This document shows, in pieces, positions 1 to 64,000 of a stretch of DNA of 64,000 nt (positions within the stretch are counted from its first letter, which is position 1; each line of letters opens with the position of its first letter). This DNA is from Bacteroidales bacterium (GTDB lineage Bacteria; Bacteroidota; Bacteroidia; Bacteroidales; UBA932). The stretch is from contig JAFSPG010000013.1 of NCBI GenBank assembly GCA_017443025.1, forward strand, positions 1 through 64,000. Direction: 5' to 3'. The position numbers and the translations under genes were made by a program. Under the pieces are notes generated by a model that did no database searches, was not told the DNA's origin, and saw nothing but the letters and a program-made list of their open reading frames with translations.

Positions 1-432
1 ATTGCCGTTCTGAACCTGCCCGCTATAATCCAAGAGAATGGTCGCGTTATTCCGATGATAGTTCCATACGCTGAACGGATAATATGCCGCATAAGAAGCA
101 TTGTTCTTTAATGCCCATCCGCCACCATCAAAAGAGGCACTTGTGCTGCCCTGGGTAGCGGAAATAGGAAACTCCACCTGATTCCCCTTGTTCGGGAAAA
201 TACCAAGTGTATCGCCGACGGCCCAGCTAAAAATCAAAGCATCATCATCCTGCACAGAAGTCCCCTTGGTATGAACGCCTCCAGATATTGATTCAAACTG
301 AATAGGCGCCGGCCCGATAACGGTAACTTCCCGGACCTCTCCATCTATGCCATCAAAAGAGTCTTCCTTATTATTGACACATGCGCTCAGGCTTGCTGCA
401 ATTATCACAAAAAGCAAATTTGATGCTTTCAT
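1..432 (-). CDS. fimbrillin-like lipoprotein (partial, cut by window start)
   Basis: Only the first 144 codons are visible; the stop lies beyond position 1. The ATG is at 432. The signal peptide ends in a lipobox at Cys18 (LSAC), so the product should be a Sec-exported lipoprotein precursor. A short HTKGTS segment follows, matching the place where the neighbouring fimbrillins carry their TK(A/S) motif. Beta-rich sequence follows (SWAVGDTLGIF, YAAYYPFS), as in the N-terminal domain of Mfa/fimbrillin families. It lies 53 bp after the preceding gene and is the last visible cistron of the fimbrial run. Assignment to a fimbrial shaft or tip role is inference. Confidence 0.75.
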   Translation of the reverse strand, partial: MKASNLLFVIIAASLSACVNNKEDSFDGIDGEVREVTVIGPAPIQFESISGGVHTKGTSVQDDDALIFSWAVGDTLGIFPNKGNQVEFPISATQGSTSASFDGGGWALKNNASYAAYYPFSVWNYHRNNATILLDYSGQVQNGN

Positions 433-485
433 ATATCGTAATTGTTATTTCCTTGGTAATTATTAATTAAAGCTCAGATATGCAA

Positions 486-1508
486 TTAATCCGGATATAC
501 CGGTTCCGGGCCAACCACGACGGAGCCAAGCGCAAGGGCTACATCGTCCTTACTCCTTACCACTATCTTATAGCTATAACGATGGCCTGGTAAATATCCT
601 TCGGAGGGGGTGGAAACGATAATATTGTCGACATCATACTGAGTGCCTTCAAAGGTGAAAGAATAACCTAATTTAAACGACTGCAATTCGGGTACGGTGA
701 ATATCTCCCCTATTTTCACTCCCTCTGCCGTAGGATACGCTTCTTTTTCGAAGGATACGTCGTACGGCTGTTCCGGGTCGATGATTTTACCAGTCAAAAC
801 ATCCAGTTTTCCCTTGGTTGGTAATCCTGATAATCGAATTTCTGTAAAGTATAACGACGAATCCAGAGACTCTTCAGCCTCCTTGCTCTCCGCTTCAATA
901 GAGAATGTAAGTTCTGTAGTCAAATGCTGGAAGGTAAATGACGGAAGATAATTATCGTCATCGGGATACCATTCCCGAGCAGCTATAGCGTAACTCTTGT
1001 TGAATCCGTTCATATCGGGTTCTATCCCATCGGGGTCCTTAAGTACCGGAGCCACTGATTTTGCCCAAAGGATATCATTTTCTCCAAAAGTAACCGGAAC
1101 CAGAAATGCATTACTGGCAAACTTTCCGGACGCGGGGTCGCCTGATTCAGACGTGCGGTATGCATAAAAAGTATAATTCGAAGCAATTGAAGGATAGCAG
1201 ATAGCTTTACCCTCCTTAAATCCTACCTCACCAGTATTAGACTCCAGTATCTCATTATAGAAAAGAACCGAGGCAAAATCAGAGGGATCAATTGTACGTG
1301 AAGCATCAAGGGCCAACACTCCATATAGCCCATCGACACTCGAAATTTCAGCCTTGGTGCCAAGTACCGGGCTCATTGATATATTGCGGGCGAAGCAAAT
1401 GGGAACCTCTTTCTCGCTTAACGGTTCACGAGCAGGTTCAGACTTCGCACAGGCAAAGGCAAGCGCCCCGACTACACAGGCAATAAATATGGAACTTATT
1501 TTTCTCAC
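486..1508 (-). CDS. fimbrillin-like lipoprotein
   Basis: 340 aa. It starts at GTG (1508), which overlaps the TGA of the upstream barrel gene as GTGA, suggesting coupled translation. Lipobox Cys20 (AFAC). A GTKAEIS motif near residue 50 matches the TK(A/S) site of its paralogs, which in type V pilins lies near the cleaved donor-strand region (family knowledge, not shown here). The core segment FTFQHLTTELTFSI corresponds to the F(K/E)HQL(S/T)RF.F segment of the other members. It ends in a long predicted beta region without the acidic DPDE tail seen upstream. Probably a surface fimbrial subunit; shaft, tip or adhesin role cannot be decided. Confidence 0.75.
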   Translation of the reverse strand: MRKISSIFIACVVGALAFACAKSEPAREPLSEKEVPICFARNISMSPVLGTKAEISSVDGLYGVLALDASRTIDPSDFASVLFYNEILESNTGEVGFKEGKAICYPSIASNYTFYAYRTSESGDPASGKFASNAFLVPVTFGENDILWAKSVAPVLKDPDGIEPDMNGFNKSYAIAAREWYPDDDNYLPSFTFQHLTTELTFSIEAESKEAEESLDSSLYFTEIRLSGLPTKGKLDVLTGKIIDPEQPYDVSFEKEAYPTAEGVKIGEIFTVPELQSFKLGYSFTFEGTQYDVDNIIVSTPSEGYLPGHRYSYKIVVRSKDDVALALGSVVVGPEPVYPD

Positions 1509-2794
1509 TTCTTGAACAAAACGTATTCTAATCCGATTGACATACTAAGCAGTTTGTCAACATAGTTGGAGTATTTAACTTCGTGCTTGTTGGACCAAGT
1601 CTGATAAGGGACTATGGTATATCTCGGTTCGATGTATATTCCAAGACGGGGGAAGGCCTTCCAAAGGAAACGAATTCCTCCACCGAGACCTATATAATAA
1701 TCTTTATCCATTCCGGAGCCTGATTTTTCCATATACCCGGCCTCAGGCCCTATTACAGCCGCAATCTCAAAACGACGTGAATCGCCGATCAAATGCAATA
1801 TATCATAAAGGGCATCCATTCTTGCAAACATATACTTTCCTCTATGCGTAAGGATGCCGGCTTCGGAATAAATTGTACCCCATATTGGAGCGGCATAGCC
1901 AACGCTGAGCCGCCATTGGAAATAATCAGAATACGCCCTTCCTATTCCGAAAAGATATTCAGGCCCGGCTTTCTTGCTCATGCTAAGACCTGAAAGAGAA
2001 GACAGCATTACTCCGCCTCCGCTAATTGAAACCCGCCAGTCTAAGCCTGGATCGGCGGAATGGTAATTCCTGTCAATGTTGTAATTTATGCCGACGCTTC
2101 CCTTGAAAACAGGAATGTATTTTCGCCAGTTATCCTGCCTTACCAGATTTCTACCCTCCTGATGAAGCTCGAAAAGCGGCTCGATGACAAAATCCGTATG
2201 CGGGGCCAGATGGCTTACAAACTGAACACCAATGTGGCCAGTGAAAGCGGGATGGCTGTTAACGTCACTGCTCGCCTTTCCATAGTTCAATCCTAAACCG
2301 GCAACTGCGACAACGGAAACGGGGCGACTAAGAGAGTAACCGGCAACATACGAGCTTATATCGAAGAGATATGATAAGCGGAAATATAAGGTCTTAACGC
2401 GCTCACCATAGTAATTATCCCGGAAATAGCCGGCACCGGCTGCCAGAAATACTCCATGATAGTGCGCCATCAGCGTACTGGGAGCACGTCCAATCCTTTT
2501 TGCCTTCATTATCTCGGCCTCGGAAGGAGTCTTGGTAAACCACTTACCAAAACCAACTGAAGCCAGGGGGCCCATACCATAGTTATCCGCATAGGGCCGG
2601 TAATAGATTCCCATCAGCGAAATCCATGTATTGCTTAATATCGAACCTTTTGAGAACTCATCGTTTTCCGGACGATATCTGGATATCATCTTATAGTGCA
2701 AAACACTCTCTTGCCTGGTGGTATCGGATTCCGGGGCCTGTGCATTGCATACAAGGCTCAACAACAAAAATAATATGGCAAGGGTGTATTTCAT
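1505..2794 (-). CDS. outer-membrane beta-barrel protein of the fimbrial cluster
   Basis: 429 aa. A classical signal peptide (about residues 1-19, LVCNAQA) is followed by alternating aromatic/hydrophobic beta-strand sequence through to the C-terminus (GLEYVLF), typical of an outer-membrane barrel. Repeated GxGxxY-type strands and no catalytic motif are seen. Its ATG overlaps the stop of the upstream 777-aa gene by one base (TAATG), and its own TGA overlaps the next fimbrillin start. It therefore belongs to one translationally coupled set with the OmpA-like protein and the fimbrillins, and may help anchor or assemble the fibre (inference). I do not recognise a specific family. Confidence 0.6.
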   Translation of the reverse strand: MKYTLAILFLLLSLVCNAQAPESDTTRQESVLHYKMISRYRPENDEFSKGSILSNTWISLMGIYYRPYADNYGMGPLASVGFGKWFTKTPSEAEIMKAKRIGRAPSTLMAHYHGVFLAAGAGYFRDNYYGERVKTLYFRLSYLFDISSYVAGYSLSRPVSVVAVAGLGLNYGKASSDVNSHPAFTGHIGVQFVSHLAPHTDFVIEPLFELHQEGRNLVRQDNWRKYIPVFKGSVGINYNIDRNYHSADPGLDWRVSISGGGVMLSSLSGLSMSKKAGPEYLFGIGRAYSDYFQWRLSVGYAAPIWGTIYSEAGILTHRGKYMFARMDALYDILHLIGDSRRFEIAAVIGPEAGYMEKSGSGMDKDYYIGLGGGIRFLWKAFPRLGIYIEPRYTIVPYQTWSNKHEVKYSNYVDKLLSMSIGLEYVLFKK

Positions 2795-5127
2795 TAGTAG
2801 CAGTATTCTAATTCAAGTAAGGAAGGATCCTCCAGCACCTTGAGGGATTCCTCATAAAAATCTTCAAGAATCCACGCATCGCCGGCAGCCACATTCTTAA
2901 GGCTGGGGTCGAGCTGGAAGGCCTTGACGAGCTCGTGCATCATTTTGCTGCGCTCAGGTGAAAACATATCCATATTGACATATTTATTCATCCCTCGCAT
3001 TTTAGCGTCAAGGCTGAAGTACTGAGCTTTCAGGTAGTGGGTTATAGGATCAGATTCATCCAATTCATCCAGAGACTTTCTTGCTCTTGGCATATAACCC
3101 ATAGCCATAGCCATTACAACCTTGTTCCTTGGAGAAGTATTTGACAATACTTCGTAGGTGTGTTGATCAGGCTTCTTTCCGGCAAGACAGTCGGTAATAG
3201 TTTTAAGATACTCGTATTTAGTAGGCAGACCCTTCATATATACGAGTTGCCTGGCTCTCTTGAATTTCTTGGCGCCAAGCATCATTATGACCTGATTCGC
3301 CACAACGGCATCAGGGTTGACAGTATATTTGCGCCCTGTTTTAAAGTCAGTCCAGGGCTGGTTAACCATTTTTTTCTCCTCAACAAAAGGAGCCAATATG
3401 GTTGTATCCGCTTCTCCGCGGCTGATAAGCGACGAAGCCAATAAATTGGCAGGAAGAGGCCACCTGTCGCCGGACTTTTCAGCGGCATTAATGGCACTTC
3501 GGCACAAGGCCTCAAATTCTTCAGTATCCTTGACTACCTGGAAAAGGGCGTAATACTCATATAACGGGAGAACCGTACCGGGGGCAGTATATGAAGGGTC
3601 GTTCTTATAACGATAGTATATTTCCTCCGGCGTCAGTTCGCGGTATACTTCATAGGTGTATTCAACTTTAACCGTACGAAGTTTCGGAAGCCTTTCGGCG
3701 ATAAGGGTCTTATAGAAAGGCAGAGCCCTTACGGCCGCACCCTGAGCATCAGGACGGCCGGGATGTCTGGCTACTATATCCCTTATCTTACCGGCTTCCG
3801 CCTTGAGGGAATCCGCCCACAGCAAATCGGCAACTTCTTCCCAACCGGCTACCCTCGAAGAGAAATTCTTAACCATCCTCTCCTGCCTTGCCCTCGGGAT
3901 AATGGAGAGCAATTGGTCCGAGAGGAAACTCATTCGCTGTCTGGCAAGGACGTTGTTTTTATCCAAACTTCCTTCAGGAGATGCCACACCGCTCACAAAT
4001 AATGTTTTGAGTGTATATCCTTCAGACTCGTTACGAATAAGATTATTGATATCGTTTCGAAGCCCGGCAAGCTGTTTTGCCCCTAATGTATCAGATGGAT
4101 CAAGCTTAGCCGAAGACGGAAGGAAGTTAAGAGAAAGGTCTCTGACATCATCAACCTTAGTCCTAGTTGCACGACGACGGTATTCAGGCAAAGAAGCATC
4201 CAGGTTGTTTGCCTCCAGGCTGTACTCGAGGAAGCGCATCCTGTTTATCTTGCGTTTGGTATCCTCATAAAGCGTGTCCGAAAAATAAACCCTGTTGTAA
4301 TCTTCAAGCCAGAGTTTCTTCGGAATCAATACGAATTTATCCGGATCATCAAGATAGATACTGTCGCGCCAGGTAACGGAGGAGAAAGATTCGTCCAGAA
4401 TATATTTTTTCCCGAGAGCTTTAAGTCTTTCGCGAGTACTGTCGGCATAGCCAAACATAGGGTCCCTTTCGCCTTTATAAGCCATTCGCCTCAGCTGGGT
4501 AGCGTGATACTCATCGCCGTCAAGAACTATTGGCACACGGAATTCCAAAGTATCAGTCCTTTTCTCCCCATCAACCACGAAATACTGCATTACAAAGCGG
4601 CTGTTCTTCTTTGCAAGCCTTTTTTCAGGGAAAGGATAAGTTCCACTGAGCCTTAGGTAATTACCACCGACATCTATATCTTCTATTACCGGACGGGCAT
4701 CAATCTCGGCTGAAACAATCGATTCATCCAATGTCCTGGACAGGTCAAAACTGATATTGATCTCATTTTTGCCATTAACAGGAACCAGTTTGCACTGGAC
4801 CTCGGCTGATGGATACACGAGAAGGAGCGCCCCGTTAGGGTACACCTGGATTTCATAATATCCCAAATCGGGAGTTGTTTCGATTATGAGTCCGAAATCC
4901 TGGAAAAAACCTTCAGCTCCTGCTTTCTGCCAGGCTTCAAATTTCGCCTTGACATCCTGAGCTTCGGCTACGGTGTTGTACCCGATTATCCTCAGCTCAG
5001 TATCGGTTATCGGTTTATTGTCATCCACTGGGTTGCGAACCATCCCGAATACAAGCATCCTATCCTGACCATAAACATACAGTGAGGATAGCAGAAGGAG
5101 CAACAGTATTATTTTCAGATATCTCAT
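2794..5127 (-). CDS. secreted OmpA-like domain protein with helical C-terminal region
   Basis: 777 aa with a signal peptide (about 1-20, SSLYVYG). The N-terminal 300 residues are beta-rich. A segment around residues 330-480 looks like an OmpA-type peptidoglycan-associating domain: LNFLPSSAKLD, then GVASPEGS with the following RQRMSFLSDQL helix. The remaining 300 residues are helical with TPR-like spacing (LLASSLISRGEAD, AKKFKRARQLV, THYLKAQYFSL). Proteins of this shape accompany DUF3575 and fimbrillin genes in Bacteroidales and are thought to link a surface fibre to the envelope (family context). Its ATG overlaps the TGA of the upstream DUF3575 gene by four bases. Confidence 0.6.
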   Translation of the reverse strand: MRYLKIILLLLLLSSLYVYGQDRMLVFGMVRNPVDDNKPITDTELRIIGYNTVAEAQDVKAKFEAWQKAGAEGFFQDFGLIIETTPDLGYYEIQVYPNGALLLVYPSAEVQCKLVPVNGKNEINISFDLSRTLDESIVSAEIDARPVIEDIDVGGNYLRLSGTYPFPEKRLAKKNSRFVMQYFVVDGEKRTDTLEFRVPIVLDGDEYHATQLRRMAYKGERDPMFGYADSTRERLKALGKKYILDESFSSVTWRDSIYLDDPDKFVLIPKKLWLEDYNRVYFSDTLYEDTKRKINRMRFLEYSLEANNLDASLPEYRRRATRTKVDDVRDLSLNFLPSSAKLDPSDTLGAKQLAGLRNDINNLIRNESEGYTLKTLFVSGVASPEGSLDKNNVLARQRMSFLSDQLLSIIPRARQERMVKNFSSRVAGWEEVADLLWADSLKAEAGKIRDIVARHPGRPDAQGAAVRALPFYKTLIAERLPKLRTVKVEYTYEVYRELTPEEIYYRYKNDPSYTAPGTVLPLYEYYALFQVVKDTEEFEALCRSAINAAEKSGDRWPLPANLLASSLISRGEADTTILAPFVEEKKMVNQPWTDFKTGRKYTVNPDAVVANQVIMMLGAKKFKRARQLVYMKGLPTKYEYLKTITDCLAGKKPDQHTYEVLSNTSPRNKVVMAMAMGYMPRARKSLDELDESDPITHYLKAQYFSLDAKMRGMNKYVNMDMFSPERSKMMHELVKAFQLDPSLKNVAAGDAWILEDFYEESLKVLEDPSLLELEYCY

Positions 5128-5702
5128 CGAATGATATATATCAATGTTACCGCCGCCTTGACAGGGAAAAGTTTATATCCTTTGGAATTAACCGTGGAGG
5201 TCTTTCCGAAGAAGTATGCATCGTAGTTATCGTCTACCCAATACTGTTTCTGCCGGAATACAGCTATGCCGGTTCCTGCGCTAAGTTCCAGGCCCAATCT
5301 GGGACCGAGAGAAAACACATAACCTCCGGAGAATCCCAAGCCAATGGCGTTTCCGGAATATACATGAGAAGAAATGGTCATATCGTAGGAAGCTGCAAAT
5401 GCAGCAATGCCTATGTATTCCCTGATTAACGGGCGACCATTGAACCAGTATCTGAATTCAGGTTGGACAACAACGAGCTTGGATTTAAGTCCGTAAGGAT
5501 TTTTGTGGCCGAAAACCGAGAATCCAACACTTGTATTTTCGCCCGTTACCAGCTCCAGCCCGATATCGGGAGTCATCGCAGCCCATGAAAGTAAATTCGT
5601 TTTTACTGCGATTTGCTGCGCCGACGCCACACCGCTCCCCAGGAACAGCCAGAGGGAAACAATGACAACGGACAGAGCCGGTAACGTTCGAAAATGTTTC
5701 AT
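5124..5702 (-). CDS. DUF3575 family outer-membrane protein
   Basis: 192 aa. The signal peptide ends near residue 28 (GVASAQ). The opening KTNLLSWAAMTPDIGLEL and the later PEFRYWFNGRPL and GLGFSGGYVF segments are the hallmarks of DUF3575, a small outer-membrane barrel family found beside Bacteroidales fimbrial genes. The ATG overlaps the stop of the upstream fimbrillin (TAATG) and its TGA overlaps the next ATG, so it sits in a continuous coupled set. It is a compact relative of the 441-aa DUF3575 protein at the head of the cluster, which suggests two fused fimbrial sub-operons. Confidence 0.8.
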   Translation of the reverse strand: MKHFRTLPALSVVIVSLWLFLGSGVASAQQIAVKTNLLSWAAMTPDIGLELVTGENTSVGFSVFGHKNPYGLKSKLVVVQPEFRYWFNGRPLIREYIGIAAFAASYDMTISSHVYSGNAIGLGFSGGYVFSLGPRLGLELSAGTGIAVFRQKQYWVDDNYDAYFFGKTSTVNSKGYKLFPVKAAVTLIYIIR

Positions 5703-6835
5703 TATCCGATAGTTGCTATGACATTGTCATTAATCGGAGCCTCATTCCACTCTTCCAGTTCGAGCTTAATCTGAATATTCTCGAGAGAGCGGATGATGAT
5801 TTTGTAAGTGTAGGATTTCCCTGCAACGAAACCGCCATCTGGTGCGGAAAGAGCGTAACCTACTCCGGTGCCATCAGTGGGGGTAAAGGCCCCTGTTGGT
5901 ACAGCAAGAGTAAATTGTACACGCAAATTATCATTAGTGGGCATAATGAATAAGCCTGTTCCGAACTCGGATGCCTTTTCCGTCGGCAATAAGGGATAGG
6001 CCGTTACAGCCAGGCTGTCAGCAGTAGCAGTAGCTTGTATGTCTCCAGTAAGAACATCTAGTGTAGCCTGGGATGTGATATCATTATCCGAACCGGAAGA
6101 GATATTTAACGCTGTAAGTGTTACCAGAGGATTTGAATACTTATCAACAAATGTTGCTGCAGCATCCGCATCCTCTGCCACGACTTGAAAATGAAGGGCG
6201 GCAGTAAGGTGCTTGAATGTAAGCTTAGGCAGATAATTTTCCCATGATGACAAGTTCTTGCGAGCTGCACGCTGATACTCAGCATTAAAGCCTGTATAAG
6301 TTTTTGCCTCTTCACCAGAACCAACTTCAAACGAAGTGGCATCTGCTTTGGCCCATAGGACATCTACTTGGCCTACATCAAAGGTCTTTGTATGAGTGCC
6401 TTTGTCAAGATTGAAAATAGTGGAATCAACCTTAACTTTAGTATCACTTGTATGCCAGGCATAGAAGCTGTAATTATAGCTATCTGGATTGTAAAGCGGA
6501 TAATACTTGGTAATGGGACTGGTTCCGTCTTCCTTTGAAATGAACTGTGCTTGTAAGCTTACACTTTTTGCAACCTCATCTCTGAATAATTCGTCCATGT
6601 TTGTTGCATCGTATGCAAGAACGCCAAATTCTACACCTTCCAGGCTTGTAATTGCAGCTTTTGTCTTAACAATTGAAGGAGAGCCGGTACTGAGAATAAT
6701 TGGGACCTCCTTAGTAATGTCGGTAGCCCATTCGGGCATTTCGTCCTTAGGGGAAGGACTGTCTTTGGAACAAGCCGGAGCCAGAACAATGGCAGTCAAA
6801 ACAACGGCTGTGAATATATAAGATATACGTTTCAT
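5702..6835 (-). CDS. fimbrillin-like lipoprotein
   Basis: 377 aa from the ATG at 6835; a longer reading from TTG at 6841 adds only two residues before the signal peptide and is unlikely. Lipobox Cys22 (APAC). The VKTKAAITSLEG segment near residue 55 is the TK(A/S) site shared by the cluster. PKLTFKHLTAALHFQV is the paralogous core segment. The C-terminus keeps the conserved tryptophan (LEEWNEAP) seen in all members here. It closes the run of six fimbrillins and couples by TAATG to the small DUF3575 gene. Probably a fimbrial subunit; exact position in a fibre unknown. Confidence 0.8.
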   Translation of the reverse strand: MKRISYIFTAVVLTAIVLAPACSKDSPSPKDEMPEWATDITKEVPIILSTGSPSIVKTKAAITSLEGVEFGVLAYDATNMDELFRDEVAKSVSLQAQFISKEDGTSPITKYYPLYNPDSYNYSFYAWHTSDTKVKVDSTIFNLDKGTHTKTFDVGQVDVLWAKADATSFEVGSGEEAKTYTGFNAEYQRAARKNLSSWENYLPKLTFKHLTAALHFQVVAEDADAAATFVDKYSNPLVTLTALNISSGSDNDITSQATLDVLTGDIQATATADSLAVTAYPLLPTEKASEFGTGLFIMPTNDNLRVQFTLAVPTGAFTPTDGTGVGYALSAPDGGFVAGKSYTYKIIIRSLENIQIKLELEEWNEAPINDNVIATIG

Positions 6836-6882
6836 AAGCAAATATTTTGATTACGGTTTACGGACAATAGGAATCATCGCTA

Positions 6883-7956
6883 CTAATCCTTGCCGATTTC
6901 AATCTCACCAGGGACCTGATCCCAGGCCTCAAGACCTACTTCAATCTTAATACTTTCAAAGTCGTAGACTGTGATATGAACAGTGTACATCTTTCCGGCA
7001 ATTGCTACTAATCCACCAGGAATATCAATAGCCGTATTTACAGATTCAGACTTATCAACTCCTTCCTGAGTAAGTGTAAAAGAAAGATTGTACTGTGCCA
7101 GACCGGGCATAACCATAAGGCTTTCGCCCAACGGCTGATCAAAAGCTGTAACAATGAGTGGTTTCAATTCCACAGTCTTACCTGTTACAGGATCGATTTC
7201 CTTCAAAGACATCTCTGCCTCAGAATCTGCATACACAGTCAAGTCGCTGTTAACTATATCCAATACACCTTCAGCCGGTGATTTGACTTTAAGATTAGAA
7301 ATCTTAATCACGTTGCCAGACTCGGATGTTCCATTGGAAACGATGAATTTGAAACGGGAAAGCTGATGTTTGAAGGTAAGAAGAGGATGAATGTTCTTTC
7401 TCGCAGAATACGCGCTGAAAAGACGCTCTCTTCCAACTGATATTGATTCTACCTGATGATTTTCTCTTACTGCAGCCGCAAGCATTACATCCTGCGAACC
7501 GTCAATCGTAATCGGCAGTGATATCGTACCGTCAGCAACAGTAGGAGTTGCCTCAATATCATCAATATAGTAACCGAAGAAGTCGTAGCACTTCAAGAGG
7601 TCATAATAGACTGGATTCATATCGGCATCCTTAACTTCAATAAGAGTCCCTTCTTCTGGAACTGCCGGGATAGCGATATTATCTATACGGATATCATCAA
7701 AATCGAGGGCATCTTTTTCGGGACTAATACGGGTAATACCATATACATTCACCGAATCTGTCGTTTTCCAGGTATCTACGCCTCCGATAGATTTAGTGGT
7801 AGTACTAACCGGTGCAAGGTTGGAACCAAAAAGGATAGGAATCAGGGTTCCTTCAGGAATGTTTTCATCAGGGTCTACAATAGCTGTAGTCTGAGATTTC
7901 TGGCAGGATGCAACAGCAATGAGTGCAAGAGCTGCGAAGATGATAGTTTTTTTCAT
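6883..7956 (-). CDS. fimbrillin-like lipoprotein (tandem array member)
   Basis: 357 aa, ATG at 7956, lipobox Cys18 (VASC). TTTKSIGGVDTW around residue 54 matches the TK site of the three genes upstream, and VNVYGI continues the same pattern. The core YSARKNIHPLLTFKHQLSRF is nearly the same as in the genes at 7984, 9198 and 10485. The C-terminus has VGLEAWDQVPG, keeping the conserved W but not the GG...DPDE ending. The array spacing is short (27 bp from the previous gene), with no visible terminator or promoter between. Best read as one of four recent tandem duplicates. Confidence 0.8.
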   Translation of the reverse strand: MKKTIIFAALALIAVASCQKSQTTAIVDPDENIPEGTLIPILFGSNLAPVSTTTKSIGGVDTWKTTDSVNVYGITRISPEKDALDFDDIRIDNIAIPAVPEEGTLIEVKDADMNPVYYDLLKCYDFFGYYIDDIEATPTVADGTISLPITIDGSQDVMLAAAVRENHQVESISVGRERLFSAYSARKNIHPLLTFKHQLSRFKFIVSNGTSESGNVIKISNLKVKSPAEGVLDIVNSDLTVYADSEAEMSLKEIDPVTGKTVELKPLIVTAFDQPLGESLMVMPGLAQYNLSFTLTQEGVDKSESVNTAIDIPGGLVAIAGKMYTVHITVYDFESIKIEVGLEAWDQVPGEIEIGKD

Positions 7957-7983
7957 AATTGATTATAAATTAGTTTTTCTTAA

Positions 7984-9171
7984 TTAGTTTTCGTCCGGAT
8001 CGATGGTCACGGTTCCACCATCTTTCCATTCATCCAAGGTGACTTTAACTTCAACTATCTCCAGGCCGTATACATATATATACACTTTGTACTGATATCC
8101 GGCCTCGGCCTTTCCTGCTCCCGTGCCACCTGTAATATTGGCAAAATCAATCTCGAGGTCACGCGGCACACCCGTGGCAGCAGTATAACCTTCCTGATAA
8201 AGGTCAAGGTTGAGTTTGTATACGGACTTTCCGGGGATAGCAAGAATACTACCATCGATTTTTACGGTATCGCGAGGAGAAGTAGTGTCTGTCTTAGGTG
8301 TATAGGCAGGGCACTTGATACGGGAAGACTCACTCCCATCAAGAATCGTGAGAGGAGCATCCGGAGTAGGGTGATGCCACAACTTTAGGAAGCCGGGGTG
8401 AGATGACTCGATAAGATTGTTCTCGGGAATGTTTCCCGCTACTGCGAATGTGGCAAGTGAATCAGACTCCACGCTGAGTCCGACCACGTATACATTGTCT
8501 GCTACAATCTGACTTCCGCTGATTATCTCGAATTTGAATCTTGAGAGCTGGTGTTTGAACAGCAGATCAGGCTTTACACCCCTTCTGGCAGAATATGCAC
8601 TGTAAACCTTTGCCTTGTTAATCTCAATACCCTCTGTATCCCTGTCTACATCAGCCTTGGCAATCATTATATCCTGCGTACCGTCGATAGCGACATCTAC
8701 CGTAATCAGGTTATTCTCCTGATCTACATCGACAACCGGTGTTCCAACGGGGTATGCTTCGTTTTCTTTGTATTTGTTAATAGCTGCACCGTCAAGATAA
8801 TAAGCAAAGAAATCATAGTATCCTTCGCCGTAGTAGAAAGGCTCATTAGGGGCAGTTGCAGCAGAATTGTAGAGATTGATATCACCGCTTACACCATCAG
8901 AAGGAGAATAAGCAAGGACATTGTCGATAAAAACACCTTTCGTTTCTCTATCCAAAGAGAAAACGAACAGGGAGTCATTCCCACTCCATCTATCAATAGC
9001 TCCTACGGCTTTGGTGGTTGTGCGTACGCTGCTGAGATTGGAAGAGAAGAGTACAGGCTGAGGTGTACTGTCGTCAATGACGATTACCTCCGCCGGAGAA
9101 TCGGGGTTCTTGCTGCATGCAAATACCGCAAGCAGCGCAGCAGCAAGAAAGATAGAAATCTTGTACCTCAT
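7984..9171 (-). CDS. fimbrillin-like lipoprotein (tandem array member)
   Basis: 395 aa, ATG at 9171, lipobox Cys19 (VFAC). It shows the array signature in order: SSNLSSVRTTTKAVGAIDRW, FVFSLD, a YYDFFAYYLDG block, DIMIAKADV, YSARRGVKPDLLFKHQLSRF and the C-terminal LDEWKDGGTVTIDPDEN. The YYDFF block and the DIM.A block recur in all four array members, which makes common descent by duplication clear. It lies 26 bp after the previous gene. Predicted surface fimbrial component (family inference). Confidence 0.8.
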   Translation of the reverse strand: MRYKISIFLAAALLAVFACSKNPDSPAEVIVIDDSTPQPVLFSSNLSSVRTTTKAVGAIDRWSGNDSLFVFSLDRETKGVFIDNVLAYSPSDGVSGDINLYNSAATAPNEPFYYGEGYYDFFAYYLDGAAINKYKENEAYPVGTPVVDVDQENNLITVDVAIDGTQDIMIAKADVDRDTEGIEINKAKVYSAYSARRGVKPDLLFKHQLSRFKFEIISGSQIVADNVYVVGLSVESDSLATFAVAGNIPENNLIESSHPGFLKLWHHPTPDAPLTILDGSESSRIKCPAYTPKTDTTSPRDTVKIDGSILAIPGKSVYKLNLDLYQEGYTAATGVPRDLEIDFANITGGTGAGKAEAGYQYKVYIYVYGLEIVEVKVTLDEWKDGGTVTIDPDEN

Positions 9172-9197
9172 AATTTTATTGATTTGTAAATAATAAT

Positions 9198-10463
9198 CTA
9201 TGCATTATCCTCGTCTTCATCAGGATTGATCGTGAAGCTTCCGCTTGATTTCCAATCAGTTAAGGAAACACTCAGATCAACCTGCTGCAAGCCGAATATG
9301 GTCATCGTCACATCATACTGATGTCCGGCCTCAGCCCTGGCATCCTTAGTTTGCCCTGCGGCCACCTGAAGGTTTGCAAAATCTATCTTAAGCGAAACCT
9401 TGAAGTTACCGCCTTCAATGGAATAGTCATCCTGATGGAGCCACAGGGAGACTTCGTAAACTTTATCTCCGGGAATCACCATCATAGGCTCTCCGAAAAC
9501 ATCGCCGGCATGTGTATTATCTTCATAATACTTCGGATTGTCCGCCAATTCGCGTGTGTAGTCAACCAACTCTCCCGTGACTTCGTCTTTGTGCTGAAGC
9601 CAAACGGATTTCCTGGCAACTCCCGCGGTGTCAGTAAGACCAATAGGTGTCGAGGCGTCGTTGGAAGCAATAACCAAAGTTGCCTGACGTCTGGTCTTTA
9701 CCGTAAGGGAGTCAAGAATAATATGGTCTTGCGTAGCCTGGTTGCCGGCCTTGACAAAGAAATTAAAGCGGGATAGCTGATGTTCAAATACCAGATTGGG
9801 AACTACTCCCCTTCGTGAGGAATGAGCTCCGTAAGCCTTTGATGCTACAGCGCCCTTGTTGTAAATCTTATTAGCCTTGTCAACGTCTGCCGCGACATCA
9901 GCTTTTGCCAGCATAATGTCTTCCTTGCCGGTAATATCGAAGGGAAGGGTAATGGTTAATCTTTCCTTGTTGGCGTTCGGTTTCGGCAGCAGTTGTTTTT
10001 CACTGCGGTCTGCATTGTAAGTTGCGGCATCATCTACATAGTAGGCGAAAAAGTCATAATAGTACATTTCCCTGTAGAAGAAATATTCCTTGGTACTTTT
10101 TACCCTGTAGACGTATATCGTAGTATCCGTAGCCGCAGGCATTGGAGACACGGCGCCAACATTATTGATGAGGAACGCATTCTCATCTTCTATGTCATAC
10201 GGATTGTCAAGATCCTGAGGGAAGACAAGCGCTCCGTTGACCTTCCGGATACCATACACATAAAGCGAATCCTTTCCAGTCCAGTCATCAAGCGCTCCTG
10301 CCGACTTGGTGGTAAGGCTTGCTACCATGTTGGATGAGAAGCGTACAGCCTGAGGGTTATTATCGTCGATAACGCTCTCCGGCTGCTGAGAAGCAGGGGT
10401 TTTACTGCAGGCAAATATCACAGATATTGTCGCCGCAAAGACTAGTGCAAATTTGTACTTCAT
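9198..10463 (-). CDS. fimbrillin-like lipoprotein (tandem array member)
   Basis: 421 aa, ATG at 10463, lipobox Cys19 (IFAC); the longest of the array. It has SLTTKSAGALDDWTGKDSLY at the TK site, YYYDFFAYYVDDA, EDIMLAKADVA, SSRRGVVPNLVFEHQLSRFNF and the terminal LTDWKSSGSFTINPDED. Extra length lies in loops between the second and third blocks (about residues 85-170), where array members differ most. That loop variability is what one would expect of surface-exposed positions (inference). It is cotranscribed with its neighbours, 21 bp after the previous gene. Confidence 0.8.
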   Translation of the reverse strand: MKYKFALVFAATISVIFACSKTPASQQPESVIDDNNPQAVRFSSNMVASLTTKSAGALDDWTGKDSLYVYGIRKVNGALVFPQDLDNPYDIEDENAFLINNVGAVSPMPAATDTTIYVYRVKSTKEYFFYREMYYYDFFAYYVDDAATYNADRSEKQLLPKPNANKERLTITLPFDITGKEDIMLAKADVAADVDKANKIYNKGAVASKAYGAHSSRRGVVPNLVFEHQLSRFNFFVKAGNQATQDHIILDSLTVKTRRQATLVIASNDASTPIGLTDTAGVARKSVWLQHKDEVTGELVDYTRELADNPKYYEDNTHAGDVFGEPMMVIPGDKVYEVSLWLHQDDYSIEGGNFKVSLKIDFANLQVAAGQTKDARAEAGHQYDVTMTIFGLQQVDLSVSLTDWKSSGSFTINPDEDEDNA

Positions 10464-10484
10464 ATCTTTTGATTATATATTTAT

Positions 10485-11645
10485 CTATATGTTGTTTTCT
10501 ATATCATCAGGGTCAAGATAGAAAGAGCGTCCACCTTCCCATTCCGTCATCGTAACAGTGCTTTGTACATTCTGAAGGCCCCAAATTACCATAGTAACAA
10601 TGTATTTTGTTCCTGCCTTGGCAACGGTCTCAGCCTCAGGCTGCGGTTCGGATGAAGAAGTTTGGAAAGAAATATTCAACGATACTTTAAAAACTTCCTG
10701 GGCGCTGTACCCATCCTGCTGCAAGTAAAGAGTGACGGGGTATTCTTCCTTGCCTGGGAATAGCATCATCTCCCCAAGGGTGTCTACCTTCTCGGTTACG
10801 TTAATGGCATTATCCTTATCAAGTATCACCAAATTCCCCGGGCTACCTCGGCGCAGGAAAATTTCAGTTGTTTCGCCTTTTTCCGTAATGCCTTGTTCTG
10901 ATCCGACCACAGTCATATCAGCTTCGTCATGAGAGTTGACGCTCAGCCCAACGATCCTAATTTTACCTGCCCTCGGATCAGTATCCTCGAATCCTGTTTT
11001 TATTCTAAACACAAAGCGGGAAAGCTGATGTTGAAAAACGAGGTTCGGATGAACATCGCGCCTTGCCGAGTACGCGCTGTAAAGATCAGTTTCATCAACA
11101 TCTGAGCCTTCCCTGGCATTAGCCAAGTCCTCTGCATGGTTAGTAGTGGCCAGCATCACATCCTGGGTGCCGTCTATTTTTATAGGAATTACAATAGATG
11201 ACTCGGAATAGGCCGGATCACCTAGAAGTGCATCATCGACATAAGTGGCGAAAAATTCGTATTTCTTGTTGCCTTCGTAATAAAATGGTTCCTGATCAGC
11301 GGCCTTGGGATTATACAACTGTATGGGGCCCTTAAGGTTCTTTTCTTCAGAGCCCTCTTCTTTTGCAGGAGCTAGCGCGGAAATCCTGTCGATATAGCGT
11401 CCCGTCTGCACATTCAGCCCAGCAGAACCGTGTTCTATCCCATATACAAATACTTCGTGGGCATCCCATTCATCCAGCGGGCCGTACGCAGAAGAAGCCT
11501 TGGTGACGTTCACAAACTGCACGTTGGAGCCAAGCAGGATAGGGGTTCCTTCGACTCCGGGCACACCTTCAGAAGACGCCTTATTACAGGAAACCATAGC
11601 AAGGTAACCCGTGAACAATAAAAGTATGGTGTATCTCATTCTCAT
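10485..11645 (-). CDS. fimbrillin-like lipoprotein (tandem array member)
   Basis: 386 aa from the ATG at 11645, which overlaps the upstream stop as TAATG; a second ATG two codons on would also serve. Lipobox Cys20 (MVSC). NVTKASSAYGPLDEWD is the TK site. KYEFFATYVDDALLG, DVMLATTNH, YSARRDVHPNLVFQHQLSRF and the C-terminal MTEWEGGRSFYLDPDD complete the array signature. First of the four close tandem copies in transcription order. Role within a type V-like fibre not resolvable from sequence. Confidence 0.8.
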   Translation of the reverse strand: MRMRYTILLLFTGYLAMVSCNKASSEGVPGVEGTPILLGSNVQFVNVTKASSAYGPLDEWDAHEVFVYGIEHGSAGLNVQTGRYIDRISALAPAKEEGSEEKNLKGPIQLYNPKAADQEPFYYEGNKKYEFFATYVDDALLGDPAYSESSIVIPIKIDGTQDVMLATTNHAEDLANAREGSDVDETDLYSAYSARRDVHPNLVFQHQLSRFVFRIKTGFEDTDPRAGKIRIVGLSVNSHDEADMTVVGSEQGITEKGETTEIFLRRGSPGNLVILDKDNAINVTEKVDTLGEMMLFPGKEEYPVTLYLQQDGYSAQEVFKVSLNISFQTSSSEPQPEAETVAKAGTKYIVTMVIWGLQNVQSTVTMTEWEGGRSFYLDPDDIENNI

Positions 11646-12757
11646 TATTTTTCTGGTCTTTGGTCGTCGGTAATGTCATCAAGCAGAACCGGATCGCTCC
11701 AAGGCGTAAGGACAGCACCTACCGATACATTGTTTCGTCCGAATACTTCAAATATTATATCATAGCTATTACCACTGAGGAACTCTCCCTGAGAGAGTTT
11801 AATCTTTTTAACATTGTCTGCCGGAGCCCCCCCGTTTAATCCAGGTTGGGAAAGGCCTATGCTTATTTCATAAGACGCCTCCGGGCTGACAAGAAGAGCT
11901 GAGCCTCCGGCAAGGTCTATTATTCCCTCATCGGAATCAGCATTGTCGCGCGTCACAATACTCTGTTTAACATATTCGGAACCATCTTTTTCCGTAAGCA
12001 CAAAGGTTGCCGTATTATCGTCGAACTCCAAGTCTAATATGCCATCCCGGCTTGCAAGTGTAAAGGTGCCGGTACTGCGGGACTTAACCTTGACATAATG
12101 GATATCGACCTCCTGATTATGCCCGGGAGTAAGCCCCGGCTTTGCCTTGAAGTTAAGCTTGACCAGAGAATGTGAAAATTTAAAAGTCGGGTTAATATAG
12201 CGACGGGCGCTATTATAACAAAAATACTCTCCCTCCGGAGGAACCGCATTTGAGCGCATTATATCGTTGCGGCCATCGATTGTTATCTTTGCTGACACTT
12301 TATCGGCCGTGGCTTTTATTCCGGTAAGTGGGATATCATCGATGTAGCAGGCAAAGAAATTGTACGGGTAGTCGCTGTACTGGCGTGATGGATAGTTGAC
12401 CGTCTCTTCATCGGCCCATCTTGCAAGGGTTTCTTTTCCGTCAAGAGTAGCACGGCGGCCAAAGAGAAGGACGCTCGGAACAGCATCGTCCTGGGAAGGG
12501 ACAGCATCATACCTTACCCCGTCAACGGCGCTGAAAGCAAATACATATATGGATTTTCCGGCGAACATTCCGTAATTTTCAATTTCTCCCGAGCCCTTGA
12601 CGTCAACCGTTCCGGAACTCTTACCAACATATACCTGTACCGGAACCTCATCCGATACGTCGGTATAATCGGGCATCAGTCCCGGGAACGAATCTTCGTC
12701 ACAGGATGTAAAAACGGCCGTTGCCGCAATAAACGGTATAATGACTCTTTTATTCAT
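11645..12757 (-). CDS. fimbrillin-like lipoprotein, first of the run
   Basis: About 370 aa from the ATG at 12757, chosen because MNKRVIIPFIAATAVFTSC is then a clean lipoprotein signal with Cys19. Starts at 12778 or 12766 would add a charged leader and lengthen the overlap with the DUF5119-like gene, whose stop is at 12750. The TK site is degenerate (VDVKGSGEIENYG). YPYNFFACYIDDIPL, RNDIMRSNAV, NSARRYINPTFKFSHSLVKL and LTPWSDPVLLDD match the array blocks more loosely. Its place next to the anchor gene fits a major or basal subunit (inference). Confidence 0.75.
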   Translation of the reverse strand: MNKRVIIPFIAATAVFTSCDEDSFPGLMPDYTDVSDEVPVQVYVGKSSGTVDVKGSGEIENYGMFAGKSIYVFAFSAVDGVRYDAVPSQDDAVPSVLLFGRRATLDGKETLARWADEETVNYPSRQYSDYPYNFFACYIDDIPLTGIKATADKVSAKITIDGRNDIMRSNAVPPEGEYFCYNSARRYINPTFKFSHSLVKLNFKAKPGLTPGHNQEVDIHYVKVKSRSTGTFTLASRDGILDLEFDDNTATFVLTEKDGSEYVKQSIVTRDNADSDEGIIDLAGGSALLVSPEASYEISIGLSQPGLNGGAPADNVKKIKLSQGEFLSGNSYDIIFEVFGRNNVSVGAVLTPWSDPVLLDDITDDQRPEK

Positions 12758-13823
12758 CGGGTTCATCCGGGATAACATCTATTGAATGGTCGCCATCTCC
12801 CTCGATCCATACTTCAAAAGCCCCGGATTCTTCAGGAGAATCAGATTGGTTCTTGATATGGATTACCTTTGCAGTGGCGTCGACGATTCCTTCCGCACGT
12901 TCAAGACGGTAGCGTCCAGTTACATCTATCTCGCTTACAAGTGCGGACGCTCTAAGCTCTTCAGACAGGTTTATGTGTATTTCGGTCAGCTGTGATACTC
13001 CTTGAAGTTGAATCACCACAGTCAGCACTCCGCGGCCGAACAAATCTTCTGTGTTTATCGGTGACAGGAGTCCAAGGGTATTGATAGTACCTGTATAAAT
13101 ATCCGAAGTTGTATTGGTGAGTTCAAAGATAGTTCTACCAAGGTCTTCCGGGGATATTGAGGCTGACAGAAGTTCAACTCCCCTTCCCACACCCCGAATA
13201 CTTGCTGCAGCACGTTCAACTACGAGGTCGCCTTCAGCTTGAATCCTGATCTTGAATGTCAAGCGCTGTAGAAATTTTTGAGGGACGAACTCCAGAAAAT
13301 CCACCTTATCCGCTTTGTAAGAGAGGTCACTCCTTATATATGAGTGCCAAAGCGGAGACGCCTCCGGAAGCACCGGAAGATTGGTCTCATCCTGAGGCAG
13401 GAGAGCTTGAATCAGAGGGTCTTCATTGTCGGAATAATCAGCTTCTCTAAGGTGGGCGGAAAGGTCAAGGAGAGATGTGCTTTTATCTTGAATGAATTCT
13501 TCCTCATTACTGACGGTATAGTCATCCGGCACAGAGAAACCCCATACCAGAGAGTGATAATTACCCGCTGCGATGTAAAGGGTATCATCCAAAACTACTG
13601 GCTTTACGTGCGCGGTATCGTGAACGGTATTGAGAGATCTGGCCATAGCAAGGACAAACTCTTCCGGGAAAGACTCTTCACCTTCGTCGAAGGTGAAACG
13701 GCATAAATAACGGGCATCCTCATTGGACTCCGTCGTTAAATCAGCCCCTGCACAGGCATAGACCATAAGGCCAATTCCTGAGATAAAGACTAATGACCGT
13801 ATTATTTGCCCGACACGATTCAT
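12750..13823 (-). CDS. DUF5119/Mfa2-like fimbrial anchor lipoprotein
   Basis: 357 aa, ATG at 13823, one base after the TAG of the DUF3575 gene. Lipobox Cys24 (VYAC). The sequence lacks the TK/HQLSRF signature of the fimbrillins. It has a long beta-rich domain with WGFSVPDDYT, a lipid-facing LTFKIRIQ segment in the middle and a VWIEGDGDHSIDVIPDE end. In Bacteroidales a DUF5119 or FimB/Mfa2-type lipoprotein normally sits between a DUF3575 protein and the fimbrillins, as here, and serves as the outer-membrane anchor or length regulator (established for Mfa2/FimB; transfer by context). Confidence 0.65.
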   Translation of the reverse strand: MNRVGQIIRSLVFISGIGLMVYACAGADLTTESNEDARYLCRFTFDEGEESFPEEFVLAMARSLNTVHDTAHVKPVVLDDTLYIAAGNYHSLVWGFSVPDDYTVSNEEEFIQDKSTSLLDLSAHLREADYSDNEDPLIQALLPQDETNLPVLPEASPLWHSYIRSDLSYKADKVDFLEFVPQKFLQRLTFKIRIQAEGDLVVERAAASIRGVGRGVELLSASISPEDLGRTIFELTNTTSDIYTGTINTLGLLSPINTEDLFGRGVLTVVIQLQGVSQLTEIHINLSEELRASALVSEIDVTGRYRLERAEGIVDATAKVIHIKNQSDSPEESGAFEVWIEGDGDHSIDVIPDEPDE

Positions 13824-13824
13824 T

Positions 13825-15150
13825 CTAGTTGCCTTCCTCTGTTTCTTTGACTACCTGTTTCTTCTCTTTATTCTTGTTTTTCTTTGCTTCCTTGGCCGCC
13901 TTCTTTTCAGCCTTTGCCTTCTCTGCTGCCTGACGCTTTTCGGCTTTTAGTTTTTCCTTCTCAGCTTTAAGTTTTTCCGCTTCAGCCTTTTTTTCATCCT
14001 TCACTTTATCTGTCTCCTGCTGATTTGGCTCCTTAACTTTTTCGGATTCAGCTTTGCGACGTGAAGAAAGTTCTTCCTTTACATCACTTTCAAACTTTCG
14101 CACCATTGACTTGGAAACAGACACGAGCTTGGACTTAAGTTTTTTCTTATGGCTGTCATTAAGCGAAGGATGTTCCTCGACTTGTTTAATTCGCTTGTTC
14201 AATTCTTCTTTAATGTACCGCTTGTATCCATTTACGTATGATGAATCCAGAGATTCAGGCATGCGGTTTTCTTCCTTCAACCCTATGTCATATTCGGTTT
14301 TAGTCTTGAAATACCCTTTAATGACCTTGAGTTGCTCAGAATAATACGTATCTGAAGGGTCGTATTTGCTGTATTTATCTTTAACCGACTTCTTTCTCCA
14401 GGAAAAAACAGCCCTGATTTCACTAATTACCGGATAGGGCTTGATATGCCAGTCGTGACTGTGCGCAGGATCCACTACATAAGAATAGGTATTCCGGTCA
14501 AGTCGATATCCATCATACTTCATAAATACCAAGCCGGCCGAAAAACCAAGTTCAAAATCTACTACTCCACTTTTATAGTTGTAAAGCGGGGCTTCCCAAC
14601 CATATGATATACCTACCCCCACGGCACTACCTTGCCGGCCCAATGAGCCCGGCTTAAAAGAAAACGTAGCATAGTCGGCATAAACACCGAAATAATAGGC
14701 GCGCCAAAACTTAGGTTTTTTCCTCTCAGTGTTGATAAGTCTGGATAACCCCTTATGCTCAGAATCCTTTTTGATTGGCTTATGCCTGTAATACCACCTG
14801 AATTCGGGGCGGATATCAAAAAGATCGAGGACAAAGTCGGGTGGATACTTATGATACGTATTCCAATTGTATTTTAAACCGAGTTGAAGAACAGAATGAT
14901 TGTACTGCGACGGAGAGAGGTCAAAAGCTACAGTGACATTAGGAATGGTTGCAATCCATTCTGCGACGTTAGTCTTAAACGCCCAACGCTCTGAGAAAGA
15001 CAAGCCTGATTTAACTTCCTGCTTATTGGCATTAGGCAAACTTTGAGCTTGCGCTATACCAGTAAGCAGGCATAGCGACAACACAAAAAGAATTCTTTTG
15101 ACAGAAACGGCCACCTGTTTTGTTAGTTCTAAAACCAACAAAAGAAGCAT
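13825..15150 (-). CDS. DUF3575 protein with long charged C-terminal tail
   Basis: 441 aa from the ATG at 15150. A signal peptide with an unusually long leader ends near residue 36 (GIAQAQ); no closer ATG precedes it. Residues about 55-255 are DUF3575-like: FKTNVAEWIATIPNVTVAFD, IRPEFRWYY, GVGISYGWEAPLY. Residues about 260-441 are a lysine/glutamate-rich helix, predicted coiled coil, ending in repeated AEKxKAEK units. Such a tail is absent from the 192-aa relative downstream and would lie in the periplasm if the barrel is in the outer membrane. First gene of the fimbrial operon, preceded by a 323-bp intergenic stretch. Confidence 0.75.
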   Translation of the reverse strand: MLLLLVLELTKQVAVSVKRILFVLSLCLLTGIAQAQSLPNANKQEVKSGLSFSERWAFKTNVAEWIATIPNVTVAFDLSPSQYNHSVLQLGLKYNWNTYHKYPPDFVLDLFDIRPEFRWYYRHKPIKKDSEHKGLSRLINTERKKPKFWRAYYFGVYADYATFSFKPGSLGRQGSAVGVGISYGWEAPLYNYKSGVVDFELGFSAGLVFMKYDGYRLDRNTYSYVVDPAHSHDWHIKPYPVISEIRAVFSWRKKSVKDKYSKYDPSDTYYSEQLKVIKGYFKTKTEYDIGLKEENRMPESLDSSYVNGYKRYIKEELNKRIKQVEEHPSLNDSHKKKLKSKLVSVSKSMVRKFESDVKEELSSRRKAESEKVKEPNQQETDKVKDEKKAEAEKLKAEKEKLKAEKRQAAEKAKAEKKAAKEAKKNKNKEKKQVVKETEEGN

Positions 15151-15473
15151 GATGTTTCATCTATTTCAGGACGGAAGGTTGTGGTAAGACCTAGAATGCC
15201 GAACTAGATAAAACTCATGCTTCGCAACAGAAAAGCCTTATGGAAAGACCTTTATATAACAAAGATGAGTGCCATCGCCGCCTTCTTCATTCTGAAAAAC
15301 TACCACATTTTCCGTCAAGAAGAGCGAAAACAAATACTTACAATTGTTTGCTAATTAGCGGCAAATATAAGTATTTATTTTTACAATAGCACTCAATTAT
15401 GTAATTTTTCCGTCGGTATAGGACGGATAACAATGTGTATACCTTTGTAGATTTATCCTATTATATATTTGGT
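15151..15473 (-). promoter_or_regulatory. intergenic region upstream of the fimbrial operon; candidate -7 box and inverted repeat
   Basis: 323 bp with no credible gene, AT-rich. On the minus strand a TATATTTG match to the Bacteroidota -7 box lies at 15369-15362; no -33 TTTG is properly spaced (nearest TTG is 14 bp away), so this is weak. A 9-bp perfect inverted repeat, AAATACTTA (15332-15340) and TAAGTATTT (15368-15376), brackets the box. An imperfect hairpin around 15419-15459 (TAGGA..ATAA / TTTATCCTA) may end the kinase transcript. A regulator site or an invertible promoter is possible but unproven. Confidence 0.35.
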
Positions 15474-16094
15474 CTATTTCTGCGGGAAGAGGCCGTACAT
15501 CTGGCCGTCGATCATATCGGTTACGATCTGGAAGTCTTCGGGGTGGTTGCCGAACTTGATTTTGTCGGCGTCCACGATGAGAAGATTGTGCTCGTAGTCC
15601 TTGATCCAGTTCTCGTAGCGCTCGTTAAGACCGGTGAGATAGTCGATGCGGATACTCTTCTCGTATTCGCGGCCGCGCTTCTGAATCTGGGCTACCAGAT
15701 TAGGGATGGAGCTACGCAGGTAAATCAGCAGGTCCGGCGGGTTGACCAGCGACATCATCAGGTCGAAGAGGTCGGAATAATTCTCGAAGTCACGGGTGGA
15801 CATCAAACCCATGGCGTGGAGGTTGGGGGCGAAAATGCGGGCATCCTCGTAAATGGTTCGGTCCTGGATGATGACTTCGTCGCACTTGGAAATGTCGACC
15901 ACATCCTTGAACCTCTTGTTGAGGAAGTAAACCTGAAGATTGAACGACCATCTTTCCATATCCTCATAGAAATCGGAAAGATAAGGGTTGTAGTCAACCG
16001 ATTCAAACTTAGGTGTCCAGCCGTAGTGGGCTGCCAGCATTTTGGTCAGGGTCGTCTTGCCGCTGCCGATGTTTCCTGCAATCGCTATATGCAT
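15474..16094 (-). CDS. deoxynucleoside kinase (dAK/dGK type), second tandem copy
   Basis: 206 aa. Phosphorylates deoxyribonucleosides for nucleotide salvage. Seen: P-loop GNIGSGKTT at residues 7-15, the base-binding ES motif (31-32), the catalytic-site QDR at 77-79 (VIIQDRTIYED), and the arginine-rich lid KRGREYE near 139-145; length fits the family. It starts 13 bp after a paralog that shares the same motif order. In Lactobacillus, tandem dAK and dGK genes make a heterodimer; a similar pairing is possible but substrate choice cannot be read from the motifs. Cytosolic. Confidence 0.9.
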   Translation of the reverse strand: MHIAIAGNIGSGKTTLTKMLAAHYGWTPKFESVDYNPYLSDFYEDMERWSFNLQVYFLNKRFKDVVDISKCDEVIIQDRTIYEDARIFAPNLHAMGLMSTRDFENYSDLFDLMMSLVNPPDLLIYLRSSIPNLVAQIQKRGREYEKSIRIDYLTGLNERYENWIKDYEHNLLIVDADKIKFGNHPEDFQIVTDMIDGQMYGLFPQK

Positions 16095-16107
16095 ATCTTG
16101 TAAATTT

Positions 16108-16734
16108 TTATTGCTTGTCGGGGAAGAGGCCGTAAAGTTCGGAGTCTATCTTGTCGGTGATGTGGGCGAAATCCTCCGGATTATTCTCGAAATCGAGGTT
16201 GTCGGCGTCGATGGTAAGGACCTTGCCCTTGTAGTCCTCGCCGATGAATTTCTCATAGCGGTCGTTGAGGCCCTTGAGATAGTCGATTCCGATGCTCTGC
16301 TCGTAGTCGCGGCCACGCTTCTGAATCTGAGATACCAGATGCGGCACGGAAGAGCGGAGGTAAATCATCAGGTCGGGATACTTGACCGTCGACATGATTG
16401 CCTCGAACAACCTCATATAGGTGGAGAAATCCCTCTCGGAGAGATTGCCCATAGCGTAGTTGTTGGCCACGAAAATATATACGCCCTCGAAAATCGTACG
16501 GTCCTGGATAATGACCTTCTTGCTCTTTGCTATGTCAAGAATGTCCCGGAAACGCTGCTCAAGAAAATAAATCTCGAGGTTGAATGACCAGCGGGGAATA
16601 TCCTTGTAGTAGTCTTCGAGATAGGGATTATAGGTGACGGATTCGTACTTCGGCGTCCAGCCGTAGTAATCGGAAAGCATTCGGGTGAGGGTTGTCTTAC
16701 CACTACCGATATTTCCTGCGATTCCTATATGCAT
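16108..16734 (-). CDS. deoxynucleoside kinase (dAK/dGK type), first tandem copy
   Basis: 208 aa, ATG at 16734. Same family as the following gene: P-loop GNIGSGKTT (7-15), ES at 31-32, VIIQDRTIFEG near 75-83, lid KRGRDYE, and a C-terminal SELYGLFPDKQ end matching the GQMYGLFPQK end of the paralog. Differences cluster around residues 83-105, the substrate-lining region in this family, which would be consistent with different base preference (inference). Preceded by 71 bp containing a perfect minus-strand -7 box. Confidence 0.9.
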   Translation of the reverse strand: MHIGIAGNIGSGKTTLTRMLSDYYGWTPKYESVTYNPYLEDYYKDIPRWSFNLEIYFLEQRFRDILDIAKSKKVIIQDRTIFEGVYIFVANNYAMGNLSERDFSTYMRLFEAIMSTVKYPDLMIYLRSSVPHLVSQIQKRGRDYEQSIGIDYLKGLNDRYEKFIGEDYKGKVLTIDADNLDFENNPEDFAHITDKIDSELYGLFPDKQ

Positions 16735-16756
16735 ATCCCTATATGGCTTATCCGCA

Positions 16757-16764
16757 CAAACTTA
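16757..16764 (-). promoter_or_regulatory. candidate -7 box (TAAGTTTG) for the deoxynucleoside kinase pair
   Basis: On the minus strand this is an exact TAnnTTTG match 22 bp before the kinase ATG. No TTTG or TTG stands 19-21 bp further upstream, so the promoter is only half supported. Confidence 0.4.
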
Positions 16765-16805
16765 CGAAAAAATTTCTTATAGTAAAACCCCTTGCTCTGT
16801 TTTTT

Positions 16806-18518
16806 TTATCGTGTCAACATCTGGCCGCCAATGAATTCCCTCATGATGGATGTCGGCGGAACGGCCGCTATTTCTTCAGGGGTCAGAGCTACTATGTAAT
16901 TGAGGAAATTCAGCATCCTGACAGCCTCGGTGTATGCCGGAGAGTCGGGACGAATCCGGCGCAGGAGCGGCTCGGCGTAGTATTTAAGCAGCGGGAGTTC
17001 GAATATGAGGGCCGTATTGAAGATGGCATCGGCGTTCTCCTGGAAGGGGAATATATTCTTTGCCTCTCCCCTTCTGACGCTGGCCCAGCGGAGTATCGTC
17101 TCTTCCGGCGATATTCCACGTACTCGGTTGTCTCGTATCATACGGCGCAGCAGACGGTTATCGGAGGTAGATATGGTGTTGTTCTCGTCCATGTACAGCG
17201 AGGTGAGGGCCGACGCATATACCCTGAAAATCTTGTCCTGCGGAACACCGGGGACCATCTCCGGGTTAAGGGCGTGAATGCCTTCCATGATGAGGATGTC
17301 CTTAGGGCCGAGACGCATGGGAGTTCCACCGCCCGCGACTCTTGAGCCCGTCTTGAAGTCGAACTTCGGAATCACCACCTCTTTGCCTGCCAGGAGATCG
17401 AGGATGTTCTCGCCGAGAAGTTTGAGGTCCATAGCATACAGGCTTTCAAAGTCGTATTCTCCGTTTTCGTCACGGGGCGTCTGCTCGCGGTCGAGGAAGT
17501 AATTGTCGAGTTCTATCACCTTAGGATTAAGCCCGAGGACGCAACACTGCAGGGCTATGCGGAGCGAAGTGGAAGTCTTTCCGCTGGACGAAGGGCCGGC
17601 GATGAAGACGATATTCGCACCACGGGCCTTAATCTCGTCGGTAATGGCTGCGTATTTACGGGAATGCAGGGCTTCCGCCACATTGATGATAAGATTTGCA
17701 TAGCCAGAACGGATACCCCTGTTCAAAGTACCGAGACCGTTGATATGCACTATGGAGCACCACTGCGCATACTCCGAAAGCGTATCGGAAATCTTCGACT
17801 GGCGGTTCATCGGCAGGAGCTTCGAGAAGTTATCCATCATCGGCATCTTTAGGCAGAAGCCTTCGCTGAACGGCGAAAGGGCGAACTTCGTAAGGTATTT
17901 CGTAGATGGAACGAGCGGGCCGTAGAATGAATCCCTGTATCCGTCAAGGCTGTAAAGCTTGCTTGTATATTTACCTATGCTTTCGATGAGTTCAGCTTTG
18001 TCGGGCTGTTTCTGCGACAGGAACAGTTCCTTTGCCATCGAAGCCTGGACATACTCTTTTCCGAAAGGGAGGTCGGCAGCAACCAGTTCTTCCATACGCT
18101 TCTGGAGAATCTCGATTTCTTCGTCGGTGATTTTATAGGTTGCTCCGTGAGGTTCATCGAGAATGGTGCAATACATTCCGCTGGGAAGGGAATGGCCGAT
18201 AATCAGCACCTTGTCGGGCAGAATGTCGCGCACGGCCTTCTGAAGGAGGAAGCAGAGCGAACGGGCGTAGGTGCGGCGGCCATTGCCGTCGTTGTAGCCG
18301 ATAAACTCTATCTCCGACATCACAGACACGCGGTAAGACAGCTCCTTGAGCTTATGGTCTACCAGGGCGGCTATTACAGGCAATACTTCACCGGTCTTGG
18401 GGTCGGTAACTGTGTTGCAGTACTTTTCGGCGATTTCAATAAGAGGAGTGCCGAGCGTAACGGGAACGGTCGAACCACAATTGGTGATTACCACGTCAAA
18501 TGTTGCTTGCTCTTTCAT
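16806..18518 (-). CDS. nucleoside (uridine-type) kinase with N-terminal TGS-like domain
   Basis: 570 aa, ATG at 18518, overlapping the uvrA 3' end by 23 bp. Residues 1-70 resemble the TGS domain and 80-250 the threonyl-tRNA-synthetase-like second domain. Residues 295-520 are a phosphoribulokinase/uridine-kinase domain with P-loop GPSSSGKT (308-315), VIELDNYFLDRE and ILIMEGIHALNPE. This three-part build is typical of Bacteroidales and Clostridia proteins annotated as nucleoside kinases; the physiological substrate is not certain. Cytosolic salvage enzyme; it continues the nucleotide-salvage theme of the two kinases downstream. Confidence 0.85.
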   Translation of the reverse strand: MKEQATFDVVITNCGSTVPVTLGTPLIEIAEKYCNTVTDPKTGEVLPVIAALVDHKLKELSYRVSVMSEIEFIGYNDGNGRRTYARSLCFLLQKAVRDILPDKVLIIGHSLPSGMYCTILDEPHGATYKITDEEIEILQKRMEELVAADLPFGKEYVQASMAKELFLSQKQPDKAELIESIGKYTSKLYSLDGYRDSFYGPLVPSTKYLTKFALSPFSEGFCLKMPMMDNFSKLLPMNRQSKISDTLSEYAQWCSIVHINGLGTLNRGIRSGYANLIINVAEALHSRKYAAITDEIKARGANIVFIAGPSSSGKTSTSLRIALQCCVLGLNPKVIELDNYFLDREQTPRDENGEYDFESLYAMDLKLLGENILDLLAGKEVVIPKFDFKTGSRVAGGGTPMRLGPKDILIMEGIHALNPEMVPGVPQDKIFRVYASALTSLYMDENNTISTSDNRLLRRMIRDNRVRGISPEETILRWASVRRGEAKNIFPFQENADAIFNTALIFELPLLKYYAEPLLRRIRPDSPAYTEAVRMLNFLNYIVALTPEEIAAVPPTSIMREFIGGQMLTR

Positions 18519-21306
18519 TCAAAATTTCTTTTAAATATGGGCCGGTAACCGAATTCGGGTCGGCGGCAACCTGCTCAGGCGTGCCCTTCGAAACTATCCT
18601 TCCTCCGGCGCGACCTCCGTCGGGGCCCATGTCGAATAAATAATCAACTGTTTTTAGCACATCGAGGTTATGCTCTATGACGATAACGGTATTGCCCTGG
18701 TCCACGAGTTTCTGCAATACCTCAAGGAGGCTCTTCACGTCGTCTGCGTGAAGGCCTGTTGTGGGCTCGTCAAGAACGTATAGGGTGTTGCCGGTGGACT
18801 TTCGGAAAAGCTCAGCTGCAAGTTTCATCCTCTGGCTCTCGCCTCCCGAAAGGGTTACAGCAGACTGGCCAAGATGAACGTATCCCAGGCCCACATCCAG
18901 CATAGCCCCGATTTTCTGGGCGATTTTAGGAACCGGCTTGAAGAACTCATAGGCCTCGCTGACGGGCATCTCGAGGATGTCGCTAATGTTCTTGCCCTTG
19001 TATTTCACCGCGAGGGTGGCATCGTTATATCTTTTGCCCCGGCATTCATCGCAGACAACGTTCACCGATGGCAGGAAATTCATCTCGATAACCTTGATTC
19101 CCGCACCCTTGCACTGCTCGCATCGGCCTCCGGGCACGTTGAAGGAGAAGCGCCCGGCGTCAAAGCCGCGCACCTTCGCATCGACGGTATCGGCAAAGAG
19201 GGCCCGTATGTCGCCAAATACTCCGGTAAAGGTGGCGGGGTTACTTCGGGGAGTCTTCCCTATCGGGCTCTGGTCAACTTCTATCAGTTTGTCGATGTTT
19301 TCGACACCCAGAATGGCATCGTGGGGAAGAGGCTTTGCCGTCGAGCCGTAAAATTTCTGCATCAGGACCGGCATCAGGGTTTCCGACAGCAGAGAAGACT
19401 TTCCGCTGCCGCTCACGCCGGCTATTCCAACAAGGCAGCCAAGGGGGATATCTACATCAATATTCTTGAGATTGTTGCCCCTGGCGCCGCGAATTGATAT
19501 ATATTCACCGTTACCCAGGCGGCGTTTAGCAGGAACCGGGATGCTTTTATGTCCACGGAGATAATCGAGCGTGAGGGACGGCCCGATCTTACAATGTGGA
19601 AGAGTCTCGGAGTCGGGTTCAATACCCTTCATTACAGCCTCCGTAGGGGCGCTGAGGCAGATTTCCCCGCCCTCGGAGCCCGCACCCGGACCAACGTCCA
19701 CGAGCCAGTCTGAGGAAATCATGGTCTCTGAGTCGTGCTCCACCACCATTATGGAATTTCCTTCGTCGCGAAGAGTCTTGAGAGAGGCAATCAGCTTGCG
19801 GTTATCCTTCTGGTGGAGTCCGATGGACGGTTCGTCAAGAATATAAAGTACATTGACCAGTTTGGAGCCAATCTGGGTGGCGAGACGGATTCTCTGGCTC
19901 TCGCCGCCTGAAAGCGTGCCGGTAGGACGGTCGAGCGACAGATAATCCAGGCCGACGTCTATCATGAACCTTACCCTTTCGAGCAGTTCCTTGAGGATGT
20001 CAGAGGCGATTCTTCCTTCTTTCTCCGAGAGTTTTTCCTTCAGCGAAGAAAGCCAGGCATAGAGGTCGCTGATTTCCATTGCAGACACATCGGAAATGGT
20101 CTTTCCGTCGATTTTGAAGCACTGTGCCTGTTGGTTTAGCCTGGAGCCGCCGCACTGCGGGCAGACTATTTTTTCGTCGATATCGCCGACTATTCCATCA
20201 AAAGCCACCATCTCGGAAAGATTTCCCTCCCCTACACGGAGAAGATCCTCGGAGCCGAAGATAATGTGGGTTAAAGCCTCCTCTGGGATGGAATCTACCG
20301 GATCAAAGATGGAGAAATCATATTTTCTCGCGATAGCGCGGATAACGTCGAACTTTTTATTCTCACGGACCTTTCCAAGCGGGATAATGGCTCCGTCGGC
20401 TATGGATTTCATCCGGTCTGGGATGATGGCGTCCAAATTGACGTCAACTATCATTCCAAGGCCTTTGCAGTGAGGGCAATATCCTTCGGGAGAATTGAAA
20501 GAGAAGTTGTGCGGAGCAGGTTCCTGCAGCGACAGTCCGCTCTCAGGATCCACCAGATGCTTGGAATAATGCCGCATCTCTCCCGTTTCATAGTCCATCA
20601 CGGCCACCGAGCCTTTGCCCCGGGAAAGGGCGTCCATTACAGATTCGCGTATGCGCTTTAAATCGGAAGCTTCGGGTTTAAGACGGTCGATTACGAGTTC
20701 TATGAAGTGATTCTTATATCGGTCGAGCTGCGTGACCTCCTGGAGCTCGAGGATTTCACCGTCGATGCGTACCTGGGTGTATCCGCGGCGGCGAAGCTGG
20801 TCGAAAAGCTCCTTGTAATGGCCCTTGCGACCCCTTACCAGCGGAGCAAGCAGATAGCACTTGCGGCCGGCATATTCCGATATTATCAAATCAACAATCT
20901 GAGCGTCGGTATAACGTATCATCTCGCGGCCGGTCTCAGGAGAATATGCCCGTGATGCACGGGCATACAGCAGTCTCAGGAAGTCATATACCTCGGTGAT
21001 GGTGCCGACCGTCGAACGGGGATTATTGGCCGTCGTCTTCTGCTCAATGGCGATTATAGGGCTCAAACCCTTTATCTCCTCGACATCGGGCTTCTCAAGA
21101 ACTCCCATGAAGTGCTTGGCGTAGGTGCTAAGGGTATCCATATAGCGGCGCTGGCCCTCGGCGTATATGGTATCGAAGGCCAGGGAGGACTTTCCGCTGC
21201 CGCTGAGTCCGGTAACTACTACGAACTCCCCGCGCGGAATGTCCAGGTCCACGTTCTTCAGATTGTGGGCGGAAGCGCCACGTATTTGAAGATATTCCTT
21301 TGCCAC
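18496..21306 (-). CDS. uvrA: excinuclease ABC subunit A
   Basis: 936 aa, normal length, starting at GTG (21306). DNA damage recognition ATPase of nucleotide excision repair. Two ABC modules: Walker A GLSGSGKS at 33-40 and GVSGSGKSS near 640, signature motifs [12 protein letters not shown] and [12 protein letters not shown], and Walker [11 protein letters not shown] and [10 protein letters not shown]. Zinc-ligand pairs CPHC, CPQC, CEQC and CDEC are seen. It begins 14 bp after the stop of the metallo-hydrolase gene and overlaps the nucleoside kinase start, so the three are probably cotranscribed from the promoter near 22050. Confidence 0.97.
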
Positions 21307-21320
21307 TTTTCGGGAAACTT

Positions 21321-22019
21321 CTATTCAAATCTTATCGGAATCCCCTCTTCCGGCATATCTTCGTCCGGCTCGTTGAAAGGTTGGAGAAAAGGATTCTGTA
21401 TACGTTCTACGGCAATGCTAGTTTCGGGACCGTGTCCGGGAATCACATCTACGTCGCCTGGCAGGTCCATCAGCTTTTCCATGATACTCACTATCAGTTT
21501 GTCATAATCGCCGCCGAAATGGTCGGTGCGGCCGATTGCTCCGGCAAAAAGGGTGTCACCGCTGAGGAGCAGCTTATCGGTTTCATCGTAATAGCAGACA
21601 CCGCCGGGAGTATGGCCGGGAGTCGTGATTACCTTGAAAGAAATATCTCCGAAAGAAATCTCATCTCCGTCCTTTACCGGAACTGTTTCAAAGGCTGTAG
21701 GAGCGTCCGGAAGGCGGAACATACGTGATATTCTGTGATTGCCCTCTACGGTCGGGGCATCGTCAGGACTCATATACACCGGAATGCCATAGGTCGAAGC
21801 AAGGGCCGGAACGCCATAGATATGGTCGAAGTGCCCGTGCGTCAGAAGTATCATCTTAGGGCTAATCCCCTCCTTGCCGATAAAGTCGGTCAGGGTACGG
21901 AGTTCATCGTCCGTAATGCAACCCGGATCAACTATGGCACCGTCCTTTCCGGCGTCGCTCCAAAGAACTATTGCATTCTCTGCAAAAGGATTAACCGTGA
22001 ATATCTTGTAATTAAGCAT
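21321..22019 (-). CDS. metallo-beta-lactamase-fold hydrolase (glyoxalase II-like)
   Basis: 232 aa. Metal-binding motifs in order: LLTHGHFDHIYG (HxHxDH, near 59-67), TPGHTPGG, LLSGDTLF and the late PGHGPET. These are the ligands of a two-metal hydrolase of the YcbL/glyoxalase II group. C-terminus is short, without the glutathione-binding helical domain of true glyoxalase II, so a small thioester or related substrate is possible. First gene behind a well-formed minus-strand promoter and upstream of uvrA. Confidence 0.85.
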   Translation of the reverse strand: MLNYKIFTVNPFAENAIVLWSDAGKDGAIVDPGCITDDELRTLTDFIGKEGISPKMILLTHGHFDHIYGVPALASTYGIPVYMSPDDAPTVEGNHRISRMFRLPDAPTAFETVPVKDGDEISFGDISFKVITTPGHTPGGVCYYDETDKLLLSGDTLFAGAIGRTDHFGGDYDKLIVSIMEKLMDLPGDVDVIPGHGPETSIAVERIQNPFLQPFNEPDEDMPEEGIPIRFE

Positions 22020-22046
22020 ATCTGTTCCCCTCGAAACTTAGGAAGT

Positions 22047-22077
22047 CAAATATACAAAATTCCGCAATTCCTTGCAA
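22047..22077 (-). promoter_or_regulatory. Bacteroidota-type promoter for the hydrolase-uvrA-kinase operon
   Basis: On the minus strand TTG (22077-22075) is followed after 20 bp by TATATTTG (22054-22047), an exact TAnnTTTG box. Expected start of transcription is about 20 bp before the ATG at 22019. Confidence 0.65.
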
Positions 22078-22081
22078 GAAG

Positions 22082-23383
22082 TCAGGAAGGATGAATGTCC
22101 GTGACGGTGCAGTCGAGGCGGCCGTCGGAGAGGCGGACCGAGACGGCGTCGCCTTTCTTGCGCCCCTTGACCGAAGTCATACGGACTCCGGCAGAGTCGG
22201 TGACAAGGGAAAAGCCGCGGCGCAGGACTTCAGCCGGGTCGGCGGCGGCGAGCCGGGCCTCGAGCACGCCGAGCTTTGCTTCGGCGTTTGCGAAACGGCC
22301 CCGCGCAGCCGTGAGCAGCGCGTCGCGCGCGGCGCCAAGGCGCAATTCCATGGCACCTATCCGGGCAGTATATGAAGCACGGAGTGAGGACTCCAGTGTG
22401 CTGATGCGCTGGTCTTCGGCGATATAACAGTCGAGGAAAAGGTCAGCGAGCGCCGTAGGAGTCTTCACATAGGTGTTTGCTACCATGTCTGCAACGTGAA
22501 AATCGCGCTCGTGGCCTATGGCCGTAACGACCGGTATCGGACAGCGGGCTATGGCCGCGGCGAGCTCATAATCGTCAAAGCAGGCCAGGTCGAGCTCCGA
22601 CCCTCCGCCCCTCAAAATCAGCACCGCATCAACCGGTGCGGGCATAAGGCTTCCGTTGCCTTCCGCTTCGCTCCATCCCTCCCAACCGATGGTTGGGCCC
22701 CTCCCGTTCATGTGGCCACGGGCGGCCACAGGCCCGGAAGCCTTATGCCCGCACCCGGTTTCACATATAGTCTCCAGGGCGGAGATGATGGAGGCGGGGG
22801 CGGAAGCGCCCTGCATCGTCGCCTCGAAGAGCTCGGCTCTCAGCACAAAGCCATACTCGTTCTCCAGCAGATGCTTGCGGAAATCACCCCATCCTGCGGC
22901 GCCCTCAGCTGAAATAACCGCGAGCCGATACGGCAGAACAGGCAGACAAAGCTCCTTCTGCATATCCAGCAGGCACTCAGAAGCAAGCCTCTCAAGAGTC
23001 TGCCGCTTCTGAAGCTCCCTCTGCCCGAGAACATATGCTCCGTCAATATCCTCAACGGTAAGCGTAAGCCCCCAGAGCGGGCTGAACGACACCTGCACCT
23101 GAAGCAGGACTTCCATTCCCGCCTCCGGCGCCTGTCCTGTCTGCTCGATGAAAGATTTAAGAAGGGTTGAGTAGCGGCTCCGCCAGATAACAGCGCGGGC
23201 CTTGGCTACCAGAGTACCACCCTCATCGCTCTGCGAAAGCTCCAGATAGCAATGTCCGTTCGACTTGACCGACACACTGCTAATCTCAGCCTTCACCCAG
23301 AGCACGTCGGGGAAAGCATCCGACACCGCCGCCGCAGTATACTCCTGCAGCGTCAGCAAATCAATGTATCCCCTCTCCTCCAT
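22082..23383 (-). CDS. xseA: exodeoxyribonuclease VII large subunit, with an in-frame palindromic insertion
   Basis: 433 aa. Catalytic subunit of the single-strand-specific nuclease. N-terminal OB-fold (VLWVKAEISSVSVKSNGHCYLEL, about 28-110), then the catalytic part with LAVISAEGAAGWGDF, VLILRGGGSELDLACFDDYELA, TAIGHERDFHVADMVA and TPTALADLF. About 43 residues (208-251), rich in G, A and P, interrupt the usual short link between the helix ending in ETIC and DAVLILRGGG. They are encoded by a nested palindrome at 22631-22760. No xseB is adjacent. The ATG directly follows the TAA of the plug lipoprotein gene (TAAATG). Confidence 0.93.
   Translation of the reverse strand: MEERGYIDLLTLQEYTAAAVSDAFPDVLWVKAEISSVSVKSNGHCYLELSQSDEGGTLVAKARAVIWRSRYSTLLKSFIEQTGQAPEAGMEVLLQVQVSFSPLWGLTLTVEDIDGAYVLGQRELQKRQTLERLASECLLDMQKELCLPVLPYRLAVISAEGAAGWGDFRKHLLENEYGFVLRAELFEATMQGASAPASIISALETICETGCGHKASGPVAARGHMNGRGPTIGWEGWSEAEGNGSLMPAPVDAVLILRGGGSELDLACFDDYELAAAIARCPIPVVTAIGHERDFHVADMVANTYVKTPTALADLFLDCYIAEDQRISTLESSLRASYTARIGAMELRLGAARDALLTAARGRFANAEAKLGVLEARLAAADPAEVLRRGFSLVTDSAGVRMTSVKGRKKGDAVSVRLSDGRLDCTVTDIHPS
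22631..22760 (-). repeat. nested palindromic element inserted in frame in xseA
   Basis: Outer inverted repeats at 22631-22654 and 22736-22760 match at 24 positions with one extra base in the right arm. Inside lie two perfect hairpins: CCCAACC-GAT-GGTTGGG (22681-22697) and TGTGGCC-N6-GGCCACA (22711-22730). On the coding strand the first hairpin is preceded by GGGAGGGG and followed by AGGG, the same order as in the element inside the polyferredoxin gene. The element stays open in the xseA frame. It looks like a small mobile or amplified palindrome tolerated within a protein. Confidence 0.85.
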
Positions 23384-23815
23384 TTACCGGCGGGTCTTGA
23401 CGAGGATGACGCCGTTGCCGGACTGCATGCCGTACTTCATCGCACGGCCACCTTTGAGAATCTCTACAGACTGAACGTCGGCCATGTTGACGCCCATAAG
23501 GTCACGTGCCGGGACGCCATCAACATAATAAAGAGGCTCATTAGTGCCGTTAATCGAATTCACGCCTCTTATCCTTACGGAGTAAGAAGCGCCTGTCCGC
23601 TGTACATAAATAGCAGGGAACTTATTGATGATGAACTCATAAACATTCTCGAAGCGAGTTGCATCTTCTTCGGACACAACCGCTATGGAAGAATTGTCGG
23701 TTTTAGCTGAAGCTGAACTGCCTGCGGCTGCATCACGGGACGAGGCGCAGCCACATAAAACGGCAAGCCCTCCTATGAGGAGGGATGCCATAAGAATATG
23801 TCTGAAGTGTTTCAT
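23384..23815 (-). CDS. small lipoprotein made of a TonB-receptor plug domain only
   Basis: 143 aa from the ATG at 23815, chosen because it begins the signal peptide MKHFRHILMASL and gives lipobox Cys23 (VLCGC); a longer reading into rnfA is unlikely. Residues 50-143 form a plug domain: VYEFIINKFPAIYV, YSVRIRGVNSINGTNEPLYYVDGVPA, VQSVEILKGGRAMKYG, NGVILVKTRR. These motifs match the plug of SusC/TonB-dependent receptors, but no barrel follows. It lies 4 bp after rnfA and runs directly into xseA. A periplasmic accessory or regulatory plug is possible; function unknown. Confidence 0.75.
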   Translation of the reverse strand: MKHFRHILMASLLIGGLAVLCGCASSRDAAAGSSASAKTDNSSIAVVSEEDATRFENVYEFIINKFPAIYVQRTGASYSVRIRGVNSINGTNEPLYYVDGVPARDLMGVNMADVQSVEILKGGRAMKYGMQSGNGVILVKTRR

Positions 23816-23819
23816 AGTA

Positions 23820-24419
23820 CTATGCGATACCGGCGAAGCCCATGAAGGCCATGGCGAGGATGCCGACGGTAACAAGAGCAATAGGAATTCCGCGGAAAGC
23901 CTTGGGCACGTTGTTCAGGGCCAGATGCTCGCGGAGACCTGCGAACAGGACCATCGCCAGACCGTAACCGAGAGAAGTAGCGAAAGCATAAATCAGCGAC
24001 TCTCCGAGATTCAGCACCATAGTCGAACCGCCGATGGTAACCTCCTTGGTAACGGTAATGGCTACGCCAAGCACTGCGCAGTTGGTAGTGATAAGCGGCA
24101 GGAAGATACCCAGAGCCTGATAAAGCGCGGGGCTGATCTTCTTGAGCACAATCTCGACCATCTGCACGAGGGCTGCAATCACAAGGATGAAGGCGATAGT
24201 CTGCAGGAACACCAGCTGATGGGGCACCAGCAGATACTGGTTGATAAGGTAGGTAACCAGCGTGGCCAGAGTAATCACAAAGGCCACTGCCGCCGACATT
24301 CCGGTAGCCGTCGAGAGCTTGCTCGAGACACCGAGATAAGGGCAGATTCCGAGGAACTGCGCCAGTACGATATTGTTAACGAAAATCGCCGAAACAATGA
24401 TAAGCAAAATTTCCATCAT
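23820..24419 (-). CDS. rnfA: Rnf electron transport complex subunit A
   Basis: 199 aa, six predicted membrane helices. It carries the family's conserved segments FVNNIVLAQFLGICPYLGVS and FLPLITTNCAVLGVA, each with the Cys now known to hold the intramembrane Fe-S cluster between RnfA and RnfE (family knowledge). Two consecutive ATGs (24419, 24416); a consensus Shine-Dalgarno AGGAGG lies 8 bp before the first. Last rnf gene of the operon, 12 bp after rnfE. The complex couples ferredoxin:NAD oxidoreduction to Na+ or H+ transport. Confidence 0.95.
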   Translation of the reverse strand: MMEILLIIVSAIFVNNIVLAQFLGICPYLGVSSKLSTATGMSAAVAFVITLATLVTYLINQYLLVPHQLVFLQTIAFILVIAALVQMVEIVLKKISPALYQALGIFLPLITTNCAVLGVAITVTKEVTIGGSTMVLNLGESLIYAFATSLGYGLAMVLFAGLREHLALNNVPKAFRGIPIALVTVGILAMAFMGFAGIA

Positions 24420-24431
24420 AAGGCAGTCCTC

Positions 24432-25019
24432 CTACTTCTTTGCAAGAAACTTATTGAACAGAACCATCAGATAGCCCAGAACAAGGAAGGCTCCGGGAGC
24501 CATCACGAAGGCAAGCATACCGTCGCCGGTACCGGGAATCTTCCAGCCGAAGGCGGAAAGGCCTCCGAGAAGCTCACGTACCAGGCCGATTACCGTAAGC
24601 GAGCAGGTAAAGCCCAGGCCCACTCCGATTCCGTCGAGAGCGGAATCAAGCACTCCGTTCTTGGAGGCGAAAGCCTCTGCGCGGCCAAGCACTATACAGT
24701 TCACGACGATAAGCGGGATGAAGAGGCCGAGCGAGGCATACACATCCGGGACAAATGCCTTCATCAGGAACTCGAGCACCGTCACGAAGGTGGCGATAAC
24801 GACGATATAAACGGGAATATGCACCTTGTCGGGAACGGCGGGAGCCAGAGCCGAAATGGCGATATTCGAAAGAACAAGGACGAAGAGCGTGGCGAGACCC
24901 ATGCTCAGACCGTTGATAGCGGAGGTTGTTGTTGCCAGCGTCGGGCACATACCGAGCAGCAGGACAAAGGTCGGATTGTCTTTTACGAGACCTTTGGTGA
25001 CAAGATTGAATTTACTCAT
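24432..25019 (-). CDS. rnfE: Rnf electron transport complex subunit E
   Basis: 195 aa integral membrane protein paralogous to RnfA. Diagnostic segments: DNPTFVLLLGMCPTLATTTSA near the N-terminus and LFIPLIVVNCIVLGRAEAFA in the middle, both with the cluster-ligating Cys. Its ATG overlaps the 3' end of rnfG by 8 bp, and an AGGAGG Shine-Dalgarno at 25031-25026 sits inside the last codons of rnfG with a 6-bp spacer. Works with RnfA as the membrane core. Confidence 0.95.
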   Translation of the reverse strand: MSKFNLVTKGLVKDNPTFVLLLGMCPTLATTTSAINGLSMGLATLFVLVLSNIAISALAPAVPDKVHIPVYIVVIATFVTVLEFLMKAFVPDVYASLGLFIPLIVVNCIVLGRAEAFASKNGVLDSALDGIGVGLGFTCSLTVIGLVRELLGGLSAFGWKIPGTGDGMLAFVMAPGAFLVLGYLMVLFNKFLAKK

Positions 25020-25671
25020 TGGGAACCTCCTGTTTTAAAGATTTCTCGACTTCGCTCGAAATGACAGAAGACGTTTCGCTCGATTTGATGGCATCCAGTG
25101 CTGCAACAGCTGCGGCGACAGCCTTGGTATAAGCCTTCGAGGTGATGGTCGAAGCGGTAATGGCATCGATGCCGTCCTTGACAGGTTTCTGAACCTCAAG
25201 CTTGGTGACGCTGAGGTCGAGGCCGCGCCACTGAGAGATGAACTTCTCGTCGGAGTCGCACTTTGCGCCAAGACCTGGAGTCTCGCTGTGGCTCAGAACC
25301 TTGGTGGAAAGAATCTTGCGCTCAGGCGAGATACCCACCATAATGGTAAGAGGGCCGCCGAAACCGGTAACGGTAGATTTTATCGCGTAGGCGATGGGCT
25401 GACCGTCAAGCACCTGGGTGAAATACTCGAACTGAGTACCATCGACAAGCACGGTATCGGCCTTGGGAAGAATGGAAGAACCGTCGGCCAAGCCTGTTCC
25501 CTCGGCATTGCGCACGAGAACGGCGCCGGTAGCGGCCTCCTGAATCTTCTTGTTGGTCTCTGCGATAGGCTTTTCTGTAATGGCATACACGCCGCCAAGG
25601 ACAGCCGAGCAGAAAAGGCAGGTGCCGAAGAGGCACAGAACCATATTTTTAAGATTGGATTTTGCAGCCAT
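25012..25671 (-). CDS. rnfG: Rnf electron transport complex subunit G (FMN-binding)
   Basis: 219 aa from the ATG at 25671; a TTG-initiated extension into rnfD is unlikely. One N-terminal membrane helix (about 9-30), then a periplasmic FMN-binding domain. The covalent FMN site usually reads (S/T)GATxT; here it is TASTIT (172-177), so the acceptor threonine is kept but the Gly-Ala pair is Ala-Ser. The C-terminal 17 residues include VISSEVEKS (203-211), encoded by a palindromic repeat. It begins two bases after the rnfD stop and overlaps rnfE. Confidence 0.93.
   Translation of the reverse strand: MAAKSNLKNMVLCLFGTCLFCSAVLGGVYAITEKPIAETNKKIQEAATGAVLVRNAEGTGLADGSSILPKADTVLVDGTQFEYFTQVLDGQPIAYAIKSTVTGFGGPLTIMVGISPERKILSTKVLSHSETPGLGAKCDSDEKFISQWRGLDLSVTKLEVQKPVKDGIDAITASTITSKAYTKAVAAAVAALDAIKSSETSSVISSEVEKSLKQEVPNE
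25040..25065 (-). repeat. short palindromic repeat in the 3' end of rnfG
   Basis: A hairpin of ATTT(C)TCGA - CTTCGC - TCGAAAT with one unpaired base. I recall sequences of this type as interspersed palindromic repeats in many bacterial genomes (recollection, not checked). Here it is translated as VISSEVEKS at the RnfG C-terminus, just before the Shine-Dalgarno of rnfE. Confidence 0.6.
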
Positions 25672-25673
25672 GG

Positions 25674-26651
25674 CTATGCCCTCCCGTATTTTTTCTGGTG
25701 GAACCAATTGTTAAGCAGGGGAACGGCCGCGTTCATCAGCAGGATGGCAAAGGACATACCCTCGGGATAAGAGCCGAAGTAACGGATCATCATCGTGATG
25801 AAACCGATTCCGACACCGAAGACAATGCCGCCCTTGATGCTCATTGGCGAAGTGACATAATCCGTAGCCATGAAGCAGGAGCCGAGAATCATACCGCCGG
25901 TAAGGAGGTTGAAGGCAGGGCCCGTGAACTGCTCAGGAGCAGCCAGCGAGAAGGCCAGCGACACAAGGGCTACTGTAGCCCAGATGCTCAGAGTGATGTA
26001 AGGGCGGATAACCTTGCGAAGAAGAAGGTATCCGAAGCCTGCCAGCAGGGCAATTGCCGAAATCTCACCGGCAGAGCCGCCGATATTGGCAAAAATCATA
26101 TCGGACCAGCTGTACTGGGCAGTAAGGTCAGACAGTTTCGCGCCACCGAGCAAACCCTCCTTGATAACTCCAAGGGGAGTTGCACCGGATACTGCATCGG
26201 CACCGAAAAGTCCGCCGGGAATCTGCCAGTCCGTCATATAGGTAGGGAAGGAAACCAGCAGGAATACGCGGCCTGCAAGGGCAGGATTGAAAACATTCTG
26301 GCCGAGTCCGCCGAAAGTCATCTTTGCAACTCCGATGGCAACTACCGCCCCGATGAATACCACCCACCAGGGAGTGGAAGCCGGGAGGTTCAGACCAAGA
26401 AGGATACCGGTAACGACTGCTGACCAGTCGCAGATGGTATTGTCCTGCTTAAGCAGATATTTGGTGATGAGATACTCCAACACGATGCAGGAAATGATAC
26501 TGGTACCCAGCACGACTATCTCACCGAGGCCGTAAAAGACCACCGAGACTATAGCCGCGGGCAGGAGGGCCAGCACGACATCACGCATCAGCGAAGCCGT
26601 AGAGGTCTTCGAGTGAATGTGCGGAGATGGTGAAACCAATAATTTATTCAT
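25674..26651 (-). CDS. rnfD: Rnf electron transport complex subunit D
   Basis: 325 aa, multi-pass membrane subunit that carries a covalent FMN. Seen: the opening SPHIHSKTS, GVAKMTFGGLGQNVFNPALAGRVFLL, and the FMN attachment motif VSGATPLGVI around residue 185-190. ATG at 26651, 26 bp after the rnfC stop. Length and motif order are normal for the family. RnfD and RnfG pass electrons across the membrane within the complex. Confidence 0.95.
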   Translation of the reverse strand: MNKLLVSPSPHIHSKTSTASLMRDVVLALLPAAIVSVVFYGLGEIVVLGTSIISCIVLEYLITKYLLKQDNTICDWSAVVTGILLGLNLPASTPWWVVFIGAVVAIGVAKMTFGGLGQNVFNPALAGRVFLLVSFPTYMTDWQIPGGLFGADAVSGATPLGVIKEGLLGGAKLSDLTAQYSWSDMIFANIGGSAGEISAIALLAGFGYLLLRKVIRPYITLSIWATVALVSLAFSLAAPEQFTGPAFNLLTGGMILGSCFMATDYVTSPMSIKGGIVFGVGIGFITMMIRYFGSYPEGMSFAILLMNAAVPLLNNWFHQKKYGRA

Positions 26652-26677
26652 CGTTTTCTCTCTTTAATGATAATCAT

Positions 26678-28057
26678 TTACTTTTTGGCAGCAGTTGCAG
26701 CGGCGGCGCGGGCCCTCATTATGCCCATTACCTGAACCTTGCTCTGGCGGATTACATCCAGCAGCGGGATATTGGCCGGGCAGCTGTAAAGGCAGCATCC
26801 GCATTCAATACAATCCTGAACCGCATTGGCCTCAAGGGCGTCGAGCATGCCTCCGGCGCGGCTAAGGCGATTCAGGAGGAAGGGTTCAAGGCCCATAGGG
26901 CAGGCCTCGGCGCACTTGCCGCAACGGATACAGTTGCTTTCCTTGCCGCGGACCGTCTGTTCCCTGGTAAGGAAGAGAAGAGCCGAAGTACCCTTCAGCG
27001 TAGCGGCGTCGAGGTTGGCTATGGCACGACCCATCATAGGACCGCCGCTAATAACCTTGACGGCATTCTCAGGTACGCCTCCAAGATAGTCGATGATGAA
27101 GCGGAGAGGAGTTCCAACGCGGACCAGCAGATTGGCCTGGCGGGGGAAGCACTCGCCCGTTACCGTAACGGAATTATCGACAATAGGTTTGTTCTTCTGA
27201 ACTGCATCATATACTGCAAGTGCCGTAGCAACGTTCTGTATAACTGCGCCTACATCTATGGGCAGGCCGCCGGAAGCCACCTGACGGTGCATCACCGCAT
27301 CAATCAGCTGCTTCTCGCCGCCCTCAGGGTATTTCTTCATCAGAGACATCACGCAGATTCCGGCAAAACGGGTAGATACCTTGCGCAGATTGGCAAGAAC
27401 CTCTTTCATGTGCTTGATGGCCTCGGGTTTGTTGTCTTCGATGGCGATGGTTGCCTTGTCAACACCAAGGATATGCTTGAGGATGGCCGTACCGATTGCA
27501 ACCTGCTCGCCCTTCTCGAGAAGGGTGCGGAAGTCGGATGTAAGGTAAGGCTCACACTCGCAGCCGTTGATAATAAGCATGTCGCACTTCTTTCCGGGAG
27601 GAGGAGAGAGCTTCACATGCGTAGGGAAGGTTGCACCGCCGAGACCTACGATACCCGCAGCCTTGATCTTCTCAAGGCAGACGGAAGCTTCGTCGGGGAA
27701 ATCGGTGATGACCGTATCGGAAGTATCTATTCCCTCGAGCCATTCGTCGCCCTCAACTGCAATTTCAATGCACATCTGGGGATTGCCGGCGAGGTCGGCG
27801 CGGGGAGCGATGCTCTTGACGGTTCCGGAAACGGAAGAGTGAATGTAAGCCGACACGAATCCGCCCGGCTCAGCAAGCACCTGGCCAACCTTGACTTTGT
27901 CGCCAACGGCGACTACAGGCTTGGCCGGCGCGCCGATATGCTGTCCGAGATGGATATAGACGGTTTCGGGAATCGGGAGAGTTTCAATCTTGCACTCACG
28001 CGAGATTTTATTATCTGCGGGGTGGACGCCACCTATTGAGAATGTTCTGTTTGACAT
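26678..28057 (-). CDS. rnfC: Rnf electron transport complex subunit C
   Basis: 459 aa soluble subunit that reacts with NAD(H). Glycine-rich nucleotide-binding segment GIVGLGGATFPTHVKL, the NGCECEPYLTSD motif, and two C-terminal [4Fe-4S] motifs, CIRCGKCAEACPMG and CIECGCCLYSCP. ATG at 28057. Upstream AGGAG with a 6-bp spacer falls inside the last glutamate codons of rnfB, so it may be incidental. It lacks the long lysine-rich C-terminal tail of E. coli RsxC. Confidence 0.95.
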   Translation of the reverse strand: MSNRTFSIGGVHPADNKISRECKIETLPIPETVYIHLGQHIGAPAKPVVAVGDKVKVGQVLAEPGGFVSAYIHSSVSGTVKSIAPRADLAGNPQMCIEIAVEGDEWLEGIDTSDTVITDFPDEASVCLEKIKAAGIVGLGGATFPTHVKLSPPPGKKCDMLIINGCECEPYLTSDFRTLLEKGEQVAIGTAILKHILGVDKATIAIEDNKPEAIKHMKEVLANLRKVSTRFAGICVMSLMKKYPEGGEKQLIDAVMHRQVASGGLPIDVGAVIQNVATALAVYDAVQKNKPIVDNSVTVTGECFPRQANLLVRVGTPLRFIIDYLGGVPENAVKVISGGPMMGRAIANLDAATLKGTSALLFLTREQTVRGKESNCIRCGKCAEACPMGLEPFLLNRLSRAGGMLDALEANAVQDCIECGCCLYSCPANIPLLDVIRQSKVQVMGIMRARAAAATAAKK

Positions 28058-28060
28058 AGC

Positions 28061-28990
28061 TTACTCCTCCTCTTTCTTCTGGGGTTCTGCAGCTGCTTCG
28101 GCGGCCTTCTTGGCCTCAGCAGCCTTGGTATTGCGCTCGCGGATTCGGGCTTTTACCGCATCTTTGTCAAGCGGTTTGGGGAAGCCTGTAGCGTGGATGG
28201 CTCCCGTAGGGCACATAGCCTCGCACTCACGACAAAGCTTGCACTTGGCGGGGTCGATGTAAGCCAGATTGTTTTCGAAGACGATGGCTCCGTGCGTACA
28301 GGTGTTGAAGCAGATGCTGCAGCCGATGCAGGCATTTGCGCAGGCCTTCTTGGCGGCGGGCCCTTTGTCCTTGTTCATGCAGGACACCCACAGGCGCATT
28401 CCACGAGGACCCTTAGGCCTGATTTCGATGATGTTTTTAGGGCAGGCCTTGGCGCAGGCGCCGCAAGCCGTACACTTCTCCTGGTCGACGACGGGAAGGC
28501 CGGTGGCAGGATCCATCGAGATAGCTCCGAACTGGCAGGCATTCACGCAGTCGCCGCAGCCGAGGCAACCGAAAGAGCAGGCAGTATCGCCGCTGTAGAG
28601 GGCAGCCTTGACACGGCAGGAAGCATAGCCGTCATACTCGTTGATGCGGGGACGGGCTTCACAGTTTCCGTTGCAGCGCACCACGGCAATCTCAGGAGCC
28701 TTCTCCTGAACCTCGTAACCGAGGATGGCCGCAACCTTCTTCATCACCTCATTGCCGCCCACAGGGCAGTAATTGGCATCCAGGTTAGGCGCTTTGACGG
28801 CAGTGTCGGCGAAAGCACGGCAGCCCGCGAATCCGCAGCCGCCGCAGTTGGCGCCCGGCATCACCTTCTCAATCTCGTCGATGCGGGGGTCTTCCTCAAC
28901 CTTGAAGCGCTCTGCCACAAGATAAAGGACCACGGCCAGCACCAGACCGAGAGTCGCAATGATGATAATTGTCCAAAGAATAGCTGACAT
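28061..28990 (-). CDS. rnfB: Rnf electron transport complex subunit B (ferredoxin-rich)
   Basis: 309 aa. N-terminal membrane anchor (about 5-27), then the four-Cys motif C49-x2-C52-x4-C57 with C75, and four further ferredoxin-type [4Fe-4S] motifs (CLGCGDCVNAC, CTACGACAKAC, CIGCSICFNTC, CKLCRECEAMC). C-terminus is a charged AEAKKAAEAAAE stretch ending in EEE. It takes electrons from ferredoxin into the complex. First rnf gene; the order B-C-D-G-E-A differs from the E. coli rsxABCDGE order and matches other Bacteroidales. Confidence 0.95.
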   Translation of the reverse strand: MSAILWTIIIIATLGLVLAVVLYLVAERFKVEEDPRIDEIEKVMPGANCGGCGFAGCRAFADTAVKAPNLDANYCPVGGNEVMKKVAAILGYEVQEKAPEIAVVRCNGNCEARPRINEYDGYASCRVKAALYSGDTACSFGCLGCGDCVNACQFGAISMDPATGLPVVDQEKCTACGACAKACPKNIIEIRPKGPRGMRLWVSCMNKDKGPAAKKACANACIGCSICFNTCTHGAIVFENNLAYIDPAKCKLCRECEAMCPTGAIHATGFPKPLDKDAVKARIRERNTKAAEAKKAAEAAAEPQKKEEE

Positions 28991-29002
28991 ATTGTTTATG
29001 AA

Positions 29003-29413
29003 TTAATTTTTTTCAATCGTAAATGCATATCCGCGGGCAATCTTGTCGCGGAAGATATAGACACCGAGGTACCAGAGCACGAGTGCCCCGATACCAAGAA
29101 GACCGCAGGTCAGCTCCGATAAGCCGGCATACGACAGCGAGACTGTCACGGCAAGCACCACCAGCAAAGGGAGCGCATAGGCCAGAAGCACGGCCTTCAT
29201 ACCCATCGAGCGGCGGAGCAAAACAGAAACGTCCTCACCCGGGACGAAGCCCTCAGGGCAAGGAACGTCAACAATTTTTCGTTTCTGGTCGGTAGCGCTG
29301 CAGAAGCCCTTGGCGTGACAGGACGAACAAGCGCTCTCGGAAATGATTTCGACCTGGGCGATACCGTCACGGGCCGATAAAATTTTCCCCTTATGCGATA
29401 CCGACTCTTCCAT
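29003..29413 (-). CDS. RseC/MucC-like membrane protein
   Basis: 136 aa. Cysteine-rich N-terminal domain (SACSSCHAKGFC, near residues 28-39) followed by two membrane helices (about 70-95 and 100-120), the layout of the SoxR-reducing system protein RseC. RseC-like genes commonly accompany rnf operons and may help reduce Fe-S regulators or mature the complex (family knowledge). It starts 5 bp after the dnaB stop and is followed 12 bp later by rnfB, so dnaB and rnf are probably cotranscribed. Confidence 0.85.
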   Translation of the reverse strand: MEESVSHKGKILSARDGIAQVEIISESACSSCHAKGFCSATDQKRKIVDVPCPEGFVPGEDVSVLLRRSMGMKAVLLAYALPLLVVLAVTVSLSYAGLSELTCGLLGIGALVLWYLGVYIFRDKIARGYAFTIEKN

Positions 29414-29418
29414 ACCGA

Positions 29419-30942
29419 CTACTGGAATGATGGATTACCGAATTCATCTGAAGAGAAACTGCCGCCGGCAAATGGATCGTATCCCGCATCAGGAGCCGGG
29501 CTCGGGGCATTCATCGCAGACTCATACTTTCTGGCAACCTCTGAAGAAAGAGTCTGATCGATTTCGACGAACTTTACCTGCTCGCTCTTGAAGAGCATAT
29601 CGATATCGCAGGTCTCGCCGTTTCGGTGCTTGGCTATAATGATCTGTGTAGTCTCCTTGCCGTTTTCGCTTTCTGAGAGGCCAAGATAGTCGGGGCGGTG
29701 GACGAAGATGACCATATCGGCATCCTGCTCGATGGCACCAGACTCACGTAGGTCGCTCAGCTGAGGCTTTCCGGTGCCGCCGGTTCTCTGTACAGCATTA
29801 CGTGAAAGCTGCGAGAGGGCGATAATCGGAACGTTCATCTCCTTGGCCGTAGCCTTGAGCATTCTGGAGATGGCGGCCACTTCCTGCTCACGCATGCCAC
29901 GCAGCTCGGGCGGACCCTGCATCAGCTGGAGATAGTCGACGACCACAAGACGAACTTTCTTGCTCTTGACAAGCCTCTTCACCTTGGTACGGAACTCCAT
30001 GATGGGAAGGCTCGGAGTATCGTCAACGTAAAGGGGCGCCTTCGAAAGGGCCTTGAGCTTGAACTCAAGCTGCTCCCACTCGCGGTCGGCGAGCTTGACG
30101 CCGCCCTTGATTTTATCCGCCGAAAGGCCTGACTCCGACGTCATCAGACGCTTGGCCAGCTGAATGGCGGGCATTTCGAGTGAGAAGAAGGCCACCGGCA
30201 TGTTATGGTCGACGGCGGCATTGCGGGCTATATTAAGGGCAAATGCCGTTTTACCCACTGAAGGACGGGCGGCCAGGATGATAAGGTCGGAGGCCTGCCA
30301 GCCCATGGTAACTTTGTCGATGGAAGGGAAACCCGAAGGAACTCCGCTCAGACCGGTCTGCGACTGCATCCTCTCCACGTCGTCCATAGCGCTGCGGATA
30401 ACGGAACCAATCTCCTGGACATCCTTCCTTACGCTGTTCTGAATTGCGTCGAAGATCTTGGACTGGGACGAGTCGATGAGAATGTCAACATCGGTGGCAT
30501 CGTCGTAGGCGGATTTCAGAATGCCGAAAGAAGCGGTAATCAGATTCCTCTGGATATCCTTCTGCTTGAGAACCTTGATGTAATACTCGATATGTGCCGC
30601 CGCGCCGATTTTCTGGCTGAGCGCAGCAAGAGCTACCGGACCTCCGATTTCTTCGAGGTTGCCGAGAGCCTTGAGTTTCTGAGAAACCGACAGGAGGTCG
30701 GGGGCCACATGCTCGTTGACGAGGCTGCTTATAGCCTCGAAAATCATACGGTGCTTGGGATCGTAGAAACAGGAAGGAGTAAGGTCCTCCATAGCCTCAT
30801 CCACGCAGTTCGGCTCTATTAGGAGTGCGCCAAGCACAGCCTCCTCGAAATCCAGGGCCTGAGGGGGTTTGTTACCCATCTCAAGGCCGAGAGTGTCGAG
30901 GTTAAGGTCCTGTGGCTTGCGCCTGCTTCTGGATTCAGCCAT
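29419..30942 (-). CDS. dnaB: replicative DNA helicase
   Basis: 507 aa. N-terminal DnaB domain (PQALDFEEAVLGALLIEPN, about 25-130) and the RecA-like ATPase with Walker A AARPSVGKTAFALN, PVAFFSLEMPAIQLAKRL, Walker B LVVVDYLQLMQG, the switch ALSQLSRNAVQ and RESGAIEQDADMVIFVHR. Unwinds DNA at the replication fork. No intein or insertion interrupts the P-loop. ATG at 30942, 11 bp after the zinc-ribbon gene; the two genes are adjacent and likely share one transcript with the downstream rnf genes. Confidence 0.97.
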   Translation of the reverse strand: MAESRSRRKPQDLNLDTLGLEMGNKPPQALDFEEAVLGALLIEPNCVDEAMEDLTPSCFYDPKHRMIFEAISSLVNEHVAPDLLSVSQKLKALGNLEEIGGPVALAALSQKIGAAAHIEYYIKVLKQKDIQRNLITASFGILKSAYDDATDVDILIDSSQSKIFDAIQNSVRKDVQEIGSVIRSAMDDVERMQSQTGLSGVPSGFPSIDKVTMGWQASDLIILAARPSVGKTAFALNIARNAAVDHNMPVAFFSLEMPAIQLAKRLMTSESGLSADKIKGGVKLADREWEQLEFKLKALSKAPLYVDDTPSLPIMEFRTKVKRLVKSKKVRLVVVDYLQLMQGPPELRGMREQEVAAISRMLKATAKEMNVPIIALSQLSRNAVQRTGGTGKPQLSDLRESGAIEQDADMVIFVHRPDYLGLSESENGKETTQIIIAKHRNGETCDIDMLFKSEQVKFVEIDQTLSSEVARKYESAMNAPSPAPDAGYDPFAGGSFSSDEFGNPSFQ

Positions 30943-30953
30943 GATTTCAGGAA

Positions 30954-31766
30954 TTATTTACCCATCTCGGGGCTAACGATGATACGTCCGCAGTGCTCGC
31001 AGATAACAAGCTTCTTCATGGAAGCGATGTCGATGAGCCTCTGGGGAATGATGGTGTTGAAGCAACCGCCGCAGGCGTTCTCCTCGAAGATGGAGACGAC
31101 GGCGAGATGATTCCTCACGCTGGCGCGGATGCGCTCGTAGGCGTTGAGAGTGCGCTCGTCGAGCTGTGCAGCGAGGGCGTTGCGGTTCTCCTTGAGGGAA
31201 GCTTCCTCGGAAGCGGTGGTTTTGGCGATGTTCTCGAGCTCTTCCTTCTTCAGGCGGAGATCTTCTTCGCGGACGACGAGACGCTCATTAAGGGATTCAA
31301 CCTCGGCTTTATCCTCGGCGATTTTCATCTTGGCCTCGCCGATGAATTTTTCGGCGATCTGCTTCTCGAGGTCGAGATTCTCGATTTCCTTCTCGATGGA
31401 GTCGTACTCACGGCTGTTGGAGATTTTGTCGAGCTGGGCGCGGTACTTGGCCATCACCTCTTCGCTGCTGGCGAATTTCTCCTTGTTGTCGGTGATGGAA
31501 AGGGTAAGAGCCTCCATCTCCTCGTTGTACTTGGCAATCTTTGCCTTGATGGCCTCGATTTCGTTCTCGATGGCCTCAACCTCAGAGGGCAGTTCGCCGC
31601 GACGGTTCAGAATCCTGTCGATGGCGGAATCAGCCAGCTGAAGCTTGTAGAGTACTCTGAGTTTCTCTTCGACGCCGAGATTGGAATCGGCGAAATTCTT
31701 CTGGATGGATACAAAAGTCTCACTCTGGTCGACGTGAGTTTCTTTCTTGGTTTTTTTTGTTGCCAT
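30954..31766 (-). CDS. coiled-coil protein with C4 zinc ribbon
   Basis: 270 aa. Residues about 40-200 are a long helical hairpin rich in E, K and A. A C-terminal zinc ribbon (ACGGCFNTI, then CEHCGRIIVSPE) supplies four cysteines. This is the Bacteroidota member of the C4-type zinc-ribbon family; related proteins bind nucleic acids or type III chaperones in other phyla, but its role here is not established. A perfect minus-strand -7 box precedes the gene by about 33 bp. Basic N-terminal tail MATKKTKKE. Confidence 0.8.
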   Translation of the reverse strand: MATKKTKKETHVDQSETFVSIQKNFADSNLGVEEKLRVLYKLQLADSAIDRILNRRGELPSEVEAIENEIEAIKAKIAKYNEEMEALTLSITDNKEKFASSEEVMAKYRAQLDKISNSREYDSIEKEIENLDLEKQIAEKFIGEAKMKIAEDKAEVESLNERLVVREEDLRLKKEELENIAKTTASEEASLKENRNALAAQLDERTLNAYERIRASVRNHLAVVSIFEENACGGCFNTIIPQRLIDIASMKKLVICEHCGRIIVSPEMGK

Positions 31767-31798
31767 ATATCGTTATCTGTTTTTCGAAGATTAGCTTG

Positions 31799-31806
31799 CA
31801 AAGGTA
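31799..31806 (-). promoter_or_regulatory. candidate -7 box (TACCTTTG) upstream of the zinc-ribbon/dnaB/rnf genes
   Basis: An exact minus-strand TAnnTTTG 32 bp before the zinc-ribbon ATG. No good -33 TTTG at 19-21 bp, so the promoter is a moderate candidate. Confidence 0.45.
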
Positions 31807-31836
31807 GTAATAATTTTCCACAGAATCGGAATTAAT

Positions 31837-32154
31837 TTAGAGTGATTTTCTCACCTCTTCCAATTGCGCGCGGAGTTCCTTCAGGGCATCAAGCGCCTTG
31901 ACCCTGCTTTCAACGCTCCGGCGCTCCTCCGCCATCTGGCGGGAGGCGCCTTCAAGGGTAAGTCCCTGCACCTTCACGAGGAAGTGAATCTGCTTCAGGA
32001 CTTCGATGTCCTCCTTGGTGTACTGCCTGTTGCCCTTGGCGTTTCTCCGGGGCTTGAGGAATTTTTCGAAATTGTTGGTCCAGAACCTGACGGCAGAAGC
32101 ATTGACGTCAAGTATTTCTGCGACCTCTCCGATTGAATAGAACAGTTTTTCCAT
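31837..32154 (-). CDS. MerR-family transcriptional regulator
   Basis: 105 aa. Winged-helix MerR DNA-binding domain: YSIGEVAEILDVNASAVRFW (helix-turn-helix), then PRRNAKGNRQYTKEDIEVL as the wing. A C-terminal helix (about 65-105) provides dimerisation; there is no metal- or ligand-binding cysteine pattern, so the effector is unknown. It follows the M23 peptidase gene by 21 bp on the same strand and may be cotranscribed. This short form is common across Bacteroidota near cell-wall genes. Confidence 0.88.
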   Translation of the reverse strand: MEKLFYSIGEVAEILDVNASAVRFWTNNFEKFLKPRRNAKGNRQYTKEDIEVLKQIHFLVKVQGLTLEGASRQMAEERRSVESRVKALDALKELRAQLEEVRKSL

Positions 32155-32175
32155 AATATCGACGGTTGTTTTTTT

Positions 32176-33078
32176 CTAATCGAGCGACTGGCCCGTACGG
32201 GCAGCCATATATGCGGCTTTTACGTATTCTTCCGGCGAAAGCGAGCCGAAAAGATAGTTTACCGGATCCATCACCTTATCGCGGAAAATCACTTCGTAAT
32301 GAAGATGCGGGGCGTATGAATTTCCGGAGATGCCGACCTCGGCGATTTGCTGCCCGCGGCGCACTTTCTGCCCTTTGCTGACATTTATCGACGACAGATG
32401 ACAGTATCTGGTAATATATCCATTGCCGTGGTTGATGGTGACCTGATTGCCAAGGCCCTTCGACGACCGCAGTACAGCCTGGACCGTACCTTTATCGGCA
32501 GCAAATACCGGATCGCCCTGGGAGGCGATTATGTCAAGTCCGTCGTGGCGGATAGACACCTTGTAATACGGGCTGTAACGCATGCCCGTCGAGGCTCCGA
32601 TACGAATGTAAGATACCTTCCCGAGCGGAGACGCCAGGGGCGGAAGAGTGTCAGTCCGGGCAAGGAGGTCGAAGACTTCGACGAAAGATTTCTCCACGCG
32701 GGAGGCTCGGGCCGCAAGGGAATCAACCGGGCCGCCGTTTCCGCCAAGGAGGCTCAGAGGATCAACTACCGGGGCCTTGGCGTGGAACACCTGACCATAA
32801 ATTTCGTCGTCGCGGCGCTGAAGGCCTTCGACTACGTCGGAAAGCACTTCCTTCTGTTCCTGAAGTTGAAGATAGTGAGCCTCATAGGCCTCGTTCTCGC
32901 GGAGAAGTTCCTTCTCTACGTCGGTGCTGAAGAAAAAGCTTGCCACAATGTAATAGAGCACGGAAAGGGAGATAACTGCAAGCACCCATTTGAGAGTGGT
33001 AAGCAGCACCGAACCGACGGTTCTGCCGACCCGCCGGAAGCTGATGTTCTGTGCGTCAAATACGTACCTCTTAGCCAT
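32176..33078 (-). CDS. membrane-anchored M23 (LytM) peptidase
   Basis: 300 aa. One membrane helix (about 25-50), a coiled-coil stretch (about 53-95), then a LytM domain at about 165-280. Zinc ligands are in place: the H-x-G-x-D motif (RHDGLDI) and HLHYEV (HxH). It should cut or help remodel peptidoglycan from the periplasmic face of the inner membrane, or act as a LytM activator. It lies 2 bp from its upstream paralog, which it matches in layout. Confidence 0.88.
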   Translation of the reverse strand: MAKRYVFDAQNISFRRVGRTVGSVLLTTLKWVLAVISLSVLYYIVASFFFSTDVEKELLRENEAYEAHYLQLQEQKEVLSDVVEGLQRRDDEIYGQVFHAKAPVVDPLSLLGGNGGPVDSLAARASRVEKSFVEVFDLLARTDTLPPLASPLGKVSYIRIGASTGMRYSPYYKVSIRHDGLDIIASQGDPVFAADKGTVQAVLRSSKGLGNQVTINHGNGYITRYCHLSSINVSKGQKVRRGQQIAEVGISGNSYAPHLHYEVIFRDKVMDPVNYLFGSLSPEEYVKAAYMAARTGQSLD

Positions 33079-33080
33079 CT

Positions 33081-34088
33081 CTAATGCCTTTTCGGTAATT
33101 GGCCGGGGCTCATTCTTTCGGACGAAGCCGCAGCCTGCTTTACCATTGTCTCATAATCCTCCGGCGACATCTCCCTGTCGAGATAATTCATCGGATTCAC
33201 GTGCTTGTCCCTGTAGAGCACTTCGTAGTGCAGATGCGGGCCCGTTGATTTTCCGGAGTTGCCCGACTGACCTATCTTCTCTCCCCTGCGGACTTTCATC
33301 CCTTCGACTACGTCGATGGACTTCAGGTGGGCATAGCGGGTTTTATATCCAAAACCGTGATCTATGATGATGGACCTGCCATAACCACGGATTTCGTAAG
33401 CTGTCTTCTCAACGATGCCGTCGCCTGGGGCATAGACATCAGTTCCCGAATGCATGGCCATATCGATTCCGGAATGGAACTTCGCCTTATGATTGATAGG
33501 GTCGACGCGATAACCGAAAGGGCTGGAAAGATGATAGTTGACCCCCGGATTGACCGGCATCACGACCGGAATGCAGGAAGCCATGTCGCCGGCACGGCGG
33601 GATATGGCCGAAACATCGTCGAAGGAGGAACTTTGTACATAGGCGGCCTTGGACATTACATCAATCCTCCTGACAAGTTTGCGGAGCAGAGGTGAAGCCC
33701 CCTCCCTGTCAAGGACGTCATAACGGTTGACTCCGCTCAGCCCTGCATAGCGCTTCGACTCCTCTATCTCGTTCATACCGAATATGTTGCGGTATATTCC
33801 GTCGTCTCTCATGCTGAGACCCCGGAGGGCGGCCTCCTTCTGGTCAAGCTCGCGGCCGATCTGCTCCATTTTGGATACCCATTCGGCATTCTGTCTCTTG
33901 AGCAAGATCGTTTTGGGGAGTTCTAGGCCAAGAACCGCCGTATAGAACCACATGACCAAGAAAGTCAAAAGGTGAACAGCCACCAGGAACATCAGAAAGC
34001 GGGCGAGACGGGCAAAGAGACCGGGCTTCTCTACTTCGTAGAGGAGCGTTTCGGTGTTAAGTCTGTATTTCCATTTTCCGGGCGCCAC
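33081..34088 (-). CDS. membrane-anchored M23 (LytM) peptidase
   Basis: 335 aa, apparently from GTG (34088). N-terminal cytoplasmic stretch, membrane helix (about 27-50), coiled coil (about 57-75), LytM domain at about 185-310 with FHSGIDMAM and GPHLHYEVLY supplying the zinc ligands. Tandem paralog of the next gene; both appear catalytically competent. Divergently transcribed from alaS across a short region containing a perfect 12-bp palindrome. Confidence 0.88.
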   Translation of the reverse strand: MAPGKWKYRLNTETLLYEVEKPGLFARLARFLMFLVAVHLLTFLVMWFYTAVLGLELPKTILLKRQNAEWVSKMEQIGRELDQKEAALRGLSMRDDGIYRNIFGMNEIEESKRYAGLSGVNRYDVLDREGASPLLRKLVRRIDVMSKAAYVQSSSFDDVSAISRRAGDMASCIPVVMPVNPGVNYHLSSPFGYRVDPINHKAKFHSGIDMAMHSGTDVYAPGDGIVEKTAYEIRGYGRSIIIDHGFGYKTRYAHLKSIDVVEGMKVRRGEKIGQSGNSGKSTGPHLHYEVLYRDKHVNPMNYLDREMSPEDYETMVKQAAASSERMSPGQLPKRH

Positions 34089-34105
34089 GGTCTCAACTTC
34101 AAGTA

Positions 34106-34117
34106 ATTAGGCCTAAT
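34106..34117. repeat. perfect 12-bp palindrome in the divergent M23/alaS region
   Basis: ATTAGGCCTAAT is fully self-complementary and lies between the M23 start and the candidate minus-strand -7 box. Operator role possible; a chance palindrome is also possible. Confidence 0.3.
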
Positions 34118-34163
34118 GATATATCTCTCAGCGGGTTTTGCTTGTTAATCCAAAACCGGAATG

Positions 34164-34171
34164 CAAATATA
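34164..34171 (-). promoter_or_regulatory. candidate -7 box (TATATTTG) for the M23 peptidase genes
   Basis: Exact minus-strand TAnnTTTG, about 75 bp before the M23 start. No matching -33 element was found at the usual spacing. Confidence 0.4.
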
Positions 34172-34194
34172 GAAAAATTTACCGCCGTTTTTAC

Positions 34195-34202
34195 TATCTT
34201 TG
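34195..34202 (+). promoter_or_regulatory. candidate -7 box (TATCTTTG) for alaS
   Basis: Exact plus-strand TAnnTTTG, 27 bp before the ATG at 34230. It overlaps the TTG at 34200, which therefore cannot be the translation start of a transcript from this promoter. The -33 region is not well matched. Confidence 0.5.
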
Positions 34203-34229
34203 CACGATTATTTATACAAGTACTATTCT

Positions 34230-36857
34230 ATGGCATATATGACAGCTACTGAAATCCGCCGGAAGTTCATCGACTTCTTCGCTTCAAAAGGCCACACCGT
34301 GGTGCCTTCGGCCCCTATGGTCATCAAGAACGACCCTACGCTGATGTTTACCAACGCAGGTATGAACCAGTTCAAGGATTATTTCCTTGGCAACAGCATA
34401 CCCGCGTTCAAACGGGCAGCCGACTCGCAGAAATGCCTGCGCGTGAGCGGCAAGCACAACGACCTTGAAGCAGTCGGACACGACGGACGTCACCATACCA
34501 TGTTCGAGATGCTCGGCAACTGGAGCTTCGGCGACTATTTCAAAACCGAAGCCATCGACTGGGCCTGGGAACTTCTCACCGAGGTTTACGGTATCGACAA
34601 ATCCATCCTCTACGCCACTGTATTCGAGGGTTCCGAGGAAGACGGCACCGAACTCGACGAAGAAGCCCGCAGCGCCTGGCTCAAGCACCTCCCCGCCGAC
34701 CACGTCCTGCTCGGCAACAAGCACGACAACTTCTGGGAAATGGGCGATACAGGCCCCTGCGGCCCCAGCAGCGAGATTCACATCGACCTGCGTGACGACG
34801 CCGCCCGCAAGGCTCTCCCCGGAGCTTCCCTGGTGAACACCGACAACGACGACGTCATAGAAATCTGGAACCTCGTGTTCATGCAGTACAACCGCAAGGC
34901 CGATGGTCATCTCGAGCTCCTTCCTTCGAAGAATATCGATACTGGCATGGGCTTCGAGCGCCTCTGCATGATACTCCAGAACAAGAAGAGCAACTACGAA
35001 TCCGACGTATTCTCAGGCCTTATCGGCGAGCTGGAAAATCTTTCCGGCCACAAATATGGCGAGTCTTCACAGACCGACGTGGCGATGCGCGTCTGCGCCG
35101 ACCACGTCAGGGCCATCGCCTTCTCCATCGCCGACGGCCAGCTGCCTTCCAACGTAAAGGCGGGATACGTAATCAGGCGCATCCTCCGCCGCGCCGTCCG
35201 TTACGGCTATACCTTCCTCGGCTTCAGCGAGCCATTCCTCTGCCGCCTCATCGAACAGCTTTGCAAGGATATGGGCGAGGCCTATCCCGAGCTCGTAGCC
35301 CAGCGCAAGCTTATCGAAAGCGTTATCAGGGAGGAAGAAATGGCCTTCCTGCGCACCCTTGACCGCGGTATCAGAATGCTCGACGGTCTTATGGAAAAGA
35401 GCACCGGCGAGCGCAAGATTTCCGGCACCGACGCCTTCGTCCTTTACGACACATACGGCTTCCCCATCGACCTTACCGAACTGATTGCCACAGAGAAAGG
35501 CTTTACTGTCGACCTCGACGGCTTCAACGTGGAGCTCGGAAAGCAGAAGGAGCGCGCCCGCAACGCTACTGCCAATGAATTCGGCGACTGGATTGAGTTC
35601 GTCTCCGGAGAGGAAGTCCGATTCACGGGCTATGACAGCCTCGAAGAAAAGGACGTAACTCTCATGAAGCACCGCACCGTCAAGCAGAAGAACAAAGAGC
35701 TCTTCCAGCTGGTGTTCGACCGCACTCCTTTCTACGCCGAGATGGGCGGACAGGTAGGCGACACCGGAACCATCGTATCCGCAAGCGGCGAAAAGATAGC
35801 TATACTCGGAACCGTCAAGGAAAACAACCTTACCATACATCTGGCCGAGCGCATCCCTGAGGATTGCACCGGACCTTTCCAGCTTTCGGTCGATGCCGCA
35901 CGCAGGGCGAAAATTATGGCGAACCACACTGCCACCCACCTGCTCGACCAGGCGCTCCGTGAGGTTCTCGGAACGCACGTGGAGCAGAAGGGCTCCTTCG
36001 TATGCCCCGACTACTTCCGCTTCGACTTCTCTCACTTCTCAAAGATGACCGACGAAGAAATCGCAACCGTTGAGAAGAGAGTCAACCAGCTTATCCGCAG
36101 CAATTATCCTCTCGAGGAGAAACGCGACGCCACAATGGAAGAAGCCAATGCCATGGGTGCCATCGCCCTCTTCGGCGAGAAGTACGGCGACCGCGTAAGA
36201 GTTGTCCGCTTCGGCCCTTCGACCGAACTCTGCGGCGGAACCCACACCTCTGCCACCGGCAACATCGGCTTCTTCAAGATTGTTTCCGAGGCCGCCATCG
36301 CAGCCGGCGTAAGGCGAATCGAGGCAGTAACCGGCGAGGCCGCAGAAACTCTCGTGGCCGGACTCCAGGAGACCATCCGCTCTACGAGAGCCTTCTTCAA
36401 CAACGTTCCCGACCTCAAGGGAGCTATCGAGAAGATGGTCGAGGAGAATGCCGCATTCAAGAAGGAAATCGAGAACTTCGTCGTCGAAAAGGCAAAACAG
36501 TTCGCCGACAAACTCATAGCAAGCGCATCCGAGGCAGGAGGAATCAAGCTCATAAAATTCTCGCACAGCGTTGATCCGTCCATGGCTCGCATAGCTGCCA
36601 CCAACCTGCAGAAGAGCATCTCCGAAGATGTAGTAATAGCCGGAGCTTATGAGTGGGACGGCAAGCCTCAGCTCCTGCTTCTGTACAGCAACTCCCTCGT
36701 TGCCAAGGGCCGCAATGCCGGCAAGGACATCCGCGAAGCCGCCAAGCTTATCCAGGGCGGCGGTGGCGGCCAGCCCGGCCTCGCCACCGCCGGCGGAAAG
36801 GATACAGCCGGCCTGGCTGCAGCTCTCGAGAAACTCGTTGAAATCGCCTGCGAATAG
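34230..36857 (+). CDS. alaS: alanyl-tRNA synthetase
   Basis: About 875 aa from the ATG at 34230 (a second ATG at 34239 is equally plausible). Charges tRNA-Ala. Class II catalytic domain with [27 protein letters not shown], and [13 protein letters not shown]. The editing domain has the metal-binding [13 protein letters not shown] (HxxxH) and [12 protein letters not shown]-terminal region ends in [16 protein letters not shown], the C-Ala glycine-rich loop. Normal length and motif order. First gene of a plus-strand transcript continuing into the lptG-fmt fusion 9 bp later. Confidence 0.97.
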
Positions 36858-36866
36858 TTTTTCAGA

Positions 36867-39305
36867 ATGAAAAAACTCGACCTTTTCATACTCAAGTCGT
36901 TCATAGGGCCGTTCTTTGCGCTGCTCTTTGTCGTCTTGTTCATCCTGATGCTGCAGTTCCTGTGGCTGTACATCGATGAACTCGTAGGGAAAGGTCTGGG
37001 TTTCATGGTGATTCTCGAATTCCTGGGATGGGGCGGCGCCACCCTGCTGCCGCTTTCCCTGCCTCTGGCCACCCTTCTGGCATCGGTGATGACTCTCGGG
37101 CAGATGTCCGAGAACAACGAACTAATTGCCATGAAAGCGGCCGGCATCTCCCTGAAAAGGGTGATGACTCCCCTTATGATTGCCTCCGTGGTCATAAGCA
37201 TCGGAGCCTTCTTTGCCGGGAATAACCTCGTGCCGCTGGCCTATAACGAGATTTTTACGCTGCGCGATGATATCGGACGCACCAAATCCGAAATCAAGAT
37301 TCCTACCGGAACCTTCTACAACGGACTTGACGGCTACATCCTCAGAGTTGACCGCCGCGACGACAGAACCGGAATGATGTACGACGTAATGGTGTACGAC
37401 CACACCTCCCATAAAGGAAACACCAGCCTCACGCTCGCAGACTCGGCCGAGATGAAGATGTCGAAGATGAAAGACTACATCACTTTCAAACTCTTCAGCG
37501 GCAACAACTACCAGGAAACCAACACTATGCACTTCCGCGACACTTCCCTCGAGCTGCAGCGCATAGCCTTCGACAAGCAGACCCTCATCATTCCGCTCGA
37601 GGGCTACGGTTTCCAGAAATCCGAAGGAACCCGCTACTCCGACCAGGTACGTTCGATGGACATCAGCCGCCTGTCGGCAGGCCGGGATTCCCTTATGATA
37701 ACCCACGACTCGATAGTCAACTCCATCCGCGAGAGATTCTGGGCCAAAAAGACCCTCAGGCATATTGCCCAGATCGACTCCTCCAAGCACTTTACCGCAA
37801 GGTCGAATATGGACTACTGCCAGATGGCCTGGAGCGGATACCAGCAGGAAAAGCGAGCCATCAACGCCGCGGCAAACGCTGCAGGCGAGCAGGCGGCGGA
37901 GCTAATCAGCGCGGAGCAGGGAATGCAGTACAACAGCAAAATAATACGCCACACCAACGTCGAGCTGCTGAAGAAGTTCGCGGCGGCCCTGGCCTGCCTG
38001 ATTTTCTTCTTCATCGGAGCGCCGCTCGGCTCCTTCGTCACCAAGAAGAGCGGACTCGGCGCCGCAGCAATCGTGGCCGTGCTGTTCTTCGTGCTGTACT
38101 GGGTAGTTGACATAACCGGCACAAAGCTGGCCAAAGATGGGGCTGCAGGAGCGTGGACGGGTGTTTTCACATCCACCATCGTACTGCTGCCGCTGGGCCT
38201 CTTCCTGTCCTGGAGGGCAATCAACGACGCCAAACTTTTCAATACCGACAACATAGGCTCGTCCTGGCGACGCCTCAAGAGTAAAGTAATGAGAACATTC
38301 CGAAAGACCAGAATAGTCTATATGGGCACGCCCGAATTCGCCGTAGCACCCCTGGAGGCCCTTATTGCCGCCGGGCATAAGGTGGTGGGCGTAGTGACGG
38401 TAGCCGACAAGCCCAGCGGCCGAGGCCTCAAAGTGAGCGAGAGCGCTGTCAAGAAATATGCTGTAAGCAAGGGTATTCCCGTCCTTCAGCCGCTCAAGCT
38501 CAAGGACCCTGAATTCCTTGAGCAGCTCGCGGCCTTCAAGGCCGACCTCTTCGTAGTGGTGGCTTTCAGGATGCTTCCTGAAGCCGTATGGACAATGCCT
38601 CCGCTTGGCACATTTAACCTTCACGCAGCCCTTTTGCCGCAGTATCGCGGAGCGGCCCCTATCAACTGGGCGGTCATCAACGGCGAGAGAATGAGCGGCG
38701 TCACCACCTTCATGATTGACAAGGATATAGATACCGGCGGTATCATGCTCCGTCAGGAATGCCGCATCGAGGATACAGACACTGCCGGCGACCTCCACGA
38801 CAAACTGATGCCCATAGGTGCCGACCTCACCGTCCAGACCGTAGAAGGCATAATCCAGAAGAATATAGAGATGAGGGTGCAGCGCAGTTTCATCCAGGGA
38901 GCGGAAGTTCTTAAACCCGCGCCAAAGATTACCAAGGAGCTATGCCACATCGACTGGAACGCCCCTTCAACCCAGGTTTACAACCTCATCCGAGGCCTGA
39001 GCCCGGTGCCTGCGGCCTATACTGAGATATATCTGGATGGAGGCGAACCGGTTCAGCTGAAGATTTTCGGCGCGGCCAGGCGGAAGCTTGATACGCCCGC
39101 CGAAGCAGGCACGATTCTCTCTGACGGCAAGACCTATCTCGCAGTAGCTACCGCAGACGGCGCCATCGACATTACCGACCTTCAACTCGCGGGCAAGAAG
39201 AGAATGGATGTAAAATCCTTCCTTGCAGGCTTCCGCGACGTTACTTCCTATCACACTACCAAAGGCACTTCCGCCGAAGAAATCCGCAAAACCTTAGCGC
39301 AATGA
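36867..39305 (+). CDS. LptG/LptF-type permease fused to methionyl-tRNA formyltransferase
   Basis: 812 aa in one open frame with no stop between halves. Residues 1-470: YjgP/YjgQ permease, with three N-terminal helices (LLFVVLFILMLQFLWLY, then LPLSLPLATLLASVMTLG), a periplasmic beta-jellyroll, and three C-terminal helices (LACLIFFFIGAPLGSFV and others). Residues 475-812: Fmt, with IVYMGTPEFAVAPLEAL, NLHAALLPQYRGAAPINWAV (catalytic Asn and His), DKDIDTGGIM and TAGDLHDKL (catalytic Asp). An in-frame ATG (38289) could start a separate Fmt. LptG C-termini are cytoplasmic, so a membrane-tethered Fmt is sterically possible. The TGA overlaps the next ATG by 4 bp. Confidence 0.9.
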   Translation: MKKLDLFILKSFIGPFFALLFVVLFILMLQFLWLYIDELVGKGLGFMVILEFLGWGGATLLPLSLPLATLLASVMTLGQMSENNELIAMKAAGISLKRVMTPLMIASVVISIGAFFAGNNLVPLAYNEIFTLRDDIGRTKSEIKIPTGTFYNGLDGYILRVDRRDDRTGMMYDVMVYDHTSHKGNTSLTLADSAEMKMSKMKDYITFKLFSGNNYQETNTMHFRDTSLELQRIAFDKQTLIIPLEGYGFQKSEGTRYSDQVRSMDISRLSAGRDSLMITHDSIVNSIRERFWAKKTLRHIAQIDSSKHFTARSNMDYCQMAWSGYQQEKRAINAAANAAGEQAAELISAEQGMQYNSKIIRHTNVELLKKFAAALACLIFFFIGAPLGSFVTKKSGLGAAAIVAVLFFVLYWVVDITGTKLAKDGAAGAWTGVFTSTIVLLPLGLFLSWRAINDAKLFNTDNIGSSWRRLKSKVMRTFRKTRIVYMGTPEFAVAPLEALIAAGHKVVGVVTVADKPSGRGLKVSESAVKKYAVSKGIPVLQPLKLKDPEFLEQLAAFKADLFVVVAFRMLPEAVWTMPPLGTFNLHAALLPQYRGAAPINWAVINGERMSGVTTFMIDKDIDTGGIMLRQECRIEDTDTAGDLHDKLMPIGADLTVQTVEGIIQKNIEMRVQRSFIQGAEVLKPAPKITKELCHIDWNAPSTQVYNLIRGLSPVPAAYTEIYLDGGEPVQLKIFGAARRKLDTPAEAGTILSDGKTYLAVATADGAIDITDLQLAGKKRMDVKSFLAGFRDVTSYHTTKGTSAEEIRKTLAQ

Positions 39306-39955
39306 CGGCCGTCATCATCGGTGCCGGAGACTTTCCGCGCAATGCATATCCCAGATATCTTATCGGTACGGCCGATATTGTAATCTGCTGCGACAGCGCC
39401 CTTAAGGCCTATCTCGCCGCCATGCCATCGATTTTCGGAAAGGAGAGGCTGCCGGATGCCGTCGTGGGAGATATGGATTCCCTGCCGAAGGCTCTGCAGA
39501 AGAAGTACTCCGACATTCTCGTAAAGTTCACGGAGCAGGAGCACAACGACCAAACCAAGGCTTTTACCCATCTGATGTCGCTCGGGCTGCCTCTCGATAC
39601 GGTTCATTTCATCGGCATAACCGGCAAGCGGGCCGACCATACCATCGGCAATCTTTCCCTGCTTATGGAATACGGGAAGAGGTTTGACCTCGAGGGTATT
39701 TCGATTGATGCGGTTTCAGATTACGAGACGGTCATTCCAGTCTGGGACAGCGTTTCACTGATGGTTGGCAAAGGCCGCAAGGTGTCGATTCTCTCACCCG
39801 ACAATTCCCTTAAGATTAGCTGCGAAGGGCTGATGTACGACACTTCGGGCGTCGTATTCGACAACTGGTGGAAAGCGACGCTGAACATCGCCACAGAGGA
39901 TGAAATCAAATTAAATTTCAGTCATCATTCTTCTGCTCTCATTTGCTTGAATTAG
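39302..39955 (+). CDS. thiamine pyrophosphokinase
   Basis: 217 aa. Converts thiamine to thiamine diphosphate using ATP. Seen: the N-terminal CCDSALKAYL, the VGDMDSLPKAL catalytic acidic motif, EQEHNDQTKAF, and GITGKRADHTIGNLSLLMEY. The C-terminal beta domain is shorter and more divergent (SPDNSLKISCEGLMYDTSGVVFDN). ATG at 39302 overlaps the fusion gene stop as ATGA. No thiamine riboswitch is seen, which fits an internal operon gene. Confidence 0.9.
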   Translation: MTAVIIGAGDFPRNAYPRYLIGTADIVICCDSALKAYLAAMPSIFGKERLPDAVVGDMDSLPKALQKKYSDILVKFTEQEHNDQTKAFTHLMSLGLPLDTVHFIGITGKRADHTIGNLSLLMEYGKRFDLEGISIDAVSDYETVIPVWDSVSLMVGKGRKVSILSPDNSLKISCEGLMYDTSGVVFDNWWKATLNIATEDEIKLNFSHHSSALICLN

Positions 39956-39995
39956 AATTTATTACGATATTTACGGAAATTAGTCTTTTTCTGCT

Positions 39996-41459
39996 ATGTT
40001 AAGAAAACTCCGTATTCTGTTGGCTACGCTGGTGATGGCAGTCGTTATCGTGCTGTTCGTTGCCCCCTGGGAGGGTGATCCGTGGCCACTGGGCTTTATT
40101 TCTGAATGGCAGCTTGTGCCGGCCATTCTTGCCGGGAACCTGCTGATTATAGGAATCCTGGCCTTGATAACCATCCTCTTCGGGCGTCTCTACTGCTCGG
40201 TAATTTGCCCTCTTGGCATCCTGCAGGACGTAATCTCCTGGCTGTCGGGGCTAAGGAAGGGAAAGAAATTGCGCTTTACCCCTTCGAAAGAGATGACCTG
40301 GCTTCGCTACGGAGTATTCGTGCTGTTCGTGGCCGCACTTATAGCAGGAGTATCTGTAGTCGTGGCTCTGCTGGAGCCATACAGCGCCTTCGGAAGAATC
40401 TTTGCCTCGGCCACAGGGCAAATCATCACGATTTCAACCTGCGTCGTTGCCGGAGCTACACTTATAATCATAGCAATACTGTCGTGGAAGAACGGCCGCA
40501 CCTGGTGCAATACCATCTGCCCCGTGGGAACAACCCTTGGCTTCCTATCGCGCTTTGCGATTTTCCGCCCGGTAATCAACGCATCTAAGTGCAAGGACTG
40601 CCATGCCTGCGAAAAAAAGTGCAAGGCCTCCTGCATCGACATCGCCGCAAAAAAGATTGACTACAGCCGCTGCGTCGACTGCTTCGACTGCCTCGACTCC
40701 TGTAAATTCGGAGCCCTGAAATATTCGAGTGAGAGGGAGGCGGAGGATGTCCGCATAAGCCGGCATTGGCTCCCGAAAAGGGAGGGGACCCACGAAGTGG
40801 GGAGGACCGGCGATGCGGAGCATCCTTCGCCGACAACCCGCCGCGCATTCCTAAGCGCAGGCCTTCTCGCTATCGGCGGAGCGGCGATGCACGCCCAGAG
40901 CAAGAAGGTCGACGGCGGCTTCGCGGCCATCGAGGGCAAGAAAGCCCCCGAGCGCAGCATTCCCATCACACCCTTCGGCTCCGGAAGCGTCAAGGACTTC
41001 TACCGCAAATGCACCGCCTGCCAGCTCTGCGTATCCGCCTGCCCCAATGACGTACTCCGTCCCTCTACTAGCCTGGAGCACCTGATGCAGCCCGAGATGA
41101 GCTACGAAAACGGCTACTGCCGCCCTGAGTGCACCGACTGCTCCAAAGTCTGCCCCTCCGACGCCATCCTGCCTCTTACCCCCGCGGAGAAAACTCACGA
41201 GAAAATCGGCCTTGCCCGAGTCGACCGCGAGCTGTGCGTAGTAAGCCGCGACGGAGTAAATTGCGGCAACTGCGCCCGCCACTGCCCTGTCGGAGCCATC
41301 AGGATGGTTCCACTGGATGTATCCGACCCGCACGGCCTCAGAATTCCGGCAGTTGACGAAAGCCGCTGCATAGGCTGCGGCGCCTGCGAATATCTCTGCC
41401 CTTCACGGCCTTACAGTGCAATCACCGTCAACGGACTCCATGTTCACATCAAAGACTGA
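39996..41459 (+). CDS. membrane polyferredoxin (NapH/NapG-like), with an in-frame palindromic insertion
   Basis: 487 aa. Membrane part (about 8-165) with YCSVICPLGILQD and WCNTICPVGTT cysteine motifs, as in NapH/NosR proteins, then [4Fe-4S] motifs CKDCHACEKKC and CVDCFDCLDSC. Residues 247-279 come from a palindrome. Next comes an internal TTRRAFLSAGLLAIGGAAM, which looks like a Tat signal, then four more cluster motifs (CTACQLCVSAC, CTDCSKVC, CGNCARHC, CIGCGACEYLC). It reads as a fusion of a membrane NapH-like and an exported NapG-like unit, an electron path across the membrane. The partner downstream is an exported oxidoreductase. Confidence 0.85.
   Translation: MLRKLRILLATLVMAVVIVLFVAPWEGDPWPLGFISEWQLVPAILAGNLLIIGILALITILFGRLYCSVICPLGILQDVISWLSGLRKGKKLRFTPSKEMTWLRYGVFVLFVAALIAGVSVVVALLEPYSAFGRIFASATGQIITISTCVVAGATLIIIAILSWKNGRTWCNTICPVGTTLGFLSRFAIFRPVINASKCKDCHACEKKCKASCIDIAAKKIDYSRCVDCFDCLDSCKFGALKYSSEREAEDVRISRHWLPKREGTHEVGRTGDAEHPSPTTRRAFLSAGLLAIGGAAMHAQSKKVDGGFAAIEGKKAPERSIPITPFGSGSVKDFYRKCTACQLCVSACPNDVLRPSTSLEHLMQPEMSYENGYCRPECTDCSKVCPSDAILPLTPAEKTHEKIGLARVDRELCVVSRDGVNCGNCARHCPVGAIRMVPLDVSDPHGLRIPAVDESRCIGCGACEYLCPSRPYSAITVNGLHVHIKD
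40741..40829 (+). repeat. nested palindromic element inserted in frame in the polyferredoxin gene
   Basis: Imperfect outer inverted repeats at 40741-40763 and 40807-40829 (about 20 of 23 bases pair with small bulges). Inside are two hairpins: CTCCC-GAAAA-GGGAG (40770-40784) and CCCAC-GAA-GTGGG (40789-40801). The order GGGAGGGG, C-rich arm, loop, G-rich arm, AGG matches the element in xseA in the same orientation relative to coding. The element is read in a different frame from the xseA copy. Confidence 0.75.
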
Positions 41460-41465
41460 TAAGCT

Positions 41466-42812
41466 ATGAGCAACAATATTGACAGAAGAGACTTCCTGAA
41501 AACTGCCGGCGCAGGGGCGCTCGCCTTCGGCGCAGCTGCCTGCGGCGCGCACGGCTCAAGCACCACACAGGAACCCACCGGCGAAATGGAGTACCGCATC
41601 AATCCCGGCAACGGCGACAAAGTATCGCTCCTTGGCTACGGCTGCATGCGCTGGCAAATGAAAAAGAACGCCGAAGGCAAGGACGAAATCGACCAGGAGA
41701 GCGTAGATGAACTCGTCGACATCGCCATCAAAAACGGCGTGAACTACTTCGATACATCGCCGGCATACCTCAGGGGTCAGTCAGAAGCAGCCACAGGCAA
41801 AGCCCTGAGCCGCTACCCCAGGAACTCTTATTACATAGCCACCAAACTGTCGAATTTCCGCGACCATACCCGCGAGAGTTCCGAGAAGATGTTCTTCGAC
41901 TCCCTCGAGCAGATGCAGACCGACTACTTCGACTACTATCTCCTGCACGCCATCGGCCGCGGCGGATACAAGGCTTTCAAGGAGCGTTACGAAGACAACG
42001 GAATGATGGATTTCGTCCTGGGCGAACGTAAGAAAGGACGCATCCGCCAGCTGGGCTTCTCCTTCCACGGAAGCCAGAAAGAATTCGACGAGATGATAGC
42101 CCTGCACAGCCGCTACCACTGGGATTTCGTGCAGATTGAGATGAACTATATGGACTGGCGCCACGCCGATGGCGTGCGCAACGTCAACGCCGAATACCTC
42201 TACGAAGTGCTCGACCGCCTCGAACTCCCCATCGTGGTGATGGAGCCCCTTCTCGGCGGCCGTCTCGCCAACGTTCCGCAGAACGTCACCGTCATGCTCA
42301 AGGGCCGCGACCCCGACGCCTCCCCCGCTTCCTGGGCCTTCCGTTTCGTAGGCAGCTATCCCAGAATCCTTACCATCCTTAGCGGAATGACCTACCGCGA
42401 GCATCTCGAGGAAAATATCCGCACCTTCTGCGGTTTCAAGCCCCTGACGCAGGACGAACTTGGCTTTATGGAAGAAGTCGCAGACTTCATTGCCAAATAC
42501 CCCACAGTCAACTGCACCCACTGCGACTACTGCATGCCCTGCCCCTATGGCATCGACATCCCCGGCATATTCGCCCACTACAACAAAGCCGTAGGCGACG
42601 GAATCATAGTCGACAGCCCCGAGCAGGAGAACTACCGTCGGCTTCGCAGGGAATACCTTACAAGCTACGACAAAGCCATAGAGACGCTCCGCCAGGCCGA
42701 CCACTGCATCGGCTGCGGACAATGCCTGCCGGCCTGCCCGCAGAGCATTCAAATTCCGAAAGAGCTACGGCGCATCGACCGCTATGTCGAAAATCTCAAA
42801 CGACACAGATAA
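41466..42812 (+). CDS. Tat-exported aldo/keto reductase with C-terminal ferredoxin motifs
   Basis: 448 aa. N-terminal twin-arginine signal DRRDFLKTAGAGAL ending in AAACG, possibly a lipoprotein site. AKR domain (about 45-330): GYGCMRWQ, NYFDTSPAYLRGQSE with the catalytic Asp and Tyr, ATKL, and LLHAIG. C-terminal cluster motifs CTHCDYCMPCPYGI and CIGCGQCLPACPQS. Starts 6 bp after the polyferredoxin stop, so both form an operon and may exchange electrons (inference). Substrate unknown. A hairpin terminator follows directly. Confidence 0.88.
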   Translation: MSNNIDRRDFLKTAGAGALAFGAAACGAHGSSTTQEPTGEMEYRINPGNGDKVSLLGYGCMRWQMKKNAEGKDEIDQESVDELVDIAIKNGVNYFDTSPAYLRGQSEAATGKALSRYPRNSYYIATKLSNFRDHTRESSEKMFFDSLEQMQTDYFDYYLLHAIGRGGYKAFKERYEDNGMMDFVLGERKKGRIRQLGFSFHGSQKEFDEMIALHSRYHWDFVQIEMNYMDWRHADGVRNVNAEYLYEVLDRLELPIVVMEPLLGGRLANVPQNVTVMLKGRDPDASPASWAFRFVGSYPRILTILSGMTYREHLEENIRTFCGFKPLTQDELGFMEEVADFIAKYPTVNCTHCDYCMPCPYGIDIPGIFAHYNKAVGDGIIVDSPEQENYRRLRREYLTSYDKAIETLRQADHCIGCGQCLPACPQSIQIPKELRRIDRYVENLKRHR

Positions 42813-42815
42813 TGC

Positions 42816-42854
42816 AAAGAGAGTTGGCCCGGAAGGACCAACTCTCTTTCTTAT
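42816..42854 (+). terminator. rho-independent terminator after the aldo/keto reductase
   Basis: A 12-bp perfect stem, AAAGAGAGTTGG (42816-42827) and CCAACTCTCTTT (42838-42849), with a short loop, then a T-rich stretch (TTTCTTATT). It lies between two convergent genes and could also serve the minus-strand subtilase transcript, which lacks a following T-run. Confidence 0.8.
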
Positions 42855-42865
42855 TGAAGATTCAA

Positions 42866-45607
42866 TTATTTCTTGATAATCGTGCGGGTTGTGGTCTTGC
42901 CGTCGTATTTGACCTCAAGGGTATAACGTCCGGGAGCGCACTTCGACATATCTATCTTCAGAGGATTGAATGCGCTGAAGGTAGTTGTAGCCTCGTACAG
43001 TACCGCACCGGTGGAGGAAATCAGACGCACGTAGGTAGGAAGTTCCTCAACACCCGTAGATACATAGAGGTCGTTCACCACCGGGTTAGGATAAGCTTCG
43101 GCGTGAGCCTCGCTTGCGCGGACTGCCAGCGACAAAGACTGGGCAACGCTCTTTCCGAGAGGGTCGATAGCGGTGATGGTGATATCGCTGATTCCGTAAG
43201 CAAGAGTCCTAAGGTTGATTATGCCGTCGGCGACGCTCAGATGAGCTACGCCGGGATTGCTCTGCTTGAACTGGAAAGTAAGTTCGTCGTCATCGGGATC
43301 CACGAAGTAATCGCTGACCTTGAAGGAATACGTCTCTCCTGTTGCATATGAGAGAATGTTGTCGAAAGTAGCAACCTTCTTAGGATCATTGTTCTCAAGG
43401 AGACGATATGTGAAGCTTGCAGAAGTGCTTGCGCCATAAGAATCCTTAGCGGTGAACGTTGCGGTATAATCAACACCGGGAGTGTCGCCGCGGCCGTTTA
43501 TCTGAATGAAATGAACGCCGCTGCTGGAGCCGTTGAGCCTTGCTGCAGCACTTCCGGGAGTGAGGCTGACGGTAATTCCGTGACCTTCAGGGTCGGAAAC
43601 GGTAACGGGAACCGTTATGACAGCAGAAGCCTTGACCTGAATCAGGGACTGCGCATAATCAGGAAGAGTAACGACAGGAGCTTTGTTGGCTTCGGTAGTT
43701 ATGCTCTTGATTGCAGAAAGCTCAGAATAGAGTGATTCGTCGTCGACGGCTGCTATGGCAAAATTATACGTCGTATCGAATGCAAGGCCTTCAATCTTTA
43801 AGGACATGGCGTCACCCACCTTTGCCCCTGTAGGAACATTGACGGTATATTTCTTGATTCCTGCTGCGGGATTCTTGGGATCAGCTCCGACGAGGGAGTA
43901 ACTAGAACGCAGGACGACATATGAAACGCAGGGAGCGTCATCAGCATCGGCTGTAACTTTCCAGTCAACGGTGATGGTATTCGTGCTTGTAGAAAGGGCA
44001 TAATCGGTTACCTCTGCCGGAGGATTGACGGGTGCCGGGGGTTCCGGATCGGGGTCGGGATCGGGGTCGGGATCAGGATCTGGATCAGGGTCTGGATCAG
44101 GAGTGCCGCCATAAGTAAAGGAGCCGAGAGCATCGAGCTTCGGGCCGATATACTTGTTATTGGTGGTAGTGATGACACCGGTCTTGGCACCGCCAAGGAG
44201 CTTTTCCTTGAGCATATCTTTAGTGAAGCCCTGGCCGCCGAAATAAGAAACGAGAAGCGCGGCTACACCGGAAACGTGAGGACAGGCCATTGAGGTACCC
44301 TCCATGCCGGCGTAGTCATTGCCTGGAGCAAGGCTCCAGATGTAGTAATCATTCTGGTAGCTACCCACTTCGTCACCGCCGGGTGCGCAGATGTCAACCC
44401 AGTCGCCGTAGTTGGAGTAGGAAGCCTTCTTTCCGGTAGGTCCGAAAGCTGCAACTGCAACTACATCGGCCTGCTGGCAAATAATGTCATAAGCGATATC
44501 CTCATTACCTGCGGCAAAAATCACCAGGCCGCCTTTCATCAGGGAATTAGACTTCTGATTGCCCTGAGCGTCGCAGCCGGCATATTTTACGAAGTAATCG
44601 ATAGCTGACTTCTCGTATGAAGGAATAGTCCAGGTCTTGTAGTTGTTCAACTCCGAATTGGATACATAACCATCGTCGTTTGTATCGGCGAAATAGCCCC
44701 AGCTGTTCTGGGATATGACCGCTCCGTGGTCTGCGCCCCACTTGATGGCATTGGCGGCAACATCGTCGTCGCCGTCAGCGGTGTCGCTGAAAATCTGGCA
44801 GGACATAACCTTGCAGCCACCGATGCTTTGGGCATAGTTGCCTCCGGCAATACCGCACAGACCCTTGCCATTGTTGTTTACAGCGGCAATAGTTCCGGCA
44901 ACGTGGGTGCCGTGATCATCAACCTCTATGCTGTAATTGTTCTTGACAAGGTTCTTGCTACCGTTTGCACCTGCAGCAACAGCATTTGATGCTAAATCAG
45001 TATGCGTCAAAGCCACACCGCCGTCAACAACCGCTACTATTACATTGCTGTTACCGGTGGTATAATTCTTCCATACCTCCTCGACGTTGATATCCTTTCC
45101 GGAATTATGGCTGTTGATATAATGCCACTGGTAGCTGAGATAAGTGTCGTTGAAGATGGCCGCGCGGCGACGAATCTTGCGCACGGGCTCGGCGCTCTCG
45201 ATGCCGGGCATTGCCTGAAATTCGCCGATAGCCTTGGTAACGGGAGTATCCTTCTTGTAAGTAACCTTGTAGAAGCGGTGAAGGCCTTCCCTGCGGGTAC
45301 GCTCCTCGTATTCGCCGGCATCGGGGAAAATCCTTTCCATAGTCTCGATTCCGAGCTCATCGACAGCAGAATTGAGAGCCATTGACTTGGTGGCGATGCT
45401 GCCATTGGAGAGGTCCGCTTCGATGAGTGAAATCATTTCGTCATCGAACTCTACGATGATGGCATCGGAACGCTGCGAGGTAGTCGCAGATACTTCTTCC
45501 TCCTGTGCAGGCTTTACTGCAGCAGCTTTCTCAGAAGTGAGTTCCTCTTTTGAACAAGCGGCGAGAACTACCGCTGAAAGAATTGATATAAAGAGTATAC
45601 GTTTCAT
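42866..45607 (-). CDS. S8 subtilase with lipobox and T9SS type A C-terminal domain
   Basis: 913 aa. Signal with lipobox Cys18 (LAAC). Propeptide region to about 150, catalytic domain with Asp195 (AVVDGG), His232 (DHGTHVAG), Asn368 (AAGN) and Ser439 (GTSMACPHV). A DP-repeat linker (about residues 502-520) follows, then fibronectin type III and cadherin-like beta domains and a C-terminal domain (YPNPVVNDLYV to TRTIIKK), the sorting signal of type IX secretion. Cotranscribed with the PorV-like gene 12 bp upstream. Secreted or cell-surface peptidase (inference). Confidence 0.88.
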   Translation of the reverse strand: MKRILFISILSAVVLAACSKEELTSEKAAAVKPAQEEEVSATTSQRSDAIIVEFDDEMISLIEADLSNGSIATKSMALNSAVDELGIETMERIFPDAGEYEERTRREGLHRFYKVTYKKDTPVTKAIGEFQAMPGIESAEPVRKIRRRAAIFNDTYLSYQWHYINSHNSGKDINVEEVWKNYTTGNSNVIVAVVDGGVALTHTDLASNAVAAGANGSKNLVKNNYSIEVDDHGTHVAGTIAAVNNNGKGLCGIAGGNYAQSIGGCKVMSCQIFSDTADGDDDVAANAIKWGADHGAVISQNSWGYFADTNDDGYVSNSELNNYKTWTIPSYEKSAIDYFVKYAGCDAQGNQKSNSLMKGGLVIFAAGNEDIAYDIICQQADVVAVAAFGPTGKKASYSNYGDWVDICAPGGDEVGSYQNDYYIWSLAPGNDYAGMEGTSMACPHVSGVAALLVSYFGGQGFTKDMLKEKLLGGAKTGVITTTNNKYIGPKLDALGSFTYGGTPDPDPDPDPDPDPDPDPDPEPPAPVNPPAEVTDYALSTSTNTITVDWKVTADADDAPCVSYVVLRSSYSLVGADPKNPAAGIKKYTVNVPTGAKVGDAMSLKIEGLAFDTTYNFAIAAVDDESLYSELSAIKSITTEANKAPVVTLPDYAQSLIQVKASAVITVPVTVSDPEGHGITVSLTPGSAAARLNGSSSGVHFIQINGRGDTPGVDYTATFTAKDSYGASTSASFTYRLLENNDPKKVATFDNILSYATGETYSFKVSDYFVDPDDDELTFQFKQSNPGVAHLSVADGIINLRTLAYGISDITITAIDPLGKSVAQSLSLAVRASEAHAEAYPNPVVNDLYVSTGVEELPTYVRLISSTGAVLYEATTTFSAFNPLKIDMSKCAPGRYTLEVKYDGKTTTRTIIKK
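44045..44101 (-). repeat. hexanucleotide repeat coding an Asp-Pro linker in the subtilase
   Basis: About nine successive Asp-Pro codon pairs (GAT/GAC CCN), ending at GluPro. The six-base unit drifts in third positions. Such tracts can change length by slippage without breaking the frame. The second subtilase lacks it. Confidence 0.75.
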
Positions 45608-45619
45608 CGCGATGCTTGT

Positions 45620-46561
45620 TTAGAATGAATAACCAAGGCCGATGGTGATGGTATTGCCAATCACTTTGTTAGCCGTCAGATAGCCAAAGTCGAGGCGCAG
45701 GCCCTTAAACTTGACTCCCGCTCCGAGAGTAACGAAAGTAGGGAGCACAGCTTCGTCGGAGCCGAGATGGAAACCGGCTCTGGCAAAAAGCAGGTTCTTG
45801 TAAGAATACTCTCCGCCGAGAGCAGCGCAGAGCTTCTTGCCGTAGACGAAATAATCGACATCGAGGTCGCCTTTTACCGAATGCTCTTCAGTGAGGGTGG
45901 CAGTATATTCGCCGGCCACCTTAATTGAGGCGGGAATGTCATACATCTTATCGTCGCCGCCCTTGATGGCTTTGCCGAGAGATGCAACACCGGCAGTAAG
46001 GCCGAGGTTCTCCAAAGGCTTGTAGTAGACCATGAGGTCGCCGGCTATAGTGGAATGCTTGGTATCGGAAGCAAGGGCCTGGCGGGCATAGCGGAGGTTG
46101 AGACCAACGCCGAGAACATCGGTAATCTTGACGCCAACGCCACCCGAGACAATCATATCCTTGGGAGTATATTTTCCAAGATATGCTCCGTGGATGTCAA
46201 TTTCATCGTACTTCTCGCCTTTCTGCATGGCAAAGCCTACTGAGAAACCGAGATAATCGGCAGCCTTGAAACCTACGCCGCCGGCGAAATTAGTACTCTT
46301 TACTCCGTCAGGGGCCCAGTTCTGATAAGATACCCCTGCGTCGAACTTGCCGTTCCAGAAAGGAATGACTGCAGCGTTCGTAAATGATGAATAAGCAATC
46401 GAAGAAGTAGATGCCGCGCCGGCAAAACCCATTACCGCCTTAGCAGGATCTCTTTCAATACGGAGGAAAGGAAGGGCCTCCTTGGCTGCATCCCCGGCTA
46501 TTGCGCTGACACTCAGGAGCATTGCCGCCGCGGCTGCAAAGATAAATTTAGGTTTGAACAT
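45620..46561 (-). CDS. PorV/PorQ-family outer-membrane protein (copy A)
   Basis: 313 aa from the ATG at 46561 (MFKPKFIFAAAAAM), preferred over an upstream ATG that would lengthen the signal peptide. Signal peptide ends near 22 (SAIAG). Then AKEALPFLRIERDPAKAVMGFAGAA and a long barrel ending GNTITIGLGYSF. PorV-like barrels shuttle T9SS cargo to attachment (family knowledge). It lies 12 bp upstream of a T9SS-type subtilase and behind a consensus promoter, which suggests a dedicated cargo/partner pair (inference). Confidence 0.78.
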   Translation of the reverse strand: MFKPKFIFAAAAAMLLSVSAIAGDAAKEALPFLRIERDPAKAVMGFAGAASTSSIAYSSFTNAAVIPFWNGKFDAGVSYQNWAPDGVKSTNFAGGVGFKAADYLGFSVGFAMQKGEKYDEIDIHGAYLGKYTPKDMIVSGGVGVKITDVLGVGLNLRYARQALASDTKHSTIAGDLMVYYKPLENLGLTAGVASLGKAIKGGDDKMYDIPASIKVAGEYTATLTEEHSVKGDLDVDYFVYGKKLCAALGGEYSYKNLLFARAGFHLGSDEAVLPTFVTLGAGVKFKGLRLDFGYLTANKVIGNTITIGLGYSF

Positions 46562-46595
46562 TTCGGTACAGTTAATTAACATTATGTCAAGTCAG

Positions 46596-46626
46596 CAAAT
46601 GTACTCATTTTCCAGATTATAACAAA
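46596..46626 (-). promoter_or_regulatory. Bacteroidota consensus promoter for the PorV-subtilase operon
   Basis: On the minus strand, TTTG (46626-46623), 19 bp, then TACATTTG (46603-46596). Both boxes are exact. It fires away from the tRNA-Ser promoter that partly overlaps it. Confidence 0.75.
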
Positions 46627-46631
46627 GTTTG

Positions 46632-46663
46632 TTTGCTGGAATAAATACTTTTTCATATCTTTG
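46632..46663 (+). promoter_or_regulatory. Bacteroidota consensus promoter for tRNA-Ser
   Basis: TTTG (46632-46635), 20 bp, then TATCTTTG (46656-46663), both exact, ending 11 bp before the tRNA. It is back to back with the PorV promoter. Confidence 0.8.
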
Positions 46664-46674
46664 CAGCCGCAAAA

Positions 46675-46762
46675 GGAGAGATGCTCGAGTGGCTGAAGAG
46701 GCACGCCTGGAAAGCGTGTGTACCCCAAAAGGGTATCGCGAGTTCGAATCTCGCTCTCTCCG
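46675..46762 (+). tRNA. tRNA-Ser (anticodon GGA)
   Basis: 88 nt with a 7-bp acceptor stem GGAGAGA/TCTCTCC, discriminator G, D-loop GAGTGGCTGAAG, anticodon loop CTGGAAA, a long class II variable arm (TGTACCCCAAAAGGGTATC), and T-arm GAGTTCGAATCTC. 3' CCA is not encoded. Class II shape and GGA anticodon identify serine (reads UCU/UCC). Flanked by an exact promoter and a strong terminator, so it is a free-standing gene. Confidence 0.95.
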
Positions 46763-46775
46763 CAAATCGGAAACT

Positions 46776-46812
46776 AAAAATCGCGCCAAGCTTGCTTGAG
46801 CGCGATTTTTTT
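46776..46812 (+). terminator. rho-independent terminator of tRNA-Ser
   Basis: An 11-bp stem, AAAAATCGCGC (46776-46786) and GCGCGATTTTT (46800-46810), loop of 13 nt, ending in a T-run. Begins 14 bp after the tRNA. Confidence 0.85.
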
Positions 46813-46815
46813 GTT

Positions 46816-46859
46816 GCTTATGTCGGAGCGCGTCAGCGCGACGAAATCTCGGAGTAAGC
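46816..46859. repeat. extragenic palindromic element after the tRNA terminator
   Basis: Outer GCTTA (46816-46820) and TAAGC (46855-46859) with partly matching flanks (CGGAG / CTCGG), inner CGCG-TCAG-CGCG. Similar in build to the palindromes found inside xseA and the polyferredoxin gene but not the same sequence. Non-coding here. Confidence 0.4.
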
Positions 46860-46868
46860 TGGCTTGCC

Positions 46869-47108
46869 CTAGAAGATGTACTTGAGTCCGGCTATGATAG
46901 TACCGGCAAGGTCGCCGAACAGGACGGCCACATCGAGGCTGAGGCCCTTAAGGCTCAAGCCTGCACCGGCAAATCCCATTGCCGCAGAAGCGGGATTCCT
47001 GTCGATACGAAGGAAAGGAAGAGCCTCCTTGGCTGCATCCTGAGCGGATGCAGCGCCACACATAATCATCGCAGCCGCAGCTGCAAGGATAAATTTAGGT
47101 TTGTACAT
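46869..47108 (-). pseudogene. internally deleted PorV/PorQ-like gene (79 codons)
   Basis: Open frame of 79 aa. The first 50 residues match the start of copy A (MYKPKFILAAAAAM, AKEALPFLRIDRNPASAAMGFAGAG). The last 25 match the end of copy B (LSLDVAVLFGDLAGTIIAGL). About 230 residues of barrel in between are gone with the frame kept. It has no convincing promoter. Best read as an in-frame deletion remnant of a third paralog; a short secreted peptide with a real role is possible but unsupported. Confidence 0.75.
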
Positions 47109-47217
47109 TATAACGTATTATTAATTATATCAAATCCAATGTTCTTTCATTTTGGAAAGAGAGACTGGATGGCATATTTAATCATTTTCCACGAATATGG
47201 CAAGTTGTGCATAACAA

Positions 47218-47249
47218 TTTGCTTTTATGAAAAAGATTATCTAACTTTC
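47218..47249 (+). promoter_or_regulatory. promoter of the CsgG/DUF4810/DUF799 operon
   Basis: TTTG (47218-47221), 20 bp, then TAACTTTC (47242-47249), seven of eight bases of TAnnTTTG. Transcription would start about 20 bp before the ATG at 47277. Confidence 0.6.
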
Positions 47250-47276
47250 GAGCTGACGATTATCATTCAATAGTAT

Positions 47277-48152
47277 ATGAAAACTTTTTTGAGATTTGCT
47301 CTAGTAACAGTTTTGGCTCTTGGTTTTGCGCTGACACTAAGTGGACAGGACAGAGTCATTAAAAGAAAAGTGGCCATCGGGCGCTTCACTAATGAAACTC
47401 AGCATGCTAAAGGTCTATTTTATGACCGAGAAAATGATCCTATGCGTAAACAAGCTATGGATATTCTTTCCGCCAAACTTGCAGCATCTGAAAAATTTAT
47501 CCTGCTTGAACGCGATGATTTAGAAGTGCTGCTCTCTGAGAATGCAGCTATGAAAAAGCTTGGAGCAGACTATATCATTGTTGGTTCAATTACTGAATTT
47601 GGCCGCAAAGTGCAGGGCCAGAAGAAAGTATTCTCCTCCACTAAGACTCAGACTGTTGAGGCAGGAGTAAGTATCCGTCTTGTTGACACTCAGACAGGTA
47701 TGATAATTTACTCTGACGAAGCACGTGGTTTTGCCGAAACAACATCTAAAAAAACACTCGGTAATGGAGGGTATGCTGGATATGATGCAACGTTGGCAGA
47801 TAAAGCCATATCTGCAGCTTTAAGCCAACTTGTTGAGAATATTATCAACAAGTGTATGGACAAGCCGTGGAGATCGTATATTCTTTCTGTTGAGGATGGC
47901 GCCTATATCATCTCAGGCGGTCCTTCCCAGGGTATTAAAGCCGGAGATTCTTTCAACGTTTATAAGAAAGGTAAAACCGTGAAGAATCCTCAGACAGGGT
48001 TGGAAGTAGAACTACCCGGGCAAAAGTTGGGCACTGTTACAATTCTATCTTTTTTTGGAGATCTTCCAGAGTCTGAAATATCTGTATGCTCATATTCTGG
48101 AGCAGATATTAATGCACTTGCCCTTGAAGATTACTATATTTCCGATAAATAA
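47277..48152 (+). CDS. CsgG-family secreted protein
   Basis: 291 aa. Signal peptide (about 1-24, LTLSGQD) without the lipobox Cys of canonical CsgG. The CsgG/curli-type domain covers about 30-200: KVAIGRFTNETQ, LAASEKFILLERDDLEVLL, LGADYIIVGSITEFG, VEAGVSIRLVDTQTGMII. The last 90 residues (GPSQGIKAGDSFNVYKKGK) look like an added beta domain. In other bacteria CsgG-like, DUF4810 and DUF799 genes form a conserved trio, as here. AT-rich compared with flanking genes. May form an envelope complex; function unproven. Confidence 0.82.
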   Translation: MKTFLRFALVTVLALGFALTLSGQDRVIKRKVAIGRFTNETQHAKGLFYDRENDPMRKQAMDILSAKLAASEKFILLERDDLEVLLSENAAMKKLGADYIIVGSITEFGRKVQGQKKVFSSTKTQTVEAGVSIRLVDTQTGMIIYSDEARGFAETTSKKTLGNGGYAGYDATLADKAISAALSQLVENIINKCMDKPWRSYILSVEDGAYIISGGPSQGIKAGDSFNVYKKGKTVKNPQTGLEVELPGQKLGTVTILSFFGDLPESEISVCSYSGADINALALEDYYISDK

Positions 48153-48161
48153 AATTCCAAT

Positions 48162-48509
48162 ATGAATATGAAAAAGATATTGATTGCCCTTATTGGCATT
48201 GTTCTGTTATCTTCTTGTGGTGTGGGGTCTTATACAGTGACTTCCGGAAAAGCTGATGCAGGAGAAATTTCCTTTACATTTTCAAAGATAACCCCAATTA
48301 CTGTTTCAGTTGACGACCAAACATATAGCATTAATACGGTTAAAGTTAAAGCTTGGACAGTTGACCGTAATATACGTAAAACAGTTAAGAACACTATACG
48401 TGTTAATGCCGGACAACACGATATTACTGTCTATGATGAATCTGGGACCAAGATTTATCAGAAAAAAATGTTTATTTCCGCCAGTGAACATCGTATAATT
48501 GACCTGTGA
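48162..48509 (+). CDS. small hypothetical lipoprotein
   Basis: 115 aa, lipobox Cys19 (LLSSC). Remaining sequence is beta-rich (SYTVTSGKADAGEISFTFSKI, NAGQHDITVYDE) and ends EHRIIDL; the last part resembles PEGA-like carbohydrate-binding modules in pattern only. It sits 9 bp after the CsgG-like gene and before the DUF4810 gene. This extra gene within the trio is not one I recognise. Confidence 0.65.
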   Translation: MNMKKILIALIGIVLLSSCGVGSYTVTSGKADAGEISFTFSKITPITVSVDDQTYSINTVKVKAWTVDRNIRKTVKNTIRVNAGQHDITVYDESGTKIYQKKMFISASEHRIIDL

Positions 48510-48520
48510 TTTTGCAGACT

Positions 48521-48958
48521 ATGAAATCAAAATTATTGAGAGTATTATATTTAATACCTTTCGCGGTTCTTGGAGTAAGTTGTAGCGTTCCCACAGCAAG
48601 TCCTCTGTATTATTGGGGTGGCTATCAGGAGGCAACTTATAAATATTATAAAGAACAGACACCGGAAAGTATCTGCGGGCTTATTGTGAATTACGAATAT
48701 ATGATTCAGCATCCCGGAGGAACCCGTCAAGTGCCTCCCCCCGGAATTTGTGCGGAGTATGCCTATCTTCTTCAGGCTCCAGGGACTGCTGAGATTTTTG
48801 CTGAGCATGCTACAAAAGAGCAGAAAAAGCTTTTTGAAGGAGATGACTATGCTACGATTTTTCATGAAAAATCACTGGAAATGTTCAAAAAAGAGATAGA
48901 ACTGTATCCAGAGTCCGAAAAATTCATTAAGCCAATCTTCAAAAATGCGAGTAACTAA
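48521..48958 (+). CDS. DUF4810 family lipoprotein
   Basis: 145 aa from the ATG at 48521; a GTG five codons earlier is less likely. Lipobox Cys21 (GVSC). SPLYYWGGYQEATYKYYKEQTPES is the family's hallmark, followed by PPPGICAEYAYLL and a C-terminal helical part (LEMFKKEIELYPESEKFI). Family members are encoded between CsgG-like and DUF799 genes. Probably an outer-membrane lipoprotein, partner in a three-protein assembly (inference). Confidence 0.85.
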   Translation: MKSKLLRVLYLIPFAVLGVSCSVPTASPLYYWGGYQEATYKYYKEQTPESICGLIVNYEYMIQHPGGTRQVPPPGICAEYAYLLQAPGTAEIFAEHATKEQKKLFEGDDYATIFHEKSLEMFKKEIELYPESEKFIKPIFKNASN

Positions 48959-48976
48959 ACATAGGAGGGGCTAAAT

Positions 48977-49669
48977 ATGAAAAAGATCTTATATTTTTTT
49001 GCGTTAGCAATCACTCTTTCAGCCTGTGGTGTCTCAAAACCGGTTACCACCAAGGCGACTAAGTATCCTGATTTGTATTCGGAAAAGCCTATTACACTAC
49101 TTGTGATGCCCCCGATTAACAAAACAGACAATGTTGAAGCTAAAGAACTCCTTTATACATCGGTTAGTTATCCTCTTATTGAGAAAGGATACTATGTTAT
49201 ATCTCCGCTGCTCGCTATGGAAGTATTCAAACAGGAGAGCGCATATGATTCCGAGGTATTTATCAATGGTACTCTTGAAAAGTTTGGTCAGGCATTTGGA
49301 GCTGATGCTGTTGTCTTCTCAGAAATAGAAAGATGGGAAAAGCAGGGCACGGGCATACATACGGATATACGTTATATTTTCCGTTCTACTCACACTAACA
49401 AAGTGCTTTTCGAGAGATATTGTAAGCTTTATCTTAGCTTTAAGGGTAATTATTCGGGAGGAGGCTTTCTGACTAATTTGCTGGTAAATGTTGCTACCGG
49501 TCTTGTTCAGACTGCGGCAAACGATCATATACGCGCGGCCCGTATAGCTAATAGCTATATTATGTCTGATCTGCCTGTTGGTACATACAGCGGTTTTTTC
49601 GGTCAAGACGGAGAGTCGGCTGCGGAAGATTCAGAAATTGAGGTGTCCCTTAATGCCTCATCTTTTTAA
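48977..49669 (+). CDS. DUF799 (GNA1162-like) lipoprotein
   Basis: 230 aa, lipobox Cys17 (LSAC). KPITLLVMPPINKTDNVEAKELLYTS is the family opening (compare GNA1162 of Neisseria), then GADAVVFSEIERWEKQG and a C-terminal part ending EDSEIEVSL. An unusually strong AGGAGGGG (48963-48970) stands 6 bp before the ATG. It closes the CsgG trio; a converging hairpin lies after it. Confidence 0.85.
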   Translation: MKKILYFFALAITLSACGVSKPVTTKATKYPDLYSEKPITLLVMPPINKTDNVEAKELLYTSVSYPLIEKGYYVISPLLAMEVFKQESAYDSEVFINGTLEKFGQAFGADAVVFSEIERWEKQGTGIHTDIRYIFRSTHTNKVLFERYCKLYLSFKGNYSGGGFLTNLLVNVATGLVQTAANDHIRAARIANSYIMSDLPVGTYSGFFGQDGESAAEDSEIEVSLNASSF

Positions 49670-49700
49670 AAGATGTTAATCTTCTTTACACTTGATAACA

Positions 49701-49730
49701 TTCAGCCCGGCGCGAAAGCGTCGGGCTGAA
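49701..49730. terminator. bidirectional hairpin between convergent genes
   Basis: Stem TTCAGCCCG (49701-49709) and CGGGCTGAA (49722-49730) with an inner GCG-AAA-type loop extension. It ends both the CsgG operon and the minus-strand PorV copy B. No long T-run on either side, so efficiency is uncertain. Confidence 0.65.
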
Positions 49731-49761
49731 ATGATTATATAAAATGTTAGAATATTGAATT

Positions 49762-50649
49762 CTAGAACTTGTAGGTAAGTCCGGCGATGAAAGTGCCTGA
49801 AAGATCACCGAAGAGTGCGGCGACATCAAGGCTGAATCCGCCGAGTTTAACGCCGGCTCCAAGTGAGAAGTATTTCGGGAGTACAGTATCGCCACCGTAG
49901 CAGTATCCGGCGCGGGCAAAGAACTTTTTGTCATAACTGTACTGTGTGCCGATACCCATTCGAATACCTCCTTTAAAGAAGTAATCTCCCTGAAGTTTAC
50001 CTTCAATGCCGTGCTTTCCACTCTCGTAGGCATACTTACCTGCTACTGTTGCTGCCGAAGGAATAGAATATTTGCTCCCGTCATCGGCTTTTACCTTACC
50101 TCCGAGATTAGTAATCCCTGCAGCGTACTGGAACCCTGCTTTGCCGCCTGCGGCCATAAGGTCGATGGAGATTGTATTCAGTTTGGCGCTTGAAGTAAGT
50201 TTATTTTCAAGGTACCGCACGGATAAACCAATGTTGAGCAAATGATTCATGTTGAAAGCAACACTGGCGCCAAGGGCGGTATTGGAAGGCTTGAAGGTGC
50301 CGTCCAGCTGGCCCTGGGCATTGATTATATCCATAGATTCACCGGTCTCACGGAAGCCGGAAACGCCAAAGGCAAGGCGGCCTGTTTTAAGGAAGACATT
50401 GGCACCCATATCGGTGGCTTTGGTGGCTTTTGTCTTGAAAGGAGCGAACATCAGGGATGCAGTCACTCCGGGCTTCTCATCTTCCAGACGCACCGCAGCG
50501 CTATAGAAGGCGGTTGTTCCGCCCTGGGCGTAAGAAACGGGGTCGGTAGGACGGGCGGCGAACTCCATTGCCACGCCTGCGGCATCCTGTGAATATGCAT
50601 AAGCAGAGGCAAGGAGCCCGGCTGCCAGAACTGTCAATATCTTTTTCAT
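49762..50649 (-). CDS. PorV/PorQ-family outer-membrane protein (copy B)
   Basis: 295 aa from the ATG at 50649 (MKKILTVLAAG); a GTG two codons earlier is also open. Signal peptide to about 20 (YAYSQ). Barrel sequence: TEFAARPTDPVSYAQGG-like start (VAMEFAARPTDP), GVSGFRETGESMD, ARAGYCYGGDTVLPKYFSLGAGVKLGGFSLDVAALFGDLSG, FIAGLTYKF. It follows the subtilase by a few bases, the reverse of the PorV-subtilase order in copy A. Same probable job: partner of T9SS cargo. Confidence 0.75.
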   Translation of the reverse strand: MKKILTVLAAGLLASAYAYSQDAAGVAMEFAARPTDPVSYAQGGTTAFYSAAVRLEDEKPGVTASLMFAPFKTKATKATDMGANVFLKTGRLAFGVSGFRETGESMDIINAQGQLDGTFKPSNTALGASVAFNMNHLLNIGLSVRYLENKLTSSAKLNTISIDLMAAGGKAGFQYAAGITNLGGKVKADDGSKYSIPSAATVAGKYAYESGKHGIEGKLQGDYFFKGGIRMGIGTQYSYDKKFFARAGYCYGGDTVLPKYFSLGAGVKLGGFSLDVAALFGDLSGTFIAGLTYKF

Positions 50650-50655
50650 GGTCAC

Positions 50656-53262
50656 TTACAGTTTAACGATCGTACGTTTAACGGTCTTGCCGTCGGAAAC
50701 AACCTTCAATCCATAGATGCCGGGGGCATATCCGCTCATATCAATAGCGGCAGGGTTGAAGACATCGGCAGTAAAGGTTTTCTCAAAGAGCACCTTACCA
50801 CCGCTGTTGGTGATGGTGACTGATATCTCCTTCTCGTCGCCGTCGCTGATATAGAGGAAGTCGGTCACCTGGGTAGGATATACGTCCGGCTCAGCCTTGG
50901 GGTCGCGGACGCGAACCTGGAAGGAAGTAGTAGCCTTGAGGCCTTTGGCGTCCTTCCCGGTGATGGTAACGCTTGCGAGACCATAATCCAGGGTGGTAAG
51001 ATTGAGGACATTGCCAACCTGATTGAGGTGAACGATACCGACGGGACTGGTCACGACATTAAATGTAAGCTGCTCTTCGTCGGGGTCGACGATATACTGC
51101 TCCATGTTGATGGCCAGCTTGCTGCCTATAACGTCGTAGAACATATTGTCGATGTCCTTGACAACCACAGGGGCCTGATTCTCCAGGATGGTATACTCAA
51201 TTTCCTTGACCGTCGTTGCATTATATGCGTCCTTGACAGTATAAGTAGCCGTATAAACGCCGGGGTTGGCGGCATTGCCAGCTATGGTAAGACGATACAC
51301 ATCATCGGAGATCTTTGTATTGGAGGCTGCGGCGCTTCCGCCAACGAAGTTAACGGTGAAGCTGTGGCCGTCAGGGTCAGTAATCGTATAATCGACATTA
51401 AGCGTCTGATGAGCCTTGACCTTGAAGTCACCCTCGTAATCGGTAGTAATCGTAGGGTCGCTGTTGGCGCCCGTTGTAACCTGCTTTACGGGCGAAAGAG
51501 AGGAATAATTGTTCCAGTAGTCGTAGCCGACGATAGCAGTATTATAACCGGCGCTGAAGTCAAGACCTTCCATTGTTGCCGTCAAGGTTGAGCCGAGGGC
51601 TGCTGAACCGACCTCGACAACGAGCTTCGTTACCGAGGCAGGAAGGTTTTTAGGGTCGAGATTCGTGAAGTCAGATGCATTCTTGGAGGCAAGCAGCAGG
51701 TAGCCGTAAGCCTTTTTGTCGTCGTCGTCCTTGGTGACCTTCCACTCGAAGTCGATGAAGTTCGAATGAGTTGAAACCGTATATGAAGTCACAGGGGCGG
51801 GAGGAGTAGTTCCGCCGTAGGTAATGGAACCATAAGCATCGAGCATAGGGCCAATATTGGCAGCCTTGGGAAGTACGCCAGTCTTGGCTCCGCCCAGAAG
51901 CCTTTCCTTAAGCATCTCGTTGGTGAAGCCGGGGCCGCCGAAATATGAAATCAGCAGGGCGGCTACACCGGTTACGTGCGGACAGGCCATCGAAGTACCC
52001 TGATATCCGCCGTATTTATTGCTGGTGAGTGTACTGTAAATCGTTCCATTGGAGAAGTTTACATCTCCACCGGGGGCTGCGATGTCAACCCAGTCGCCGT
52101 AATTGGAATATTGGGCGCGGGTAAATCCGGGGCTCAATGCTCCGACGGCAACGACTTTGTCATATTCAGCAGGCCAGCCATGGGCCCAGCCCTCATTACC
52201 TGCCGAGAAGAACACGACACCGCCCTTCATGGGGCCGGTCTGATTGCCCTGGGCATCGCAGCCTGCGTTATTGATGAAATAGTTGATAGCCGTACCGACA
52301 GAGCCTACGCCACCGTGAGAGGCAGACTCTTCAGAATCATAGACGTAGCCCCAACTGTTGTTGCAGATAACTGCACCGTGGTCTGCCGCCCAGACAATCG
52401 CGTCAGAGCTGTTTCCGCCAATATCCTTGGTTGGGTCGTCGGGATTTACGGCGAAAATCTGGCAGGACATAAGTTTGACGCCACCGGTTCCGTCTGAACC
52501 GCCGGCAATACCGCAGACGCCCTTGCCATTGTTGTTTATAGCACCGATTGTTCCTGCTACGTGCGTGCCGTGATCGTGAGGGGTGATGGTATAACCCACA
52601 TTGCCGGTAGTAAAGTTCTTGCTGCCATTGGGGCCGCCGGGAATACACGCAGCCTTAAGGTCTTCGTGGTTAAGGTCTATACCTCCGTCGACGACTGCAA
52701 CGATAACATTCTTTGAACCGGCAGTGAAGTTCTCCCAAACAGGGAACACATTGATATCACAGCCAGCCTTGTGGTCGCTGCCTCCTGTACCGTCGTTGTA
52801 ATAATGCCACTGCTTATTAAGGCTGGGGTCGTTGAAGAAGGCTGGAATGGCCTCCTGCTTGATGCGGCGAACAGGCTCAGTTGAGATGACACCGGGAATA
52901 TGCAGAACCTCATCAGAGGCTTTGGTTACAGTTTTCTCGGCTTCGTCGTACTTAAGCTTGAACCAGCGGTGAAGGCCCGCCTTGCGGTGACGCGGCTCGA
53001 ATTCTCCTCCGTCGGAGAAAAGCCTTTCGGCAGTATTCACTCCAAGCATGGCTCCGGCCTCTTCAGGGCTAAGGCCGGCAAGAGTATCTGCCATATCATC
53101 ATTAAGTTCAACAATCATCTCGCCCGGAACGATCGACGGGGAATCGGCTTCTTCAGCTACCTGAACATCGGCGGCGGGAGCTTCCTCCACCTCCGCCCGC
53201 TGGCAGGAGAAGAGCGCGAGAGCAAGGGCCGCGCCAGCGGCCATCCAAATACTTCTGCGCAT
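50656..53262 (-). CDS. S8 subtilase with lipobox and T9SS type A C-terminal domain (second copy)
   Basis: 868 aa from the ATG at 53262 (MRRSIWMAAGAALAL); the TTG at 53274 is unlikely. Lipobox Cys20 (LFSC). Propeptide, then catalytic VVDGG, DHGTHVAG, AGNEGWAHG and GTSMACPHV motifs. No Asp-Pro linker; instead YGGTTPPAPVTSY. Beta domains like those of the first copy, and a C-terminal VYPTQVTDFLYISD to TVKRTIVKL sorting domain. The start lies 12 bp after the upstream 222-aa gene. Confidence 0.88.
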   Translation of the reverse strand: MRRSIWMAAGAALALALFSCQRAEVEEAPAADVQVAEEADSPSIVPGEMIVELNDDMADTLAGLSPEEAGAMLGVNTAERLFSDGGEFEPRHRKAGLHRWFKLKYDEAEKTVTKASDEVLHIPGVISTEPVRRIKQEAIPAFFNDPSLNKQWHYYNDGTGGSDHKAGCDINVFPVWENFTAGSKNVIVAVVDGGIDLNHEDLKAACIPGGPNGSKNFTTGNVGYTITPHDHGTHVAGTIGAINNNGKGVCGIAGGSDGTGGVKLMSCQIFAVNPDDPTKDIGGNSSDAIVWAADHGAVICNNSWGYVYDSEESASHGGVGSVGTAINYFINNAGCDAQGNQTGPMKGGVVFFSAGNEGWAHGWPAEYDKVVAVGALSPGFTRAQYSNYGDWVDIAAPGGDVNFSNGTIYSTLTSNKYGGYQGTSMACPHVTGVAALLISYFGGPGFTNEMLKERLLGGAKTGVLPKAANIGPMLDAYGSITYGGTTPPAPVTSYTVSTHSNFIDFEWKVTKDDDDKKAYGYLLLASKNASDFTNLDPKNLPASVTKLVVEVGSAALGSTLTATMEGLDFSAGYNTAIVGYDYWNNYSSLSPVKQVTTGANSDPTITTDYEGDFKVKAHQTLNVDYTITDPDGHSFTVNFVGGSAAASNTKISDDVYRLTIAGNAANPGVYTATYTVKDAYNATTVKEIEYTILENQAPVVVKDIDNMFYDVIGSKLAINMEQYIVDPDEEQLTFNVVTSPVGIVHLNQVGNVLNLTTLDYGLASVTITGKDAKGLKATTSFQVRVRDPKAEPDVYPTQVTDFLYISDGDEKEISVTITNSGGKVLFEKTFTADVFNPAAIDMSGYAPGIYGLKVVSDGKTVKRTIVKL

Positions 53263-53274
53263 AATGTTATTCAA

Positions 53275-53943
53275 TTATTCGGACACGAACAACGGAAGCA
53301 GCTGAAGCAGCGACTCCGCATTGTTCCATTTAACTTTATTCTCTTTCAGGAATGCCTTCAGGGCAGGGGCTCCTACTGCATTCGACACGTCTTTCTTGGT
53401 AGCGTAAACGAGCCTGCCGCCCGCAAAGATGTATTTCTTGCGAATCAGGGGCAGAATCTGACCGCTGTCCTTGTTGGCCCTGATTTCCATGTGATTGAGA
53501 GCCGAGGATGAATTGGTTGCGCCGATTCCCTCGAGCGAGCTCAGGTTCATGGTGCCTAGAGTAGTTGACGAAGAGCCATATGCCGCGCCGGTTGAATTGA
53601 GCGCTGCAATATCGACCTCAACGCCCTCCACGACATAACCTTTATCGGAAGAAGCAAGGACCTTCATCAGCTTGCCTACGGCATTGACATACTGGTCGGA
53701 GCCGATTTTTACGGCCTTTACATCGTGAGTTTCCTTGATGAAGTCATCTTCGAGGTAATGGAGGCTGCCCCACACGATGTTGATATTCACAATCATGGTC
53801 TTGACCGTTCCTCCATGTATCGTCACATAGCCGGGGCCAAAATCAGGATAGGCATAAGGCCAGGTAGTAGTGGGAGAGTAATCCCTTGCCATGGCGCTAA
53901 TGCCAAATATCGCCAAAACAGCTGATAAAATAATACGTTTCAT
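53275..53943 (-). CDS. secreted protein of unknown function, first gene of the second subtilase operon
   Basis: 222 aa with a signal peptide (about 1-20, SAMARD). The mature part has no motif I recognise: WPYAYPDFGPGYVTIHGG, VNINIVWGSLHYLEDD, DVKAVKIGSDQYVNAVGKLMKVLASSDKGYVVEG, and a helical ending (ALKAFLKENKVKWNNAESLLQLLPLF). Because it precedes the subtilase and PorV-like genes, it may be an inhibitor, substrate or co-factor of the protease (inference only). The first subtilase operon has no counterpart. Confidence 0.6.
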   Translation of the reverse strand: MKRIILSAVLAIFGISAMARDYSPTTTWPYAYPDFGPGYVTIHGGTVKTMIVNINIVWGSLHYLEDDFIKETHDVKAVKIGSDQYVNAVGKLMKVLASSDKGYVVEGVEVDIAALNSTGAAYGSSSTTLGTMNLSSLEGIGATNSSSALNHMEIRANKDSGQILPLIRKKYIFAGGRLVYATKKDVSNAVGAPALKAFLKENKVKWNNAESLLQLLPLFVSE

Positions 53944-53966
53944 TTCGATTCAATTGAAATATTTTT

Positions 53967-53997
53967 CAAATATATTCAGTTTGACTCAAAAAAACAA
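53967..53997 (-). promoter_or_regulatory. promoter of the second subtilase operon
   Basis: On the minus strand, TTG (53997-53995), 20 bp, TATATTTG (53974-53967), exact -7 box. It overlaps the terminator of the gene behind it. Confidence 0.65.
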
Positions 53998-54027
53998 GGC
54001 CCCACCTCATAAAGAGGAAGGGCCTTG
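53988..54027 (-). terminator. rho-independent terminator of the SusC operon
   Basis: Stem CAAGGCCC (53995-54002) and GGGCCTTG (54020-54027), inner CCTC/GAGG, followed on the minus strand by a run of seven T at 53994-53988. Ends the 61141-54048 operon; 20 bp after the last stop. Confidence 0.85.
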
Positions 54028-54047
54028 CAATAGAGAAATATCAAATA

Positions 54048-55775
54048 CTACTTAAAAGAAGCGTTTGAAGGAACCTTGTTCTTGCGGGCATCAACCTTAG
54101 ATGCTGTGGGTTCTTCACCACCGCTCACCAGTCTTTCGCCGTGGATGGAATCCCATACATCGAAGTAACCAAGATATGCACCGTTAGTCTTGCTGTAAGC
54201 ACCCCATACAAGGTAAGGTGTAGCAAGGTCAATTACACCGGCATAAGGAACGCTGAAAGCAAAGCCTTCAGATTCTTCATCTGCGGAATAGTTGCCGCGG
54301 AGTCCATAAAGGTAACTCTTAGCCTCCTTGAAAATCTGGTCAGGCTCGAAGGTGATTGTTCCCCTATCTGTATCAAATATACCGTAACAGCCATAGTCGA
54401 AGGAGACGCCGTCAAGGAAAGTGATGGCAACATTGTAATCATAACCATCTATACTTACGGGCGCGATAGACATACCCATATATGTAGAGCTGGAGGTCAA
54501 AGCTGTTGCAGTAACCTCATAATCACCTACTACATCGTCTACGGTGTAACCGAATGCAAAGAGGATTTCGGGAGTCGTAACTGCAGCGTTGGTGTTACCC
54601 CACTCATCCCAGAAGTTGTCAGCTGCGATGGTGAAGGAGACGGTCATACCGCCGGACATCTCATCAGGGATGAAAGTAGTGACGACATTTGCATCTGTCA
54701 AACCCCAGGTCTGCTCCCAGTCAAGAGTATACTCGGAAGTGACTGTCTTCCCTGCGCTGACAGACTTGATGACTGCGCTTGCACCTTCTCCGGTATAGTC
54801 GAAGATTTCGAATTCAGAAACGAACTCGAAAGGAGTTTCAAGGTCTGTGAATACTTCAGGAAGGCCCTCGATGTTGAACTCGAAAGGAACGTTGTCGATG
54901 TGACCGTATACGCAGACCTCACCGGGAATAGCTACATAAGCTTCTTCTTCGTAGTCCCAATCGCATCCTGCAAATTCAGAAGCGACACCGGGGCAGGGGT
55001 TACCTGCAAGGTCCTCGAAGGTACCGTCCTCGAAGCTGACAGCATAGTAAGCACCGGGCTGCTTGATATCAGGGAAGGTAACGAGAACCTGATTGTTCTT
55101 AACCTGAACTTCACCTTCAACGATAACAGGCTCCTCGGGCACCTCAATTTGTTTCTGCTTGAAGATCTTCTTTCCCCTCTTGAGAGGCTGACCCTGAGGC
55201 TCACCAATGTTCCAGAGGTCATTCAGGGAGTAAACCTGAGCGGTAACAACCTTGCCCTCTACGAGTTTAATATCCTCGTTGAAGGAAAGGACAACCTGAT
55301 TGCCCTGAGTCTGGAAATCATCAGTGCTGGGTTCGGGTGCAACTCCGTCGCTGGTCTGAAGGGTAACGTGAGAAACCTCACCTACGGTGCCGTCGATACT
55401 TCCGCAAACTGCATAAACAGTGTAGATTGTATAAGGCTCGGCATTTACGGTGAAGGAATAGCTTTCGCTGCCCTCAGCGTATTTTACAGAACCGTTGGTT
55501 ACACTCGAGTAGCTGCTTGAATACAGCTTGGCTGCGTCAATTGCGGGATAGAATACGTCGTTGTCGACCAGGAATGAATAGTACGCAGACTCCGAAGTAG
55601 GAGTAAGAGTGACGTCGAAGGAATTGTCGGTTACGTTGGAGATAGAAATCTCAACGACACCGGGCTCCACGGGAGTCGTGGGCTTGTCGGCCTTCTGGAA
55701 GACGTCGCTGCTGCAGGCGCCTGCAGTCAGTACAAGCGCCACAGCTGTTGCGATAATATAAAGTGTTCTTTTCAT
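54048..55775 (-). CDS. surface lipoprotein of the SusC operon
   Basis: 575 aa, lipobox Cys21 (TAGAC). N-terminal fibronectin type III-like domain (VEISISNVTDNSFDVTLTPT, about 42-145), then Big/invasin-like beta modules (QVVLSFNEDIKLVEG). The C-terminal half is beta-rich with aromatic residues (YEVTATALTSSS, YLYGLRGNYS). No catalytic motif. Last gene of the operon and probably a SusE/F-like surface glycan- or peptide-binding protein (context). Ends just before a clear terminator. Confidence 0.65.
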   Translation of the reverse strand: MKRTLYIIATAVALVLTAGACSSDVFQKADKPTTPVEPGVVEISISNVTDNSFDVTLTPTSESAYYSFLVDNDVFYPAIDAAKLYSSSYSSVTNGSVKYAEGSESYSFTVNAEPYTIYTVYAVCGSIDGTVGEVSHVTLQTSDGVAPEPSTDDFQTQGNQVVLSFNEDIKLVEGKVVTAQVYSLNDLWNIGEPQGQPLKRGKKIFKQKQIEVPEEPVIVEGEVQVKNNQVLVTFPDIKQPGAYYAVSFEDGTFEDLAGNPCPGVASEFAGCDWDYEEEAYVAIPGEVCVYGHIDNVPFEFNIEGLPEVFTDLETPFEFVSEFEIFDYTGEGASAVIKSVSAGKTVTSEYTLDWEQTWGLTDANVVTTFIPDEMSGGMTVSFTIAADNFWDEWGNTNAAVTTPEILFAFGYTVDDVVGDYEVTATALTSSSTYMGMSIAPVSIDGYDYNVAITFLDGVSFDYGCYGIFDTDRGTITFEPDQIFKEAKSYLYGLRGNYSADEESEGFAFSVPYAGVIDLATPYLVWGAYSKTNGAYLGYFDVWDSIHGERLVSGGEEPTASKVDARKNKVPSNASFK

Positions 55776-55788
55776 ACTTACTCAAAAA

Positions 55789-56694
55789 TTAATTTTTGGT
55801 CCATACGGTCTTAGAACCGGCAGCAGTCCTTTCGCCGACGATGAATCCGCCCTGCCATACATAGCTGTCGGAAACAACACCGATATCGTTGGTAGACTCG
55901 AAGACAACATCGCCTGTCTGGGTGAAGACAATCGTTGAAGCATCGTCAACATAGTAACCGCCGGCATACCAGAGTTCGCAGAGAAGGAGGTCGCCGTCAC
56001 TCTGGAAATCCTTGTACATTACCTGTCCGCAAGGGAAAGAAAGCACATAATTCTCGCTTTCGTCCTTGGTAACGGTAGCGAATACCGGAGAATAAGCAGC
56101 AACGCCTGCAACCATAGGAAGCATACCGTCGCACCATACAGTATTGATATCTTTGGGATCCTTGGTAAGGGTCATCTGGTAAGTCTGAGGGCCCTGCCAG
56201 TACTCGGTGCACTCAACGGTGTATGTTCCGAGGATAGCAGCCAGAGGATGGTCGATATCATTGATGGTAACCGTGAAGGAAGCACCAGCACCAATATTCA
56301 GACCGGTAGCGGAAAGAAGCTCGATAGAGAAGGTCTTGTCTCCGGTGAACTCACCGAGGTGAGGAAGTATATTGATGACGATATTAGCCGAACGGCTTTC
56401 GCCGTCGAATTCAAGTACTGCGCTTTCGTTGGTGTCTTCGTAATCAACACCGGCCTCAGCAGTATCGCCTTCGGCGCCGAGCAGGTAGGAAACGCTCGAT
56501 ACCATAGGGTTGATGCTGGCCATGTTGACGGGAATGACAATCTGACCTCCATCCTCGGTAATAGAAGCTGAAGAGGAGGGGAAGGATACGAAACTATCAG
56601 ACTTGCTGAAAGAAGGAGTCTCGTTGAGTTTGTCGCAGGAAGCCAGAAGGGCTACGCCGCAAACAACAGTAAGTATAGTATTAAAAATCTTCAT
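55789..56694 (-). CDS. Calx-beta-domain lipoprotein of the SusC operon
   Basis: 301 aa, lipobox Cys20 (LLASC). Residues about 35-135 resemble a Calx-beta domain: ITEDGGQIVIPVNMA, AEAGVDYEDTNESAVLEFDGESRSANIVINIL. The C-terminal 150 residues (AAILGTYTVECTEYWQGPQTYQMTLTKDP) look like a SusE/F-type lipocalin-like ending. AAGGAGG (56709-56703) precedes its ATG by 8 bp. Surface-exposed accessory binding protein (inference). Confidence 0.65.
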   Translation of the reverse strand: MKIFNTILTVVCGVALLASCDKLNETPSFSKSDSFVSFPSSSASITEDGGQIVIPVNMASINPMVSSVSYLLGAEGDTAEAGVDYEDTNESAVLEFDGESRSANIVINILPHLGEFTGDKTFSIELLSATGLNIGAGASFTVTINDIDHPLAAILGTYTVECTEYWQGPQTYQMTLTKDPKDINTVWCDGMLPMVAGVAAYSPVFATVTKDESENYVLSFPCGQVMYKDFQSDGDLLLCELWYAGGYYVDDASTIVFTQTGDVVFESTNDIGVVSDSYVWQGGFIVGERTAAGSKTVWTKN

Positions 56695-56710
56695 GATTCA
56701 GTCCTCCTTA

Positions 56711-58132
56711 TTAGTTCTTGTTGTACTCGGGGTTCTGAATGAGGTTCGGGTTCACGGTGAACTCCCTCTGAGGAATAGGCCTTGCCCAACGGTAGTCGCC
56801 GGCAGCAAGGTGCTTGATAGCAGTACCGGAAACGTCTTCGCGGTCCATGTCGTGGCCGGTACGGGCGAGGTCGAACCAGTAGTGGCCCTCCCAGCAGAGT
56901 TCCTTGCGGCGCTCGAGGAATACACCTTCAATATTTGCGGGCTGAGCGGTAGCGTTCCTGTGATCGGCGATAACCTGAAGGTCAGCAACTGCGTTGCCGC
57001 CGGTCTTTACGAGAGCTTCAGCACGGATGAGGTACATCTCGGAGAGTCTCAGAACGATGACGTTGTTGGCGTCAACGGCACCGAGGCCCTTGCCGGCATA
57101 CTTCATGGTGAAGAGACCGTTGCCTTCTTTATCGGTGGAGATCAGGTCAGCACGGGCATCGCCGTCCTCGTAGAGCTCGAGGAGGTCGTTGCTTACGCCG
57201 CAGTCGCTGTACTGCTCATAATAGGTCATACCCCAAACATTCTCGAGGCCGGTGCCGTAAGAAGAAGAGGTGTTGTTGTAAATTTCGAAGATAACCTCAC
57301 CGCCGGTAGGAACATCGACAGTATAGGCGTCGGCGAGATCCTCTGCATCCCACATCTGGAATTTACCGGACTCGATAACCTTGGTAGCATAAGTGATAGC
57401 CTCTGCGTTCTTGTTGCAATACAGGTAAGCCCTTGCGAGCAGAGCCTGGATAGCTTCAAGGGTAACAGTAGCCTTCTTATCCTTGACACCTGAACGAACG
57501 TAAGAAGGGTCAATGATAGCCTCAGCTTCGAGGAGGTCAGTGATAATGTTGCTATAAACGGTGGCAACATCGTCGCGGGCAGGCTTGGCGTTGGCGTCAG
57601 GAACGGTTACGTAAGGAACACCGAGGTGGGAAGCGTCAGCCGTATAGTTGTACGGATGAGCAAAAACCCTTACGAGGTCGAAGTGGGCGAGGGCCCTAAG
57701 GAAGAGGCACTCGGCCTTGAGGTTGCTCTTTTCCTGCTGAGAAGCATCGATACCGGCATCATCAAGATGAGCGATAACCTGGTTCGCAGCAAGAATTACA
57801 TAGTAGGCCTGACCCCATATAGGGCTTGTGCCGTTAGGAGTGAAGTTGATAGCGTAATCTTCGATATAACGACCGGAGTCGTGAGTGTCGAATTCAATCC
57901 ATCTTCTGGCGTTGCCGGTACCCATCTCGAAAGAGAGAATGAGGTTGGCGCCGTACCAGTTGGTAGAAGCCATAGGAGCATAAGCTCCGGCAGTAGCCTT
58001 GTCGAGGCCGTCGAAGGTGGAAAGGGTCAGGACGTCGCTCTGGGCGAGATTAGGCTCCTCGGTGAGGAAGTCTTTGCCGCAAGAGGAGAGAACTGCTACA
58101 GCAGCTGCAATTGTGAATAGATATTTTTTCAT
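56711..58132 (-). CDS. SusD-like surface nutrient-binding lipoprotein
   Basis: 473 aa, lipobox Cys18 (LSSC). SusD/RagB family layout: helical N-terminal TPR part with ATAGAYAPMAS, ECLFLRALAHFDLVRVFAHPYN, and the C-terminal VLRLSEMYLIRAEALVKTGG and RRKELCWEGHYWFDLARTG. Works as the lid of the SusC transporter and captures the substrate. Ligand unknown: no enzyme gene is visible in the operon. AAAGGAG at 58146-58140, 7 bp before the ATG, overlaps the SusC stop. Confidence 0.92.
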   Translation of the reverse strand: MKKYLFTIAAAVAVLSSCGKDFLTEEPNLAQSDVLTLSTFDGLDKATAGAYAPMASTNWYGANLILSFEMGTGNARRWIEFDTHDSGRYIEDYAINFTPNGTSPIWGQAYYVILAANQVIAHLDDAGIDASQQEKSNLKAECLFLRALAHFDLVRVFAHPYNYTADASHLGVPYVTVPDANAKPARDDVATVYSNIITDLLEAEAIIDPSYVRSGVKDKKATVTLEAIQALLARAYLYCNKNAEAITYATKVIESGKFQMWDAEDLADAYTVDVPTGGEVIFEIYNNTSSSYGTGLENVWGMTYYEQYSDCGVSNDLLELYEDGDARADLISTDKEGNGLFTMKYAGKGLGAVDANNVIVLRLSEMYLIRAEALVKTGGNAVADLQVIADHRNATAQPANIEGVFLERRKELCWEGHYWFDLARTGHDMDREDVSGTAIKHLAAGDYRWARPIPQREFTVNPNLIQNPEYNKN

Positions 58133-58144
58133 AATCCGTCTCCT

Positions 58145-61141
58145 TTAGAAAGTTAACTCGATACCGCCTACAATAGACTTGGTAGTAGGATAAGCACCTG
58201 CGCCGCTTCCGGTTACGCCCTGCTCGGGATCCCAGAAGTAAACGTCGTTGAAGCAGTAGAGATTAAGTCCGCTCACATAAACCTTGGCATTCTTGACGCC
58301 AACTTTCTTGGTGAGTGACTGAGGAAGAGTGTAAGAGAGGGTTACATCCTTTACGCGGAGGTAACTTGCGTTCTCGAGGTAGCGGTCGCTTTCCCACTCG
58401 TTAGAGTTGGAAGTGGTACCTGCAACAGGTTTCGGGTTGACACCGTTGTCGCCGGGCTTCTTCCAGTAGTTAAGCTGGGAAGCGAACTGATTCATGGTCA
58501 TGAAAGCACCGTCGGAATTGAGGTAATGGTTCTCGTTCAGTAGGAGAATCTGGTGACCTGCCTTGAACTCGAAGAATGCGGAGAGGGAGAAGCCCTTCCA
58601 TGCAACCTGGGTGTTGAAACCGCCAACCCACTTGGGTTCAGGAGAACCTGCATAGTAACGGCGGGCCTGAGCCTGGTCGTTGGTGAGGGTCTTGTTGCCC
58701 TTTTCGTCGATGGAAGCTACCCACAGGGCCTCGCCGTTGGCGGGGTTGACTCCGTAGTAGTCGTACAGATAGTAGCTGTACATGCCGCGGCCTACGACCT
58801 GACGCCTCCAGCTGCCGAGAAATTCATCTCCGCCGAGGTCGAGGATCTTGGTCTTGTTGTAAGCGGCGTTCATGCCTACGCTCCAGAAGAGGTCCTTGTT
58901 CTGAAGGATGGTGTATTCGAGCTGAATCTCAATACCGCGGTTGCGCATCGAACCAACGTTGGAGAAGATGCTGCTGAAACCGGTGGTCTGAGGGATCTGC
59001 TTGGTAAGGAGGAGGTCGACGGTCTTGCGGTTGTAAACATCGATGCTACCGGAGAGGCGGTTGTTGAATGCAGCGAAGTCGATACCGACGTTGATGGTCT
59101 TGTTCTTCTCCCAGGAGAGACGCCTGTTCTCGATCTGTGAAGGAAGGTAACCGGTAAGGCCGTTGTAGATGGCGGAGCCATAAAGGCCGTATGCATTGTA
59201 AGCAGAGATACCGTTGTTACCATTCACACCGTAGCTGACGCGCAGCTTGAGGAGGTCGAGATTCTTGATGCCCTTGAGGAACTTCTCGTTGGTGGCGTTC
59301 CAGGATGCGGAAATTGACCAGAAAGCACCCCATTTGTTGTCCTCGCCGAAGAGGGAAGAACCATCCTCACGGAAGGTAGCCTGGGCGAAGTAGCGGTTGT
59401 CGTAGTTGTAATCGACGATACCGAAGAAGGAGAGCATGGTCTCGGCAGACTCACCGTAACCGATTTCGGTAGTGGTCTGGTCGGCCGTGGTATGATAAGG
59501 CATGTTAGGATCAACCTCAGGAGAATAAGCCTCACGATAGTGGGTCTTGTAAGTCATAGCCTCCTGACCGACGAGGGCGCGGAGAGAATGATAACCACCG
59601 AAGATGTTGCTGTAAGTGATGGTATTGGAGGTTGTCAGCTGCTGAAGATACTGATCAACGTTGTCAAGCTGGTTAGCGGTAGAGTTCTTGTGACCTACGG
59701 GGCTGTAGTAGTGGTTGGTCTCCTGGAAGAACTGCTCCATGGAGTTCTTGGTCTCGATTTCGAGATTCTTGATAGGGGTCCACTTGAGATTTACGGTACC
59801 GTTGAGGTGGTAAATCTTCTCCCAGTTGTCATCAGTGGCTGCAACTACGCGGGGGTTCTCACCGGAGTTGATGCCTTCTACGCTGATGTACTTACCGTTC
59901 TCGTCGGTGAGCTGCTGCCAGGGAAGGAGAGTCTCGCCGGCCCAGAGAGGGGAAGCATAGTAGAGGGAGTTCATAGGAACGTTCGACTGCTTGGTGTAAG
60001 CGAGGTTGAAACGTACGCCGGACTCGAGGTTGTCGAGGAGCTTGTAAGAAGCATTGATACGGCCCTGGAGTCTCTGGAATTCTACACCGTAGAACACACC
60101 TTCGTCGTTCTGGGCGGAGAATGATGAGTAGTACTTGGCGCGGGAGTTACCGCCACGGGCGGAAATTTCGTATTCCTGGGTCTTGCCGGTGCGGGAGAAC
60201 TCGCGGAGGGCGTTGTAGGTCTTGCCATTAAGGATGGAGAGAGGACGATAATAACCACTTTTGGGGTTATCGGGATCCTGGCCTGCGTTGATGATGGCAT
60301 CCCTCTGGTAACCGAGGAGCTCCTTGGCGGTCATCATACGGAAATCAGTGTCGGGGTTGAGCCAGTTGACACCGACCTTGGCACGGGCTGTGAAGACAGC
60401 CTTGCCTTCCTTACCGCTCTTAGTGGTAACGAGGATAACACCGTTAGCTGCACGTGAACCGTAAGCGGCTGCTGCGGCAGCGTCCTTGAGGACGGTGATG
60501 CTCTCGATGTCGTTCGGGTTGAGGTTGGTCAGGGTGCTGTTGTTAGCACTGGTGGAAACACCGAGGTTGCCGGAAACTACCGGAATACCATCGACTACCC
60601 ACAGAGGAGCGTTGCCTGCGTTGATGGAGCCATTACCACGGATACGAATCTGGGTGATAGCGCCAGGCTGGCCTGATGCTGCGGAGATGGACACACCGGC
60701 GAGTTTACCGGCAAGGGCCCTATCCACAGATGTAACAGGTGCGGAGGCGAGAGTCTCGCCCTTGACTGAAGTTACGGAACCGGTTACGGCTTCCTTTTTC
60801 TGGGTACCGTAAGCCACGATGACCGTTTCTTCGAGCACGGTTGCGTCAGCCTTAAGTGCTGCGTTGACAATTGCATTGCCGTTTACAGGCACCTCGGCGG
60901 TCTTGTAACCGTAGAAGCTGATAACGAGAACTGCTTCGGCGGGATTGGCGACCTTGAGGGAATAAGATCCGTCAGCTGCGGTCGTCGTTCCGGACATGGT
61001 TCCTTTCACGAGGACGGATGCGCCGACGAGGGTCTCGCCGGACTCAGAATCCGTCACGACACCGGCGACCTTGCTCTGAGCAAAAGCCAGTGTTGAAAGG
61101 CAAACCATAACAGCAGTTACAAAAAGCTTGATTCTTTTCAT
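58145..61141 (-). CDS. SusC/RagA-family TonB-dependent outer-membrane transporter
   Basis: 998 aa. Signal peptide (about 1-22), carboxypeptidase-regulatory-like domain (GVVTDSESGETLVGASVLVKG, 26-115), TonB box and plug (EETVIVAYGTQKKEAVTGSV, IRIRGNGSINAGNAPLWVVDGIPV, YGSRAANGVILVTTKSG), and a large barrel ending KSIVGGIELTF. Imports a large ligand with the SusD protein encoded 12 bp downstream. About 500 bp of intergenic DNA with inverted repeats separates it from a divergent SusC-like gene. Confidence 0.93.
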   Translation of the reverse strand: MKRIKLFVTAVMVCLSTLAFAQSKVAGVVTDSESGETLVGASVLVKGTMSGTTTAADGSYSLKVANPAEAVLVISFYGYKTAEVPVNGNAIVNAALKADATVLEETVIVAYGTQKKEAVTGSVTSVKGETLASAPVTSVDRALAGKLAGVSISAASGQPGAITQIRIRGNGSINAGNAPLWVVDGIPVVSGNLGVSTSANNSTLTNLNPNDIESITVLKDAAAAAAYGSRAANGVILVTTKSGKEGKAVFTARAKVGVNWLNPDTDFRMMTAKELLGYQRDAIINAGQDPDNPKSGYYRPLSILNGKTYNALREFSRTGKTQEYEISARGGNSRAKYYSSFSAQNDEGVFYGVEFQRLQGRINASYKLLDNLESGVRFNLAYTKQSNVPMNSLYYASPLWAGETLLPWQQLTDENGKYISVEGINSGENPRVVAATDDNWEKIYHLNGTVNLKWTPIKNLEIETKNSMEQFFQETNHYYSPVGHKNSTANQLDNVDQYLQQLTTSNTITYSNIFGGYHSLRALVGQEAMTYKTHYREAYSPEVDPNMPYHTTADQTTTEIGYGESAETMLSFFGIVDYNYDNRYFAQATFREDGSSLFGEDNKWGAFWSISASWNATNEKFLKGIKNLDLLKLRVSYGVNGNNGISAYNAYGLYGSAIYNGLTGYLPSQIENRRLSWEKNKTINVGIDFAAFNNRLSGSIDVYNRKTVDLLLTKQIPQTTGFSSIFSNVGSMRNRGIEIQLEYTILQNKDLFWSVGMNAAYNKTKILDLGGDEFLGSWRRQVVGRGMYSYYLYDYYGVNPANGEALWVASIDEKGNKTLTNDQAQARRYYAGSPEPKWVGGFNTQVAWKGFSLSAFFEFKAGHQILLLNENHYLNSDGAFMTMNQFASQLNYWKKPGDNGVNPKPVAGTTSNSNEWESDRYLENASYLRVKDVTLSYTLPQSLTKKVGVKNAKVYVSGLNLYCFNDVYFWDPEQGVTGSGAGAYPTTKSIVGGIELTF

Positions 61142-61299
61142 AAGCGTTACTTTAGTTAGACATTAGGTTATTGAAATAAAAAAATTTCCAATTCTAATTT
61201 ATTCCTTTGAAACGGACCTTCCCATATATTATATAGGTATAGGAGGTATCGTTCCGCGCCATTTCCTCTAAGGGGAAAATATACGCGATGCAAATAAAA

Positions 61300-61380
61300 A
61301 CAATTATTTTCATAATAAAAAATTTTAACTAAAATTTCCTAAACATGTGTTTAATAGGGCATAAATCGTTAAATAATTGT
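61300..61380. repeat. 10-bp inverted repeat in divergent promoter region
   Basis: ACAATTATTT at 61300-61309 and AAATAATTGT at 61371-61380, perfect, 61-bp spacing. Possible paired operator half-sites. Confidence 0.45.
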
Positions 61381-61441
61381 CATTTTTTTGCACGTTTATC
61401 GTTTTATTTTGAAAAACTGTAAGTAAACACCCCTATTAAAC
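61349..61441. repeat. 11-bp inverted repeat in divergent promoter region
   Basis: GTTTAATAGGG at 61349-61359 and CCCTATTAAAC at 61431-61441, perfect, interlocked with the 10-bp pair. Mirror-placed upstream elements for the two divergent transcripts would look like this. Confidence 0.5.
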
Positions 61442-61554
61442 TTACATTTTATAAGGTTTTTTTCGCGAAAAAATCGTACATTTTGCCTTTCTCGCCAGCA
61501 ATACACCAGCCTTTTTGGGCCGCATTTTCTCTACGAAATAAGGTCAATAGCGTA

Positions 61555-61575
61555 TCCTTAGGTCTAACCTAAGGA
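61555..61575 (+). promoter_or_regulatory. 9-bp hairpin in the leader of the plus-strand SusC gene
   Basis: TCCTTAGGT, loop CTA, ACCTAAGGA, perfect; about 88 bp before the ATG. No T-run follows, so not a terminator. May be an operator or an RNA leader structure. Confidence 0.45.
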
Positions 61576-61662
61576 AAACTATACTTAACTGACTGATAAT
61601 AATTAAAACCATTATTCAATCAATCATTAATTAATTTATTCAATCATTAAAACCAAACGCTT

Positions 61663-64000
61663 ATGAAAAAAGCAAAACTGTTTCTGACAGCAGTTGCTAT
61701 GGTCTGCGCGATTTTGTTTGCTTCGGCTCAGCCTCAGCGTGTATCCGGTGTGGTAACAGACCGGAGCGGTGAGCCTCTGGCTGGAGTGTCAGTCGTGGTT
61801 GACGGTACAACAACCGGTGTTATAACCGGAGCTGACGGCGTTTTCAACATCAGTGCAAAAACTGGTCAGACGCTTTGTTTCTACTATTACGGCATGGTGT
61901 CACAGCGACTGGACGTTACTGGGCAACAGCTGAATGTTCAGATGGAAGAGGACACGATGCTTCTGGATGAGGTAGTCGTTACAGCCATGGGTATTTCACG
62001 AAGTGAAAAATCTATCGGTTTTGCTGCGACTACAGTAAAAAATGATGACATTATCGGCCAGCACGCTACGAATGTTACTACGGCACTTGCAGGTAAAGTC
62101 GCCGGTATGCAGGTCTCTTCAACGACAACGGATCCAGGTGCAGCTACAAGTGTCATCATTCGAGGTTTCAGTTCTATCAACTCTTCAAACCAGCCACTAT
62201 ATGTTGTGGACAATATCATAGTTGGTGGTATGGGAAGCCTGGCTAGCGAAGATATAGTTAGTATGACCGTCCTAAAGGGCGCTGCCGCTACTGCACTCTA
62301 TGGCTCCCGTGCTGCTAACGGTGTTATATTGATTACAACCAAGCAAGGGTCTCGTGGTGCTGACAAAGACTTTACCCTTTCGTATAGTGGCGGTATTGAA
62401 GCCCGTCAGGTTTCCCAGTTGCCTACTTACCAGAATAGTTACGGACAGGGATGGAATGGCACACAGACATTCATAGAGAATGGCTCCTGGGGGCCCAAAC
62501 TCGATGGTTCCATGCAGCCTTATGGCCCGATTTGGAATGGTTACCAGCTTTACCACAAGTATGTGGCTCAGTCGGACAACGTAAAGGATTTCTTCGAACT
62601 TGGATGGAGCCACAAACATAATATATCTCTCTCCGGAGTGTCCAGCGACCAGAAGATGACATATTTCCTGTCTTACTCCAATGCCAGCGATAATGGTATC
62701 ATTCCGGGCGACAAGGATACATATAGAAGAAGCGGTCTCGCTCTTCGTGGTTCTTATGCACCTACCAGTTGGATCAAGATCTCTTCCCAGGTAAATTTTG
62801 CGACATCAAAGACCAATTCAGTGGGAATGTTTCAGGGAACATCCCTCATTGATGGTATATACGAAATGGCACGTGATGTTTCATTGGTTGATTTAAAAAA
62901 CCTTCCGGCGGCGTTCAATTCTCCTGAAGCGTATTTTACACCTTATGGCATTACCAGTCCGTATTGGGCTATTGAGAACTATTACAGGCAAACCAACAGC
63001 AAGCAAATCTATGGCAAGATTCAGGCTGATATAAAACCGATAGAGCATTTGACTCTCACGTATCGCTATGGATTCAACTACAGCGACTATGACTATAAAT
63101 CGGGAGTACCCCAGATTGTTCTTGATGACGCTCTGATTTATGCTGACTTTGGCTATCCTCCGTCCAATCTGAACTCTACCGGTACAGTATATGCCGAATA
63201 CAATCGAAGCTACGAAACCAATCACGATTTTCTTGTCTCCTATGAGAATAAATACCTCAATAACAGACTGAATGTCAGTGCTGTAGCGGGCTTGAATATA
63301 AACGAACGCTTCGAAACCACCTTGGTCGGGCAGACCGATAACCTTGCCGTGTATTCCGGTTTCTGGAATTTGAGTAACGGTGCAACCAAAACAGAGATCT
63401 CCGACAGTCAGAGCAAGCGTCGTTTAACGGGTCTGTATGGTGATGTAACTCTCGGATGGGACGACAGCATCTTTTTGGGTTTGACAGCCCGTAACGACTG
63501 GTCTTCCACACTGCCGATCAATAAAAACCATTTCTTCTATCCGGGCGCGACCCTCAGTTGGATATTCACGAATTACCTGCCGAAAAACGACATATTATCC
63601 TTCGGTAAAATCCGTCTTGCATATGGTAAGACTGGTAGCGATGCCGGAGTATATAACACTAATCCTACTTACGCCCAAGCTAGTTTCAGTGGCGTATATG
63701 GCAGCGGTATAGCATCATTCCCGATGAATTCCGCCAATGCTTTCCGCCGCGGATATTCCATCCCGTCTGATAAGCTGCGGCCTGAGATGACCACAGAATT
63801 TGAGGTGGGTGCGAATCTGAGGTGCCTTAATGGTCGCATCGGATTGGATGTTGCGTATTACAACCGTCTGACAACAGATCAGATTTTTTCCATCAGCATA
63901 GATCCTTCTACCGGATATACCGGAATGGTTTATAATGCCGGGGATGTTCGTAACCAAGGTGTTGAATTGCTCCTCGATTTAACTCCCGTTCAGACACGTG
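61663..64000 (+). CDS. SusC/RagA-family TonB-dependent transporter (partial, cut by window end)
   Basis: 779 codons visible from the ATG at 61663. Signal peptide (about 1-23), carboxypeptidase-regulatory-like domain (GVVTDRSGEPLAGVSVVVDG), plug (LDEVVVTAMGISRSEKS, VIIRGFSSINSSNQPLYVVDN, YGSRAANGVILITTKQG), then barrel strands. Different from the minus-strand SusC in plug and barrel, so a different ligand is expected. A SusD partner would be beyond 64000. Confidence 0.92.
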   Translation, partial: MKKAKLFLTAVAMVCAILFASAQPQRVSGVVTDRSGEPLAGVSVVVDGTTTGVITGADGVFNISAKTGQTLCFYYYGMVSQRLDVTGQQLNVQMEEDTMLLDEVVVTAMGISRSEKSIGFAATTVKNDDIIGQHATNVTTALAGKVAGMQVSSTTTDPGAATSVIIRGFSSINSSNQPLYVVDNIIVGGMGSLASEDIVSMTVLKGAAATALYGSRAANGVILITTKQGSRGADKDFTLSYSGGIEARQVSQLPTYQNSYGQGWNGTQTFIENGSWGPKLDGSMQPYGPIWNGYQLYHKYVAQSDNVKDFFELGWSHKHNISLSGVSSDQKMTYFLSYSNASDNGIIPGDKDTYRRSGLALRGSYAPTSWIKISSQVNFATSKTNSVGMFQGTSLIDGIYEMARDVSLVDLKNLPAAFNSPEAYFTPYGITSPYWAIENYYRQTNSKQIYGKIQADIKPIEHLTLTYRYGFNYSDYDYKSGVPQIVLDDALIYADFGYPPSNLNSTGTVYAEYNRSYETNHDFLVSYENKYLNNRLNVSAVAGLNINERFETTLVGQTDNLAVYSGFWNLSNGATKTEISDSQSKRRLTGLYGDVTLGWDDSIFLGLTARNDWSSTLPINKNHFFYPGATLSWIFTNYLPKNDILSFGKIRLAYGKTGSDAGVYNTNPTYAQASFSGVYGSGIASFPMNSANAFRRGYSIPSDKLRPEMTTEFEVGANLRCLNGRIGLDVAYYNRLTTDQIFSISIDPSTGYTGMVYNAGDVRNQGVELLLDLTPVQTR

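Follow-up and report, generated by a model that had tools for sequence, protein, structure and literature searches.

A dispersed palindromic element with a pseudoknotted core is read in frame within xseA of a Bacteroidales bacterium

The window, the whole analysed stretch of 64,000 nucleotides from a Bacteroidales bacterium, carries xseA on the reverse strand (22082..23383). The gene encodes the exodeoxyribonuclease VII large subunit (433 aa), and the protein qualifies as an xseA equivalog in NCBIfam (TIGR00237, 260.1 bits vs a cut-off of 180). Comparison of DNA and protein with the XseA linker of relatives delimits an insert of 114 bp (22640..22753, reverse strand), which corresponds to residues 211-248. 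A first-pass annotation made from the letters alone had put its size at about 43 residues (208-251), a value corrected to about 38 against the relatives. The annotation had also stated that the frame is kept, and the open frame of 433 aa indeed runs continuously through the element, with the product passing the TIGR00237 cut-off.

An outer inverted repeat lies at the ends of the insert. Arm 1 (22635..22655) has its inner part in the insert and its outermost bases in the flank proper to xseA, and arm 2 (22735..22755) is complementary to it at 21 of 21 positions, with a spacing of 79 nt between them. Extended to 22631-22655 and 22735-22760 (25/26 nt), the arms are 96% paired. The interior contains a conserved structured core, the part common to the copies of the element (22675..22730, reverse strand). 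It scores 81.1 bits with covariance model R1 and is the joint best match of its genome, the xseA core itself being one of the 34 rows from which the model was built. Hairpin P1 (22711..22730, reverse strand) consists of 7 bp, TGTGGCC/GGCCACA, and a loop at 22718-22723. Hairpin P2 (22681..22697, reverse strand) consists of 7 bp, CCCAACC/GGTTGGG, and has a 3-nt loop in the xseA copy. A pseudoknot pairs CCCGT within the P1 loop (22718..22722) with ACGGG (22703..22707), both read on the coding strand, which is the reverse strand. The outer inverted repeats and the two inner hairpins described at first pass are thus real features of the sequence. The block is a nested palindrome, but the part that recurs elsewhere is the pseudoknotted core including the inner hairpins, not the outer repeat. 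The suggested RNA fold was computed on a stretch of 141 nt and is far more stable than shuffled sequences on both strands: -79.9 kcal/mol on the coding strand (z -6.9) and -76.2 kcal/mol on the other (z -7.0), with none of 200 dinucleotide shuffles as stable in either case.

XseA was present in 99 of 101 genomes searched, and 30 loci were compared, that of the window included. The 29 other loci have a short linker at the insertion point, without this element, and neither arm is present at the empty site in the xseA genes compared. The element occurs only in the window's own XseA among the 30 loci. The outcome named at first pass as refuting, the same residues present in all close relatives as a conserved domain, was thus not obtained. 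One solved relative was found, an exodeoxyribonuclease 7 large subunit (8txr), and its match breaks off on one side of the insert and restarts on the other (query 205/252, chain 191/199).

The genome of the window (1.66 Mb, 93.5% complete) holds further copies, so that the second refuting outcome named at first pass, a lack of other copies, did not occur either. A DNA search returned 25 matches, which reduce to 19 places, xseA included and one of them partial (L025), because two matches are the arms of the window copy and eight are the halves of four split copies. A covariance-model search gave 20 matches in 17 of the 19 places and none elsewhere. A 96-nt query was then applied to 101 genomes, comprising this genome, 60 of the same genus and 40 of other genera of the order. 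The element was matched in 46 of them, 45 of the 61 in the genus and one of the 40 outside it. In that single outside genome (G087), three of five matches begin no more than three bases from the start of a contig (C10, C13, C23), and the best locus (L053) has 144 nt in common with a member of the genus (G029) at 95%. With these features, a binning error or a transfer is a possible source of the element in G087, as is an assembly break at the repeat. An exact pattern of the element retrieved at least 120 stretches from named GTDB contigs. Among the 80 matches listed, the record titles name Bacteroidales, Bacteroidaceae, Bacteroidia or, in three cases, Candidatus Cryptobacteroides; judged by these titles, the host genus is probably Candidatus Cryptobacteroides. 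One exact pattern had no match in viral_contigs, and the 56-nt core had none in 72,556 plasmid and 50,697 phage records. Phage or plasmid cargo was rejected on these null searches.

Four of the 19 copies in the genome of the window are read in frame, a count to which the partial L025 and three copies with a spanning frame outside the profile comparison (L012, L015, L019) do not contribute. All four proteins score above their NCBIfam cut-offs. Besides XseA, these are DapF (L002), where strand and peptide are as in XseA (149.8 vs 114.65), MurF (L003), where the element is reversed and its other strand is read (334.5 vs 288.6), and a citrate-lyase-ligase/CitG fusion (L419), whose variant copy contains an additional insert (266.1 vs 262.1). 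Eleven other copies are not spanned by an open frame of 130 aa. In the genome of a relative (G137), 24 matches were found and 20 were fetched, of which at least 11 lie within open frames of recognisable genes: recG, ksgA, queH, rsmF, a uvrD-type helicase, a SpoU methyltransferase, tldD/pmbA, xer, a dnaX-type gene, hemW and dsbD. Profile matches flank the insert on both sides in nine of these (queH with two stretches, the second unplaced); for hemW and dsbD the profile covers one side, and the other was aligned to relatives at the DNA level. Scores below the curated cut-off were obtained for hemW (200 of 205.4), the dnaX-type fragment (100 of 685) and the first TldD domain (20.4 of 20.9). L238 and L243 had no Pfam match; L243 matches the NCBIfam dnaX models under their cut-offs. 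Of 20 copies fetched from G016, 11 lack a spanning frame of 130 aa and nine lay outside the profile comparison. All in-gene counts begin from open frames and therefore miss copies that break a gene.

The peptide is common to xseA and dapF, comes from the opposite strand in murF and is read in other frames in the G137 genes. These copies bear on the reading that the insert is a lineage-specific functional domain of XseA, encoded by chance in palindromic DNA. The kept frame and the continued fit of the protein to XseA models agree with such a domain. The same DNA core, however, occurs in 18 other places (one partial), including the genes for DapF and, in reversed orientation, MurF, and the element is missing from the 29 other XseA loci. 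A genuine XseA domain is largely refuted by the other copies and frames, and hardly any likelihood is left to it.

Short palindromic repeats of other types are read through in the same proteins. XseA of G027 (L057), one of the 29 loci compared, carries a different small repeat of the GTCATCCTGAGCGAAGCGAAGGATC type at the same linker, and a near variant occurs in DapF of G028 (L095); the peptides are CHPERSEGS and CHSERSEES. These repeats resemble the present element in being read through in XseA and DapF and differ from it in their length of about 25 nt and the lack of a pseudoknotted core. A ATGCCCGGTCAGGCCGGGCATGAC-type repeat is read through in DapF of G054 (L104), giving MPGQAGHD twice in one DapF. 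With two different repeat families in it, the XseA linker is an insertion-tolerant spot.

The structure of the core was derived from 34 distinct cores chosen by pattern (alignment A1), with variant and split copies excluded and the CCCTC/GAGGG subfamily represented by L009 alone. Core length is 52-65 nt in this alignment and 52-87 nt overall. The core consists of P1, P2 and a pseudoknot that joins the P1 loop to the strand after P1, and 95.6% of 640 pair cells are paired. The covariation score is 0.329 vs 0.134 in shuffled alignments, none of 500 reaching it, while slid partners give at most 0.065. Changes on both sides occur at 9 of 19 pairs vs a shuffled mean of 5.9 (reached by 5 of 500 shuffles), and further pair types number 23 vs 20.5 (55 of 500); all of these measures can be inflated by related rows. 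By helix, both-sided changes affect four of seven pairs in P1 and three of seven in P2. The five pseudoknot pairs are formed in all 34 cores, and two of them show both-sided changes. One pseudoknot pair occurs as GC, AU, UA or GU, another as UA or CG. Within P1, the pair of columns 3 and 18 fails to form in 13 of 34 rows, and the four nucleotides at its foot vary at columns 2 and 4. No Rfam match fell on the core at E values up to 5 in 19 loci, and a known Rfam RNA was discarded as its identity. A chance-level dinG match (E 3.7, under the gathering score) adjoins the L019 copy. Three copies in the genome of the window (L010, L017 and L018, at C7:41.6 kb, C11:15.0 kb and C3:24.9 kb) contain a similar extra hairpin-rich stretch of ~78 nt, CGACGCACGAGTGAGTAAAGAG...CTTAACATT, inside the pseudoknot region, so that one element is nested in another.

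The arms behave differently from the core. They measure 25-30 nt, match each other and mostly differ from copy to copy; in 139 of 148 copies from all sources, the two arms of a copy pair better than the 99th percentile of mismatched arms. Outer left arms were compared between copies with cores at least 95% identical and set against background similarity. Median similarity was 5.5 vs 5 in the genome of the window (4 pairs), 7 vs 5 in G016 (33 pairs; maximum 25, in one subfamily) and 7 vs 6 in G137 (9 pairs). About 10 nt adjoining the core are often alike between copies. A G016 subfamily (L225, L227-L231) differs from other copies in its longer P2, an 85-nt core, common arms and partly similar flanks.

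End repeats are common to the copies of a MITE family. A classical MITE, that is, a deletion derivative of an insertion sequence on which a DDE transposase acts through conserved terminal inverted repeats, is suggested by the size, the inverted ends and the non-coding nature of the element, and also by the G016 subfamily and the similar nucleotides next to the core. It is nevertheless unlikely: apart from that subfamily, the end repeats are mostly not common to copies, outer left arms of nearly identical cores are near background in all three genomes, and visual inspection of xseA and recG aligned with diverged relatives showed no evident target duplication.

Empty sites narrow the choice further. 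recG of G008 is empty, and as in xseA neither arm is present. At the intergenic site of L161 (G133), the element is missing from G123 and is truncated and inverted in G020. The comparison of L150 and L187 gave no empty site, the whole intergenic stretch being missing in G123. A simple inverted duplication of the target was rejected, given that neither arm is found in xseA or recG of the relatives compared; the lengths of the murF and dapF linkers differ among relatives and are uninformative here. The length of the arms, about 25-30 nt, and their mostly locus-specific sequence would also fit insertion into the loops of pre-existing hairpins, such as terminators. The empty xseA linkers compared and the recG linker of G008, however, hold no such hairpin and are too short for one, which makes this origin very improbable, and it was set aside.

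Nine sites are filled in at least two genomes: three intergenic sites and the genes ksgA, recG, xer, rsmF, dsbD and hemW. Eight of them, all except hemW, show opposite core orientations in at least one pair of genomes. The inverted core is the same or closely similar at ksgA, recG, dsbD and the three intergenic sites. At xer and rsmF it belongs to another subfamily, and because the other genome holds a different subfamily, independent insertion is an equally likely origin at these two genes. G137 and G058 have different cores (identity 0.75) in the same orientation at xer. When each filled relative was compared with G137 at the six gene sites, 7 of 12 were inverted; the orientation pattern is strict and missed a recG copy in G015 that was found otherwise, so a site without a pattern match need not be empty. 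Between G020 and G133 the outer ends of the arms switched sides together with the core, whereas at the G016/G060 site they did not, for which crossovers at different points in the arms are the simplest reading. Because the core is inverted between species, the encoded peptide changes completely at shared sites in other genes, a further point against a functional XseA domain.

In ksgA, recG and xer, identity between the two arms of a copy mostly exceeds identity of the same side between species. The recG arms of G137 are 0.97 identical within the copy vs 0.57 and 0.66 to those of G058, and the corresponding values for xer are 0.93 within the copy vs 0.70 and 0.69 between species. Two intergenic sites show the reverse trend (0.80-0.85 within a copy vs 0.91-0.93 between species). 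The recG cores of G137 and G058 are 98% identical in opposite orientation, while the arms are 57-66% and the flanks 86-90% identical. Such conservation of the core, together with compensatory changes that extend to the pseudoknot, could point to a dispersed conserved structured RNA, a regulator or ribozyme selected for its RNA function at each place. Against this stand the lack of an Rfam match on the core in the 19 loci and its changing orientation to the gene at one and the same site. A function borne by the mRNA would break where cores flip relative to the gene, and the RNA reading is likewise unlikely.

Several known systems resemble the element. Passages of two papers describe the Rickettsia palindromic elements (RPEs) as dispersed, about 150 bp long and present as many in-frame copies in unrelated conserved genes (PMC10969869, PMC3733652); one conserved peptide is common to the inserts according to one of them (PMC10969869). 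The Bacteroidales element is palindromic too, of similar size, dispersed in one genome and in frame within conserved genes. The RPE-like behaviour suspected at first pass for xseA is repeated in dapF, murF, the citrate-lyase-ligase gene and at least 11 genes of G137. In contrast to this description of RPEs, the inserts share no single conserved peptide, and the element belongs to another phylum. Its own features include a pseudoknotted core, arms that mostly differ between copies, reading in several frames and on both strands, and flips. In its behaviour, the element works like RPEs.

REPs measure 20-40 bp and carry a GTAG or CGTC tag, as stated in a section of PMC3733652, which also describes them as palindromic, dispersed, partly intragenic and distributed over several phyla, with CGTC REPs in Bacteroidetes. 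Intragenic REPs are associated there with genes for DNA synthesis and repair, and tolerant linkers or loops are discussed in parts of both papers (PMC3733652, PMC10969869). The element resembles REPs, BIMEs and REPINs in being palindromic, dispersed and partly intragenic, and its hosts in replication and repair are xseA, recG, uvrD-type, dnaX-type and xer genes. The core differs in its 52-87 nt, its three helices and a foot tetranucleotide that is not constant. By size and tag, the element is not a REP. In-frame fusions, which it also forms, occur among bacterial MITEs (ERIC, NEMIS, RUP and others) according to excerpts of PMC10969869 and PMC3733652. At first pass, such elements were not known to be described for Bacteroidota. 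Among the papers listed by searches of the open-licence PMC literature, none was recognised that deals with palindromic elements of Cryptobacteroides or with palindromes that code for protein in Bacteroidota, except PMC3733652, which already reports CGTC REPs from the phylum and intragenic REPs in several species.

The best explanation of the block in xseA is that it belongs to a family of small interspersed palindromic elements, non-coding and about 110-150 bp long, of one Bacteroidales genus. A probability of roughly 0.85 is assigned to this explanation. The element is dispersed, has a folded core within inverted arms, is present at sites that are empty in relatives, lies in opposite orientations and is read in frame on either strand. 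The spread of its copies would depend on an enzyme that acts in trans and recognises the folded, single-stranded hairpin core. Most insertions into genes would be lost. Survivors would have a length that is a multiple of three and an open frame in a tolerant linker, and because only these survive, the element would persist as a protein loop. Template switching or compensatory change may keep the arms mutually palindromic while their sequence drifts, recombination between the arms may invert the core, and the cores may be homogenised within a genome.

An HUH/Y1-type transposase is the first candidate for the mobilising enzyme, by analogy with REP/RAYT systems and from a genus-wide association. 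Among 61 genomes of the genus, 40 have both the element and a Y1_Tnp match, 5 the element only, 6 a Y1 match only and 10 neither (Fisher p 1.5e-4); the numbers for genomes at least 90% complete are 20/3/0/3 (p 0.008), and spurious matches weaken the association. One match to PF01797 (Y1_Tnp) in the genome of the window (L409, G000:C17:212968-213264) is above the cut-off and falls in a cytidylate-kinase-like frame, named by eye. Other genomes of the genus may contain the same false positive. The copy-rich genomes G016 and G058 have weak Y1 matches only (E 3e-4 and 5e-4). The genome of the window encodes two Y1-like proteins of about 300 aa (L408, L410), one on a contig without a copy and the other on a contig where the nearest copy is ~47 kb off. 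An inverted repeat of 49 nt, 71% complementary (GTGG...CCAC), lies at L408:1217-1321, just upstream of a Y1-like gene of 334 aa (L408:1329-2333). This palindrome was the only repeat found around the Y1 matches, and it is not the present core. No mobilising gene could be tied to the element among the Y1_Tnp matches across the 61 genomes.

A more far-reaching variant is possible, though doubtful: the pseudoknotted core would be inserted, replaced and inverted within hairpin arms that are not carried as fixed ends, and in this form would colonise the linkers of housekeeping proteins throughout the genus. If true, it would represent a new mode of mobile element, in which nearly every site has its own well-matched and unrelated terminal repeats.

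Intragenic REPs of other species are already in print, as a part of PMC3733652 documents. The interspersed element favoured here, a family matched in 45 of 61 genomes searched in an animal-gut Bacteroidales genus, makes several processes testable: its movement, its tolerance within genes for replication, repair and rRNA modification, and the palindromic upkeep of unrelated arms. For annotation it serves as a warning: inserts of ~40 residues found in some proteins of this group are not protein domains.
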